DNA from: Tetraselmis striata
Taxonomy: Eukaryota > Chlorophyta > Chlorodendrophyceae > Chlorodendrales > Chlorodendraceae
Length of the DNA: 64,000 nucleotides
Reading direction: 5' to 3'
NCBI GenBank assembly: GCA_006384855.1
Contig: VCJN01002949.1
Coordinates: 62,001 to 126,000, forward strand
The notes below the pieces were generated by a model. It was not told the DNA's origin. It worked only from the letters and a program-made list of their open reading frames with translations, and ran no database searches. The position numbers and the translations under genes were made by a program. Below, in pieces: positions 1 through 64,000 of the stretch. Position 1 is the stretch's first letter; each line of letters opens with the position of its first letter.

Positions 1-215
1 CGACTAAACGGGGCGGTTGATTTCGGGTTTCGATATAGCTTTACTGCAAAATTAAGTCAGTTAAGTCTCTTAAGTTTAGATAGCTCTTAAGGCGAAACTT
101 AAGTGACTTAATTTAACTTTACATTTGTTAAGTAGTTAAGCTGAAGTTGACTTAACTCAACTTTGTTAAGTTAAGTTAAGTTAGGTTAAGTTAAGTTAAG
201 TTAACTTAAGTCCAT
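1..215. repeat. TTAAG-rich degenerate tandem repeat
   Basis: Nearly the whole stretch is built from TTAAG/CTTAA units, most regular at 128-212 where TTAAG is repeated head to tail. It is AT-rich, unlike the rest of the window. It does not look like a known telomere repeat (TTTAGGG or variants), so I call it a simple satellite-like repeat. Confidence 0.6.
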
Positions 216-244
216 AATCTACTTATTAAGCCCAACCATGGTTT

Positions 245-278
245 CAATGTGGCCAGTCCTGTCCCAGGGACGGGAAAA
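245..278 (+). mobile_element. LINE 3'-end fragment
   Basis: The motif GGCCAGTCCTGTCCC followed by an A-containing tail matches the 3' terminus of the LINE remnant that ends near 27,891. It is read here as a severely 5'-truncated insertion of that family. Two poly-C tracts follow at about 370-391 and 441-460. Confidence 0.45.
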
Positions 279-2226
279 TTGTAGCCAATAATAATAGTAA
301 TAATAGTACACAACTTCCGTGATACATCGGGTTGTATATTATGTAGGAAACCCCGCCTACGGGCGGGTCCCCCCCCCCCCCCCCCCCCCCCTGAAGGCGG
401 GGGATGAACCACATGGGAGGGGGTCTGGGCGAGGGGATATCCCCCCCCCCCCCCCCCCCCCGGGAAAAATTTAAAATACGGTCAAAATAACTGCGCACTT
501 TCGCACCTGTTTACGGCATGACTTCTGAGCTTGTTTATGAGTTGGAAAGACCCGCAAATTCATAAATGAGAGACTGTTGGGCAGAACTGCTTAAAGACTA
601 TTCGGCAGAATTATCATTGTTGTTGTCTTGTGCTTCACATGTTCATTGAGTGACTTTGTCGCTACGGAAGAATGTCTTCTTGCAGAACGGGCATTGCGGC
701 TTGCCCGTCATTGGGCAGATGAGGGGGATGAACCGCGGTGGCATCTCACTTGACAATCGGATACACTTTTAATATAATTAGTGGTACGAGTACGCGCAGC
801 GAGTACGGAGTACCTAGCTAGCCATTAGGTAGGAATCCTTTACATCAGAGCTTTAATATATGCGCAGTAAAAGCAAAACTAAAAGCAATTGTGAAAGGTG
901 AGAACAAAAAGACAGATCTAAGCCTGAAACCAAAAGAGCTATAGCCCCTAGGTAGGCTTTTCGCTTACTACGACTTCCTAGTATGGCACATGGAAAGTCA
1001 GAGTGGGGCCATTGTATATATGGACAAGCACCCCAACATGCCGACCATGCCTTGACGCCGCAGCCCCGGTGATACCGCCACGCCACCAGCCATCATGACA
1101 GGTTTCCAGTACCTTGTACATTTCTCTAGCAGAGGTCCGCAACCCGCCCGCCTAACCGGGGCCCGCGGGCGCCGCACCGCCATAGTCGTGGCCGGTCGCC
1201 CAAAGCGCCAGACCCCCTCTAGACGGGTGTAGGGCGCGGTGCCCAAAACCCTCATATCACCCCGGGGGTACTGTAGGGCGCCAAAACCCACTCCTGTCCT
1301 GGCAGGCGTATACTATTTAATATAGAACCCGGCAGCCATGTACATGTCTACGAGTATCAGTACAGATACTGGCGTAAATTACAAAAGGCCAGTAACAAAA
1401 AGACCAACGGTACTCGTACCGGCACCCCGGGCTTTCGTTGGTGACACGATCGATGCATACTATGAACTGCACATGTAAACTGCAACCAAGTCCCTAGATT
1501 TGCAGTCGTAGGTCCGACTGTCTAGATTATTTTGCCAATCTCGGACAGCGCCCGCCGCGATCGACTATTTTGCCCCAGCATATTCGAAAAACATCTCATC
1601 GTCACTATCTCGTCGTTGCGGCCACGCCGCCCGCCCCGCTGCCGGGATTGGACCACCAACCCAAAAGCCACCGCGGCCGCCTGCATCACTTTTCACTGCT
1701 CACTGTCGCCATCCGTCGGAACCCAGCCTCAGAACCCCCTCCCCGTCCTACAATATGCGTCTCCTCAAATATCCAGCCGGTATCATGTACCTGGCCTTGC
1801 TTGCCATCGCCATGATGTCGGCTCGTCTCGGGTTATTATGATGATCGCTAGTTCCACCCTCGGTCGCCATTGTGGGGGTCTCATAAATAAGGTCGAGCGA
1901 CGCGGAATAGAGCGAGCCTAACATGACAAAGGGATATTCATGACCGATGCCCCGGAATTGGCGCCTATATATGCATGGCGCCGGACTTCGGGCGCGGCGG
2001 CACTGAATAGGCGGCAAGGCCGGGCGCGCGGGTGGTATAGGTGGAGCGATGGAATTGGCGGCAAACGCAACGTATGGCTCGAGGGGTGCCCCGGAAGGCC
2101 AAGAGAACGTACCGGATAGGCCCGAAAGGCGCTCGATTCCAATCTAGGACTTCCTAGATTTTCCTCCTTTTGTCCTACAGTTGCGCTAATCTAGGACCTT
2201 CGGATACGGCGGTAGAGCAGACGCGC
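279..2226. other. Intergenic stretch, no gene seen
   Basis: It contains two poly-C tracts (about 370-391 and 441-460) and a short motif ending GGCCAGTAACAAA (about 1,370-1,410) that recurs near 15,410 and 29,205. Open frames here are short, proline/arginine-rich and overlap on both strands. None shows a recognisable domain or splice pattern. Confidence 0.5.
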
Positions 2227-2273
2227 CGCCGCAAGGGTTTCTCGCCAATCCCGTCCCGGGGGCGGGGAAAAAA
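2227..2273 (+). mobile_element. LINE 3'-end fragment
   Basis: GCAAGGGTTTCTCGCCAATC, then a CCCGGGGGCGG core and an A6 tail, parallels the terminal 47 bases of the LINE at 27,845-27,891. It is read as a short 5'-truncated copy in the same orientation. Confidence 0.55.
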
Positions 2274-3216
2274 CATGTCATCTCTGGCCTGACGAGCATA
2301 TTTCAAAAAAGGCATATCGCATCATGTGGTTTGGACATACCGACGAAAAGCGCCAGCACAAGACGGCGAAGGAAGTCCTGCTTACCTGTCGCGATATATT
2401 TATGATGATGCTATATAGTAGTAGAGATAGTCGCTAGCTTGATATAGGTAAATGCCGATGCTGCCGCGCGCGTCGCTAGAGCGGTACGATGTGTGCACTC
2501 TCCGATTGAACCAGTAAGTCGATTTCCTTTACATGTCGGCCAACTCTGCGATGTGGTATTTGTGGAACGGAGGTGGCCGGTGGTTGACTGTCGAGAATCC
2601 CATATTGGGTTGCAGAAATTACACATATCACATCGATTCCCAGCCGTACCCGTACAACACTTTGGGTTCCGAATAAATCCGGAACTGCCGGTATTGCGCC
2701 GGGCCGTTACCGCGCAGCAGCGGTGCGCACCGGCCCATCAGCAGCAGCAGCGGCGCACTACCAGTAGGACCAACTCACTTACCACTCACTCACAGCCCGT
2801 CCGCTACGGGCCGTGCATGCATAGGAGCAGCATCCGGGAGCGAGGCACAATGATCGGCGGAGCGGTTCCTAATCACCCGCGCACCCGAGGGGAAGCGACT
2901 GCTGCCCGCCTCCCCGTCACGCATGTGCCGCGAATGAGGGCGGCAGCAATTTCAGCCGTGGGCGAACCTGCATCAGGATCAGCAACACCCGCGCCCGCTG
3001 CCATTGAGCGCGGCACCGGCGGCAGGTTCACCCGCGCAGCCCGCGGGCCCACGCGCTCCGCACCCCATCTTGCGTCACGCGACGAGGTGCTTGCGCGGGT
3101 CTAGGAGAACATTCGACTTTCGCAAGTCGCAGTCCACGAGCAACAGCGCGAGCGCCGCGCGGTGCAAGAGCAGCAGGCTGCCGCTTGCGCGGAATTGGCG
3201 TAGGCGGGGCGGCGAC

Positions 3217-3765
3217 ATGTTGCGGCACATCAAGGACGCCTACAAGACCGTCAGCAAGGCAGACGAGGAGAAGGCTAAGATGGCATGGGGGATATGGCGG
3301 GAGCTGTGGACTCTATTGTTGAAGCCGGTCGAGCCCAACCGCAAGCCGGGCACCACATCACGGCCAGCCACACACCTGCGGACTGCCACGGCGAAGGAGG
3401 TGAAGGTGTTGGTGAAGAAGTTTGTGAGGGCATTTGTGCATGCTGCATGCGAGGATGATTATCATGCTACTGTTTATTGCCATATATTACAGTGCCACAT
3501 TCCCGATTACATCATCTGGTATTCGGACATGCCGAACTATGGCTTCCTTGGGTCCGAGCATGTGCATGCCGTGACAAAGAAACTCTTCAAGATAGGGTGC
3601 AGCAAGCAACCAGTCACCCGGGTTGGGGAAGTCTTTGACGACATGAAGGTGGCAGAGCACCATCAGCGTGATGCCCTGACCCCTGATGAGAGGCCGGTCC
3701 CGGGAAGAAGCCGTAGACACCAACATTCGGCAGCACTGGCACCTGGCAGCAATAGGGCGTGGTAA
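3217..3765 (+). pseudogene. Transposase-like coding fragment (C-terminal type)
   Basis: The open frame from ATG 3217 to TAA 3765 encodes about 182 residues of ordinary globular composition, unlike the low-complexity frames around it. It begins MLRHIKDAYKTV and includes CHIPDYIIWY and GFLGSEHVHA. That pattern, an aromatic His-containing helix followed by a Glu/His segment, reminds me of the C-terminal part of KDZ/Zisupton-type transposases. This is a family resemblance from memory, with no catalytic acid that I can assign. No matching N-terminal part is visible upstream, so it is probably a truncated transposon gene. A host gene exon is the alternative. A poly-C tract lies downstream at about 3,912-3,933. 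Confidence 0.35.
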
Positions 3766-4283
3766 ATTGTAATGATCTCATGGGCTATTAAAACTCAGTA
3801 TCCTAAGCGATTGCGCCTCCTCTTGTCCTTGCCTGCCTTAATTTTCAGCCCAGCGGGCCCTGCGCTAAAGCGGCAATTGCGCGCAAATAACCCGGAGAAG
3901 TCTTGTTGTCCTCCCCCCCCCCCCCCCCCCCCCCAACCCCCAATGCCTCCCCACCTTCCCATCTAGGCATTGCGGCTTGCGCCCATGCTTCGCCGGGGAG
4001 GACGCCTCAGGGGTTGCGAGGGGGGGTCGTCTCTTGGTGGCCAGCAACGCCCATCTCCAGGATGGCCACGGCCCGGCGGCTGGGCACCAACCTAGCATTG
4101 GCCGGCATTCTTGCGCGGCTCTTGCTGCGGGCCAGCTCCACCAGCATGCGGTCTGACGCCTCTATTGCCACCCTACGCTTGCAATAGGAATTCGTAGGCA
4201 TACGGGGCCACTTCTTGATGCATGTCTCGTAATCCCGGGGCCAGTTCCAAGTAGCCCCGCTAACATAGGGAAGAGTAATCATC

Positions 4284-4843
4284 CAGCGAAGCGTCGATTT
4301 TTCGGCGGTGAGCTTTATTGCCGTACGGGTACCCGTATAGTGCAGCGGATCGGGCCTATAGGTACATGACTAAAGCGCTTATCTACTGGCATGTACTACT
4401 GAGTACTATAATCCACCCACCCACCCGCCCGCCCGCCCGCCCACGGTCCTTAATTACACAGCCGTCCAATTACGATCTCACGGTTGGGAGGTACTGGTAC
4501 TGGTACTCGCTACTCGGTGTTGGTAATGGAAAAAAACTCTGGTAGCGACTACTTCAAAGCGCTGGCAATGCGAACGCTCGCTTTTGGTACTGCTGGTACT
4601 GCTGGTACTGGTGTGAATTACGAAAAGGGCAGTTCCCCAGAACTGCTGGTACTGGTACTGGTACTCGCTACTCGCTGTTGGTAATGGAGAAAGAAAACTC
4701 TGGTAGTCGCTACTTCAAAGCGCTGGCAATGCAAACGCTCGCTGTTGGCACTTCAAAGCGCTGGCAATGCAATTCATGGAACTGTAGGCCAGTGATATAG
4801 AACCCGTTCTTTTAAAATTTTCTGAAAAATCGACGCATCGCTG
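4284..4843. mobile_element. 560-bp dispersed element, copy 1, terminal inverted repeats
   Basis: It begins CAGCGAAGCGTCGATTTTTC and ends GAAAAATCGACGCATCGCTG, an imperfect 20-bp inverted repeat. The interior has CCCGCC tandem units (about 4,421-4,442) and GGTACT-rich tandem units (about 4,490-4,670). A near-identical copy lies at 24,341-24,949 and a diverged one near 41,180. Sequence shared by copies 1 and 2 continues about 20 bp past the right end, so the true boundary may lie a little further out. It has no coding capacity and is probably a non-autonomous element. Confidence 0.65.
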
Positions 4844-4852
4844 ATTCAACTG

Positions 4853-5807
4853 TCAAGTTACTTCATGTAGTAAACATTTTTTTGCTATAAACACAACTGC
4901 GCTCCCACCATACTCCATAGCAAACACAGCTAGCAGAAAGGGGGGGGCGATTGCTCGAGCCGTGCCAAACACAGTGACGACAAAACAAACATGGGCGCGC
5001 CTAAAGAAGTCCTCATGGCGCAAGAAATCGTGCAACTGCTCGCATGTGGTGACGCACTGCACGCAGAGAATGGTGCTTCCCGACCTGGCCTCGAATTCCA
5101 ACATACCTACCTGGTGCTAGTCAGCAGTAGCGTCCGCCACGGCAAGGCCACCAGGGTTGGGCTAGCGTAGTAACGGTTATTGGCTTGGCCGCCCTTGGCA
5201 TGCACCACCCCCTTGAAAGCACGGTGGCGGACCGTGCTCCCAATGTTTATGGCGTCAACCGCGATGTAGCGGTGGACCACGCAACGGCGGCATGATGCAC
5301 ACACCGTGCCTTCGGGTACCCTGAAGGAAAAAAGGAAAAACAAAATATGAAGGAAAACAGTAGCAGATAATGCAATAGATATAATGCGACCCTCCCCCCA
5401 CCCCTCACGTGGCACGGGGCACCTATTTGTACAACTTCCCGCAGGCGGGCTGGCAGGCCGCCCCGCATGCGGTGTAGGCCTTTGCCTCTCCCACACGCTG
5501 GTGGCAATAGGTGGAGGCGGCTGATATGCGCCCGCGCTGCGCCAACATCATAATTGCCGAGCGGGTGAGGGGAGAGCCGGCGGAGGTTGCTGGCATGCCA
5601 CAGCGACACGTTGTCGCCGTTGGCCTCCTCCTCCGACGACGACAACTCGAAGGAGGTGCTGTCGTGAGTGGGCATCTGCCGCGCGGCCCGCGGGTGGGGG
5701 GCGCGGGGGGAGTCCTGCGGCTTCGGCCGTGGCGTCCTGTTGCTACTCGCGGGTTGCATCATCACCCCCCCACACGCACACGGGATCAAGGCAGATGTAT
5801 TGTACAC
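4853..5807 (-). pseudogene. Transposon-like coding exons with Cys pairs
   Basis: Three reverse-strand stretches have protein-like composition. About 5,807-5,410 contains a Ser/Glu-rich run (ELSSSEEEANG). About 5,314-5,108 contains CASCRRC and then YIAVDAINIGST. About 5,104-4,930 contains ILCVQCVTTCEQL. A pyrimidine-rich acceptor (ccttcag, about 5,314) and a donor (CCAG/gtaggt, about 5,108) suggest introns. The Cys pair followed by an Asp-containing strand recalls transposase or zinc-binding domains of plant/algal DNA transposons, but I cannot name the family. The 560-bp element abuts its 3' side, so it may be a disrupted element. Confidence 0.25.
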
Positions 5808-6439
5808 GGCACTAAGCCTAAGACCGCTCGGAAAAAAATCACTTTACCTTAAAGTATAAGGCATGGAGTGTGTACAGTAGGCCCGTACTTGCCCGCTAGA
5901 GCATGTGTCCCACCGGTGCCAAGATTGGGAACGCGGGCGGGTGGGTGGGTGCGCAACGATGATCTGCGTCATGGTCGCCACGTGGAGCCCATACATACTA
6001 GGCCACATGCGCGGCCAGGCCGGCCGCCCCACAGCCACCACTGCTGGAGGATGTCGCCACTTTTGGCGGCGCGGGGGGGTCGTGGTGAGTCTGGTGGGGG
6101 ATGTGATGTGGTTGGCGGGTTCGAGCGTGTCGGGGTTCTAGGGTGGGCGGGGCGCGTACGCGCAGCCGCATCAGTTGCCGCGTGTACCAACGGCCGCCCG
6201 AACCGCCCGGGTTATCTAAGTTTCGTGTATTTTTCGCAGTGCCGTACGGGTACGGCAGGGAATCGATGTGATGCGTGTGTTGGAGTGTCCCCGGAGATGC
6301 AACATATTGTGATGCGCCGAAACCATGTCCGTCACAAAAGCGCAGAAGCGTCCGCCAGTGTTATTCGAAATATGTGTTTCTTGAAAGGGGCCATTGGGGG
6401 GGGGGGGGGGGGGCTATCAGTTGCCAGCTACAATACCTA

Positions 6440-7132
6440 GGTCCTATCTAGTGGTGATGGTAGTCGAGATCGAACAAGTCCGCGCGATGGGGTCTAGCCA
6501 CTTGCGCGTTAGGGTCGATGTCCATCTTTGCGAGCTCACAGGCTCGCTTGCGGCCCTTGATGGAGAACGTGCTTGCACCAAGCGCACCTGTCGCGCCGCC
6601 TCAAACTTCATGTGGTCGTTGTTCTGAAAGGCGGTAAGGAAGGCCTTAAGCTCAATATACTTTAGGCGGAGCCTCACGTGATCCAAGCGATCTTGAGGCA
6701 ATTACACTCCGTCGTTCCGCTCCTGGGCCTGGATCTGCATGAAAATCAAAAGGTCGTCCTCAGGCCCCCATTGTTCTAACACCTTATAGTCACTGCCGAG
6801 AGTCTTGCCGAGCAGCGACACAGGGGGGGGAGGGGGGGGGGGGCGGTAGTGCCCATGAAGTTTGTTGTGAAGGACGATGACGCAACGCCGTCCAGGTGTC
6901 TATAGTATCGATCGTACGTACGCATGCTCAAGGGCATGGCCACCATTGTACGCCACGGCATCGTTTGCGCAACCTCCCAGTTGGTGTCGGGAACGGGGCG
7001 GCCTTCAATGGGCGCGAGCTCCACCGCAAGACATAGGGGGATCCCGGGGTTGCCACTACGGTCGGGGACCGGCGGTGGCTCGTACGACACTGCCAGTTCC
7101 AGCTTCATCTTGCTCTCGTCAGGGTCCTTCAT
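6440..7132 (-). pseudogene. Unrecognised reverse-strand coding exons
   Basis: A frame from about 7,132 to 6,860 starts MKDPDESKMKLELAV and has ordinary composition. A second frame, about 6,701-6,500, reads LKYIELKAFLTAFQNN and is helical and charged, like the C-terminal helix of trihelix/Myb-type transposon accessory proteins. They are separated by a poly-C run (sense strand, about 6,842-6,823) that may lie in an intron. I cannot assign a function. It may belong to the same element as the coding scraps at 4.85-5.8 kb. Confidence 0.25.
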
Positions 7133-9219
7133 GTCCTTGTGCTATCGGATCTTACCCACGGATCGGTGCCGCGGATCCACCCGGTCGGCACCAAATACCG
7201 CCCAAGCTGCCGGCACGCCCATCACCGCCACCCAATAACACCCGGGTAGGTAGCGCAGGGGGTGGGGAGGGGGGGGGGGGGGGGGGGGGGCTGTGTCTCG
7301 CCACGCCCGTGCGACTGCGCTCCATGCCCGTGCTAACGACTAGTTGTTGCCCATGTCGCTTCGTGCATGATATTGTGCTCACTCCGCTGCTGCTCGAAAT
7401 GCCCATATGCCCAGTAGCTCCGAAAGCTATGTGCGCCCTAGGATCCTTGCAAAGGTAACGCCACTTTTTTCTTATTACTTAGGCGAAAAAGGTTAGGGTC
7501 GCAGCACATGTCTACTGCGTGCGGCGCGATACTCGTACCCGTGCAAGTACTTCGGAATAGCTTTGCACATGTAACTACGGGGGTACGGGTTTCTGCGGGA
7601 AGTAATGTGCACATTGTATTGGGACTGTGATATACATGTATATCTCATGTATCCATATGTGAAGCAACAAACCAAGGCAAATGTGAGTGAGGAAGGGCCA
7701 GACGCCACATACAGTTGGCAATTATTATAAATTCTCGGATATTGACTCAAGCTTACCATTACGAGGAATAAAATATGTAACTACTGAGGAACTATCGACC
7801 CCAAAAGCATGGCGGTAATATAACTCCGCCACCGCGGACACTAATAGCATATGCTCGAATAACTGAGGTGGTTCACTCCTACCGCACGCATGGTACATTG
7901 CAAGGAACCGCTATGGAATGGCGTATTTAATCCGTGCCCATCGGCGGGCAGTGGGAAATACTCGGGTGCAGTGGGAAATACTCGGGTGCGTAATTCTAGC
8001 ATAATTTGCAGCCCGCGGGCACAACCCCCACAGGGGCATCCGTGCCGTACTCTGGCAATAGATCGATGCACACGATGCCCACACCACATGTGCTATGCTG
8101 TGCACGCCACGACATTTGCGTTTTATTGCATTGCCCTAGCACACTATGTACACCTTAATTTATCACGAATTTGCGTACTGTCAATGACGGCTGCGACGAC
8201 ATAAATTGTGCCCGAGTTTACCGATTCCATGCGGTCCAAGCACAATGATTACTCCCATAAAAATATGCAAAGTTTTTTGTGGATAACTGTAGATTTCCGC
8301 AGCATCAACATTCGTCTTAGTAAGCAGCGGCCGCTCGTAAATATACACAGCAGTAATCGTACAAACGAAACAGAAATGCAATGGGACATGCAGAGGATGT
8401 TCAAAGGACTCGCCCTGCATAAATAAAGGGCATTACATTTTGTATATCCATCGATATTCATTATAGGCATTTAGGATTCTGCTACCCTAGTATTTCAGTA
8501 ACAATCACGCTGCTTGGTTGCTATTGCTGAGAATTGACACAAGCAGGCGTAATGCACCTTTCCCACCTGGTTATTACCCCAGGCTTGGCCGCCATGACGA
8601 CTGAAAATAGCATACATGCAGCTATGCAGCCATGAGCGCCATTGAGCTGGTGCAGCTGTACAGCTTGATTTGCTAGCGACATGGCAGCATGGTAGGCATC
8701 CTACAACCTTGTCTCACCGCACTTTCATTCAGCATGTTTTCAATGGCAGGAACCCGTAAAATGTGGATATTGTTCTTGCTGTGATGTGCTCATCATGATG
8801 CAAAGTTGCCTAGCACGACTCAAAAACCGTGGAAGGCGCAATCTGCTGCTGCTGTACATTCACCATGCCAGCGTGGGAAGGGATTCCAGGATCCGGCAGG
8901 CATGACGACTGTAGCTGCCCTGATAAGCAGGTGCAATTGCGTAGTTTGTGCGTGTCTATATATTTATGGGTGTGGGTGGGTGGAGGCAGATAGCCAACAG
9001 CCAGGTTGACAATACTGGGGGAGGAGCTGTTCCATGAGCTTGCCCGACTGGGAAGCTAACGACTGTGCTCACACCGGCAGCCTATAGTCGAAGGTAGTTG
9101 ACCTGAGATATTGGTTGAGGGGGTTTGATGTGAGCGAGTTGGCTACCACCACATGGAGCCACTCTGGCAGGAGAAACTGCGGCACTGCATGAGGGCCATG
9201 GAGAGGTCCCAGGGACTGC
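7133..9219. other. Mostly non-coding stretch before the Myb-like gene
   Basis: It contains a poly-G tract at about 7,268-7,290 and the LINE piece at 7,920-8,060 (listed separately). No frame has a recognisable domain. The part next to 9,219 would be the 3' untranslated region of the reverse-strand Myb-like gene. Confidence 0.45.
7920..8060 (-). mobile_element. LINE fragment (same family as 26.5-27.9 kb)
   Basis: Read on the reverse strand it contains the coding segment LELRTRVFPTA, the counterpart of IQLRTRVFPTA in the LINE at about 27,180. Nucleotide similarity continues on both sides. The 20-base unit ACCCGAGTATTTCCCACTGC is duplicated in tandem, which breaks the frame. This is an internal piece, not a 3' end. 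Confidence 0.6.
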
Positions 9220-11553
9220 CTATCTGTAGCGGGGGCCTCCCACACATGAAGAAGATCTGTGGGCTGCCAGACCGCGCAAGGTTTGCAGAAAGCGCTGCTG
9301 CTCCTCAACGAGCAGTTGCAGGCAGTCGCGGTGTCTCCTGTCTTCCTGCAGCTTCTGTTCCAGGAGCGCTAGCTGCTGGTTGGCAAGCTCTGCCTGCTTG
9401 GTTTTGTACTTCCTGGCAAGGTCCAGCTCAGACCTGGCGACCTCAAGGTACTCGTCCAGCTTCTTCACAGCTTGCGCCATAGACTTGACGAGCATGTGCA
9501 TGGTGTTTCCTGAAGATCTGCCCTGACCTTCTGCGTGGCCGTGCTTGTGTTGCGACCCGTGAGGATGGGCTGGGAGGCTGTAGCCGGCCATATAGGGGGA
9601 GAGGCCACCCGGGTATGGCAGATGGCCGGACCGAAAGCTATTATCAGGATCAGTGCTCTCTCCGTAGTTTGGCGGCTGGGGGTGCATTTGCCGTATGTTC
9701 ATGTATGGGTTGCCGCCTTGGCCAGGCGGGTTCTGCGCAGCAGCAACTTTGTAGGACTGAGAGACATCCAGATCTTCGTGCGTTGCCGCACGGCCGTAGA
9801 AGGCCTCGGCGCCGTGAGGGGCTTCGCGGCATTGCATGTCTAAGCTCTCGCCGCCGCCGGCGGGCATCATCAGCGGCTGATCAGGGGCGGGCTTCCTCTT
9901 CCTTGATGAGGTCTGCGGCGGGACTGGCCGCAGCTGGGAGACATGGTTCCCGGAGATGGCCACTTTGTGGTTCCTGCGGGGCGCAACCAAGCACAAGCAG
10001 CACAGCATACACATGAGGTCAGCCATCACTTGGGCATGCAGCCGGCATGACAGTACATGCCAGCCATATTAACACCGGCAGGCTGTTAAATGCAAGGCAA
10101 CCTCCCAGGCTGCCTGGTGACACCGTCATGCGTCATGCAGGCATGTGCGTAACCTAAGTGGAGCCCATACGCGATGGGATTTCGGGATTCACCGCGAGCG
10201 ATGCGGTATCAACTTGTTCACATTCAGGGGCACGGCACATTATAAACCCCCGGCAGGCTACACATGGTATGACTGCGCCCTGGCAAGGTGTGTATGCCCG
10301 CGCCCCTTGTTGGGAACATGTCGGTTTTCACCGCTGCATGAGGGACCCCGCATTTGGGAGGCGCTGCCGTACTGTTGTGCAGAACACACCCGCAGCCCGC
10401 GCATCGGGAGTCGCGGCGCGGCAACTAGTGGCAAATACTGCATTTCGTGTGCATGTTGTACGCACATGGGCCCACTTGGTAACATGTGTGGCTGCTGCGG
10501 AATGTTACGCAGGCCGGTAAAGGCCCAAGGCAGACTGTTCCAGCGAGTGTGATGGCATATCATCCAGCAGATGAGGAACTGTTGCAAGAGAAGACGCAGC
10601 TTGCCAGAAAAGGCAAATTGCAACTATGTCGCCTTACCGCCATGGGACGTGGAGGAGGAAGCGCGAGGGGGGGGGGGGGGGGGGGGGGGTACTAGTGCCA
10701 GGTTTTCAAGCGCCTCGGAAAGAATTCAGGATGCCGAGGTTAGAAATGCCGAGTCTCAACTAGTTACTTATTGACAGGGTGGATATTCTCTGGAAGTCTG
10801 GAGTTATACAGGCAGGAGGTCACACGAAGGCGCCAAGAGGCGGCAGATAGGTGTGCGCCAAGTGTGTGCTGAAATCCTAAGCGTACGAGGGCTGGGAGAA
10901 GTTGCCGTGAAGACCAATGCCTTGGGGAAGATTCGCACTCGGGACTGAAGAAATATCGCTGGCACACGACTGACCAAGGTGGTACGAGTAGGAGGCATGG
11001 CTTAATGACGAGCGCTAAAGTGAAACGGTATGTACAAAGGGGGGTCAGGGGCGCAGGGTTACCTGACGTGCTTGAACTTTTCGTAGATTCTGCTCAATGC
11101 GGTCTTAAGCTCTTGCGGGAGGTCATCCGACGTGAGACGGCCCTTTGCAGGCGGCGGCAGTTTGAGTCCCAGGTGACCCGCCTCGTAGGCATCGTACATC
11201 TCTCCGAACTTCTGGTTGAGCGTGTTGATGTGGGGCTGCAGGTGGTTGTCTCGGTCCTCGTCCGCAGCAAGTTCACGCAGCACTTTGTACCAAAACTTTG
11301 TTTTGCTGCCGTAGTTCCAGTGCTTGGATATGTCTAGCCGATCCACGGCGTCCGCGAGGCGCATTAGGGCGCGGGAATCCCAGCGCAGGCGCTGCTGTGA
11401 CGATTTTCCCTTAGCGGCGTCGCTGGCCCGCGCACTGCCCCCGGCGACGGCCGGGCCATCAGCGACTTGGTGCTGTACCTCTCCTCTCTCGAAAGGGCTT
11501 TCAGGCTGGTCGGTGCTCGCGAGAGAACGGCTGCGGGACCGGCGGATGTCCAT
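9220..11553 (-). CDS. Myb/SANT-like DNA-binding protein with C-terminal coiled coil
   Basis: Two reverse-strand exons join cleanly: 11,553-11,063 and 9,973-9,220. The donor CAG/gtaacc and acceptor ccgcag/GAAC are both phase 2, giving 414 residues. An in-frame TAA lies about 30 bases upstream of the chosen ATG. Residues 1-55 are Arg/Ser-rich. Residues 56-126 carry three spaced tryptophans (W58, W79, W88) with helical spacing, as in Myb/SANT or trihelix-type DNA-binding folds. A basic SSRKRKP near residue 185 could be a nuclear localisation signal. The middle is Pro/Gly/His-rich. About 315-398 is a charged, Gln/Leu-rich helix predicted to coil (ARSELDLARKYKTKQAELAN within it). The 1,089-bp intron holds a poly-G tract at about 10,671-10,689. 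It is probably a nuclear DNA-binding protein; the target is unknown. Harbinger-type transposons also encode Myb-like accessory proteins, so a domesticated or transposon origin is an alternative. The fold assignment is inference. Confidence 0.6.
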
Positions 11554-12690
11554 ATCTACCCCAGATACGCGGCGTTGTTCTTACAATTCTCAACACAAGA
11601 CCCTGGCTCGCGGATGAGGTTGGCGCCGTTGCGGAGTCGCTGCTGCGTGTCTGACGGGGAGGCTCTCCTCACACTGTTGCAGCTCGATGCCAGCAGCAGC
11701 TACTTGTGGCGTGGGTACCCCGTAGCGACTACAGGTTAGAGACTAAGGAGTACCAGCCTGAAGTCGCTCAGCCCGTTTCTGGTTTTTTCTGAACTGGGCG
11801 GCGCGCCCCATTTGCTATTCGCGTGATGTACGTCCAGGCGGGTAAGGAGCACGGTGGAAAGTATCAAGAGCAAATAACAATACAATACTATTATTATTTT
11901 GAAGACGAATACTGTTAAATAATTTTGCGATCTATTATCTTACGCGGTGATGGTGCCGCGTCCAGTACCCGGTACTGGTACGGCGGTACGAGCAGTCGCT
12001 ATATCGTCAGGGGTCACCTCTGGCTATCTGGCGTTCCTCGCACACACGTGCACGGGTGACGGGTACCTGTACTACAGGTTCCATATTTTGTAAGGGACAT
12101 CGATACAAATCCGAGAGTACACGTAGGCGCAGAGCATCGAACCGTAGCTTTCTTTGGTATCCGTATATATATATCAAATATGTTGGGTATCACTCATGTC
12201 GCACTCGACCTACGCTAGGACACGACTAGAGCTGCTGAGCTGTGACCGTCGCACAAATGGTATCACAGCCTCCCAGGGCCTTCCTTAGGGCTTAGCGCTA
12301 GGGCCATCGGGGTTGGGTAATGGTTCCTGATAGCCGCCCATAGATGTGCCGGAAAAATGGGTGTCAAGCGGCGGTCCACAGATTACGCGACCTCGCAATA
12401 TACGCAGACCAACGGGCCGCACGGCCCGCCCCGCGCCGGCCGGAGATTGAATCATCGCGGGCACCGGCGGCCCCTTCAGCGTCGGGGTGGCTTGTCGCAG
12501 AGCCTCTATCGTCAGAAGGGTATATTGTGTGTATCACAAAGGCATTTAGGTGGTCGTGGGGGCAGCATACATGCGGGTTGTGATCGCCGTGATCGTCGGC
12601 TTGCTTGTCGCGCGGCAAAAGCGGCCGGGGTGCGACAGAAGTGTTTTTTGCCTACGCTGGACCGACGCAATTTCGGGCCATAATATGACC
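11554..12690. other. Intergenic, upstream of Myb-like gene
   Basis: The part just above 11,553 should hold the promoter of the reverse-strand Myb-like gene, but no clear core element can be pointed out. The rest has no convincing frame. Confidence 0.4.
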
Positions 12691-14455
12691 GACCATGTTG
12701 TGCGCAGCGTCCCTACCAATTCGCCATGTGCGGGTCCCGGCGCGAGCCGGGGACTGTGGGAGATAGCATGAAGCGCGCCGGAGAGTGGTTGGTTACGAAG
12801 AAGTAACCAGACCCGTGGGACAATTATACGAGCACGATATACTACGAGTTAGTATATGTACATTGTGTACCAATACTAGTACAATGTGTACCTATGACTA
12901 CGGGTATATGTACTGTATAATGCTGCCATGTGGTAAGCGTTGTGATGAACCAATATCGGTGTATCGTCAAAACACTGTAGCCTCTCGCCTTTGCACCACC
13001 ATTACATACCACCTCTGTTTGTCTTTGAGTCTCTCACATTTTCAGATTGTCGCACCCGCCTGGGCGCCGCACGCATCTAGGAAGGCGATGTGGTGCCTGG
13101 TGCGCGCGCTCCGTGCTAGTGCGGAATATGCATGATGCCATGTGCTAAGGTACAAAGGCATATCCTAGTCCCTAGCTACATTGTACATATGCAGTAGTGT
13201 ACCACCACTGATGTCAACCCCCCCCCCCCTTCCCCAGAATGTCGCTAGAGGATGCTCCAAGCAGGGGTCCGGTTGCTGGCGCTAGACGCTAGCCTAAAGA
13301 GGCAGCCCGCCATGCCCTGACCTCGGCGTGGATCGGGGCTGGCCCTCAAGGAAGTCTAACCGCGTGGATTGTAGCCGGACGGTGTAGAGCGAAGCAGGCT
13401 TGCGTTGCGTAACGCTCCGGAATTGATGAGCTCCCGCCTGCATTTGGGCTGGTGTGCCGACCCGAATGAGTAGAAGAGTTGTTGGCGCTAGTGGCAAGCC
13501 TAGAGAGGCAGCCCGCCATGCCTCGGCGTGGGTCGAGGCTTGTCCTCTAGGGAGTCTTACTGCGTTGGCTGTCGAGCGGACTAAAGTCGCGGGTGACCCC
13601 TTCTCCTCGGCGCTGGTGGGCCGAGCTTCGCATAATAATTTCCCGTTGGTCGAGCCGAGCGGGCACAACACTGAGAGCAGTGTACATGGCAGCGCGCAGC
13701 GGCGCGGTAGCTGGCGTGGCATGCATAGTAGCCGACGCCCATGATGATGCCCATGTTGCCGTCCGTCCGTGGTGTTGGGGCTCCCATGGCCTGAGTGCAG
13801 ATGCATGTACGATTTTCGCCGGGATCGCCAACGTTTTTTTTTTTCGCCCCCGGGACAGGATCGCCAACGTTATTGCCCGAAGTTTCGATCGGCCGAGCCG
13901 GGAGAAAATGTGAGTTCTGGCGGGAATAACTGCAATACGTGGCGCTCGCTGGCGTCTTGGTAGCTGGCGAGCCCGTATCTGGCGGTCGTTGGCGTCATGG
14001 TAGCCAGCTTCCGGGTGTGTGCGCTTATTTCGCTGAAGGTGCGCGAACCTTGAGGCGACATTGCGCCTCGAGTGCGACGTGTAGTCGTTGCTTGAGTGAC
14101 GATACCCCTAGCTGCTGGCTGCGGTGGTCTCAGTTTTACGTCCAGGATTCCCGCCAAGACGGACTTCATGCGTCCTCGTCAAACCACCCTCCCTGGCAGA
14201 GGGTCCATGACCTGTTGTGCGCAGCGTCCTCCCTACCAATAACCCGCCTTGTGCGGGTACCGGCGCGAGCCGGGGACTGTGGGAGAGAGCATGAAGCGCG
14301 CCGGAGATTGGCTAATTACATAGAAGTAACCATGCGGCGCCCAGGGATCACGCATCCAGGCAGGCGATGCGGTAGTGCATGGTGCGTGCGCGCCGTGCTA
14401 GTGCGATCTATGCATGATGACATGTGCTAAAGTACTAAGGCGTATCCTAGTTCCT
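12691..14455 (+). repeat. Two copies of a ~250-bp block in direct orientation
   Basis: Block A (12,691-12,811, resuming about 13,060-13,200) and block B (14,207-14,455) are about 85-90% alike by eye. Both contain GCGCGAGCCGGGGACTGTGG and GCATGAAGCGCGCCGGAGA. Block A is interrupted by about 250 bp. Block B is continuous there but is cut at its right side by the element at 14,458-14,934. Between them a second duplication of period about 205 bp starts at 13,299 and 13,504 (GAGGCAGCCCGCCATG). Confidence 0.7.
13822..13871 (-). mobile_element. 22-bp LINE 3'-end insertion with 14-bp target duplication
   Basis: The 14-mer GGATCGCCAACGTT occurs exactly at 13,822-13,835 and 13,858-13,871. Between them lie 22 bases: nine T and then CGCCCCCGGGACA. 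On the reverse strand this reads TGTCCCGGGGGCG followed by A9, the terminal signature of the LINE at about 27,875-27,891. The duplication plus A-tail is the hallmark of target-primed reverse transcription with extreme 5' truncation. Confidence 0.8.
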
Positions 14456-14457
14456 AC

Positions 14458-14934
14458 ACACCGGTTCGCGTAGGTACTCGTTTCTGAAGACCGTAAACGG
14501 GTCTCAAATCCGAGATGTGTAGCTGGCAACGCTTTTTGGCTACGTGGCACGCGCTACGTGCGTAATATTAGCACGTGACCGCTCGCGCTCCTCCCTCATC
14601 ATCCCACCGCCAGCCCCATCCCTGCCCGCGACACACAAGACGAGGCACCTGAACGCCACCATATGCCTACGTTAGCGCGCTGCTACCGCGGTATGCGCGT
14701 GATGGTGCCGGTCGGTGTGTTCGATTGGCATCGGTGGGGCGGGATGGGTTGGCGAGACGGGTGGTCACGTGGGCTCTGAGTTTTCATCAAATGACGTTAT
14801 ATTTGACTGTATCAACCGGATACTAATCACTATTCGCACTCGTTTCGATAGTTGCATCTCAGGATTGTGACCCCGCTATACACAGCTTAAACCCCGGGAG
14901 GATTTCATTTTGCGAGTACCCGGGGAACCGGTGT
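14458..14934. mobile_element. 477-bp MITE with ACACCGGTT termini
   Basis: It starts ACACCGGTTC and ends GAACCGGTGT, with further inverted similarity inside (GGTACTCG / CGAGTACC). It splits the right end of block B: homology to block A stops at 14,457 and resumes at about 14,935 (GTAGCTACATT). This gives an empty-site comparison inside the window. It has no coding capacity. Confidence 0.75.
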
Positions 14935-15832
14935 GTAGCTACATTCATTTGTACATATGCAGTAGTGTACTAACACTGATGTCAACATACCCTGCCCAAA
15001 CAGGGCCGCGTCCGCCATGTTAGCACCCTCATGTGGTCCTAGATTTGTCCTAGCTTCAATCAACCCCTTGAGGTGATGTCTAGGTTCGGGCAGTGCGACT
15101 ATGCGCTTGAGGTGCGCCAGCGTAGGTGCCTACACGACAAGAGAGATATTAACGGAGGTATCCGGGTTAAGCGTGATGCACCCTCGATGGATTTCTACAC
15201 CCTTTGCCGGATACGCTTACCGCCTGAATTACATGAACACGTAGCGACTATGATAATGCAATCTGGTTATCACTTAAACGCGCGCGCGGTGCTGCGTGGA
15301 TAACTGGATGCGTGTACAAAGCGTCCCTTATAAATAACGGAACCTGTAGTAGAGCCCCGGCCTGAACCGCGGGCGGGCATCACTACTGGTACGGTAAGGG
15401 TAGTGGTGTGAATCACAAAAAGGCCAGTAACAAATCCACCTACCGCTAAAACCTGTACTGAAAGATCAACACCGCAAATAAAGGCGGCCGGTACGGCAGG
15501 TTCCAGTACATATACAGGTACTGGTACTCCAAGCAAAGGGTCTCACTGCGGCCAGTCCTGTCGTCCCGGGAGCGGGAAAAAAACTACCACACTACAGGCG
15601 TCAAAAGTAATGAACGGGTTTTAACAGCCGACCTTTAAATCGGTCCCCTGCGCGGTACATCCCGCCACCACCCACCCAGCGGCCCCGGAGGCGCCCCGGG
15701 GCCGAGTGTCGTCATGCCTCACCCGCCGCCCAGATCGCGTAGCTGCCCTCAACCCTCTCCCATGCGACGTCACCGTTATGCCCGGGCTGTGGTGGGTCGC
15801 TTGACTGTATATATCCGGCGGGGCGCCGCGCG
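14935..15832. other. Repeat-derived spacer
   Basis: The remainder of block B runs to about 14,990. After that come a short open frame of no recognised kind (15,073-15,303) and a LINE 3'-end signature at 15,533-15,583 on the + strand. A stretch near 15,450-15,490 is an inverted partial match to the repeat seen at 19,108 and 29,020. Confidence 0.4.
15533..15583 (+). mobile_element. LINE 3'-end fragment
   Basis: GGCCAGTCCTGTCGTCCCGG, then AGCGGG and an A7 tail, repeats the terminal signature of the LINE-2 family. It is read as a 5'-truncated insertion. Confidence 0.55.
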
Positions 15833-18800
15833 ATGTATGCGCCTTCCGCCGATGGTGCGGCAGAACGCGCCGTTGACCCCGGGTCGCCGCCGCCCCCCAG
15901 TACATCGTCCAGTATATCGGGCAGCCCCGGCGCATCGCCTGCGGCGGGAGCGTCGCCCGCGGCAACACCGTCCAGCGGCAGTGCACCCGACGCCACCCAG
16001 CCAAGGCCGAGCCCGCTTGCTCCCACGTACGCCCAGGCGGTGAGCCGGTCGTCGAGTCCCGAGTCCGCGACGGGCGCGGCAGGCTACACGACAGCAGGCC
16101 GGCGCGGCGGGGCGTAGCGCCGGCGGCGGCTTGGACAGTCGCCGACGCGCTTTCAGTGGCTGGAGTTGCCGCGGGCGCCGCGTGGGCGCCGAGGATTGAC
16201 GCCGCAGCCATGTCGCTCCAACCCGCCCGCGTCAGGCGTCACCCGGCCGACGTGGTGGCTTTCGCTGAGGTCGCCACCACGTGGCTAGCCAAGGCGCGTG
16301 CCGTACTGGCCGAGCGGCACCGCCGTCGGGGGGCGCGCCGCGCCGGTGGAGCGGGACAATCGTTTGTGCTGCCGTCGCCCGCATTGCCGTCCGTCGCTGC
16401 GCTCCGGGGCGTCGCAGCGCCCCCGGTTGGTTCAACCCGGGTCTGCCCGGGTGGTTCAACCGGCTTTTCGCCTCTGCTAGGCTCGTGGCACTTGTCAAGA
16501 AGCTAGGCGAGGGGAGGGCCTCGGACGTGCGGCATGTGGCAGTCGGGGAGGCGGAGCGGCGCGCAGCGGAGCGGGCAGTGGTGGACAACATGAAGGAGGC
16601 ATACGTGTCGGTGCTTGCTCCATCTCAGCTCGGCGTTGGCATTCCCGCGAGCGACTCTATGCTCATCCACGTCGTCCGGCTCATCGCCGAGAAGCTTGGC
16701 CCACGTGCCGTCATCGTTCACACCGACCTTCGCAACGCTTACAACCAGGCATGGCGCCGCACCATCATCCAACGCCACATCGGTTGCTCTCTACTACACC
16801 CTGTCATCCCTGCGCTCCTAGCCTCCCCCTCCACGGATTCGTATCTGGTCGTGGACGACCGGTCCGCCCCTCTGCGATCGGAGGACGGCGTGCAGCAAGG
16901 CGCACCGTTGGCCACGACTTCCTTTTGCGTCGCGATTCACCCCAAGGTGCAGTAGTGTGACAGCACGTTGGAGGTCACTCACGGGGCGGCGCGCTTCAAC
17001 GCCAACGATGGGTTTCTGGTGGGCCTTCCGGAGCACGTTTGGCCGGCTCTTCACGCCTTCCGCACGTCCATCAAGGCGTCCGTGGGGCTTGAGGTGCGCT
17101 TCGACAAAATGCACGCGTACATGGCAGACATGGAGGCCGTGCGGCGTGAGGCTCCGGCCGACATCGAGTGGCCCGAGCTAGATGGCCATCACGGCATCGC
17201 GGTCCTCAACGTGCCGCTCGGATCGCCAGAGTACGTGCATGCGTACATGCGCGGCAAGGCGGAGGAGCTACGAGAGGAGGTGGACGCTAGCCTGAGCAAG
17301 CTCCTATCTGCCAATCCCAGTCGTCGGTACACCCGTCCCACGCCCTGCATCACCACGCATGGGCCATGCTCAAGCATTGCCTGCAACACAAGGCGGGGTA
17401 TTGGCTCCGCAATTGTCTTCCGTCCGAGGTGGAGGCCTTTGCGGAGGCGGTGGATGCCACCGTCCTCGCGGCGGTCGAGCAGGTGCTAGGAGTCTCTTTT
17501 GATCCCTCCACGTACGGCACCGACACTAATCGGATGGTCACCGATTTCCTGGCGGATCTTTTGCACGACCCCGACCCCATGGCAGCGGAGGTGTCTACCT
17601 TGAGCGAGGATGCAGTGGCCAGGGCGCGCAGCAGGCTTCACCTCCCCACTCGGTTGAAGGGAGCTGGCATCCGCCGCATGGCTACCGTTCGTGATGACGC
17701 CTTTATCGGCTGCATGAATGCCATTCTCCCAAGGTTCCTTACTAGGAACTCCGGCACCATCACCCCCACCCTTGGTTTCTTTGACCCACAGCTCGGGTCC
17801 GTACTTGGCCGAGGCATCTTCAACGCAACTTCTTCCGCCCGCCGGTATGTCCACTTCCTCAACGATGCACATGGGTCGGACAGCTACGCCGCGGAGATGC
17901 GCGAGGCGTGGGGCCGCCTCCAACAGGCTACTGCTGGCCATCTCGGCGACGTAGATGCGCGCGTGATGGAGCGGGAAGTGGAAGATGCGTCGGGCTCGCA
18001 AAAGGAGCTGACGGCATTTGTAGACGAGGCCAACAACTCTCGGCTTCGAAGTGAGGTGTCCGCTCTCCATGTTACATGTAGGGAACTGATTTTGTTCAAC
18101 CAGCTCGACGCGGCGTCAGGCATGTGGACAGTGGCCATCCCCACCCCGCGGACAGTCATGACTCCGCATGAGCTGCGGGAGGTCGCTGCCGGTACTTCTT
18201 TCTACCTAGCCCGTGCTTGGCCCCGGTGGTTGGGAGCCAGATCATTCTGCCCTCGATAGATCATTATGCCCATCGGATGGAGCACAACTCCGTTACTGTT
18301 GACCTTTATGGCGACGCGCTCATGAAACTCCCGGCGCCTGGAGGCGCTCACTGGCGTGTACAGCACGACGCTATCGCAGACGCGTTCCGCGATCACTGTG
18401 TTCACGACCTAGGTATCGCTGTACGGCGGGAGGTGAATGACTTGTTGCAACAGGCAGTGCCTCTCGGCAACACCGTACCCAGGGATGAACTCAAGGACCT
18501 AGCGCCGGACGCAGAGCTCTCCCTTCCGGCGTTCAACGTCGTGTCCGGGAGCTATGATCCCCGGAGCTTGAAGTCCACGCTGCTGAAGTTCAAGACTATG
18601 CGGTGCGGGGTCAAGTACACTGCAGTGCCCCGGGCCACGGCTGTGGATCGGTTTGAGCGCTCCCTGTTCGGCGACATACAACGGGGGTGGCAACGCGGGA
18701 TGCGGCGTGGCACAACACGGAGCCCGGACAGAAGGGTCATCTTCGAGACATCCTGGATATGTCGGAGTACACTGGCATGGTCTTCGGCACAGTAGGTGAG

Positions 18801-19030
18801 GTGAGCAAGGGGGTGCGCCGCACAATGCGAGGTATCGCATGCTTGGCTGCGGATCGGGGTGCCCTTTCATTGCGGGGCACTCGGTGCACCACCCGGGCTC
18901 ACCAGGAGGCCTGGCTCTCCAAGGGATTTCCTCGGGGTCCTGAGCTTGGTGGCGGCTCGAGAACGCGCTCGCTGCCTCATCAGACGGCGCAGATTCGTCT
19001 GCCATCCCGTTGCTGAAGCCGCACAGCACG
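15833..19030 (+). pseudogene. Decayed LINE retrotransposon, reverse transcriptase ORF
   Basis: Joined across breaks, the + strand encodes a non-LTR reverse transcriptase polyprotein. A Pro/Ala/Ser-rich N-terminal part lies at about 15,833-16,120. The RT core starts near 16,450, with an Asp-bearing strand (HTDLRNAYNQAW, about 16,718-16,755) and the DGVQQGAPL motif (about 16,884-16,910). A TAG at 16,953-16,955 interrupts the frame. The frame resumes at the catalytic motif region, where ANDGFLVG replaces the expected x-DDG, so the first active-site Asp is Asn. The frame shifts near 17,330, near 18,200 and near 18,690. The C-terminal part has YGDALMKLP and FGTVGEVSKG, resembling the terminal endonuclease-like region of similar algal and fungal elements. 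The element is inactive. No flanking target duplication was identified. Confidence 0.85.
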
Positions 19031-19107
19031 TCCGAGGATCACCCACACACACACGTGCACGCGTGGCCCGGACTCTGAACCGTGTGCGCATCACTCATCC
19101 ATCCCGC

Positions 19108-19185
19108 CTCATGCGGGATGCGGGCCGCTTTTAGGCGGCTTGTTGTGTTGATTTTCTAGTACTACTTTTTGTAACAAGTACATCG
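19108..19185. repeat. Dispersed repeat, GCGGGATGCGGGCCGC family
   Basis: ATGCGGGATGCGGGCCGC, then TTTTAGGCGGCTTG and GTGTTGATTTT, recur at 29,020-29,075 and 47,768-47,850. An inverted end lies at 29,321-29,353. At 29 kb the motif forms both ends of a MITE, so this copy is probably a solo end or a truncated member. Here it sits just after the LINE-1 coding remnant. Confidence 0.6.
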
Positions 19186-20348
19186 AGCCGTTCGGTACCG
19201 GGTCGGTTTTGACCACAGTCGGCATAGATTCCAAAACGCGATATCCTAAAGGCGGTTGCCTGATTAGGATACCAAGGTGGTACGTTTTGGAGATTGGACT
19301 CCTCATTAGACCCCGACTCGGCATAACCTCCATAATCCAAAAGGGCCGAAATTTTGGGGATTTCGTTTTGAAGGGCGGCGCCACCTCTATAATCGGGCTC
19401 TCCAAAACGTAATCCCCAAAAGGCGCATGCTATGTGCCTGCGCCTTTTGGCCCCGTCCCGTCGAGGTCCATTCGCACACATCCGCACCCACCCGCGTTAG
19501 CCCGTGCCAGATCCCGCCATTGGTGCTCGACCTAGGGCCGTGTGGACTGCCTCACGGGCAGTCAACGGCATGGACGGGTTGCGACCGGGCGTGATTGGTA
19601 GGGCGGTGCCGCCATGGCGGAGCCGGCGCAACATGCAGTGGGCGGCCCGACATTTTCTCCGGGCTCCGCACCCGGTGCAGAAGAGGCGACAGCATTGGGC
19701 GATACTCGACAAAGTTTAGGTGCCACTGGGTTTTCGTCGGCTGCAACAGCCATGATGTTTTGCATGTCTCACCCTTGTAACTGAGCAAAGGCGGCTTGTA
19801 GCCGTGGCGACTCCCACCGCGCCCGCATGGACCGAGTCGCACCTGCCAATCGCCTTCACCGACAGCACGGCGCATTTTCCGCGACGAGTTCACGACCAGC
19901 GTGGCCGCTGCCACGGCAACAGAGCAGCCTGCGGCCCATAAAGAGCCTCCCGACTGCATGCCCATCTGCAGAGCTCGGAATTTGACGTCGGCTGTTGTGA
20001 GTGCGTGAGTGCAGAGGCGGAGGGTGAAGCGATGAGTTGCTGGAAATAAAGAAGTGATTACAAGCATTGAGGCGCTCCGCGATATGCGTGTCCCCAGTTC
20101 CGCGCTCCCGTACTGCGTGCTTTGACCTCCGAGCTCAGAGCTCAAGCGCGCGCAGTGCGCTAATGCGGCTCATATGCCCGATGAACGCATCTCTAGAATA
20201 GCTGGTACACCTAAGCAATCTAATCATTGGTGCTTCTATAGCGGCATTCCAAATCTACCATAAACCCCCCCCCCCCCCCCTAATGCTACAATAGAAGAGA
20301 ATGTAACATTGTTGCAATATAAGATAGCTCTAGGCATCTGATGTCGTC
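19186..20348. other. No recognised gene
   Basis: The segment 19,190-19,490 contains spaced inverted bits (CCAAAACG / CGTTTTGG) that suggest another decayed element. A reverse-strand open frame of 197 codons at 20,145-19,552 has no domain I recognise. A poly-C tract at about 20,266-20,280 lies just beyond the copia remnant's stop codon on its 3' side. Confidence 0.4.
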
Positions 20349-20792
20349 TCATTTCATGTTCCTGCCCATGTCAGTCTTTGCATGTTTTGCCAGTGCCGGG
20401 TCCGGGAGCGGTTTTGTTAGCATGTCAGCCACATTGTTGTCGGTGGGCACGTACTTCAGTTGCACGGTGCCCGCCTGCACGTGGTCCTTGAGGAAGTGGT
20501 ACTTGACGTCAATGTGTTTGGTTCTGTCGCCGATGATAGATGCTGTTGTTGGCGAAGCTAATTGCTTGCTGAATGTCCTCCAATAGCAGCAAGGGCTCCT
20601 CTGTGCGGCGGCCCAGCAGCTCGTCCACCAACAACCGCAAGTGAATGCCGTCTTCGAGGGCCATGCAGAGAGCCATGTATTCTGCCTCACAGGTGGATAA
20701 TGCGATGCATGGCTGCAGAGTGGTTTTCCAGCTGCAAGCCCCATAGTCACCTAGAGAATATACAAAGCCGGACCGTCACATTAGCTATTCCG
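20349..20792 (-). pseudogene. Ty1/copia RNase H remnant
   Basis: Read on the reverse strand from about 20,792, the frame gives RSGFVYSLGDYGACSWK, ALSTCEAEYMAL and then a helical segment. After a one-base shift near 20,525 it gives TKHIDVKYHFLKDHV and ADMLTKPLP. These are the hallmark motifs of the RNase H end of copia polyproteins. The copy ends with its own stop at 20,349. Upstream RT and integrase are absent and no LTR pair could be identified, so only the 3' coding end survives. Confidence 0.85.
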
Positions 20793-21017
20793 GTCAGCCC
20801 CCTTCCCCCATCTCACCTTAGTAGCTGTAGGCGGGACGCTTTGGCTGTCTAAGCTTACCTTCTGAGCTCTGAATGGAATAGGCATGATTTAGGTAGGGAC
20901 AGTAGGGGGCAATAATGTTGTCCTAGCTACAGCCCGTTGGAAGGAGCAGGAGCTAGGACACACATGAGGACGGCCGGTAGCTTGAGCTGTAGTTACACAT
21001 AGTGTTCCCTAACATGG

Positions 21018-21834
21018 TTAGAGATAGCATGCCCTAACTAAGAACAACTCAGTCTGAGCCAGTGGCCGCAACGGACTAGCAATGGTAATCAATTTCAATT
21101 TTAATAGCCCGTCTTTTAGTGCATGAGTCACTCCACAAGCAAGCAACACGCCCCGGGTTAGTAGCACAATCATCAGTGGTGATGGGAGGTCCTGTCCGTG
21201 CCGCACACACTCCAGGTAGCAGATTGTTTGGAGGCACTCGCAGTCAGCTTGACAGTTGAGGCCGTACCAACTAAAGGTAGGGCCAGTAGACTTTGCACAT
21301 GACATTCCCGGCGGAGATCTTGTTCGCCCAGCCCATCTTGCTCGTCCTCGCTTTCACAACCACCGATCTCGGCAGCCCTACCACTGGGATCTGTGTCACC
21401 GGTCGACTCGTAGTAGTGAAGGGCGTCGAGGTCGCCGCCGCCGTAGCTAATCGCAGCGGGTTGCCAAACGCCGTAGCCAAGGGGAAGCGGTTGATGGCCC
21501 GGCCTGCCGATGGAACGGAGCAATCCGCCGACTCGGCATCCGGCTGCACAGCCAGCCGGACCGTGACGTTACTAGATTTGGACATAGTATGGACTCGCAC
21601 GAGTGGCCTTGCCGAGTTGTCGTGCACTTCAGTCGCATGGATTGAGTAGCAATCGGACGGAACAGTAGCGGCGGCGAAGCGCGACCGAGGCACGGCGATC
21701 GGACGAGCGCTGTTTGACACATGGACACCATGAACATCCGGCGCCGCGACCATGGCACTGCCGGAGATGTCAGAGTAAACGTGAGGTCTTGCACATGGCG
21801 TAGCTTGCCTCATGTCCCCGATGGGGCCAATCAA
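21018..21834 (-). CDS. Unrecognised ORF next to copia remnant
   Basis: The reverse-strand frame from 21,834 to 21,271 encodes 187 residues rich in Val, Ala, Ser and Thr, beginning MIGPIGDMRQATP. It has no motif that I recognise. A second frame continues at 21,305-21,018 with several Cys (CQADCECLQ). Its position upstream of the copia RNase H on the same strand allows it to be retroelement-derived, but no protease, integrase or zinc-knuckle motif is visible. It could also be chance. Confidence 0.2.
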
Positions 21835-22231
21835 GGCGTCGAGGCAGGCCCTGACTTAGTCAGTGCCATGGTCGCGGGGTAATAATGTTAAAAAAATCCA
21901 ACAGCCAGACGAGATCGCACGGCCGCGCTGCCCCACGTGTCGACATAGTCGCTTATCATATCGTCAAGGCAAGGTATTAGTCCAGTGCTGCGTGTTATGG
22001 GAGTCGTACATGAGGTAGGGTGCCGGCGCCGATGGCACTGCGTTCTTGACCGGCCGATACCGTGCGCGCCGTGTTCGCATATGAGTACCGGTTGTACCAC
22101 CTTAAGTACTACAGCTAATCGAATTACATCGAAAATAAAAAAAAGCGGCACGGTAGACCTTTTAACCCGGTAAAATCCTAGCTAGGATGCCTTTTTAATA
22201 TCTGTTGTCCGGGTTCGGCGGTCCTCTACTC

Positions 22232-22298
22232 CCCCGGTTTTGATCCCCAGATGCACTGCGTAACATACTATTAGTACTTGAACCAAAACCGGGGGAGG
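22232..22298. repeat. Hairpin CTCCCCCGGTTTTG
   Basis: CTCCCCCGGTTTTG and its complement CAAAACCGGGGGAG are separated by about 40 bases. The right arm runs into a poly-G tract. It may be the edge of a small inverted-repeat element. Confidence 0.6.
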
Positions 22299-22391
22299 GG
22301 GGGGGGGGTTCCCCAACCGATCTTATACCCGACACAAACGTGCACCCCACATATTTGACGATTTCTAAGAGGGTGTTTGATTTTCAAACAT

Positions 22392-22680
22392 AATTTGATT
22401 TAGGGTGTTCTGCACCAAGTGCTAAAAGCGCTTCGTGGCGTGTGCGAGGAAAGCGCGATATCCGCGTTTCGTGAACGCCGTGGGTAGCATCTTAAACACG
22501 TTTGAGGTTTTGGTGGACTCGGCGCCGTTGTCCCATCTGAAGCGAAATCAATGTGTTGTTTGCGACAGACTCCGCGACTTCACGCACGGCGTTCCGGAAA
22601 CGCCGATATCGTGCTTTCCTCGTACACGCTACGAAGTCCTTTTAATATATACTTGGTGCAGTACACGCCTAAATCAAATT
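22392..22680. mobile_element. Fold-back element with ~95-bp arms
   Basis: The left arm (22,392-22,482) begins AATTTGATTTAGG. The right arm (22,585-22,680) is its reverse complement, ending CCTAAATCAAATT. Similarity is about 85% over the arms and includes GAGGAAAG, GATATC and GCACCAAGT blocks. The loop of about 100 bp has no coding potential. No clear target duplication was found. Confidence 0.75.
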
Positions 22681-23629
22681 TAAGGACGAAAATAAAATTC
22701 CGCCACGGTAGACCACTTAGACACCGCCCCGGGCCAGCTCAGGTATCCCATTTCGAGCCCTCTAGACCGTCCTCCCTTGACGCCTTGGTAGTCATCATGC
22801 CATTATTCCTGCCTCTGTACATACGTGGTCCGTACTTTCAGTACTATATACACAAGCACCTTGTTTTTGAACTACATACATTATTGAACACTCTTGGACG
22901 AGGCAATACATTGTCGCTATATAGCGGTACGCGGTATTTGTTTCGTTCATCATCATCACACCAATACTCGTCTAAGAGTGGGCTGCGCCCAGCGGACCGC
23001 TCGCGGCCGTCAGATTTGACGCTGGCGGGGTGGGGGGGGGGGGGGGGGGGGCGTGCGATTACATCATGATCGATTTCGCGTGCGTGTCCTCCACGACCCC
23101 CACTTGAGGCAACGACCCCCGATGGTGCACCCCGGGGATCGCGGCGACCGAGGCGGAGCGCAACAAGCTAGCGGCGGACCGGGCATCTTTCGCTCCGGTG
23201 CACAGTGTTCACCGGTACTACCCTTTGTGGTTGAGGACCGCGGCCGCCTCGGAAAATCCGCTTTATCGGTGGTCTACATCTTCGCGGTGTTACTTGCTGT
23301 GCGTAACTTCTCTGGCGGTCCTTCCGCCCCGACTTCATGCTTCCTTCATGGTCAGTCCGTCCAGGCTCTTCGAAACTTTGTTGCCGGCCAGCCCGCTGAG
23401 TTCCGCATACAACTGGAGATCAGCTTAGCATTAATCACATGTCGCGCACGCGGGGAGGGGGGGGGGGGGGGGGGGGTTGTTGCAGCGAGTCTCTGCTTAC
23501 GTGCATGGTACCTCGGGCGGCATTCTCTCTGCCGGAGTGCAGCCAACCAAGTCTGATGCGTTTTCCCGTGCTCATTCCGCACCCTCTTCTGGTGCTGCTT
23601 CCACCTCGCAACTGTTGTAGTGGACGTTT
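22681..23629. other. Possible transposon-derived coding scraps
   Basis: Frames at about 23,100-23,430 and 23,510-23,620 (SAGVQPTKSDAFSRAHS, then a stop) have coding-like composition. They are separated by a poly-G tract at about 23,458-23,475. Nothing is recognisable. A 60-bp tail following it (23,630-23,688) recurs at 39,589-39,648. Confidence 0.3.
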
Positions 23630-23688
23630 CCTATCGCCTATTCGGGTGGTTTCCTGATCACCTTTTGCAGCTAGCTCATGTAACTATA
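23630..23688 (+). repeat. 60-bp dispersed tail, copy 1
   Basis: TCGGGTGGTTTCCTGATC and TTTTGCAGCTAGCTCATGTA are shared with 39,589-39,648. The TGTAA at its end would suit a polyadenylation signal, so it may be the 3' end of an element gene. Confidence 0.55.
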
Positions 23689-23884
23689 ATTAGAGTAGTC
23701 GTCTATCGCACTACCTATACAGTAATTGGACAGTGCTCACAAGGTCGTACTGTGCAATCAATGCTTAGTAGCGATATACGCAGTAAGGCGGTAGGATATA
23801 CACGTACAGACGTACCGGCCGGTACGAGTAGTGTAGTAGCCGCGCACCGGGTGGCATATTATGTAGTATACGCCAGCCGGAGGC

Positions 23885-23915
<31 letters not shown>

Positions 23916-24252
23916 CGGCCTGCCACACAAGCCCGTGGGGGGACAGGGGAGTCCAGGCCTCCGAGCCCTACAACCCTCCCTACAACGCATGTGTACTTCA
24001 CTACTCCGTCCCCCCCCCCCCCCCCCCCCCCCCCGCTTCCCTCGGTCCCTGGCCCTGCACAAGCCCTACGACCCTCGCATGTGTACTTCACTACTCCGTC
24101 CCCCCCCCCCCCCCCCCCGCTTCCCTCGGTCCCCGGCCCTGCACAAGCCCTACAACCCTCCATGCGAGGGTCGTAGGGCTTGTGCAGGGCCAGGGACCGA
24201 GGGAAGCGGGGGGGGGGGGGGGGGGGGGCGGAGTAGTGAAGTACACATGCGT
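23885..24252. repeat. Poly-G/poly-C cluster with direct and inverted 85-90-bp units
   Basis: A poly-G tract (about 23,885-23,913) precedes two direct units (23,987-24,076 and 24,077-24,160), each with TGTACTTCACTACTCCGT, a poly-C run and TTCCCTCGGTCCC. These are followed by an inverted third unit (24,161-24,252) with a poly-G run. Units 2 and 3 form a near-perfect hairpin of about 85 bp per arm. Confidence 0.85.
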
Positions 24253-24340
24253 ATGTACTAGTCGCTAATACATTCAGGATAAATAGGGGAGGAAAGGTCA
24301 CATATATATAGCGACTACATGTATAGCGGTAATCCTAATC

Positions 24341-24949
24341 CAGCGAAGCGTCGATTTTTCGGCGGTGAGCTTTATTGCCGTAAGGGTACCCGTATAGTGC
24401 AGCGGATCGGGCCTATAGGTGCATGACTAAAGCGCTTATCTACTGACATGTCCTACTAAGTATTATAATCCACCCGCCCGCCCGCCCGCCCGCCCACGGT
24501 CCTTAATTACATAGTCCTTAATCACGGTTGAGAGGCTATGCTGAGTACTGGTACTCGCTACTCGCTGCTGGTAATGGCAAAAAAACTATGGTACTTTAAA
24601 GCGCTGGCAATGCGAACGCTCGCTGCTGGTATTGGTACTCGCTACTCGCTGCTGGTACTGCTTTTTTTTTTTCCGTCCCCGGGACAGGATTGGCACTTGC
24701 TAGTGAAACCCTTGCAGCGTCTCTACGACGGCCGTTTAGGCAGCAATCCACTGATACTGCTGGTACTGGTACTGGTACTCGCTACTCGCTGATGGAAATG
24801 GAAAAAAAAACTCTGGTACTTCAAAGCGCTGGCAATGCAAACGCTCGCTGCTGGTACTTCAAAGCGCTGGCAATGCAATTAATGGAACTTTAGGCCTGTG
24901 ATATAGAACCCGTTCTTTTAAAATTTTCTGAAAAATCGACGCATCGCTG
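24341..24949. mobile_element. 560-bp dispersed element, copy 2, carrying a LINE insertion
   Basis: It starts CAGCGAAGCGTCGATTTTTC and ends GAAAAATCGACGCATCGCTG as at 4,284-4,843, and most of the interior is near-identical to that copy. It differs by the inserted LINE 3' end at 24,662-24,750. The tandem GGTACT units are present in both copies. Confidence 0.7.
24662..24750 (-). mobile_element. Truncated LINE 3' end (89 bp)
   Basis: On the reverse strand this is the same sequence as 27,808-27,891, starting TGGATTGCTGCCTAAACGG and ending CCCGGGGACGG plus A10. It sits inside the second copy of the 560-bp element. CTGCTGGTACTG flanks it on both sides; this could be a target duplication or just the local GGTACT repeat. 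Confidence 0.75.
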
Positions 24950-25100
24950 ATTCAACTGTCAAGTTACTTCATATATATAGCAACTATACTCGCGTATTCA
25001 ATTTAAGTATGAACAGTGCTGGAGCGCTCAGTGCTGTATCTCAGCACCCGGGCCAGATATGAACATATACCGGGGTACGGGTACCGGTTGTAAATGAAAA

Positions 25101-26451
25101 TACACCCCTCCACGTAAGTCCGGGTTTTGCATTAATTTTCGATCGCAAAGCGCATGCATATGCGAGGATAACGCCGGTTGCATGGGCATACATGCTAACT
25201 ACAGTAGTGGGAATAGTTCGGGCAAACGCCTATTGTGCGCTTTATACCCACCCGCGCGACAACACGACAATTTGTGGACGCCGGTTTAAACACGCGAAAT
25301 CAGTGCATGATGCGTTGGCGCTAGAAAACTCTGGGTTGCGCCAACCGTCAAAGCCTACGGAAATAGCCGCACTCGTCGCACCAAACTCGGTAAATACGGC
25401 CCTTGGCATAAGTTGCACACACCGTGCGTGTAGGCCACTGAACGCATGTCGCTATAGGCAGGACGTGACCCCTCAACGACAAATTGGCCACTGCGGGGAG
25501 CAGTTTTGGGTTGAAAATGCTGATGTTTCTGTGGCGAACGCACGTAGGAGAGGCGCTCGATGGCCCCCTTGGCGTAGAGCGATGCTCTACTATGGGGGCT
25601 CGTGGTGGAATGCCAGTTGCACCGTTTTGTGGGCGGAGTGGCGCGATAGGGGCGTGGACTTTAAGTAATATGAAATTCCTTGAAAAATGCAATGGAAAAT
25701 GGCATTTTGGTTGGTAGATGTGTGTATCGCTAGGAGGCGGCACATGCCAAGTGTTGGTGGTCCGTGGTCATCCACACACATAATGGTCTCGCACAACAGG
25801 TCCGAGTATGGACCTTAGACACGCACATGGCGCAAAGCCACGCGCCCACATGGGTGGACACATGAGGCAGTGAGGGGCAACTTGGATGATCATCTTTGGG
25901 GATTTTTCCGGGGCCCCAAAAAAATTGATTTTGGAAGATTGGTTTCGACGCAGATTTGAACGAGAAATTGCGTGGTATTAAAAACAATCTGAGCAAACCC
26001 TGAGAAGTAATAGCGTTTTGCAGCCAAGGGGGTGTTGCCGAGCGTGGCCAACAGTGGTGCCATGCATGTCAATATCGCAACGCGACATGTACTAGCCGCC
26101 GCCCACACGGCTGCACCCCAACCAAATGCGCCCGAGCCCCTCGCGAATGTGTTTCCTCACGCGTTCATGGCCATCCCGCGGTTTGGTTGTCTATTCACGC
26201 GCGTCGGCGTGTGCGTGATACCGACCCTGGTTTTGGTGCATTTGCAGGCGACGCCCATCCACGCACCAAGTGCAGCGTGACCCCCTAGTCAAAGGTCTTT
26301 AAGCTTCGGTTTGAGCCACTCGTCATGCAGGTCTTATAAACCCCTCTGAGATTCCAGGGTTTCATGTCATATACCCTACGTTCAGGTACCCTAGACTCCT
26401 GAAGTCTTGAGACTGCCGAAAAGGGACCCCAAACTTATGTGTAGGGGTGTA
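25101..26451. mobile_element. 1.35-kb TIR element, copy 1
   Basis: The left end TACACCCCTCCACGTAAGT is matched by an inverted right end (ACTTATGTGTAGGGGTGTA, 26,433-26,451). The length, 1,351 bp, agrees with the second member at 45,584-46,942 (1,359 bp) with the same termini. Interior frames (for example 25,743-25,348 reverse) show Cys/His but no transposase I can name. It appears non-autonomous or decayed. It lies upstream of the LINE-2 coding remnant. Confidence 0.65.
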
Positions 26452-26479
26452 GGTATTTGGGTACGGTCATTAAGTCGGA

Positions 26480-27891
26480 TTTAGGTACCCAGCACATAGT
26501 AGACGACCGGGTTATTAAGAAGGGTAACGCGCCATTGTGGGGCTCGATTCGCTATTAGTCGGTGGACGGGACATAATTCCTATTAATGTGCGTGTGTCTG
26601 TCTTTGAAATTTGTGTACCGCCGGTGTCAACTTACGGGTGTGAAGTATGGGGCATGGATAGAATTAGCGGCGCAAATAAATTACAAACCGTACTCAATCA
26701 GTGCTTGCGGTGCCTCATTGGAGTGGGTAAAAACTCCCATGCGGGCTGGGGTGGCCACTGCACCGATGATGCGGGAATTGGATATTGCGCCCAAAGAGGC
26801 TACGGCCGCTGCGGCACGGGCTCGGGCGTTCCTTAAAGCATCCGACTTGAATACATGTATAACCCATTTAGTATATCAGCCGAGTCGGGCGCGCCCTAAC
26901 ACGTGGACGTCGGGGACTGTGCGGTAGCTAGATCGACTAGCTAGGGCGAACGTAGGGCTAGCTGAGGGGGCGCACCTTCCACTTGAGTGGAGGTCACTAG
27001 CCGCGCGCGATGCCGCTAAACTAGTAAAGGCATCGGTGTGGGCGCGTTACGAATTGTCGGCATCGTTAGCACGCAATAAAACCTAGGGTATATATGTCCA
27101 TGCGTCTTATTCGTCAAATCCGTTGCCACAGTACGGTGTGGGTGTCCCCGCGGGGGTTGTGGCCGGGCTGCACATTATGATACAATTACGCACCCGAGTA
27201 TTTCCCACCGCTTGCCGATTGGCCCGGATTCATGCCGTGCCTGAGTGGTTATTGGAACACTGCCCTGCATGTGGCGGAGGTGAATCTGAGACTATCGAAC
27301 ATATGTTGGTGGATGAGTGCCGGCGGTGGGGGTATCGCCGTCATAATTTCGTGTTGTTAGTTCCGGAGTTCAGGGATTTTTTAGTAGGCAGGTTATTGCG
27401 TCAACACCTGAGGACTAAACTGCCTTTATTTTGGACGCCCCCCCCCCCCCCCCCCCCTCCCTTCACGGCGCCCTGGATTTTACTGGGAATGGGACGAAGT
27501 TTTTCTAGCTATGGCGTCGGCCTCCTCCTCACATTGCCTTCTTTACTGCACATGTATCGCACTCCCGGAATGCTTTGCTCCGCGGGTTGGGGGTTCCCCC
27601 AACTCGCATTACTCGAATGGGCCGACGCCCAAACGGGTAGGGCGGACCTTTCGTGGTTAGTGCCGGGAATTTTCATGGCAGTGTTTTAGGCGGTGATCCA
27701 ACAGTGTTGGAAATTCCGTCACAGGCCTTCAAAAAGTCGCGCATACCGCTTCGGCAATTTGCTTGATGAATAAACAGACCGAGCGTCGCCTACCCAAGGC
27801 TTTCCGTAACTGGATTGCTGCCTAAACGGCCGTCGTAGAGACGCTGCAAGGGTTTCACTGGTGACAGTCTTGTCCCGGGGGCGGAAAAAAT
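26480..27891 (+). pseudogene. Decayed LINE retrotransposon 3' half (LINE-2)
   Basis: The frame at 26,537-26,740 carries STYGCEVWG and KLQTVLNQCLRCLIGVGKNS, typical of the region after the reverse transcriptase core. A shifted frame continues with MMRELDIAPKEA and TWTSGTVR. At 27,130-27,690 comes IQLRTRVFPTA followed by a C-x2-C ... H-x4 zinc-binding tail (CPACGGGESETIEHML), common at the C terminus of non-LTR elements. Frames shift near 26,740 and again before 27,120. A poly-C insert lies at about 27,439-27,456. The 3' untranslated end, 27,690-27,891, finishes TGTCCCGGGGGCGG plus A6. That terminus defines the scattered short copies elsewhere in the window. The RT core itself is missing. Confidence 0.8.
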
Positions 27892-29019
27892 GACCAGGTA
27901 TAAAGCTTTTATCTAGCGCTATAAAATAATATGCGGGACTGACAATATGTCATATATGGATTTATAGAGTAATACCGGACGAAGTGACTACCACCACGAG
28001 TACATGTACTTTATGTCCAGGTACTAAGGCCGAAGAAATATTATGCATACGGATTGTTACCGATATAGTTACGGATTATGTGTCCAAAAAGGTGACCCCC
28101 TGGACACTCCTATATATATGTACCCCCTTATGGACCCCTCATGGACACCAAAACGAAATTCAGGCTTGAAAGGTGGGGGTCTCGCCATCGGCTGTCCATA
28201 TCTACCCCCCCCCCCCTAATGTAAGCATGGGCTTGAAACTGTTCAAGACCCCCCTGCGTTGTCCATCTGCATTCCGTCCAGACATAGGCATTACGCCCAC
28301 ACGGCCACGCGTCTGGACAACGTTGCTGGCTGCACAAAATACAAAGCGCAGTCCGGCTGACGCTCGCGCGGGCGCTCGGCCGCTCGGGATTGTCTAATCG
28401 CGTCAGGTGCTAACCCGCCACGCACAAACGAGTCGGCTTCCGCCGCGAAAAGCACCCACCACTGCCTGCCGCCGGGGGCTAGCTTACCACGCACTGTCAC
28501 CACAGCTAGTCGTTGGCTCGTTCACCTCGTTGCTTCGCTTGTTTCCTACGCTTGTTTCCTACGTTGCAAGTAAGCAGAGTCGTCGCGCCCGGCCTCGCAA
28601 TGCCGCGAGCATTGCTGCAGCACGATATATAGATCTGCCTAGAGAGTCAGAGACTAAAAGAAAATGCGTTATTTTGAGCGGTTTTAAAAAAACCTGGGGA
28701 AGGGGGCAAGCCCCCTCCCCTAGTCCCCCACCCCCACCTTCAGAAACCCTACAAGCCCTAAAACCCCGGCTGGCGGGGGTTCCTGCGTTATATGCAGGCG
28801 GGGCCGCGCAAACGCGCAGTTTACTAACGAGGCAATTAATACCGATCCATGCTTCATTAAGGCATGAAAACGCCAGCAGATTTAGGTGCTGAAGCTTAGG
28901 ATGTTCCTGCATCGTTGTGCATCGGTCCGCATTTCTGTATTGCTAACTAATTTATAGAGCTAAGCGGCGCTTCGCGCCGGGGATTTGTGGAGGTGCCCCT
29001 ACCTCTTGGGTTGAGCCTG
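27892..29019. other. Intergenic, nothing recognised
   Basis: Poly-C lies at about 28,205-28,216. GC-rich frames overlap on both strands and none has a domain. AT-rich and GC-rich stretches alternate, as elsewhere in the repeat territory. Confidence 0.4.
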
Positions 29020-29353
29020 GTGCGGGATGCGGGCCGCTTTTAGCCGGCTTGTAGTGTTGATCTTGTAATACTGTTGTTTCCGGGTAATACTGCTTTTAGC
29101 GTTAGATTTGTCAGTAATGTATTATTTAAGAGAAGTATTATTAATTTGTAAAACAGATTAAATCTGCAAGCCGCGTATAAAAGCGGGCCCTGGCTACTGG
29201 TGTGCATTACAAAAAGGCCAGTACCCAACCCACCGCTAAAAGTTGTATTACCCCCCCCCTCCCCAACCCCCCCCCCCCCCCCAAAAGCAGCACTACAAGA
29301 TCAGCAATACAGTAAGGATTACACGCCGCCTACAGGCGGCCCGCATCCCGCAC
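29020..29353. mobile_element. 334-bp MITE, GTGCGGGATGCGGGCCGC termini
   Basis: The left end GTGCGGGATGCGGGCCGC has an exact inverted counterpart at 29,336-29,353. The inner part, GTGTTGATCTTGTAATACTG, is loosely mirrored near 29,300. The interior contains a poly-C tract (about 29,269-29,281) and the AAAAAGGCCAGTA motif. No target duplication was evident. Confidence 0.7.
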
Positions 29354-30850
29354 GAGGCCGCGCAGGTCGGGCCGGTCGTCAGGTCTACGGGGCGGGCACG
29401 GCGCGAATCGCCCTGCCCGCCGCCTGTACCGGCACCGGACGCCGGACGCCGTCGTTCGACCGTCGCCCGTCCGTCGACGGACGCCGGGCCCCGGGTCGGC
29501 GGACTGCCCCCGCACCGCGGCGACCCCTTTTTACAGCATCATTTTACAGCATAAACTTGAACCACCGTATAGTCGCTGTATAACAGAGGCGGGCACGTCT
29601 CGCTTGCTGATTCAGCAGTAAAAACGCGCTGCGGTACCGCGTTATTTTGGCGTGTCGGACGGATATATGACGTGCCTGGGCTAGAATACACGCGCGTCCA
29701 TTCAGAAATGAACCGTCCACTTACCTGTATCGTGAAATACAACGATCAAAAACCGAACGTATGACGGTTCATTCACGAAGTGCGTATGACGGAGGACGGA
29801 CGAGGACGGACGGACGGACGGAGGATGCCGAAAAATCCGTCATAAAACCGTATTGTAACCGGTATCGATTCTCTCGTATTTTAGGAGATTTCGGACGCGG
29901 TCCTCCTTTTCCTCCGCTCAACCCAAGTGGTAGGGGAAAATGTATGTGTAACATGTTTCTGGAATAAAATGCGCGAAACCCGCACCCAACCCTAGAATAT
30001 TCTTATTGCTGTAGTCCGAGACGGAGTATTTGCAATACGACGAATATATGATTATGTGAGATTTCTTTCAAGAAAATTCAACGTATCAGGAAAATTTCTA
30101 TTGTTTTTCCTTCAATTGTTACAGTATTGCCCAATCTGCATCCCTAAATAGTGGTGATCGGGTACGGGTAGTATAATTATAATTACCATCATAAAGTACC
30201 GTGTTCTTCTACTGCTAGCTCATGTAAATAAAGTGTTCTTCTACAGCCTGTAGGCAGTCGCTGTGTCATCGTCATCTGTGGCGCTGTGTGATGATTCTGA
30301 TCAGCATCTCAGCACTCTTGCTACTGATGCTGCCGCCGCCGCAACCCCTACACTCACTAACGAGTCACGAGCTACTCGACTACCTGTACAGGTAGTTGCC
30401 GACACGCAGCTGCTGTTATTTGGAAATAGCATACTACTGTGGTTCAGTACCGACGGGTAGGAATAGGGCGAAATTTGCAATTTGCAATTTCATACAACTT
30501 TTCCCCCGCTTATTAGTCTTTGATGCTGAACGGGTCAGCTGTCTTACGGCGCGGCGACCCGAACCCGCTCAGGGCCCACTAAGTGCATAGTAGTGCGTAG
30601 CGTGCAGCCCTCTGAGGGCCAGATAATAGGGCGAGTAGTAATACGGCTAACACCAGCTAGTTTGTATCGTAGGTAAACCCGTTTTGTGAAACAACCAAGC
30701 ACTACACAACTGAGTAAAAAAAGCCGCAATGAGCAGCAAAAATGCCGTTATGCGCTACGTACCCCAATTTGGCGACTTGTCCAGTTCATGTTATGTATAT
30801 ATAATTGCTCGGTTCTTCATATATGCTGGCACGTGTCAGGTGCTCATCAG
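29354..30850. other. Spacer; one small low-complexity ORF
   Basis: A GC-rich stretch (29,354-29,525) is followed by CGGA tandem units at about 29,800-29,822. A frame at about 30,246-30,460 after a possible acceptor (tgtag) encodes a short Ser/Ala/Thr-rich peptide ending LLWFSTDG. It could be the last exon of a lost gene. Otherwise nothing. Confidence 0.35.
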
Positions 30851-30855
30851 TTACA
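30851..30855 (-). terminator. TGTAA polyadenylation signal of LRR gene
   Basis: TTACA on the + strand gives TGTAA on the reverse strand, about 32 bases past the LRR stop codon. TGTAA is the usual poly(A) signal in chlorophyte algae. Confidence 0.55.
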
Positions 30856-30886
30856 CTTCTGAGTTGTGCATATGCATCTTTCATTT

Positions 30887-33377
30887 CTACATGGCAACGC
30901 CCACGACGTGCAAATTTGGCAGTCTCTTCTGAATGCACAACACGGTCGAGGCTTTCACCCGGGACGTTCCGTACAGAGCCAATGTCTCTAGCTTGCTGAG
31001 GGCAGTCAGATGCTGTTGGAGCGCTTTGCCGGTCACGCTACTCTGGGAGAGGTTCAGAGTCTGTGGGCATAGCGACACAGCGCAGCAGCACAGTCAACAC
31101 ATCCGGACAAAATCCTGTCCTGAACAGTGTGTCAGCCAGAATAATCTGCAGGTGCTGGCGCAACAGAAGAACAAGTGTGTATACAAGAGCCTTGAGGCAT
31201 TCTGCTCCTGGATTTTTCACTGAATTTCGTATAAAAGTCTTTGTGGTGATTAGGACATCTAAGAGACACCACTTTCGGATGGAACTCTTCGGATTGTGCC
31301 AGCACCGGTAATTCTGGACAGTAATTGAAGATGCGCTGAAAGCTTATCTACTGCTCTTGCATTCATATCATATACCATTAGCTGATCAGCCTGAAGGTAA
31401 CCACACTTTTCGCATGCTTGCTTGCAGTAAACTATTGGTTCAGTCTCAACAGTCGAGGCCCAACACAAGGTGATGGTGCGCAGCGGTAGCGCAGAGACAT
31501 GAGACTGCTGAGACTGTTGCACTGGTTTCGCAGGAGGTATAACAATCGAGGCGACATTCGTCTCAAAAGAACAACCCTTGCCTCATGGTTTAAGCATTAT
31601 ATGGTACATATACCCGCGTAGTCTCAGATACACATCGTACTAGTACTCGTACACATAGTATTGGTACTATCTCGTACTCGTATCATTGTCACACTTGTCT
31701 CATGTGAACATGCAAGCACACGACACAAATACTGAAAAACGTACAACACCGAGACTCCAAGTTGAAACCATTCATTGATACCACACCTCAAGTCAGTGGT
31801 ACAGTGTATTCTGTCTGCAATTACTGTGTCCCTTGTATTCCCCAAGTATGGTCACTGCTCTTCGTCAGGTTCCCCACCATAAACAGGGAAGTCGCAGGGG
31901 ATAAATGACACCGCTGATTCAACCAGATCATGACATGCCAAGGGCGATGTTGAATCGACAGGACCAAGTTGACAATATCCCACTAAAAAATACCACATGT
32001 AGATGGACACTTCAGCTTGTACTCGTAGGTCTCAGAGGGAGATGGCCGGGGGGAGGGGGTTCATGTTGCGAATGTACCTGTAATCCCCGGAGCTGCATGA
32101 GGAAGGGTAGTGAAGCGTCAGTGACACGCGGATTCTGTGCCAGGCTGAGCGTCTTCAGCTCTGGTATCCTTGCGATATGCTCCACCCCGCTGTCCGTGAT
32201 TCCTCCGCCGCACACCTGGCAATCCCCGAAGCAGTAGCATAAGCTTAGCCAAATGGAAGCGCCATTATTCGCACACAACCACAACGCTCTCATCAATATA
32301 TCGACACTGCACACACGAAGTAGATAGCATCAATGTGACTGTGACGCGCACATGCAGATTGACCGGTAGTTATTGATCTTCACCGTCCACATTATAATTC
32401 TTACATCCCGAGACGCATGTGCACTCTCACAAAGTGCGCTGCACCGTTCACCTACCACACAAGGTATCTACACGCTGCCCACTGCACCGGGCAGCCAGCA
32501 ATAAGGCGTGCATGGAGCGACAAACCTCCAGACTCTGGAGCTGCGGCAGCCTTGAAAGATGCTCCGCACCGCTGTCGCTGATCTTGGCGCCAAAGAGGTC
32601 GAGGTGCGCCAAGTTGGTGAGGGGCTGGTGTCGGGGGGTTGTTCATATGGGTGAGGATGCCGAACACAGGAAAGGAGAGGCAGTGGCAGGGCAACGCGGG
32701 CGGGGGCTCAGCAAAATAATAGCACTGGCAATAGAGAGCCCAAACATTGAGCACATTCGCGCTCCAACACGCGGCAAGGGTCAAGCAGAATGGTTGCCGA
32801 CCTTCAGGCTGGACAGGGCGGCATCTGTGATCAGCCTTGAGTCAAGATTGAGGGAGGTGAGGCCGATCAGCTGGCGGAGGAAGGCAACTCCCTGATCATC
32901 CACCTCGGTGTGGCTGAGGTTGAGGGAGGTGAGGTTGGCGAGTGAGCCAACACATTCGATGCCGTGGTTGCCCACTGGGGTGTCTGAGAGGTCGAGCCTG
33001 CGGGCGCGACAGACATCCAAGCCCATCAGGACATGGCATGACATGGAGTGTCACGTGACTCTGGCAGCGGGGTTTGTGTGCAGTGGTATCCGCACCTCTG
33101 AAGCGACGTCAGGAGCCGCAGGCTGGTGGCGCCCTGGTCTGTCACCTGGTTGCACGAGTCCAGGTTGAGCACCTTCAGCTTGGCCAGGGCGCCCAGCGCA
33201 TGCAGCCCACGCACGGCAATGTTGGTGTAGCCTGCGTTGAGGTCCGTCAGGCTGACTAGCTGGGGCAGGGCCTGCAGCGCCAATCAACTGCTCAACTTAA
33301 ACAAGTTCCTCAAGGCGGGTCGAGAATCGCGGCATGGAAGCTAGGTGCGACGAGAAAGCAAGCCCGCTATCCAGTTA

Positions 33378-33415
<38 letters not shown>

Positions 33416-36400
33416 GGGCGGAGGCGAGGGGGAAGGTGACATCACAGTGCACACCGCCCATCCTCACAACAGCTTTCTGTAACTTGAGCACATACTTGAG
33501 CATTCGAAAGTACACCTTGAGTCGCAGTGTTTTCAAAACGACGGGATAAATTCCCTCAAAACATAGAGCGGGCGCATAGCAGATCGCATGCTCGCTAAGA
33601 GTGCCCACCCAGGTTGAGATTGGCAGTCACTCGCCTCGAATCCCGCGTCCCCGATGGCGCACCACTCCAGGTTGAGCGACGTCAGATTGCTGAGCGACGC
33701 GGCGAGTGCAGCCACACCCGCGTCCGACACCGGGCACCCCGCAAGGCCCAGGTCCCGCAGCTGCGCCAGCTCCATGAGGCTGGCCAGGCCTTTGTCCGTG
33801 ACCTGCGGGGACGCGGCGGATGACAGGCGGGGGTGAGCGAAACAGGCAGGCCAGCGGAGCCACAGCACAAAGCCCTAACTACTGCCCTAGACATGAGGCC
33901 CCTCCCGGCCGGTTTGGGTAGTCGCTTACTGTTGGTCGGGTGATAGAGTCGCGAAATTGGCTGGGCAACCTACAAGCTCTGGCCTAAACCAGAAGAGGAT
34001 CCGACGTGCAGACGGTTCAGAAGTAAGGTTCTTCCCAGCCTCTTAATCCAGCCCTCTACCCCCATGCAGGGTTTGCAGGCGCTTCAGGGTCTTGGCGTAA
34101 GAATAATGAACCATTAGATTCAAGGACGGTTAATGGATCAGCGAATCCTCGAAAGACTGTCCCGGAACCTCCATCAGAAACAATGCCGCAGCGCTGGTGA
34201 GGCGTGCCTTAGTGCGGCAGAGGTCCAGGGAGGTGAGGCTGCCCAGCGCGGCCACGTGGCCGACCTCCGAGTCCGTCAGGAGGTGGCACCATCCCAGGCT
34301 CAGGGAGCGCAGCATGCGCATTCCTGCAGTCACACACGTTGCACACCCGCACGCAATAATGAGAATGGCATTGGAGGCAGGAGGACTACGCTGAGGATGA
34401 GGAATGTGGCGGGCGGGCGGGCGGGCGGGGGGGGGGGGGGGGGGGGGCTTCCGCGGAAGATGCAGTATGGGGCGCCCCATACAGCGAAGTTCATTGCGAT
34501 TTGGCTTTTTTAATAGAGTTTCGGCCTCTAAGTAGCCCGGCGGCATTTCGGGCCGGGCCGGGTCAGGCCACACTTGCGCACTGCAACAGGCACCTGGGAG
34601 CTGCTTGACAGCATCTACTGACACCCGGGCAGAAAAGCGCCTGCGGGGGTGCTCTGTTGGTACAGTTTGTGACTAAGAATAGTCAAGGCCGTGGTTCAAT
34701 TCCTGTCAACAGCAGGTATACGACGATCGTCACTGGCGTTCCGTAACGGTGCTGTCTTTTGCTGAAATCCCCGTGTAATTCGGTGTCATCAGGCTAGAGC
34801 GCAGGTTGAAAGAGGTTGTGAGAAATGGCCGACGCGCGGATAGGCTGCCTGGTCAAAGTCAGGTTAGGCCAAGGTACGGTGTTCAAGGTACGGCTGTGTG
34901 CGCGATGACAGCCCGCACGTGCACCGGCAGATGCGTAAAACCTTTTTGCCAGTCCTGTCCTGGCGGCGGAACGAAAAAGCAACACAGGCTGACTGCGCCA
35001 CAGTAGTTTGCATGTGTTCCGTGGGGTTCCGGCCCGGCCCATTATTGGTATCCTCCCATGCAGGGCACCCAGCGGACCTTCCAGGTGGCACAGCCCTTGC
35101 TCAATGCCGCTGCACATCTCCAGGCTCAGGAACTCCAGCTCCGTCAGGCCTGCGTACAGGTGGGCAAGGGACAAGGGCGGCGTTACTCGACGACTCGCAT
35201 GCGTTTGTGGCCTGGAAACCATACGCATGTCAGCACCCACTAGCACATCTTCCCCGGCGCCATTCTCTGCGGCACCGGGTCGCTCTCGACCAGTGAGCGA
35301 GTTTTGAAGGTGCGGGCATGGGGGCCTGGCAGGGGGAGAAGACAGCTGGCCAGGAGAGCGGGGCAATGCCTGCCAGGTGGGAGATCCCCGCGCTACTGAT
35401 GCTGTCGCAGCCCTTGAGGTCCAGATGCCGCAGCTGCACCAGCCCTGCGTGGCATGGGGAGGGTGGGGGAGAGCGAGTGCAGGCAGCGTCAGAAGGGAGG
35501 GTTGCCGGCAAGACAGGAGCATGGTTCCCGGGACTGCCTTGCTCATCTGTGACAGCAAGATCCCCACCCTCCGGCCTGCCATTGTCCACCCCCCCCCCCC
35601 CCCCCTCCCTTTCCTGCTCGTTTGGCATATGTCTGCTTTTTCAACTTCCTAGAATCTGCCTGACTTCCACTTTCCTCTTGAAGGGTTCGTATTGAAACTT
35701 CAAAACTTTCAATTATCGATCTAAGTTTGTATCACTATGCTGAGTAGTGACACGATACCGTACAGGTACCGGTTAGACCGCAGTACTTGTCTCCTCTATT
35801 AATGGCGGGCGGTACTACCTAACATACTGCAAACCACTAAAAGTTCAAGTCCCCAATTGTACGCGCCGGTACTGCCAAGGTCGCAAATGCATCCCCATCT
35901 TAATTTGTCGAGATCTCTGCATCCGGTGTTTACCAAATCAAAAATAGCGTTTTGTGAGAGTTCCGCATCCTAGGTTTTGAAAACCCTAATGTTAGGCTTG
36001 GCATGCACCGGATTCGTAAAGATCTCTAAAAAGTAGGATGGGAATCCATTTGCGACGTTGGCAGTACTGGCGGTAAAAACCGAGTCCCAGGCCTACCAAA
36101 ACATTTGCACATTTTAATCGAACCCTCCTTGTAGTGTGGTCGGGAATGATTCAAATTCCCCACTGATGCACCCATGCATTTCGTCTGTCGTGAGTCGACA
36201 GTTGTTTCACAGACTTTGAAAAGCGTTGAAAGGACATTGTATCTAGGTAGAACAGTCTCACCAGAAATGGGCAGGGGGGGGGGGGGGGGTGATTGTCCCA
36301 AAGGGTGGCCATGGCAGGAGAAGGGCCGCGAATAGGGTGGAGGAAAAGGGGGGGGGGGGGGGGGGGTAGGGAGTCAAGCAAAACACTAGCTTAGGTAGCA

Positions 36401-38286
36401 AGGCTCACGGGATGGCCATTCAGGCAGCCAAGCCATTGTTTTCAATGCTCCCAGCTCACACGATCGCGAATAGCCATGCTGTTGATCACTGTGGGTTGGC
36501 GGAAGGGCACTGGGGGTTTGGTCATGGCGGGGATAGGGGGGGGGGGGGGGGGGACCTGAGAGGTGGTGCAGGCTCTTGTCGGTGATGCTTAGCGAGGCGA
36601 GCGAGAGGTGGCGCAGCCGGTGGCACCGGCGCAAGCCACCCAGCCCGGCGTCACCCAGCTGAGGGTTGGGACACACACCGCATCGCAACATCATGTCAGC
36701 CAATGGTGCACCCCCGTCCTCCCCCGAGAAAATAAGGGGCACCACCAAAAAACGCAGCAGACTGAAATTTCAGCCTCCTGTCGGGCTGCAGTCAAGCGAC
36801 CAGCCATATGTAAGGCCTGGCGTGGAAAGCTCCGAACAATGATGATGAGCGAAGCTGGGCCCGGAAACATTACTCAATACAGGGTGTATATAACATGTGA
36901 TCAGGCGTGCAAATGAACACCAGTGTTGATAACCTAAAAAGGAATGCCGTAGTCCGCGGAGGTTGAGCAGGTGTACTCCCAACAGCGCGCGAATGTCACG
37001 AGCAGCAATCGATTCATGGCTAACATTGAGGCAGCACGCGCTAGAAGCTGCGGCCGATCCTATTCCCCCACCGCCCAGACAGTCCAAGTGGCCGGTGCGG
37101 GGGGTGAGATGTGGGTGGCATGCCTCCTTGCAGTCGGAGAGGTCCAGCAGGCAGAGGGCTTCGCTGAGCAAGGGGGCGAGCCACTTGTGGGTCACGCCCG
37201 GGTAGCTGCCGAGCGCCACGGACGAGAGGCCGCCGTGAGCGCAACAGCGCTCCACCAGGCTCTTGGTCAGCTGCCCGCGGTCCACGAGGCGATCAAAGAG
37301 AGCCTGCAGCCAGTGGAAATGGGGGGAGAATGGAGTGGGGCGGCGCAGGCACAGAAAGCGGGAGAGGGGCAAAAGAGGGGAGTCCGCCCTGAGAACTTGC
37401 CGCCACATATGCCCACAGCCTGCAGCCGGGTGACCCTTTGCACATTCAGCACCACGAATGCCACTACGCGCACCTGCAGCATGTCGTATGGTAGGACAGC
37501 CAGTTGCGCAGCGGTGAGCGCTTCCGCATTGTCGCACAGCGAATCAACACAAAGGTTCAGCAGCCCCGGCACCTGCAGGCGTAGTAGGACAGAACTAAGC
37601 CAGCAAAGGACGGGTTGGCATCGCGTTGGTTGGAGCGCTGGGCAGAGGGAGTTCGGCAAAGGGTAGTGGAATGCGAAGGCTAACCCCCCCCCCCCCGCCC
37701 CCCCCTCCCCCTTCGACGCGCACAGTCAGTCCGGCCTTGGCTTGCCAGCCGCTATCCCACTGCAAAGCCATGCCGGGTGTGGATGTTTTGATAGAAGCTG
37801 TGCATTATGCCCCAAAGCGTTCCCTCAGGTGTATTATTGCGCATTTTCCCCAACGTATGCCATGCAGGTGCAATATGCCGCAATTTTCCCCGAAACAGTG
37901 CAGTGCTCGTCATAAAGGAATCCCAACACTCCGTTACTATTCATGCCCATATTCGCAGAGGGCGCAGTTGTGAGTATGGGCACCGAATTGCAGACAATCG
38001 CTATCCAAATGCCGGACAATCCATGCCCTTTGCACAGACAGCAAAAATGAGCACCTGCTGGGCTGATGAGCTTGACCACACGGATGATTGAGAGCAGTGG
38101 GAGGAGACGGGAGGGTAGGAGGAGCTTCACCTCTTCTTGTGCGTGCTGCTGCGCTCGCTTCCTGGAGTAGGACAACCGCGCTGCCGCAAAGCGGGCGTCC
38201 TCACCAGCACCGTGCCCGCACATGCATGGCAGCGCACCCTCACTGGCGTCCCGCTGCCGGGCGCAACGCGAAAATGAGCCACCCAT
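30887..38286 (-). CDS. Plant-type leucine-rich-repeat protein, probably N-myristoylated
   Basis: Thirteen reverse-strand exons: 38,286-38,131; 37,572-37,474; 37,303 to about 36,977; 36,658-36,556; 35,444-35,370; 35,149-35,078; 34,323-34,208; 33,802-33,635; 33,271-33,096; 32,997-32,802; 32,624-32,526; 32,215-32,078; 31,060-30,887. Apart from the exon 3/4 border, every junction keeps frame, giving about 630 residues. The protein starts MGGSFSRC, a classic N-myristoylation context. An N-terminal helical part (LPYDMLQALFDRLV, GSYPGV) precedes about 15 Cys-type LRRs with ITD/VTD-x-G-L signatures, ending LPNLHVVGVAM. Order and motifs match a land-plant family of about 585 residues (as I recall, Arabidopsis At1g15740 is a member). 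The function is unknown; a membrane-attached protein-binding scaffold is inferred. Three donors are GC (after exons 5, 7 and 8). Residues after DLSDCKE run 43 codons without a clear intron, and the 3' border of exon 3 is unresolved. Confidence 0.9.
33379..33414. repeat. GT microsatellite in LRR intron
   Basis: About 18 GT units lie within the intron between exons 8 and 9 of the reverse-strand LRR gene. On the sense strand this is a CA run. Confidence 0.95.
34644..34716 (+). pseudogene. tRNA-like sequence (pseudogene or SINE head)
   Basis: GCTCTGTTGGTACAG resembles an internal A box and GGTTCAATTCC matches a B box, about 35 bases apart as in tRNA genes. Between them TGACTA/TAGTCA can form a stem. 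The acceptor and T stems do not pair well, so a functional tRNA is unlikely. It lies antisense within the intron between LRR exons 6 and 7. Confidence 0.4.
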
Positions 38287-39588
38287 GGCGCTGGCCAGCC
38301 GACGCGCCCGCCGGTCCCAAGCGTTGCGGCCCAGAAGCGAGGCGCCAAGCAGTCCCAGGCGGAGTCCCACAGCCTCGTGCAGCCGCTGGCATATCTCGGT
38401 CATGCCCTTCCCTGGCACAACTCAGAAAACTCCGACTGCTACGCGATGACACTCGTGGGGCGGCTTGTGGGGTCGTGAGCCTATTTGGCACCGTCTTTCG
38501 TCACCGCTGCCAAAATGTGGACTTGTAGAAGCGCCAGAGGGGGTTAACTACCAAGCGGAGCGCGGCAGTCTGTCGCAATAATGAAGCACCTGACAGAGGA
38601 GCTAGCCACCAGCACAAAGGAGCGAGTAGATGGGGAAGGGGGGGGGGGGGGGCGTTCAGTTCTTGTGTCTCCAGACTTCTTTGAAGTCCTATCCAAAGAG
38701 GACACAGTGACACATGCAACTGGAGACGTGATAGTATTGGCTCCACCCATTGGTGCCACTCGAAGGAGGACAGCGCGGCCCTATGATGGGAGGATCGGGG
38801 GAGGCTATGCACGTGCCGTGAGGAAAGAGGGCAGGTTGCGCGCAAGGAAAACCCGGGGCCCTTCCGGGTACTCTTTCAAACTATGGACACAGTGAGGGAA
38901 ACACCACAGTTCAAGTGGTGGGGCTCGGCAGACACAAATCCCCCCTAAACCGCTTCGACCAGTGAAACTGTTGTTGGTCAATACTCAAGAGCGCCAGCAT
39001 AGTTGATGAAACACAGGATTCCTGTGCACGCCGACAGGCGAGGATTTCAGCAGGGATACGCCCTTTGGCAGCTTGGAGATACTTCATACGTGTGCCGTGT
39101 CTGCATTCGCCGATTAATCTTCGCCAGCTCGCCTCTATGAGTGCTGCTATCTTCTGACAGTTGCTGCTGATAGAGACAAAGTATATATTCATTGCCAGTA
39201 TATTTTCAATAATCAGTTCATTTTTGTAGTCTCTCATGCAGAACTTCATAAAGAAACTTATCCATTTAGGCTGAGGAGTAGGGGCCACTGTGTAACGTGT
39301 GGTTTTATACGTCTGTTTATCTACGGGCTCTTATCTTTATCACACGTAAGTTAGCAGATGATAAATGATGTATGAATGGTATTGTACAGGGAGCACGCAT
39401 ATCACAATGTCTTCCTTGCTACGATGGTCTGAGGGGCTCGGATGAGACGACCAAGTATGTCGAAAGCCAGTAATAGCGATACTCGTACGATGGACATTTG
39501 AGCACGCGGGCTGCAGGCTGCTTTCACGCGGCTTGATATATTTATGTTCGTCGTGTGCTGCTCGTAGCAGTAGACTGGATTTCTCAGT

Positions 39589-39648
39589 TCTCTATTGCCT
39601 GTTCGGGTGGTTTCCTGATCGCCTTTTGCAGCTAGCTCATCTAACTAA
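39589..39648 (+). repeat. 60-bp dispersed tail, copy 2
   Basis: It shares TTCGGGTGGTTTCCTGATC and CCTTTTGCAGCTAGCTCAT with 23,630-23,688. There is no coding frame next to it, so it may be a solo fragment of the same element. Confidence 0.55.
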
Positions 39649-41179
39649 ATATTTCTCAGTCGCGTAGTGCTGCTTATGTATTAGAAACGAGTATACGGGT
39701 ACGGGCCAATAAGATACACCCCCCCCCCCCCCCCCCGAAGTACCCGTACCAGTATGAGGATATATCACATATAAGGGCTTCAGCAACAAATGCGCACTAC
39801 AAACAGAACCAGTACGAGGAAATATCGCAGTGTTCTAAATAAAAGGCATTCAGCATAGGACGACAAGCAGTAATTAATATCACAACAATATCATCGAAAT
39901 ATATAGCGCTACGCTATTTATTACTACGATAGCGGCGCGTGCACACGGGTAAGGCGCTTGTAGTAGTATTACCAGTACTCGTGTAGCCCTACAGTATGTA
40001 CGCGCTGCTATTCCTCGCTTATGTGTTAATCGTTAAGCTCAAGGATAAATCCTTACGACTAATTCGCACTTATTATGGTACGAGCTGGCGAATATCTATT
40101 ATTTGTTTGTAAAATGGCCTTGCGTAATTCACCACTAGTCGCCATATCCCCATATAAAAGCACGCCAATCTACATAATAAGTATTGGAGGACGACGTCAC
40201 TCGCAATTTATTGATTTTATTATCATGCTTTTTCTGCGGATTTCTTCTGATGTGCCGTGATTTGGTAATCTCCAACATCGCTCATCAGTCATCACCAATA
40301 AATAATATCGTTATTCCGCCGTTCTTCACCGGGTTCAGAAACCCGTGACAGTACCCGTACGCGGTATGAACACTAAATTAAAATATTAATAATTTTAATA
40401 CGACCGACTCTATATCGGCATCAGATGTAGCACGACTAAAGTACAAACTCGCGAGCGCGGAGCGATGTACCCGTACAGGGCGGAGCCGAATACATACGAG
40501 GAAGTACCGCCGCCGCGCCAGACTCGTACCTGCAATCGTAAGGGTTTCTGACAACGCGCCGCCGCGTGCGCATTGTTGTCCCCGCCCCCGGCTACGCGTA
40601 ATACGGTACGGTACGAGGAGGGTAATTTACTTTAAACATCAGCATAACATTATTGGACCGAATCCGTGGAGCGGACGACGAGCGGTCCGGCGCTCCCCCC
40701 TTCAACTGGGCGAACCCAAACCCCCGACAGTGCCACCACCCTAACTCTGACGTCTGGCGATGCCTCGCCCCGGGTATCTGCGCTGCTGGCACGCTGCAGA
40801 CGGAGAATCATTCACCATTCCAACGTAGCGAACGGATGTGAAAACGACCCGGGGGGGGGGGGGGGGGGGGGGGGGGGTTCCGCCTTCCGCGCACAGCAGC
40901 ATGGCGGGGGTCGATGGTAAATGCTCTTTGCGCCCCTACCCCCGCACAATGCCTCCCGCTCGATTTGTGTCCCCGCTGGGCACGCACCAGTCTGACAAGT
41001 ATTCCGAACATGGGCCTTCCGTGGGGATCCTCTGGCTATATAAGCAGTGACCGGACGACCTGTCGGGGTTGCCCAAGCGGCTGACGGGGCAGCAATACGG
41101 TGCAGGACAGATGAGCGCTGTCGTGTCGTCAGCACGCGAGTAGTCTGCTGGAACCACACCAGTATCTCATACTCGTAAG

Positions 41180-41436
41180 CGAAGCGTCGTCGATTGTTCG
41201 ATCAGTACGCTTCGCTTTATTATCGTACTCGTACGGGTACCCGGGTGCCAATAAGATCGGCAGGGCATCGGGGCGGTAGCCGAATAAAGCGCTTATGTAC
41301 TGTTTTCTACGAAGTACTTCTGTTCGCTACCGAGACAGGACTACTAAGTACTATAACCCCCCACCCAGCCAGCCAGCGCAGCAGCCCAGCAGGGCCAGCC
41401 ACGGTCTTTAATTACACACCCGTACGATATGAAGGA
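41180..41436. mobile_element. 560-bp dispersed element, diverged partial copy 3
   Basis: AGCGAAGCGTCGTCGATT, GGGTACCCG, AAAGCGCTTATGTACTG, AAGTACTATAA and CACGGTCTTTAATTACACA occur in the same order as in copies 1 and 2. The right half with the GGTACT units is missing. Confidence 0.5.
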
Positions 41437-43221
41437 TTGAATCCAACGGTGAGCCCCATCCCGACGCGACGCCCGCCCGTCCCGGGTCATAGATATGGGT
41501 AGTCAATGCGCCGCATCCGCCCCCCCCCCCCCCCCCCCGCGCCCGGCGGCCCGGCGCAGCCCCCGCACCCCGCCCCGCGCAGCCCGCCGCAGCTCCCGCA
41601 CACGCCCCGGTCTACCCTTCCCGAGTAGGCAGCCCGCCCGGGCCCCGACTAACAGGGTGGCGAAACACGGCCAGGGCAGGCCATTATATGCCACATGCTA
41701 CGCGCTAGCGATAAGGGCAATGTAGTCGCGTCGGGATGTAGAAGCAAGTCATGCTCGAGCGAATGCTCCACCATTATTGCACTAAGCCCGCCACGCTAAC
41801 CATTGCCGGCCAAAATGACGGCCGCACCGCAATATGTTCGTCCAACGATGTCCCTAACATCAGTGGTCGCAGCTTGCGGATTAGCTTAGCGAAAGTGCTT
41901 TTCCGACGGGACACCAGCGCGCAACAAACGGCGACGAACACCGCAATAAACGCAGTAGCATCACTAAGTGTTAAGTTTCAGGCCTCCCTCACAAGCACTA
42001 CTCCGAGGATGGGCGACGGCGGAAGCGAGTAGGATAGGTACGTGCACGCCCACCACCTGAATGGCGGCGCCTTGTTGGCACCGCGACATGCTCCTACAGG
42101 TTCATCCTACATGCTCCTACCGAGCACTTGGGCTCCTACACGAGCTCCTACCAACTACCGAGCACATGGGCGGAGGACGCCCAATTTTTCGCTCTTTGTG
42201 GTGCTTATCCCCTGGCGCGTAGGAGACTACATGTACGCGTATGGAGAAAGTACATGTACCCTATACCCGTTCTCTTCGGAAGGGCAGCGACGGCCTGCCG
42301 GCCACCGATGTTGGGCTTATTGGGTATGGCGGTATCCGCGGGAACACGGTTGCTGTCGATACCACCATTACCCCTATCCTCGGCGTGTCAAGCTCGGATC
42401 CAACGACTGCATTGCGGGTTGCATAGCGCCACAAAACCCAAAAGTATGACGAGGGTGTCCGAAACGCCGCCGGCATGCCTCGCTTTGTTCCTTTCGCCGT
42501 TTCCGAGCTCGCTGGTAATCTTGCAGGCTGAGGCCTTCTTGGTGGAGCTCGCGAAAGCTAGCCACACACACACTGACAAAAATCGGCTGGCTCATGTCTG
42601 CGTGACGCCACCGTTTCTCCTTGCTCATCAACATAAAAACATGCAAACACCGTTCTTGGCGGGGTCGCGGCCGCGCGCGGCACACGATGGTGCTCCTACG
42701 CATGCGTCGCGTCGCTCGTCGGCATGTGTTGCTATGACCCGGGTCATTGACTGCAAGCGTACTCGCCGTGGCTGATGGCCTACTAACCATGGGGCGGTGG
42801 TCCCTTTGGTTCATGCTGGCAGCTTGGCGACTTCGTGGTTCTCTTGGCTCTCCCTTGGTTCTTGGCTCCCTGGCCTCCTGCTCGACCTTGGTTTCAGGCT
42901 TATGTCTCTTTTTCTGGCAACCTTTCATAGTAGTTGCTGTTGGTTATGTTTGTCGTCGTGCGCATATGTCAAAGCCCTGATGTAAAAATCTTCCACCTGT
43001 ACCCGCGCCAGTTTTTCGCCTAATTTGGCAATCGCGCATCGCGCCTCCGCTCCATAGAGTGCACGCCTACGTGGTAGCGCTATAGAATGGACGCTGCAGG
43101 GTATTACTTATGTGCTTTCCCTGGCGGACGCTCTCCATGTAAGGATTAGCTACTGACCCAAAGCCATCATCTGATTCGCCCCGTGACTCGGCGATTGCGC
43201 ACGCCGCGGGAGGGCAGGCAG

Positions 43222-44901
43222 ATGGCGGCGGGCGCGTGGCTCCCACACGCAAGCTCGGTGGCGGCTTTCGTCGGTCAGCTGGGAGGATACGTAGCGCTGT
43301 CCAGCGCGCTGCAGTCGGCCTACTACATCCGCCGCGCCGGGCAGGAGGCGGCGTGGAAGGTGCAACCGGACCGGCGCGCCGGCTCCGGCGAACGCGCCCA
43401 ATGGTGGCTGCCCGCACTGGCGTTGCTGCCGGGCACAGGCTCCAGGCCGGCGGGGCGTCACCCACGCCATGCGCTCTACTGCACGCTGAACCTGCTGGCG
43501 TCCGCGGCGTTCGCGGCGCTAGTAGTCGAAGGCTATTGCCGCGGCTGGAACAACCTGCGACCCAGCGTTGGCGCGCCGGCATTGCTGGGTGTTGAGGGCT
43601 GGCCGTTGGCCAAGGCGTCCTGCGCGCAGACATTGGTGGAGTACTACTGGCACAGGCTGATGCACTGGCCGCCCTGCTACAAGGTGAGCCTCGCTCAGGC
43701 GGTGAACCTCCCTATGGTCGGCGCTGACAGTTGTGGCGCAGCGGCTGCAAGCACGTGTGCACAGCTACGCTGAGTATCAACTGAAAACACAGCGAGGATC
43801 GTGTTTCTACACCCCAACAGGCGAGCAGATGCTCCAGAGATCAAATGTGCATGCAGGGAGAGATGTCGGGCTGGTGAGATCGTGGTGCTTTCTAAGGTAT
43901 CAACACTTTTGGCTAAGAGGGCGGCTGAAATAGGGTCAGCAACCGCATCAGCATAAGTGGGCAGAGTGGGGTGATGTTTAGGTGTGTGGTTTAAATCTTA
44001 ATTAAGTGAATGGCCGATTGGTTCCGACATATCATTTCGGCCTGTGTGCCGGGCAGTAGTCCGTAATGCCATATTTATACCTGCTGCATGGTGTCGTCTA
44101 GTGGCGTTTCTGGTCACTTGAGATTAATGAACAGATTCACAGCATGCTTCCAGCTCTTCTTCTGGAAAAGCAGTCAACTCGTCCCGGGCTGGCAACCTGT
44201 ATTTATATTGACCTGCGCACTGCTCGTATACAAAGCAACAGTGCTGGAAGTAGGTGTTATTTGAGTGGCCTGATGCAGTCACATTTTCACATTTTGCAGT
44301 TTGGCATTCACACCGCAATTGCTGCCATGGCTGTTAGGTCCATCGCACTTTTGCCCTGCACATTGATGTAGACTGAGAGGTGTTGAGAGGCAGCGCAGCG
44401 CAGCACGTGCTGTTGGCGCAATATGCCATGATGCAACAGGGCAGCTATGCTCTGCGCAACACGCATTTCAAACTGCCGCATTGAGATGCCACCGTGTAAA
44501 TCCCGGCCCCTGTTGCTTCGCATCATCCTTGTTTTCCCGATGTCTCACAGGCGCTGCACAAGTTACACCACTACTACAAGTCTCCGAAGCCCTTTGACGA
44601 CCTGTTCATTCACCCACTGGAGGCGTGCGGCTACTACACCATCCTTTATTTGCTGCCCACATGCTGCTTGGGTGCCATGCCAGTGGCCGACTTTGCGGCC
44701 TACATTGCGCTGCACGGCTTATTGGGAGTGCTTGATCACAGCGGCATCACGCTGTCCCTGCAGCCCCTATACGCTGTTGCGGACCATGACGCGCACCACC
44801 AGCTCTTTCACTTCAATTATGGGTTTCCTACCACGCTCATGGATGCCCTTCATGGCACCAGGCATTCCCCGGGCCGGAGGAGCACTGCGATGAAGGGGTG
44901 A
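43222..44901 (+). CDS. Fatty-acid hydroxylase / sterol-desaturase superfamily membrane enzyme
   Basis: Exons 43,222-43,683 and 44,551-44,901 join in phase 0 (AAG/gtgagc ... cacag/GCG) to give 270 residues. Three histidine boxes ligate a di-iron centre in this family: HRLMH (144-148), HKLHH (157-161) and HDAHH (233-237). The intron falls between the first and second box. Hydrophobic stretches at about 20-40, 90-110 and 180-212 would be membrane segments, in keeping with an ER-membrane oxidase. Family members use O2 and an electron donor such as cytochrome b5 to hydroxylate or desaturate sterols, fatty acids or alkanes; the substrate cannot be deduced here. The first ATG giving a hydrophobic N terminus was chosen. 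An in-frame GTG lies 39 bases upstream. The length is typical. TGTAA occurs at about 45,092. Confidence 0.88.
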
Positions 44902-45088
44902 CACCCTGTCATTTTAAAAGGCCGCTGGCTGCCAGAAGAGCGAGGAATATATCAGACTCGAGGGTAAGCTTAGGGTATGGAGGGTTGACAGGGGGGGGGG
45001 GGGGGGGGGGGGCTGATGGTGTTCAACTTTCTGCTCTGATTGTGAGACTCTCTCCCTAACCTATAGCGACCCTCAAAAACAAATTAGG

Positions 45089-45110
45089 TAGATGTAAAAT
45101 CGATGTAACT
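45089..45110 (+). terminator. Candidate TGTAA poly(A) signals
   Basis: Two TGTAA pentamers lie about 190 and 205 bases after the hydroxylase stop codon. They are plausible polyadenylation signals for a chlorophyte gene, though the distance is longer than usual. Confidence 0.3.
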
Positions 45111-45309
45111 GAGGTTGAAATGCTTGAACATGATAGGGCTTTTGAAATAATGTATTCCTCTACCATGGACATTTTTCGCTTGTCGCAACTGCGCCAAGCC
45201 TTTAAAGCCCTCATCGACTGCTGTGGCTGGTGGCACCTTCGGCGTCGACGCAAGAGCGCGGAAAGAGCGCTCCGCCGCCGATGCCGCCGTCGTCAGCCAC
45301 TGTAAATAC

Positions 45310-45575
45310 CAGGGTTGGGCTGCAGTATCTACTGCACTGCAGGCTTCAGAAGCTACTGCACTATAGCGTGCAGTACTTCCCGAAAAGGGGCCGCAGTGCA
45401 ATTACCCAAAGTGCCCCAAATATATGCCCTTCACTGTCCCGCCCTTCCCTATAATCAGCAGTTTCAGTGCTACTGCAGCCTGCCTGCAGCCTGTTGAATG
45501 CAGCATGCAGTACTGCAGCCTGCAGCACTACACTGCAGCCTGCAGTACTGGAAAGTGGACTGCAGCCCAACCCTG
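45310..45575. mobile_element. hAT-type MITE with 8-bp target duplication
   Basis: It starts CAGGGTTGGGCTGCAG and ends with the exact inverse, CTGCAGCCCAACCCTG. The flanks are identical 8-mers, GTAAATAC at 45,302-45,309 and 45,576-45,583. A CAGGG terminus with an 8-bp duplication is the hallmark of hAT elements. The 266-bp interior is made of CTGCAG/TGCAGTACTG words and is non-coding. Confidence 0.88.
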
Positions 45576-45583
45576 GTAAATAC

Positions 45584-46942
45584 TACACCCCTCCACATAA
45601 GTTCCAGGCCCCTTTCTCGCCGAATGCGAGCTTACGAATAGTAGGGCAGCTGAATTTAGGGTTTATGACCTGAAATCCTGGAATATTGCACATTCATGCT
45701 CAGCCGTTACTACCACAGAGTGTAAGCAACACCTTTGGCGCCCTAGCAAGTGCCCAACACGAGTGGCACTTACGCCACACTGAGCATTTCCAGTACCCCC
45801 ATAACAACGGGGGTTGGTGCCCCGCACGTCCCGCCGCGCATGCATAGACCATTGCATGGCGGGATGGCCATGGGTGGGCGAGGAGACATGCCAACATAGA
45901 GGCTAGGGTATTTTTGCTTGGGGTGGGGCCATAGTGGCGTGCGCCCGTGCACGGTGTGGCGTGATATCATCACCACCGCAGTGCCGCCTTTTGGTGCAGC
46001 TCTCAAACCCGCCGTATCGCTCAGTGCGTTGCGAGGAAACGCCAGAAAATTTTCATATAAATACTAATAGAAACTACGCGCGCAGGGCTACAGATTCCAT
46101 AGGAGCAGCAAGGTCGTCCGAGGCCATTTAGGCACTTTTCGGTTTTTTTTGAAATAATTTGTCGAAATCTGATGTCTGTGTCAGCGTCTGGTCAACACGT
46201 TGGCGTGAAACTTTACGCCAAGAGGATCTCAAAACCTGATACACGGTGGCGGGACAGTCTGTTGTATGTACTTGTGCACGGACTACTCATACTTGGCACA
46301 TACCCCCCTTGAGCGATTATCACGGCCGCCATGCCGGATCCCCCCTTTCACAACATTATTTCCACCAGCATCGACGCATTAAGGTGCACGCCATTGCCGC
46401 CCCACTAGGCTCACCATGGCGCGTGCTATGAGCATGCGGCCATGCACTGCCATAGAAACGCTTTGGCCTACGGCAAGGAAGCCGCGAGAGCCCTCTCCCG
46501 CCTACGCGTGCAACGGTCACAGCCGCATTTTGTCCATGATTTTGGCCATAAACGACCGTCATCGACACGTAGGGCTTGGTCCAGGTCGTTAATGACATAA
46601 TTTCAATGCCCTTCGTGTGTGGTGGATAGTGATCATACCAAGGGTGATGTGGTATGAGTACGGGGGCTGTGGTGTCCCATGCCTATTTGTGCACACGACG
46701 AGTGGCGCAATTTGTGGTTTAGAAGCGCTAGCGCCAGAAGCCATGCTTTTGCCTGAAGGAAAGCGTTGACGGCAACGGCCACCGCGTGGCAATATGGGGT
46801 GTATCGCGCTATCGCGGCATTATCCCCCAGCCGTACGACCCTGAGTAACACGCGTGCGCGCGCGCACGGTCTCAGTGTGGCCGCGCATGGGCATGTGGAT
46901 CAAATTCGCAAACCCCAAATCATACTTACGTGGAGGGGTGTA
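45584..46942. mobile_element. 1.36-kb TIR element, copy 2
   Basis: The left end TACACCCCTCCACATAAGT and the inverted right end (ACTTACGTGGAGGGGTGTA, 46,924-46,942) match the element at 25,101-26,451. If TA is the target duplication the termini begin CACCCCTCC. It directly abuts the hAT MITE's right target duplication. Frames inside are short, and no DDE transposase motif was recognised. Confidence 0.7.
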
Positions 46943-48371
46943 CATACTCGTACCGGGTAGGGTTACCCTAGTGAGCAGCAGCTGTCCATACATATTAAAT
47001 CAGTATGTATGCTGGTAATCTTGTATTATAATACGCTGTTGCGATTTGTCCCGCGACTACGAGCAGAGTGGCCTAAGGATTGTGTGCCATAAATCATTAG
47101 CGGTTCTCGATTAAATACGATTAAAATCCTTTGTTCGTGCGTTCATTTTAAGTAAACCGTCCTGTGCGACGATACCGTTGACATGTTTCGTACGGGCAGA
47201 CTTTTAACATAAAAATGCGTCCACATCTATAATCCATTTTATCCGGAGATTGGCCAAGGCACCAGTGCTAGGTCGGCTACACCGGTACCTGTACCTGTAC
47301 TGTACCAGTAATTCTCGGAATTCTTGAATGTTGCACCTAGCACATGTAATCACACCTGTACAAGTACCCTGTAATTCACACCAGTAGTCGCTACATGTAG
47401 TCGCTACTATGTCCTCGCTGGCGACGTACTACTTAGAATCTCAGCAACGGTATACGGTATCCGGGTATAACATGTACAAGATGAAACATGTTAAAAAGTC
47501 ATCGCATTTGTTTCCAACGATTCTTATTATGCCCGCCCGCTTAGCATGGATGAGCGACCATAATTAATCCTTAATCATTAATAATAGCGGAAAATTGATT
47601 TATTCGGCTAGCGACCAGGCGCTACGTGGTCGCTGCCGGTAGTAAGGGCACCCTACCGCCGTTGCCGCCCTGGTTTTCATTATAACTGATAAAGCTTCCA
47701 TAGATACAAGGATTACCATGTATCAGTACTGGCACTACCTCTACCAGACTACCGCGTATTTCTGCCTTATGCGGGATGCGGGACCGCTTTTAGGCGGTTT
47801 GCTATGTTGATTTTTCTAATTCTGGGGAACTGCCTTTTTTGTAATTCACACCAGACTACCGTATTTATGAAGCAGGTTTTTGAGAACCCGTACCTAACTT
47901 ATATATCCCGTACATGTTCGTTGCCGCATCGCGCGTGTACATCTGCAGCAGTAGCGACTAGTGTGTGTCGGTGCGCCAGCAGGCTGGGCCGGTTGGGCAG
48001 GGGCGAAGGTGGGGCAGAAGGGTCGCCGCGTACTCCTAACGGGCAGAGCAAGTGGCCACCCACTCCGGGTGTGGTTACCTGTACGTGGGATAGGAAGCGA
48101 GCCACGTTCTGCGCTGCTCGGGATTGCTTGTGGAAGCACTTTCCTGGATTCGTGAAACGCGTGTATTGCTTAGTTTGCTGCGGAGGCGGCAGGTGTTCCG
48201 GGAAAAACTCGCTAAGCCGCCGCCCAGGCACCTTTCGCCGTCCCGGAGGCCAGCCATACGCGTGCTCAGGAATCCTCGGGGATCTCGCGGCTCCATCTAG
48301 GTGATAGAGAGACCTGTGTAATCGCAGCTCTACGCGTCTTCGCTAGAAAGCTCTTTGCTTAGACGGGCGTG
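46943..48371. other. Intergenic, upstream of the SGNH-TSP gene
   Basis: AT-rich DNA at 46,990-47,620 carries no gene. 47,768-47,850 is another copy of the GCGGGATGCGGG repeat. A GC-richer segment, 47,930-48,371, should contain the promoter and 5' leader of the following gene. A frame there (47,804-48,304) ends in a stop before the ATG and shows no domain. Confidence 0.4.
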
Positions 48372-51300
48372 ATGGAGCGTCGCCCTTTCCTGGCGGTGTG
48401 CGTCGCCCTGCTACTTGCTGCGACATGCAAGGCAGCGCCGACAGGTGCGCTGACTCGTCCTGGGGCTTTCGCCTAAAAAATACGGACTGTCAGGGCAGGC
48501 GTTCTGTGCTGCCGCACTTCGCGAGGCGTACGCTCGCTAAGATGGGGGATATCCCACAGAGCACTCTGACCTGCTGACAAACGTCGTATGTGTCGTAGGC
48601 TGCGTCGACGAACTACTGGACGTGGTGGTGCCGCCTGGCGACCAGCCGAGGGATGATCGCATGGACAGGCACAACAACTATAAGAACGAAGTTTACGAGA
48701 GCAAGGACAAGGTGAGCGCATCACCTTTGCGAGCCCCCAACCTCCCTTCACATCGCGATGGTGGGAGTTGCGATAGACGCTACCGCTGAACGCGTCGTGC
48801 AAGCGGCGGCGGGAGGGTTCGCTCGTGGATGGAAGTTACCTCGCTATTCTCAAAATCCGTCCCAGGTGGCAGCGCTGGGTACGCTTGGCACTGAAATTCC
48901 CGGCGGGGTCGTTGCGGCCGGAACGCAAACGAGTTGCGTCTTGCTGTAGTCATCCCCAGTCTCTACACCCGGCATGATCTATACCAGAAGCTGGCTTGCT
49001 GTACCGGAGTGGGTTCCCGTAAAACCCCCGCCACGGCACACATACATATTTAGGTGCCGAACAGCGCCAGGTCCTTTTCTGAACGGTTCCTTGCTTTGCC
49101 GCACGCAGCTTGAGCTGGTCCTATACGGGGACTCCATTATGCGTCACGCCCGTCAGATGGGCGACGACTTTTGGGACAGCATCTACAACGAGTGGTACGA
49201 CAGCGCGATGGCCTACGGCATCGCGGGCAACACGGCCGCCGAGTTATTGTGGTGCCTCCGCGACGGCGAATTTCCCATGGGCTTTCATCCCCGCGCGGCG
49301 GTGCTACTTGCCGGCATCAACGACATCATGCGCGCGCATCACCCAGGCCTCGACGAGGTGACGTCATCGGATGACGATGGCACTGCGCGGGAGCTTGCGA
49401 CAGTCGAGGTGTGGACCTTACATTCTTGCAGCTCAAAGTGCTCACTTCTCTTGGCATCAGCACTAATTCATACCCTGCCTAAACGCACAGGAGCTAGATC
49501 GCGAGTCGCTAGATGAAATTGTGGGCGATGTGTCTCGCGCACTGGAGTATGCCTCCATCCTGATTCATCAGCGTAGCTGCAGCACCCGCGTTATCATCCT
49601 CAGCTTGCTACCAGCCACGCTGGATGAGGACCGGGTGTGGCCCAGCCGCTACACACCCGCCATCAACGCTGTCAACGCCAAATTGGAACGAATGGCCTCC
49701 GAACACGACCATGTCACCTATGCTGACTGCTCCAACATCTTTCTCAACAAGGTATGACCCTGTCAGCCTGAAATTTATGAACTACCTTGAGCTCAGGAGG
49801 ACTTGCGTTTCCCATCAATTAGGTGGGAACGTAATGCACTAGCGGACATCCAGTGAGACCAGCTACCAGCCCCAGACACGTCCTGTGCATCAAACCTTTT
49901 TACTGCGCACTAAAACTCTTGATCATCACGGGTACCCCCTCAGGACCGGGACGCAGTGAGGGAGGAGATGATGCCGGACGGGGTGCACCCCAACGAGAAC
50001 GGCCATGTTGCACTTGCCTCGTGCTTGCGGACGCACCTCCAGGCGGCGCTGAGTGACAGTCCACAGCAGGAGGCTGACTATGATGATGATGACTCCAGTG
50101 ACGATGACACTGACGACTCCAAGGTGGACGAGGATGGCAAAGACAGAGATAATTCTCAGGGAGAGGAGGGTGAGGCTGATGACGGCGATGGCATGGACGT
50201 TGCGCAGACAGAGGGACAGGACGAAGAGGTGGAGTACAGGGTTGAAATTGGGCCGTGGAGTGCATGCTCAGCAGAGTGTGGTGGCGGACAGCAGACACAA
50301 GGCAGCCGCTGCTATCATGTTCCCACCAACGACGTAGTGGACATGGAACGCTGCCCCGGGCCCAAGCCCGCTGACTGGGAGCTCACTCGGCCCTGCAACA
50401 CCGCTGCATGCGGCGCCAGCTCCAATGCCTTGCCTGATATGAGCAGCGAGGCTCGCTGGGTGCCTGGTCCGTGGCTGCCCTGCGAACGTCTGCAGGTGAG
50501 ATAAATGGGTTGCACATTGCCGCCTCATTCAACATGTGGTCATTCAGCCAGTGCTTTGCTTGCCGGACACTATCTGCAAACTTTGATCTATAAAGACGGC
50601 CCCCATGTCACGCTGGTGTTCCTTACTGCCCTCCCTTGGCTTGACCCCATGGTGGCAGGGCTGCGGCGATATTGATTTTGTGCGCGACCTCACCTGTGTC
50701 GGAGTAAACGGGCAGCCCGTCGAGTCAAGCCCGGAAGCAGCCTGCGGCAACGTGTTCAAGCCGCAGTCCTCTGCTGTGCTTGCCAAGCAGCTGGACCTCT
50801 GCTCCGACAGCCTGCTAGCTGGACCAGGCTCCGCCAAGGGAAGCATCTGCAACAGCCATGGTACCTGCGTCCGCCCACTTGGCGGAGACAGCAGCCAAGC
50901 CGGGAGTTCGTGCATTTGCAGTGACGGCTGGTCCGGGCCCACGTGCGCTGTTCCCCCCAGCTGCCAGTCAGGCGTGCTGTCCAACGATGGCGCCTGCTGT
51001 AGTAGTGGCGTGATCAGCTCCGTAGGCGAGTGCTGCAGCGGTGAGCCGGCGCTCACCGACGCCAACGGTCGATGCTGCCCGTCCGGCAGCCAACTGGATG
51101 CATGCGGCCGCTGCGCACCAGCCTCGCCCGCATCCGCCATTGCGCGCGCCGCACCACCGTCCTCCTCAGACGCCACAAAGCTCAGCGCCAACGCAATCTC
51201 ATCTCATTTTGAGTTGACCGCGATTGCGGACATCACTGGCGTCTGTTGCCAGGCCGCCGACATGAGCGCTTCTGAATTTTGCTGTCTGAGAGACAAAGTG

Positions 51301-54300
51301 AGCCCCGCCCCTGGGGAATCCTGCCACGTGCCTCTCTTGCTCCCCGCCCTTCTTGCAACTCCTCTGCTTCCGCCCGCTAGTATCTGACTGCGCAAGTCAC
51401 ATCCGCCAACGCAGGTGGACGAGTGCGGCGTGTGTGGCGGAACTGGCAGCACCTGCGCACTGCGCGCATCCGTGCGCCTCAGCCTGCCTGCGGACTACCG
51501 CTACCCAGAGGACATGGACAGTCTCGGTTTCGACAAGGTGTTCTCATGGCTGGCGAGCAGCGTGCTGGTGCATGTTGGCGGCCTTGCGGTGTCGCCAGAA
51601 GACGTCAAGGTGAAGAGCTACGTACCAGTGCCACAGGACCGCCGACGCCGGCAGCTGCTGCAGTCCCAGGTAGGCTGCATGTTGCGGGATGGTTGTGAGA
51701 CATCCCTCAGCCACCATTCACCGCAACAAGGACGAGACAGCCTGTAGATTGCTGTCAGCTACCACGAAAATCCTGGCCGTCACACCTGAATGCCACCACG
51801 GGGGTTGTTGCCGCATGTTGCTCTGGCAAGCCTGGCTGCGCAGCATCAGCAGCAGCAGCAGCAGCAGCAGGAAAATTGACATATTTAGACAGATTGGCCA
51901 CTGACAGCATCCTGTCTGTGGGGGGGGGGCAATGCAGGACGAGGAGGCAGTTCTGGTGCAGGAGGACATCATGTTGGGCTTTGGCAGCGACAGCCTGCCC
52001 AGCGCAATGCGCTCCATCTCGGGCAAAGTCCCGGCGCTGGACAACTTGTGGGAGGTTGAGATTGAGGTGGCGCCCACGCGCGGGGCGGAGGGGCACCCGC
52101 TCACAGCGGCCTTTTTCACCCAGGTACGACACCCTCGTCGATGCAGTTTTGCACGGTATCACAAAGCTATGAGATCACACATACAGCTTCTGCTCGTACA
52201 CAGCACTGCTTGTGTTGCAATATATAATGTACTCAACTTGCCATCCCAAGCCAGGACCTGTGTTCTCCGTCACAGTGCGGGATAATGACTGTTGCGTGCC
52301 TGACTCGGGCTGCAGGTGTGGGAGAGGGCGGTCGCAGACAGTGGCAACCTCGGCGGCTTTGGTCTTCACCCCGGCCCGCAGGTCACCCGAACGGGTGAGT
52401 CCCACTTTCCCCGTGACAACCCGCTAGCGCTGCCCACCAGAGACGCCTGGTACTCAACTGGGTGGAACGTTTGCGGGCTCCCACATCTCTGATGCTCGGA
52501 GATGCGTCAGTTACCCTGGATATATGGTCGGGCAAGGGGAGGGGCTGAATGCATTCCATGGTGTGCATGAAAGGCTTCTGGTTTAGCCCATGCTCCGCTT
52601 GGCTGCAATCAATGGTCGCAGTGTGAGGGAGCGTGAGGTGGTACATATGTTGGCCGATGCAGTCCGTCGCATCTGCTCAGCCTTGCGGCTGTTGATGGAT
52701 GCGCCGGCCCTTTTGCTCACGTTTTGCGCAGGCGTATGCGGCAACGACGTGTGCGAGACAGGGGAGATGGCGCGCTCCTCCCCCGACTACTGCCCCGCAG
52801 ACTGCCCCCAGCCCGCAGAGGACAGCTGCCCGGTGCCAACGTCGCAGCCGGCTGCCGTCCGCACCAGCAACAGCGGCCTGCGCGTCACAGTCGGACAGCC
52901 GGACGCCCAGTGCAACGGGCGCGGGCTCTGCATTACGCTCTCGCGCGCATGCAACTGTTTCCACGGCTACGCTGGGCCGGACTGCACCGAGTGCGCTGCG
53001 GGCTTTGTGGCCATCACTGATGCTGCGGGGCAAGGTGCGCCACGACCTCCGACCAGCGGTGCCCACGTTCCCACTAGGACTGATGTTGCAACAGCGCAAC
53101 ATAAGCTGCACACTAGACCATTTCCCGTGGCGGTCAAAAGCTCGTGGATGGGGGGTCGCTCCATCGAAACTCTTGATTGATCTCGCCGTCCATTCAAGTT
53201 GTCATCAGCGGGAGTGCGTATTGTCCCATTCCTTTTGACGGCCTCCAAAGCTGGGTGGAGGCACATCTGTCCCCATCATTCACCGGCTCCTTTGCGCCCC
53301 ATATGTGCAACGTAGCCAAGGCTACATGCTCGCGCTGTGGCAGTCAGGTTTGCAGCTCTCGATTGCACCGGCACCAGTCGGTATACAGAGGGCACTGGCA
53401 CTGAGCGCCCCCACCCCCTGCCCCGGCGCTGCAGGCAGCTGCGTGGCGCAGGCGGCCCTGCTGCTGAGCCGCCAGGGCGGCGCAAATCGTAGCGCTGCTG
53501 CCAGCACTCGCCCCGCGCAAGAGGGCACCAAGGCCATCGAGGGCACGGAAACGGCGGCGACAGCAAGCGAGGACGACAAAGGCGCAGGTAAAACCAGCCC
53601 ATTGATGTCACATCTTAGAAGGTGCTCTTAGCATGCCCATCATGAAATGACAACATATGAAATGTGTACACCTACTACCCTTACCGCGTCAGCTTGTCCG
53701 AAAAACGCATCTGGTGCTGTCTGGTGGACGTCCTCACATGCACGCTGAGGCGGTTTTGTTCTACTACCGCTGAACCCCCCAGTGATGGAGTGGATCGAGC
53801 AGTTTGGGCCCTGGCTCCCCTACGCGGTGGTCGCCATCATCACCGTCATTGTGCTCATCTGCATCGTCTGCGGCGCGCTGCTGTACTGCCGCCGCACCCG
53901 CCGCGCGGCGGAGGAGGAGCACGCCGCGCGGAACAACCCGCTGGCGTTTGAGGCGCGCGGCCAGCCGGAGAAGCGCGACACCGCAAACCACGGCGCGGTC
54001 ACCAAGGGGGTCCGGCTGGAGGTGAGCAGCGCTCGGCCCGCACGCGGCACGGCTGCCCATGGAACCCCCAAACATCTGCATGGGTGTCGGCCTGCAAGGA
54101 GGTGCGAGTGCGCCGCGCCAGCCGAGTCTGATAGAGACTGTGTCGCCTATCACAGGATCTATGCGATGACCCGGACACCATCGCCGCTAGGGCGTCCAAG
54201 CGGTCCTCCAGGCGCCCCACTGAGTCCCTGCAGGGCGTCCAGGTACACGCCTCTCCTCAGCCCTCCAGCTATGCCATGGAACATTGTTCACGTGACGTCT

Positions 54301-55965
54301 AAATGTCGCTTGCATGCTCGTTACGATGTGTCTTGACTGCTGCCGTTATGCAGCGGAAGTGTTGCACAAGACACGGGGTTGAAAGTTTCTGCCGTGTGGG
54401 GCTGTCCAATGCAGAATTTCACCAATCCAGTGTTTGCCGACGAGGGCGCCAATGAGCTCGCAGACAACAGCGGCGCAGCCGCCGCAGCCGCCACCACGAC
54501 GCACGACGCGCCGCCGCCGCCGTTGACGCTGCACTCACGGCTGACAGAGCTGTCCTGCAACATCGTGGACGCGTCCACCTTCCTGGAGGACAGCACCATC
54601 ATCGACATGGATGACCCCTCACTCCTCGCGCACCGCCAGCCGCCGGCTGCCTACATACCCGAGCCTGACGCGGCGCTCAAGCAGGCGCTCGACATGCACA
54701 AGCCCATTTCGGCGGCGTCGCCACGGGGAGCTATGCCAGAAATCAGCCTGGACATCTCCATGTTGAGCGTGGGCGACGATGACGTAGGTTCAAACTACGT
54801 CGAAGGGCCCGCCATGGACCTCAGTTTGGACATGTCCCTGCCACCTGCCGGCTCGGCGCCTGCCGTCAGCGAGGCCACCCTGGCTGATGCCGCCAGCGCG
54901 AATGCCGCATGCCATGAGCCCTTCCACTGCAGCATTGAGGGCATCGAGGGCCCCCCCTCCGCGACCAGCGCCCCCGCCCATGAGGCCTCAGGGATCGACA
55001 GGGCGGTGCTGCACACGTTGCCTGATGACGAGTTTGAGCTGGCTGCCACCGCTGCCGTCGACAACGCCACTGACGGTATCCATGACGCCCTGGTGGAGGA
55101 AGAGAGTGAAGAGACCATCGAGGCCCTGGTGCACCAGGAGGACGGTGCTGATGACTCTCAGCTGGAGATTGACAGCATGGAGGGCAGCGGCTCCAACGGG
55201 GTGAGTGCCAGAGAAAGCAAACTACGTGCTGCAGCACTGAGCCTCTCGTGCGACAATGGCGGTGTCGACACAGAACAGACTGAACTGCCGGGAGATGACA
55301 TTCCGGCCGCCGCGGAGCCCCTCGTTGCCAACCCGCACAATCCGCACCTGGTGCAGATGGGCGACCTGCTGGGCATGACGCCGGACGTCCCGCCGCTTCC
55401 CAATGCGGACAGCGTTGACAGCGCGCAGCCATCCATGCCAGCTATCGGCCACGGGGACTCCATGGACCCGTTCTCTGCTCTCTTTGGTGACCTGAACCTG
55501 GGCGGCGGTGTCTGCGAGGCGCCACCTGCGCCCAAGCACACACCGTCACCCTCCGCGGCGACGGACGTCATGGACTTCGCCTGCCTATCAATGAACATGA
55601 CCGCCAACCTCTCAGAGTTACTGACCGAACCTGAGAGCGGCGCGGCCCCAGAGGAGCCGTATGCCTCTACCACCCCTGCGGATATCATGGCGGAGTGGAT
55701 GTCAGAGGCCAACAACCCGTTTGCGGCTACCAAGTCAGACCGCAGCCCCGGAGCGAGCAACGAGCCCGCTGCCGGAGCAGCCCCGCAGCCCAGGAGCGGA
55801 AACCCATTCGCTGACAGCTCGCAGCCCGTGACTCCTCTAGAGCAGCAGGAAGTATCTGCAGGCGACAGTGGGGGCGCCGGCCAGGAGGCCTTGCCATCGG
55901 GTCCCCGCCAGACAGCTGCCGACAACCCTTTTGCCAGCGGCAATTTCCTCGGTCTGCTAGGCTGA
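48372..55965 (+). CDS. Secreted-type I membrane protein: SGNH hydrolase + TSP1/EGF modules + endocytic-motif tail
   Basis: Fourteen exons: 48,372-48,444; 48,599-48,711; 49,109-49,408; 49,491-49,751; 49,944-50,495; 50,659-51,297; 51,415-51,669; 51,938-52,123; 52,316-52,394; 52,732-53,034; 53,435-53,587; 53,783-54,021; 54,156-54,242; 54,415-55,965. All phases agree with GT-AG borders, giving about 1,596 residues. In order: signal peptide (1-22); SGNH/GDSL hydrolase with GDS (69-71), GIND (131-134) and DGVH (261-264), supplying nucleophile Ser71 and the Asp261/His264 pair; an Asp/Glu-rich linker (about 286-346); a thrombospondin type 1 repeat (WSACSAECGGG, about 354-407) and a second partial one (about 421-490); EGF (about 497-529); DECGVCGGTGSTC (648-660), as in ADAMTS-like proteins; a second EGF (about 880-904); one membrane span (about 983-1006) followed by RR; then a 590-residue acidic tail with DPF (1431) and NPF at 1514, 1543 and 1584. 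The outside part probably deacylates a cell-wall or extracellular ester. The tail suggests clathrin-type recycling. Both roles are inferred. Confidence 0.88.
51846..51870. repeat. CAG microsatellite in intron 7 of SGNH gene
   Basis: About eight CAG units lie between exons 7 and 8 and are not translated in the model. A 9-base G run precedes the acceptor of exon 8. Confidence 0.85.
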
Positions 55966-58900
55966 CCAGCCTCAAGCTCCCCTCCGCAATATGTTGCTGG
56001 ATGCAGTCCATTCGACCCCCCCCCTCCCCCTTTTCTTCCAATTTCTTCAGCCCCGGCTCCCCAATGCCCGCCTAGAAGAATACCCGCTACAGTGCCTCAC
56101 TGCAGCGTGGACAGAGCGGAACCCAATGCCAATATGTTGATGAGCGCCCCGTCCCGTGCTGACACAAGAGCGGACGGGAGCACATGTTGATAGCGCCGAC
56201 CCAAGCCGCTGCCAACGCAGCAGCTGCTTTGGTCGGCGGCGCAGAGAGCCCGGGGCTGCTCCAGCCTGAGGTTGGACCTCTGATGTGTATCTGGAATGAC
56301 AGTACATCTGCCTTCACCCTACTTAATTTATGCCGCGCGAATGTGTTCAAACCACACGTCATGTCCCCGCTGCATGCCCAGGCATGGTGTGCTCACAGTG
56401 CGTAGTGGCAGCTGTAGTGCCACACAGAAAGGCACACACACGGCTGGCTGACACTCATGCACCTTTTACGATTGCTTGCTGGCTGATGCCTGCACCATCA
56501 GGGTTTATGCATGCTGATCACACCAGCCTCATGCCCACAATTACCCTGGCATGACATCAGCTGGCAGGCGCATAAAGCTGCATCCGCAGCGGCTGCAGTA
56601 CCATAATTGCTTTCAGGCTGTGCGCAAGAGCTGCAAGCATAGAGGGCAAAGGAAGCATGTGAGTCAAAAGGCTGCAAGTACGGGCTGAAAGTTTGGGAAA
56701 CTCCGAAACAACAAAGCGCCTTCAGAATCGGCTACTGTATGTTTTTCGGAACACGTGGCGACGCGACGACTTCTCGAGCCACAGATTGACTATCGTGAAA
56801 GCAGACCCCCCCCCCCCCCCCCTCCCACCCCCTTTCAATAAGGCACATGGAAAAAGCAGGTGATTGAGCATGCAGGGAACAAAAGGGTGAGGGTGTGCTA
56901 GTGGCGACGATTGTTCAGTTCTTATGGTAGAGGATGGGGGTGCTACGCTTGATGGCCCGAGCATCGCTTATGTGAACGTGCATGGCCCTGATGTGCCCAG
57001 CACTAGCAGCAACGACGGGGTGAACATCCGAATAAGTCAATCGCGGCTATGCCGCGGAGGCTTCCCGCACGTGCCACAAACTCGCACTATGCTTCGCCGC
57101 CACATCCTGCTCCATATTTTTACTGGCTAAGTTCACAAGCAGAGCACCCATCTCGGCGAGTCTGATTTTCAGCACACCCCTCAAAGACGGAATATTAAGG
57201 GCCGCGTCCCATGAGTAGCAAGCAGCGAGGCTCATCATCGATCTGGGGACATATCGAGAATTTCCTACGCGCAATTGATGTTGTGATTCTCTTTCTACCT
57301 CTCACGTGCGGGGAACGGCACTGTCGACTGAGGGTGTGCCTCATAGCGGCGGCATGGAGTAGGTTTAACATTGTGACAGTCTCGATGCACACGATGGCAC
57401 CTGCCGTTATACTAAAGCCCTAGCTATGTCAGCAGAGGGACTGCTGCGGTCTACTAACTACTGGGTGTCGACATACACGGCGGGCATCGAACGGCGCACG
57501 ACCGCGAGGATGCGACGCATGTCGTCGTAGCATTATCCATCGTTATGCTGCTGCCCGCCAGGCGGACCTGCGTAGAGCGTTTGCGAAGTACACGAGCCGC
57601 CTGCTTCAGAGGCCTGGGATGGGTCGAAATATGATGCCGAAGTTCGTGATAGGAGACTGGCGTGGAGCCAATTGGCCAATATGTGCAGGTACGAAGGCAG
57701 GTACGGACTAGGGCTCGCGGACAACTGCTGGCTGCAAGTCGCGGCCTTCGACGATGGGGGCGGGGGGGGGGGGGGGGGGGGGGGGGGGGTCTGTCTCGCC
57801 GGAATTTTCAGGTATTCGGGCGGCAATGCCAGAACACCGAGTTGATGGTGCGGTTATTTCAAAGCAGGCAGGAGTAGCTGTCGGGGCAATTTGCCGACAG
57901 CGACACATGGTTGTGGCGAAGATGCTGCTGACCGATTCGGCAATGGCGACAAGGCATGGTTTCGGAGCGGAACCGCGTTGCTGCTCGGACGAGCGGCGGT
58001 CACTTGGCGCGCGCACACGCCTCGCGAACATCTCGTATGCCACATTCGTATAGGCATGGTCGTTTTCCCATCGCCATTATCTTGGCACGGCGAGCACGAT
58101 AGTCGAGGATTGCAGCACCACTTCTTTCAAGACTCTGACAATGTGACAGGACGAAGTCAAATTTCATCAGTAAGCACAAAACTATTGTGTATGCACATAT
58201 TTGTGGCCTTCACTCTTTGGTGCTATTGCAGTGGCTTGGTCATGTAGTCCCGCTCTATGGCACTGGGTGCGCTCAATCATCAGACTGCACTCGTCGGGCA
58301 CAAGCAGTACTCTAGAATTGTCGTCCTAGACGTGCATGTGCACGCGCATGCATGTACATGCACGGCAGCAGAAATGGTTCAGACGGAAAGAGAGGAAGAG
58401 AGCATGGCAGTGATAAACGTAGGGAGGAACCTAGGCTCGCAGAGAGCAAAGATAACTGATGCGCAGATAACAAAACGTAATGGGACTTCAGCCCTCTCCA
58501 ATTGGGTAGTATGTGACCGCAGGCCCATTACGATTTTGAAGAGTTATTTTGGGGGGGGGGGGGGGGGGATGATCAGCTATACTATGCCATTGCTAGCGCG
58601 CTTCACTTGAGCTTAGCGGGGCCTGGGGTGCCATCGTAGAGCATCAGTGAGTGCAGCGCCTGCGAGCAGGGCGCAGGTAGCTATCGATACGCAATCTACT
58701 ACCGGGTCGCCTGTGGGCTTGTTGTGTTGAGCGGCCGGCGGTGTGACAAAGGGATCTTGCAGAAGACGGAGCGCCTTGCAAAGGCCGGGGGGGGGGGGGG
58801 GGGGGTGTCTCATGGTGCTTGACGTTTGCGACGTTTCAGACATTTCAAGGTTACTTTTTTTTGCGCCAGTGAGTATAACACTTGCGTCAATGTTTCTACT

Positions 58901-59521
58901 ACTGAGTCAGAAACAGTTCTTCTGACTCAGTAACTGCTCAACTGGGACCAGTTTCAGAGTGAGACCACCTCGCAAATGTCTTGCTGACTGGGATTTGATG
59001 CCTGGTCAGGGCCCCCCGTTCGATGCCCTGCGCTTGGCGTGTTTCCCCCCCCTCCTCTGCAGCACATACAGGGGAGCTACACGCAGATTATGGCAATGCT
59101 GCCGTACTCCGGCGTTACCCACATACAGCCATCTTCATGACACAACAGGCACACCAGTAGCATGGGCGCCGAGAGTGTACAAGCTGCTTTGGTGGGATGG
59201 CCACATGGGACAGGGGCTGTGACAAGCTGGAACTGCAAAGGGTTTGTGTTTGCAGATCTGCTCCGATGCGCTGGTGCGTAATACGCAAAGGTGGCAGCGT
59301 GTTTTATGGGTAGTAGCGCATGAAAACAATTATGCAGAGGATGGGAAGGAAATGTTTAGTGAGGTTGTGGCCTCGTGCCAGTCAAGCTGAAGATGTCGCC
59401 ATGTGGTTGCCCCCATGCGTAGGCGCATTGCCAGCCGGAGATCTCACACGCGTAGCGTAGCTCTCCCCATTGGCTCGAGGTCCTCTGAATGTCCACCCCT
59501 CACGGATAAATAAGGCAGCGA
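55966..59521. other. Convergent intergenic region, no gene seen
   Basis: It lies between the 3' ends of the SGNH gene and the alpha/beta hydrolase gene. It carries poly-C at about 56,806-56,822 and poly-G at about 57,764-57,789, 58,551-58,568 and 58,788-58,805. Short frames on both strands lack domains or convincing splice context. No TGTAA signal close to either stop codon was spotted. Confidence 0.4.
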
Positions 59522-61188
59522 CTACTCAATGGCGGAAACTCGGGGCGGTGCATCCAGGCCCTGATCGCGCAGGAAGGCGCGGATGAGCGCGAGCACGATG
59601 GGAGCGTGGCCAGCGAGGCCCATGTGCGAGGCCAGGGCCATGTGAGCCATGTGCGCGTTTGGTAGGGCAGCTAGCATGCGGTCTGCGTGCGCACGCGGAG
59701 CAAACAGGTCTGCCCCGCCGTCAATGATTAGCAACGGGGAGCGCAGTTTGGCGAGGTTGGCATCGTCAAGGCTGTGGGATATGGCACAGGCAATGCCGTT
59801 GTCAGGGCATCTTTCTCAGGGCTCTAAGTTCGCACGCCATGTGCTCCCGGGGTATTCATCGGCATATGCCCCTCCAGTCTCCCGAGCCATGTGCACCATT
59901 GCACATGGGCAGGGAGGAGGTAAGCACGCGCACCGATGGGACTCGGCCGCCAGCAGGAAGGCGCGCACGCTCTCCACATCCAGCGCCGCGATGTGTTGCG
60001 CCCACGATAGCGCAGTGGGATAGTCCACGCCGGCCTCGCCCAGCCCTGCATGCACCATCACCCAGTACGACACCCGCGGCAGGCTCACAATCAGCGCTGC
60101 CGCGGCTCGCGCGATGGCGCGCGGCAGGCCCGAGATTGCGGAGCGCATGATTCCCGTCCGCCTGCGCATCGGGTTGGCATGAGAGTACCCAGTTATGGCG
60201 AATGTGTACGGGCATTGGCAACCCTCAATGTGTAGGAGTGGGGGCGGTGGGGGGGGGGGGGGGGGGGGGGACACCTTCCAAAGAGCGCAGTGAGCGGCGG
60301 CTGCGATGTGCCCAGCACGCTAATGAGGCCGAGCACCTGGCGGCCTTCACTGCCTGCCGTACTCAGCTGGGAGCAGTACTCTAGTGCCACCTGCAAGCCG
60401 CCGGCGCAGGTAGAGGCCTCGGCACGGCCCATGTTGCCACGTGCCCTAGTAAGGGGGAGTGAGGAACGTAGGCAAGATAAGGAGGAGGAGGAGGAGGAGG
60501 AGGAGGGGGAACCTGAGCGCCCAGGCTGTAGGCCACCAGCACAAAGCTGCTGAGGTCCACGCTGGGCTCCTGTGCCTCCGCCGCAGCCAGCACCGCCTGA
60601 AGATCACTGCAAGCAGAGAATGGGATTGATGAGGGGATTGGCAACGGAAACCCGGCGATGTGCTTCCAAGTACCCATCAGTACCCCAGCGGCCTGCACCA
60701 TCCGCACTGCCCTGCCCAGCCAGCATGCCGCCCAGATGATGCCAACATCCCAGCAGGGCAGCGGCGCGCCAGATATAGAGCTGAGGGATATGTAATCATT
60801 TTCTATACGTTGTTAGTTCTGGGACTTGCGTCCGAAGAATTGCAGTGAGGGGTCGCCTGGACTGGAGCGCTTGCCTGGCCTGGCTCGAAATGGTGATGTC
60901 CTGTGGCCTCGCGGCCGGAGGCGATCGGCCGTGCCCGCGGTAGTCCCAATAGAGGAAGGCGCGGCGGGCGTCCTCCCAGGCGGCAAAGTATGCGCCCCAC
61001 TGCGAGTCATCGTTCGCGAGGCCGTTCAGCAGCACCAGCGGTGCGCCACAGCGTCCAGTGTCGTCCGACGGGCGCGATAGCCGCCACGCCAGCTGCCCCC
61101 CGTCCGCCGCCGTGGCGAAGCCCTCCGCCACATAGCACTGGCGGCCAGGCATGTCGTCGCGACAACGCGGCTGCGACGGGCCGAACAA
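59522..61188 (-). CDS. Alpha/beta hydrolase-fold protein
   Basis: Five reverse-strand exons: 61,188-60,875; 60,606-60,513; 60,390-60,275; 60,161-59,934; 59,771-59,522. All phases match, giving 333 residues. The first donor is GC (GCCAG/gcaagc), a perfect GC-AG consensus; the rest are GT. LVLLNGLAND (51-60) is the oxyanion-side strand. DYRGHGRS (82-89) is typical of alpha/beta hydrolases. The nucleophile elbow is AYSLG (130-134) with Ser132, so the usual first Gly is Ala. IIDGGADLF places the acid at Asp272, and ASHMG places the His at 300. A helical cap lies between about 165 and 250. No signal peptide is evident, so it may be cytosolic or plastidic. The substrate is unknown; haloperoxidase, esterase and lipase types share this layout. 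ATG 61,188 was chosen; an internal Met at residue 13 is an alternative. Intron 2 holds GGA repeats. Intron 3 starts gtgt and then runs into poly-C. Confidence 0.88.
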
Positions 61189-62398
61189 ACGCGTCGGCAG
61201 TGAAGGAGGGCATAACTACTTCAGCGGTATCTTTATTTCAAGGCCTAAAGCTTTTTTATTGCTCTCGTTTTCTGATCGAACCGACCTGGACCAGACTGCG
61301 CCAATCTCGGCTGCCGCGAAACGGCAGCGACGTCCTGCACTGCACCGCCCGGGCGCTACTGGTGCATGTACAAATTATTGTACAGGGTACTATACGGGTC
61401 GTGCAAGTGGTAAATTGTACCCTACCCACGCCCTTCCCCATACTTGCCCCAGTTCACATCTTTGGTCCAGGATGGATCTTCGGCACACGGACCCGGGAGT
61501 CTGTTCGGCACGAGCTGTCCTGTTCGCTGACTAGGAGAGGTGCCGTGCTGGCGTCCTGGAGCTTCGTCTGGGGCCGGGGGGCCGGGGGGCGGGGGGGGGG
61601 GGGGGGGGGGGGAAGTGACGTTACCAAGCGCACCGCGCGTCTTGTCGCAGAAACCGTCGCACTCTACGCATCGTGCGAGTGCTGCCCCCCCGCATGCTGT
61701 CGGTACTCTTCAGCTTGGAAAAAAAAAACACTCCTCCGCAATCGGCCTCCAGAAAATAGAAGTCGGCCAGACTGCGCCAGCTCTCATGCTGATTAATTAA
61801 AAGCTGCGCGGATTATAAAGAACACTACATTTAACAGATAATAGATAGGTTCACAGGTTCAAGGACTCGCATACATACTTACTCGTTAGAAACCAAAGGA
61901 TTCATGGAAATAAAAGTTCCGGGTTCTTAAAGATCAAAAGACTCAAAGGATCACACGTCAACACAGACTGATACACAACATAGTCAAGGGTCGGAGACTC
62001 AAATACTCACAGACTAGGTAGGGTATTTCTGGACCTCTGATGGATCGCAAAATCCAACGGATCTATGGCATTGAAGTCAGAGGGCTCCAAAATTGAGCAG
62101 CCAAGCTCCATGCTCACAATGATTGCAGTTCAGTGAAATTATGTGTATATGTATTTAATGTCTGTGTGTGTGTGGACAAACCACAGAGGGTGTATGGGGT
62201 CAATTCAGAGAAACCGTGATAACAACCCATGGAATACCGCAGCAAAAAACATCTTCACCTTCACCACACTCAGTATCAATTTCATCCGCTATGCATATGT
62301 ACATAGTTTCCATTGCATGCCTTATTTCACAATATATGTTAAACATCATCCACCATGTTCAGGTGGATGTTATAAATAGTAGCAGCATGCACGTGCAC
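61189..62398. other. Spacer upstream of the hydrolase
   Basis: The first bases above 61,188 should hold the hydrolase promoter. A poly-G tract lies at about 61,590-61,611. 61,800-62,100 is AT-rich with ACTCA-type loose repeats (CAAGGACTC, CAAAGGATC and the like). No gene was recognised. Confidence 0.4.
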
Positions 62399-62432
62399 AC
62401 GCACACGCCCACACACACACACACATATACAT

Positions 62433-62524
<92 letters not shown>
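62399..62524. repeat. CA microsatellite
   Basis: CA dinucleotides run almost without interruption from about 62,437 to 62,524, with imperfect CA/CACG units before that. It lies beside loosely AT-rich DNA, and no gene overlaps it. Confidence 0.97.
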
Positions 62525-62529
<5 letters not shown>

Positions 62530-62855
62530 TAATTATTGAAATATAAGACAAACCACAACCGCATCACTGCATTACTGGCAGCAGTTGTCACTCTGATAGC
62601 ATCACTGTCTGACAGCCACACCTCACCCATTGGCAATTGCAGTCGTCTCACTGCAATGCCTACTATATAGTTCGATTCGCGTATGTTGCGGGAGCAATTA
62701 CTAGGTGGTTCCTCGTGCTAGGAAGGTCCATTCCATAAGGCTACATGCTGCCCTGTTGTAAATAATGTATGAATGATGATTGTTGCGCATCACAGGCTGC
62801 CGCTCCACATCCTGTCTAGAATGCAGTTATACAGCCCGTATCAAAGCTGCGAGAT

Positions 62856-64000
62856 GCCTGACGTCTGATCACACTACATAGCATATGCAGTCGAACTCAG
62901 GTTGAAGACAGCACTCTTCATGACTGGCTGCTGATTCGAAGCCATTGGTGCTGTGGTGCGGGAGTGCAGAGGGAGGCCGTCCTTACTCCCTTTCCCATCT
63001 GATGAGCATGGCATGATGGCACCGTCAACCGTATGGCGAGCAGCGGGCATAGCTGGCGCGACATGGTGACAAGCATGAGGCCAACGTCGTATTAGATGGG
63101 GGCCTCGGATTTGGGATTCCGCTGCCATGGCAGAAGACGGGGCAACCGGCGGGCCAGCCGGCGCACCAGATGTTCGCAACGGGAGGAAGCTGCAGGCTGC
63201 AGGATTAAGTGTGAGGTCTGCCTGACTTCTTCATGCTAGCCAACATATAGAGAAAAAAATGTAGTTGGACACCTTGGGGAACATCAAAAGACACAAAAGG
63301 GGAGTCAAGGAGACTGGTAGGGGTGGGTGAGACATTTGTCTTGACTGACGGGCGTGGGACCATCGATGCTACGCTGCTGAAGTGCAGCGAGTTGCAGTCC
63401 GCGTTTCGCCCTACAACGGCTTCAACTGCATGGCGGGCACCGAGGGCAGCTAGCGTGATACAACAGCAGGCACAAACGGGCAGCTGAGCGCACATGAGAG
63501 GATATGCAGATATGCCGATATGCCTCCGCTGCCGGTGCAGCAGAGCGGACAGCCAACAGGTCAGGCGCGCCATCTGTTAGCAGCGGCGGGATGCGGGCTG
63601 CAGGAGAAGACCTCTGAGCTGTGCCTGACAACGTCATGCTAACCAACATACTCAGCGGAAAGTTTTCAGATGTGATGATCACAATGGCACAGTTAGAGAA
63701 TAGGTCACACAGATAGACAGTGAAGGAAACCGACAGGCGTCGATGATACCATTGTCATGACCGGCTGATCAATGCATAACATGTGCAGAATGAAAGTCTG
63801 TGTGCACCCTGACATGTCAGCAACTGCATGGCATACAGCGAGCACAGCTGGTGTGACATGGCGGCAGGTGCAGAGGCCAACGTCGCATACTTGAGATTAC
63901 ACATGCCGGGGCCATACAGCAGATAGCAGGCCAAATGCGCCATATGTCTACACTGGGCTAATGCGGACAGCAGCAGGCGACCTCTGAGGTCTGCCTGACT
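62856..64000. repeat. Degenerate ~364-403-bp tandem repeat, open at window end
   Basis: The anchor GCCTGAC recurs at 62,856, 63,220, 63,623 and 63,993, with spacings of 364, 403 and 370 bases. Around it TCATGCTAGCCAACATA / TCATGCTAACCAACATA, CAACTGCATGGC and GAGGCCAACGTCG recur in the same order. Units are perhaps 60-70% alike. No frame persists through the units, so it looks non-coding. Confidence 0.65.

Follow-up and report, generated by a model that had tools for sequence, protein, structure and literature searches.

The question raised by this locus is whether a single gene of Tetraselmis striata joins a lipase-like hydrolase, a stalk of animal-like modules and a long cytoplasmic tail in one membrane protein, and what such a protein would do. 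The window is the whole stretch of DNA that was analysed, 64,000 nucleotides of contig VCJN01002949.1, and all positions given here are counted within it. Fourteen exons between positions 48372 and 55965 of the plus strand were joined across 13 introns, all of them GT-AG, into an in-frame sequence of 1596 aa with its sole stop at 55965. Nine of the 13 introns were in phase 0 and four in phase 1. The exons were as follows:

48372-48444, plus strand: exon 1, start codon and a hydrophobic, signal-peptide-like leader (judged by eye)
48599-48711, plus strand: exon 2 of the spliced model
49109-49408, plus strand: exon 3, SGNH blocks I (GDS), II (GIAGNT) and III (GIND)
49491-49751, plus strand: exon 4, central part of the SGNH domain
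49944-50495, plus strand: exon 5, SGNH block V (DGVH), an acidic linker, the first TSP1 and the opening part of a second TSP1-like repeat (WVPGPWLPC)
50659-51297, plus strand: exon 6, remainder of the second TSP1-like repeat, first EGF and CC-rich segment
51415-51669, plus strand: exon 7, DECGVCGG, first part of a segment that may be SEA-like, and RRRRQLL
51938-52123, plus strand: exon 8, remainder of the stretch from DECGVCGG to the CGN motif
52316-52394, plus strand: exon 9 of the spliced model
52732-53034, plus strand: exon 10, VCGNDVCETGE motif and second EGF
53435-53587, plus strand: exon 11, pre-membrane linker
53783-54021, plus strand: exon 12, membrane span (53827-53889) and juxtamembrane NNPLAF
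54156-54242, plus strand: exon 13, 87 nt, skippable without a change of frame
54415-55965, plus strand: exon 14, acidic cytoplasmic tail with the stop at 55965

Very probably the window gene specifies a single membrane protein, with an outer lipase-like enzyme on an animal-like adhesion stalk and a long inner tail that holds three matching motifs of endocytosis type. The sequence-only reading of this DNA had taken the locus for one gene with a membrane segment in frame; the continuous frame, its GT-AG joins and the span of exon 12 within it agree with both points. The predicted join of exons 12, 13 and 14 is where another arrangement could enter: two genes or isoforms, with an ectodomain-membrane gene ending in a shorter tail and exon 14 carried on another transcript. 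A G stands at +5 in 11 of the 13 donors; the two without it, at introns 11 and 13, are weaker. Read-through of intron 12 is possible, and the protein would then end after aa 1155. An ATG lies just upstream of exon 14 in the frame of that exon, and short tails occur in paralogs. Such a division is nevertheless very improbable, as every join is in frame whether exon 13 is used or skipped, exon 14 resembles exons 3-6 in codon use, and two paralogs, on contigs C2688 and C2005, have long tails (406 and 605 aa) directly after the span in the same frame.

The stop-to-stop frame of exon 14 was 542 codons long, a length that none of 500 dinucleotide shuffles reached (mean 214, longest 485). In its predicted frame, codon use scored +0.22 per codon; exons 3-6, which were in the training set while exon 14 was not, scored 0.205-0.339. 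The other five frames of exon 14 scored negative, and a minus-strand frame of 312 codons overlapping it did not score as coding. Among poly(A) signals on the plus strand, no TGTAA was found in 48318-58000 and no AATAAA in 48000-58000. In the neighbourhood, 10 of the 35 open frames of at least 190 codons were put to Pfam and gave one weak reverse transcriptase match.

As to what the protein does, the preferred reading, to which we give an even chance, is that of a catalytic surface deacylase recycled via EH-domain proteins. It would be a type I plasma-membrane protein with its SGNH domain outside the cell. The SGNH domain would remove small acyl groups, most likely acetyl, from a lipid or a wall or glycoprotein ester near the surface. 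The stalk, in the order TSP1-EGF-CC-DECGVCGG-EGF and common to other surface proteins of the alga, would keep the hydrolase clear of the membrane and within the matrix, and the acidic tail would recruit EH-domain proteins through three NPFA motifs, leading to uptake and recycling of the enzyme.

The hydrolase was identified in the joined protein by Pfam (Lipase_GDSL_2, residues 68-270, 1.8e-14). The conserved Ser, Gly, Asn and His blocks of the SGNH/GDSL group were all present in the window copy, in line with the earlier claim of an SGNH hydrolase with every active-site block:

49127-49135, plus strand: GDS, SGNH block I
49217-49234, plus strand: GIAGNT, SGNH block II
49313-49324, plus strand: GIND, SGNH block III
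49977-49988, plus strand: DGVH, SGNH block V

By sequence comparison, the SGNH family profile appears nearest to PAF acetylhydrolase Ib (PAF-AH Ib); for the window sequence taken by itself, other GDSL lipases come out slightly ahead. The profile, built from nine SGNH units, matched 31 distinct PDB sequences at or below 0.001. The top seven of the 31 were PAF-AH Ib chains (best 4.2e-19, over the whole domain, with the catalytic Ser, Gly, Asn and His in register), and other GDSL proteins ranked below them. The window domain on its own matched 3p94, a GDSL-like lipase, first (2e-6), with 3rjt and 4iyj next and PAF-AH Ib fourth, at 2.2e-4 and over part of the domain only. In NCBIfam, the SGNH domain and two paralogs gave no family above the cut-off, and a search of viral contigs with one paralog protein gave no match. 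No result singled out the acylated sugars that had been suggested as ligand.

The stalk modules claimed earlier were recovered in the Pfam search of the joined protein. TSP1_ADAMTS (PF19030) matched two stretches at 2.7e-9, best at residues 350-405; EGF_2 was best at 494-529 and EGF_Teneurin at 878-906. The window stalk of TSP1 and EGF modules alone had no match in the PDB at 0.01. The ADAMTS-like DECGVCGG segment and the single membrane span, also part of that claim, were located together with a basic stretch between them:

51418-51441, plus strand: DECGVCGG, in exon 7
51640-51660, plus strand: RRRRQLL, in the segment after DECGVCGG
53827-53889, plus strand: membrane span, mean Kyte-Doolittle hydropathy 3.03 over 21 residues

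The type I, single-pass assignment takes its leader from inspection by eye and its one span from hydropathy. The segment after DECGVCGG bears on a further possibility, that of a shed enzyme: a cut in this segment, at RRRRQLL and possibly within an SEA-like fold, would free or loosen the ectodomain into the matrix and leave the tail to serve a separate remnant. An RR-x-L stretch was found in the segment in five of 11 aligned members, the window gene included, and one paralog gave an SEA match that fell below the cut-off (E 0.012). The stretch was missing from the other six, the stretches fell in differing alignment columns, and a profile of the segment matched no solved structure in the PDB at E up to 1. 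We regard shedding as improbable.

The sequence-only reading had treated the arrangement as a lone fusion. The arrangement itself is real, and the window gene turned out to belong to a family with further members in the same genome. Searching the genome with the SGNH domain gave 21 segments, 18 of them outside the window gene and on 11 other contigs. Six further SGNH loci carried a TSP1/EGF stalk within the stretches fetched: C2688, C165, C2005, C2762, C627 and C2247. Two more contigs, C2847 and C2519, look like copies of the C2247 locus, with matches identical or nearly identical to those of C2247. No TSP1/EGF stalk was found near the SGNH domains of C713, C2202 and C2214 within the fetched stretches, and C627 reaches its contig end before any span could appear.

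A single exon or open frame contains both the end of the hydrolase and a TSP1 in the window gene (exon 5) and in C2688, C2762, C2005, C627 and C165. The last of these is a single open frame of 947 codons with GDSL_2 (1.1e-13), TSP1, EGF and a membrane span. Since it runs unbroken from hydrolase to span, the outer architecture is independent of predicted splicing.

The membrane-proximal part of the stalk recurs more widely. Exons 7-13, used as a query against the genome, matched 35 segments, of which seven belong to the window gene. This cassette was found behind FYG-repeat N-termini on C225, C1357, C1711 and C649 and in the long frame of an acidic repeat protein on C2100. On C832 (copy C553), a subtilase frame (7.3e-21) and TSP1 frames lie upstream of it as separate frames on the same strand. 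Because the cassette is seen behind various N-termini, the head of the window gene is one of several that share it. In a cassette tree from 15 rows and 98 columns, branches were long and none was starred, and one clade of SGNH members, as expected from a single origin, was not rejected (p-AU 0.126).

The state of the active site differs among the seven stalked SGNH loci, in an alignment whose paralog rows had their intron boundaries placed by eye. All four catalytic residues were intact in three, which thus look catalytic: the window gene, C2688 and C2762. In the other four they were degraded. C2005 lost Ser and Asn; C165 lost Ser, Asn and the block V Asp; C627 lost Ser, Asn and His. At C2247 (copy C2847) at least six SGNH units stand in tandem, and His was lost in all five in which block V was read, some of these units being read on the copy and several only partly; each of the two fully aligned units was without two or more of Ser, Asn and His. 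Outside the stalked set, C713, with no stalk in its fetched stretch, lost Asn.

These losses bear on the main alternative. The sequence-only reading had raised a receptor that binds acylated sugars by its hydrolase fold; in the form considered here, a receptor or adhesion protein would bind an acylated ligand with the SGNH fold, catalysis would be secondary or absent, and the tail would carry the ligand inward. The loss of active sites in four of the seven loci weakens catalysis as a common function and gives family-level support to a receptor built on a hydrolase fold: C165, C2005, C627 and the two fully aligned C2247 units lost at least two of Ser, Asn and His yet keep the stalk, and the membrane span is kept in C165, C2005 and C2247, the three degraded loci readable that far. 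For the window gene itself the alternative is possible rather than likely, as this copy, with C2688 and C2762, keeps all catalytic residues and loss in paralogs does not imply that the residues are out of use here. A catalytic deacylase is still the preferred reading of this copy.

The tail is 589-590 aa long and acidic (96 D+E against 29 K+R), much as had been described, and it carries the three NPFA motifs and one DPF:

55465-55473, plus strand: single DPF, within chance expectation
55714-55725, plus strand: NPFA motif 1, in exon 14
55801-55812, plus strand: NPFA motif 2, in exon 14
55924-55935, plus strand: NPFA motif 3, in exon 14

The NPF count exceeds chance: three were observed against 0.053 expected, and three were reached in none of 20000 residue shuffles and none of 20000 codon shuffles of exon 14. 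The three motifs use differing synonymous codons (Pro CCG, CCA and CCT; Phe TTT, TTC and TTT; Ala GCG, GCT and GCC), which speaks for retention of the peptide rather than recent copying of one stretch. The DPF, taken earlier for an AP-2 appendage signal, does not carry that weight, being a single motif at chance level (one observed against 0.107 expected, P 0.10). Exon 14 searched against its own genome matched only itself. A 13-residue ISLDIS..GDD match to the C2688 tail, with E 0.39 in a set of 15 sequences, was not counted as tail homology. No NPF was present in the 14 other tails examined, two of them identical copies; one was read across two joined frames and the others each in a single frame, so that later exons may be missing. 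With exon 14 matching only itself and no NPF in these tails, recycling would not be a family trait.

An EH-domain partner encoded in the genome is only indirectly indicated. On inspection by eye, the single Pfam EH match looked like an EF-hand protein of the calmodulin kind and was rejected, and no genuine EH domain was seen in the genome by Pfam, the EH exon of an EHD-type gene on C1974 lying outside the stretch read. On that contig DUF5600, which we take to be the helical domain of EHD proteins, matched in two exons adjoining a GTPase-like stretch. The AP-2 alpha appendage match in the genome was barely above the cut-off and had a stop inside. Radial-spoke genes were also present in the genome.

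TSP1 and EGF modules in surface proteins are best known from animals. The modules of the window protein are known ones, and their arrangement, not found described, occurs in several copies in this one genome, the only eukaryote genome searched. No description of an SGNH/GDSL and thrombospondin type 1 arrangement in algae was found in the open-access literature searched, and the main text of a review of the green algal extracellular matrix contains no words beginning "thrombospondin" or "EGF" (PMC10762512). A family in one alga that couples TSP1/EGF modules to live and dead hydrolases forms a natural series for the change from enzyme to receptor, and the window protein is a candidate cargo for NPF-based endocytosis in the green lineage. 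A broader picture, speculative and rather unlikely to hold as a whole, would be an animal-like surface kit of a green alga. The EGF/DECGVCGG cassette would be combined with SGNH, tandem dead SGNH, subtilase or repeat rods, the tails would have diversified into different signals, and SGNH would have been turned repeatedly from enzyme to ligand-binding head, the window gene being a still-catalytic endocytic sensor of acyl groups.

The nearest systems within the genome are the subtilase and FYG-repeat proteins of C832, C225, C1357, C1711 and C649, which share DECGVCGG, C.N..CE.GE, EGF and a single span with the window protein in the same order. They differ in having another N-terminal part, no SGNH domain, and tails of 39-238 aa without NPF.

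Beyond this alga, the likeness to the catalytic subunits of PAF-AH Ib (e.g., 3DT6, 1WAB) is the whole-domain match of the SGNH profile. Those subunits are small, stand-alone, intracellular proteins, whereas the window SGNH domain is fused to a TSP1/EGF stalk, a membrane span and a tail.

To the ADAMTS and ADAMTS-like proteins of animals the window protein is linked by its TSP1 repeats of the Pfam TSP1_ADAMTS type. A CGVCGG-type Cys segment occurs in ADAMTS and resembles the DECGVCGG of the window protein at the level of the motif. ADAMTS carry an N-terminal metalloprotease; the window protein has instead an SGNH hydrolase, EGF modules, a membrane span and a long tail, and no metalloprotease was among the nine Pfam families matched in the joined protein at E up to 1. 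On contig C832 the likeness to ADAMTS extends to a protease, a subtilase, placed upstream of TSP1 repeats.

For the tail, a close parallel is NPF-bearing membrane cargo such as Arabidopsis SCAMP5, a membrane protein that likewise has more than one NPF motif in acidic surroundings, its double NPF being bound by an EH domain of AtEH1/Pan1 and controlling SCAMP5 uptake (PMC8144573). EH binding of the window tail is, in contrast, predicted from its motifs. To our knowledge, SCAMP5 is without the extracellular domains of the window protein.

The membrane-proximal cassette of the window gene (DECGVCGG, C.N..CE.GE, EGF, and a single membrane span) was also present, together with short tails, in FYG-repeat proteins from five stretches (L050, L052, L056, L043, and L045). 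The 39-residue tails of the FYG-repeat proteins on contigs C225 and C1711 were identical; the tail on C1357 was 82% alike to these, with the pattern ..P[TS]RQ..EN.V, and this type of tail was partly shared by C476. A further cassette locus included a subtilase frame:

L033 (contig C832), 2811-9515: subtilase frame and cassette locus, with a matching copy on contig C553.

The subtilase frame (Pfam, 7.3e-21) also had cadherin-like and TSP1 matches. Downstream on the same strand were more TSP1 and then the cassette as in the window gene.

Among the SGNH paralogs, the interval between SGNH and TSP1 was a proline-rich (SPPPP) rod in three (L022, L031, and L027) and an acidic linker in the window gene. 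Two tails contained FCIPMPPA or FCMPLPPA (L022 and L031; BLAST E 0.05) and were otherwise dissimilar; a third (L030) carried a looser version, LCAVPMWPPA. Contigs C2247 (L029, L030) and C2847 (L024), apparent copies of one locus, encoded at least six consecutive SGNH units followed by a TSP1/EGF stalk. The catalytic His was absent from all five of their units in which active-site block V was read.

Five of 11 aligned members had RR-x-L stretches in the segment following DECGVCGG, including:

Window, 51640-51660: RRRRQLL, 3' of DECGVCGG.

These stretches could be a processing site.

Elsewhere in the window, a weak reverse transcriptase match (16269-16952; E 1.2e-4, below the Pfam cut-off) is perhaps a retroelement remnant. 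The genome contained two radial-spoke matches, on contigs C2720 (E 9.9e-97) and C2816 (E 1.7e-96); therefore, axoneme genes are present in this alga. Several loci were found again on two or three contigs with identical or near-identical matches, as in an assembly with haplotypes kept separate.
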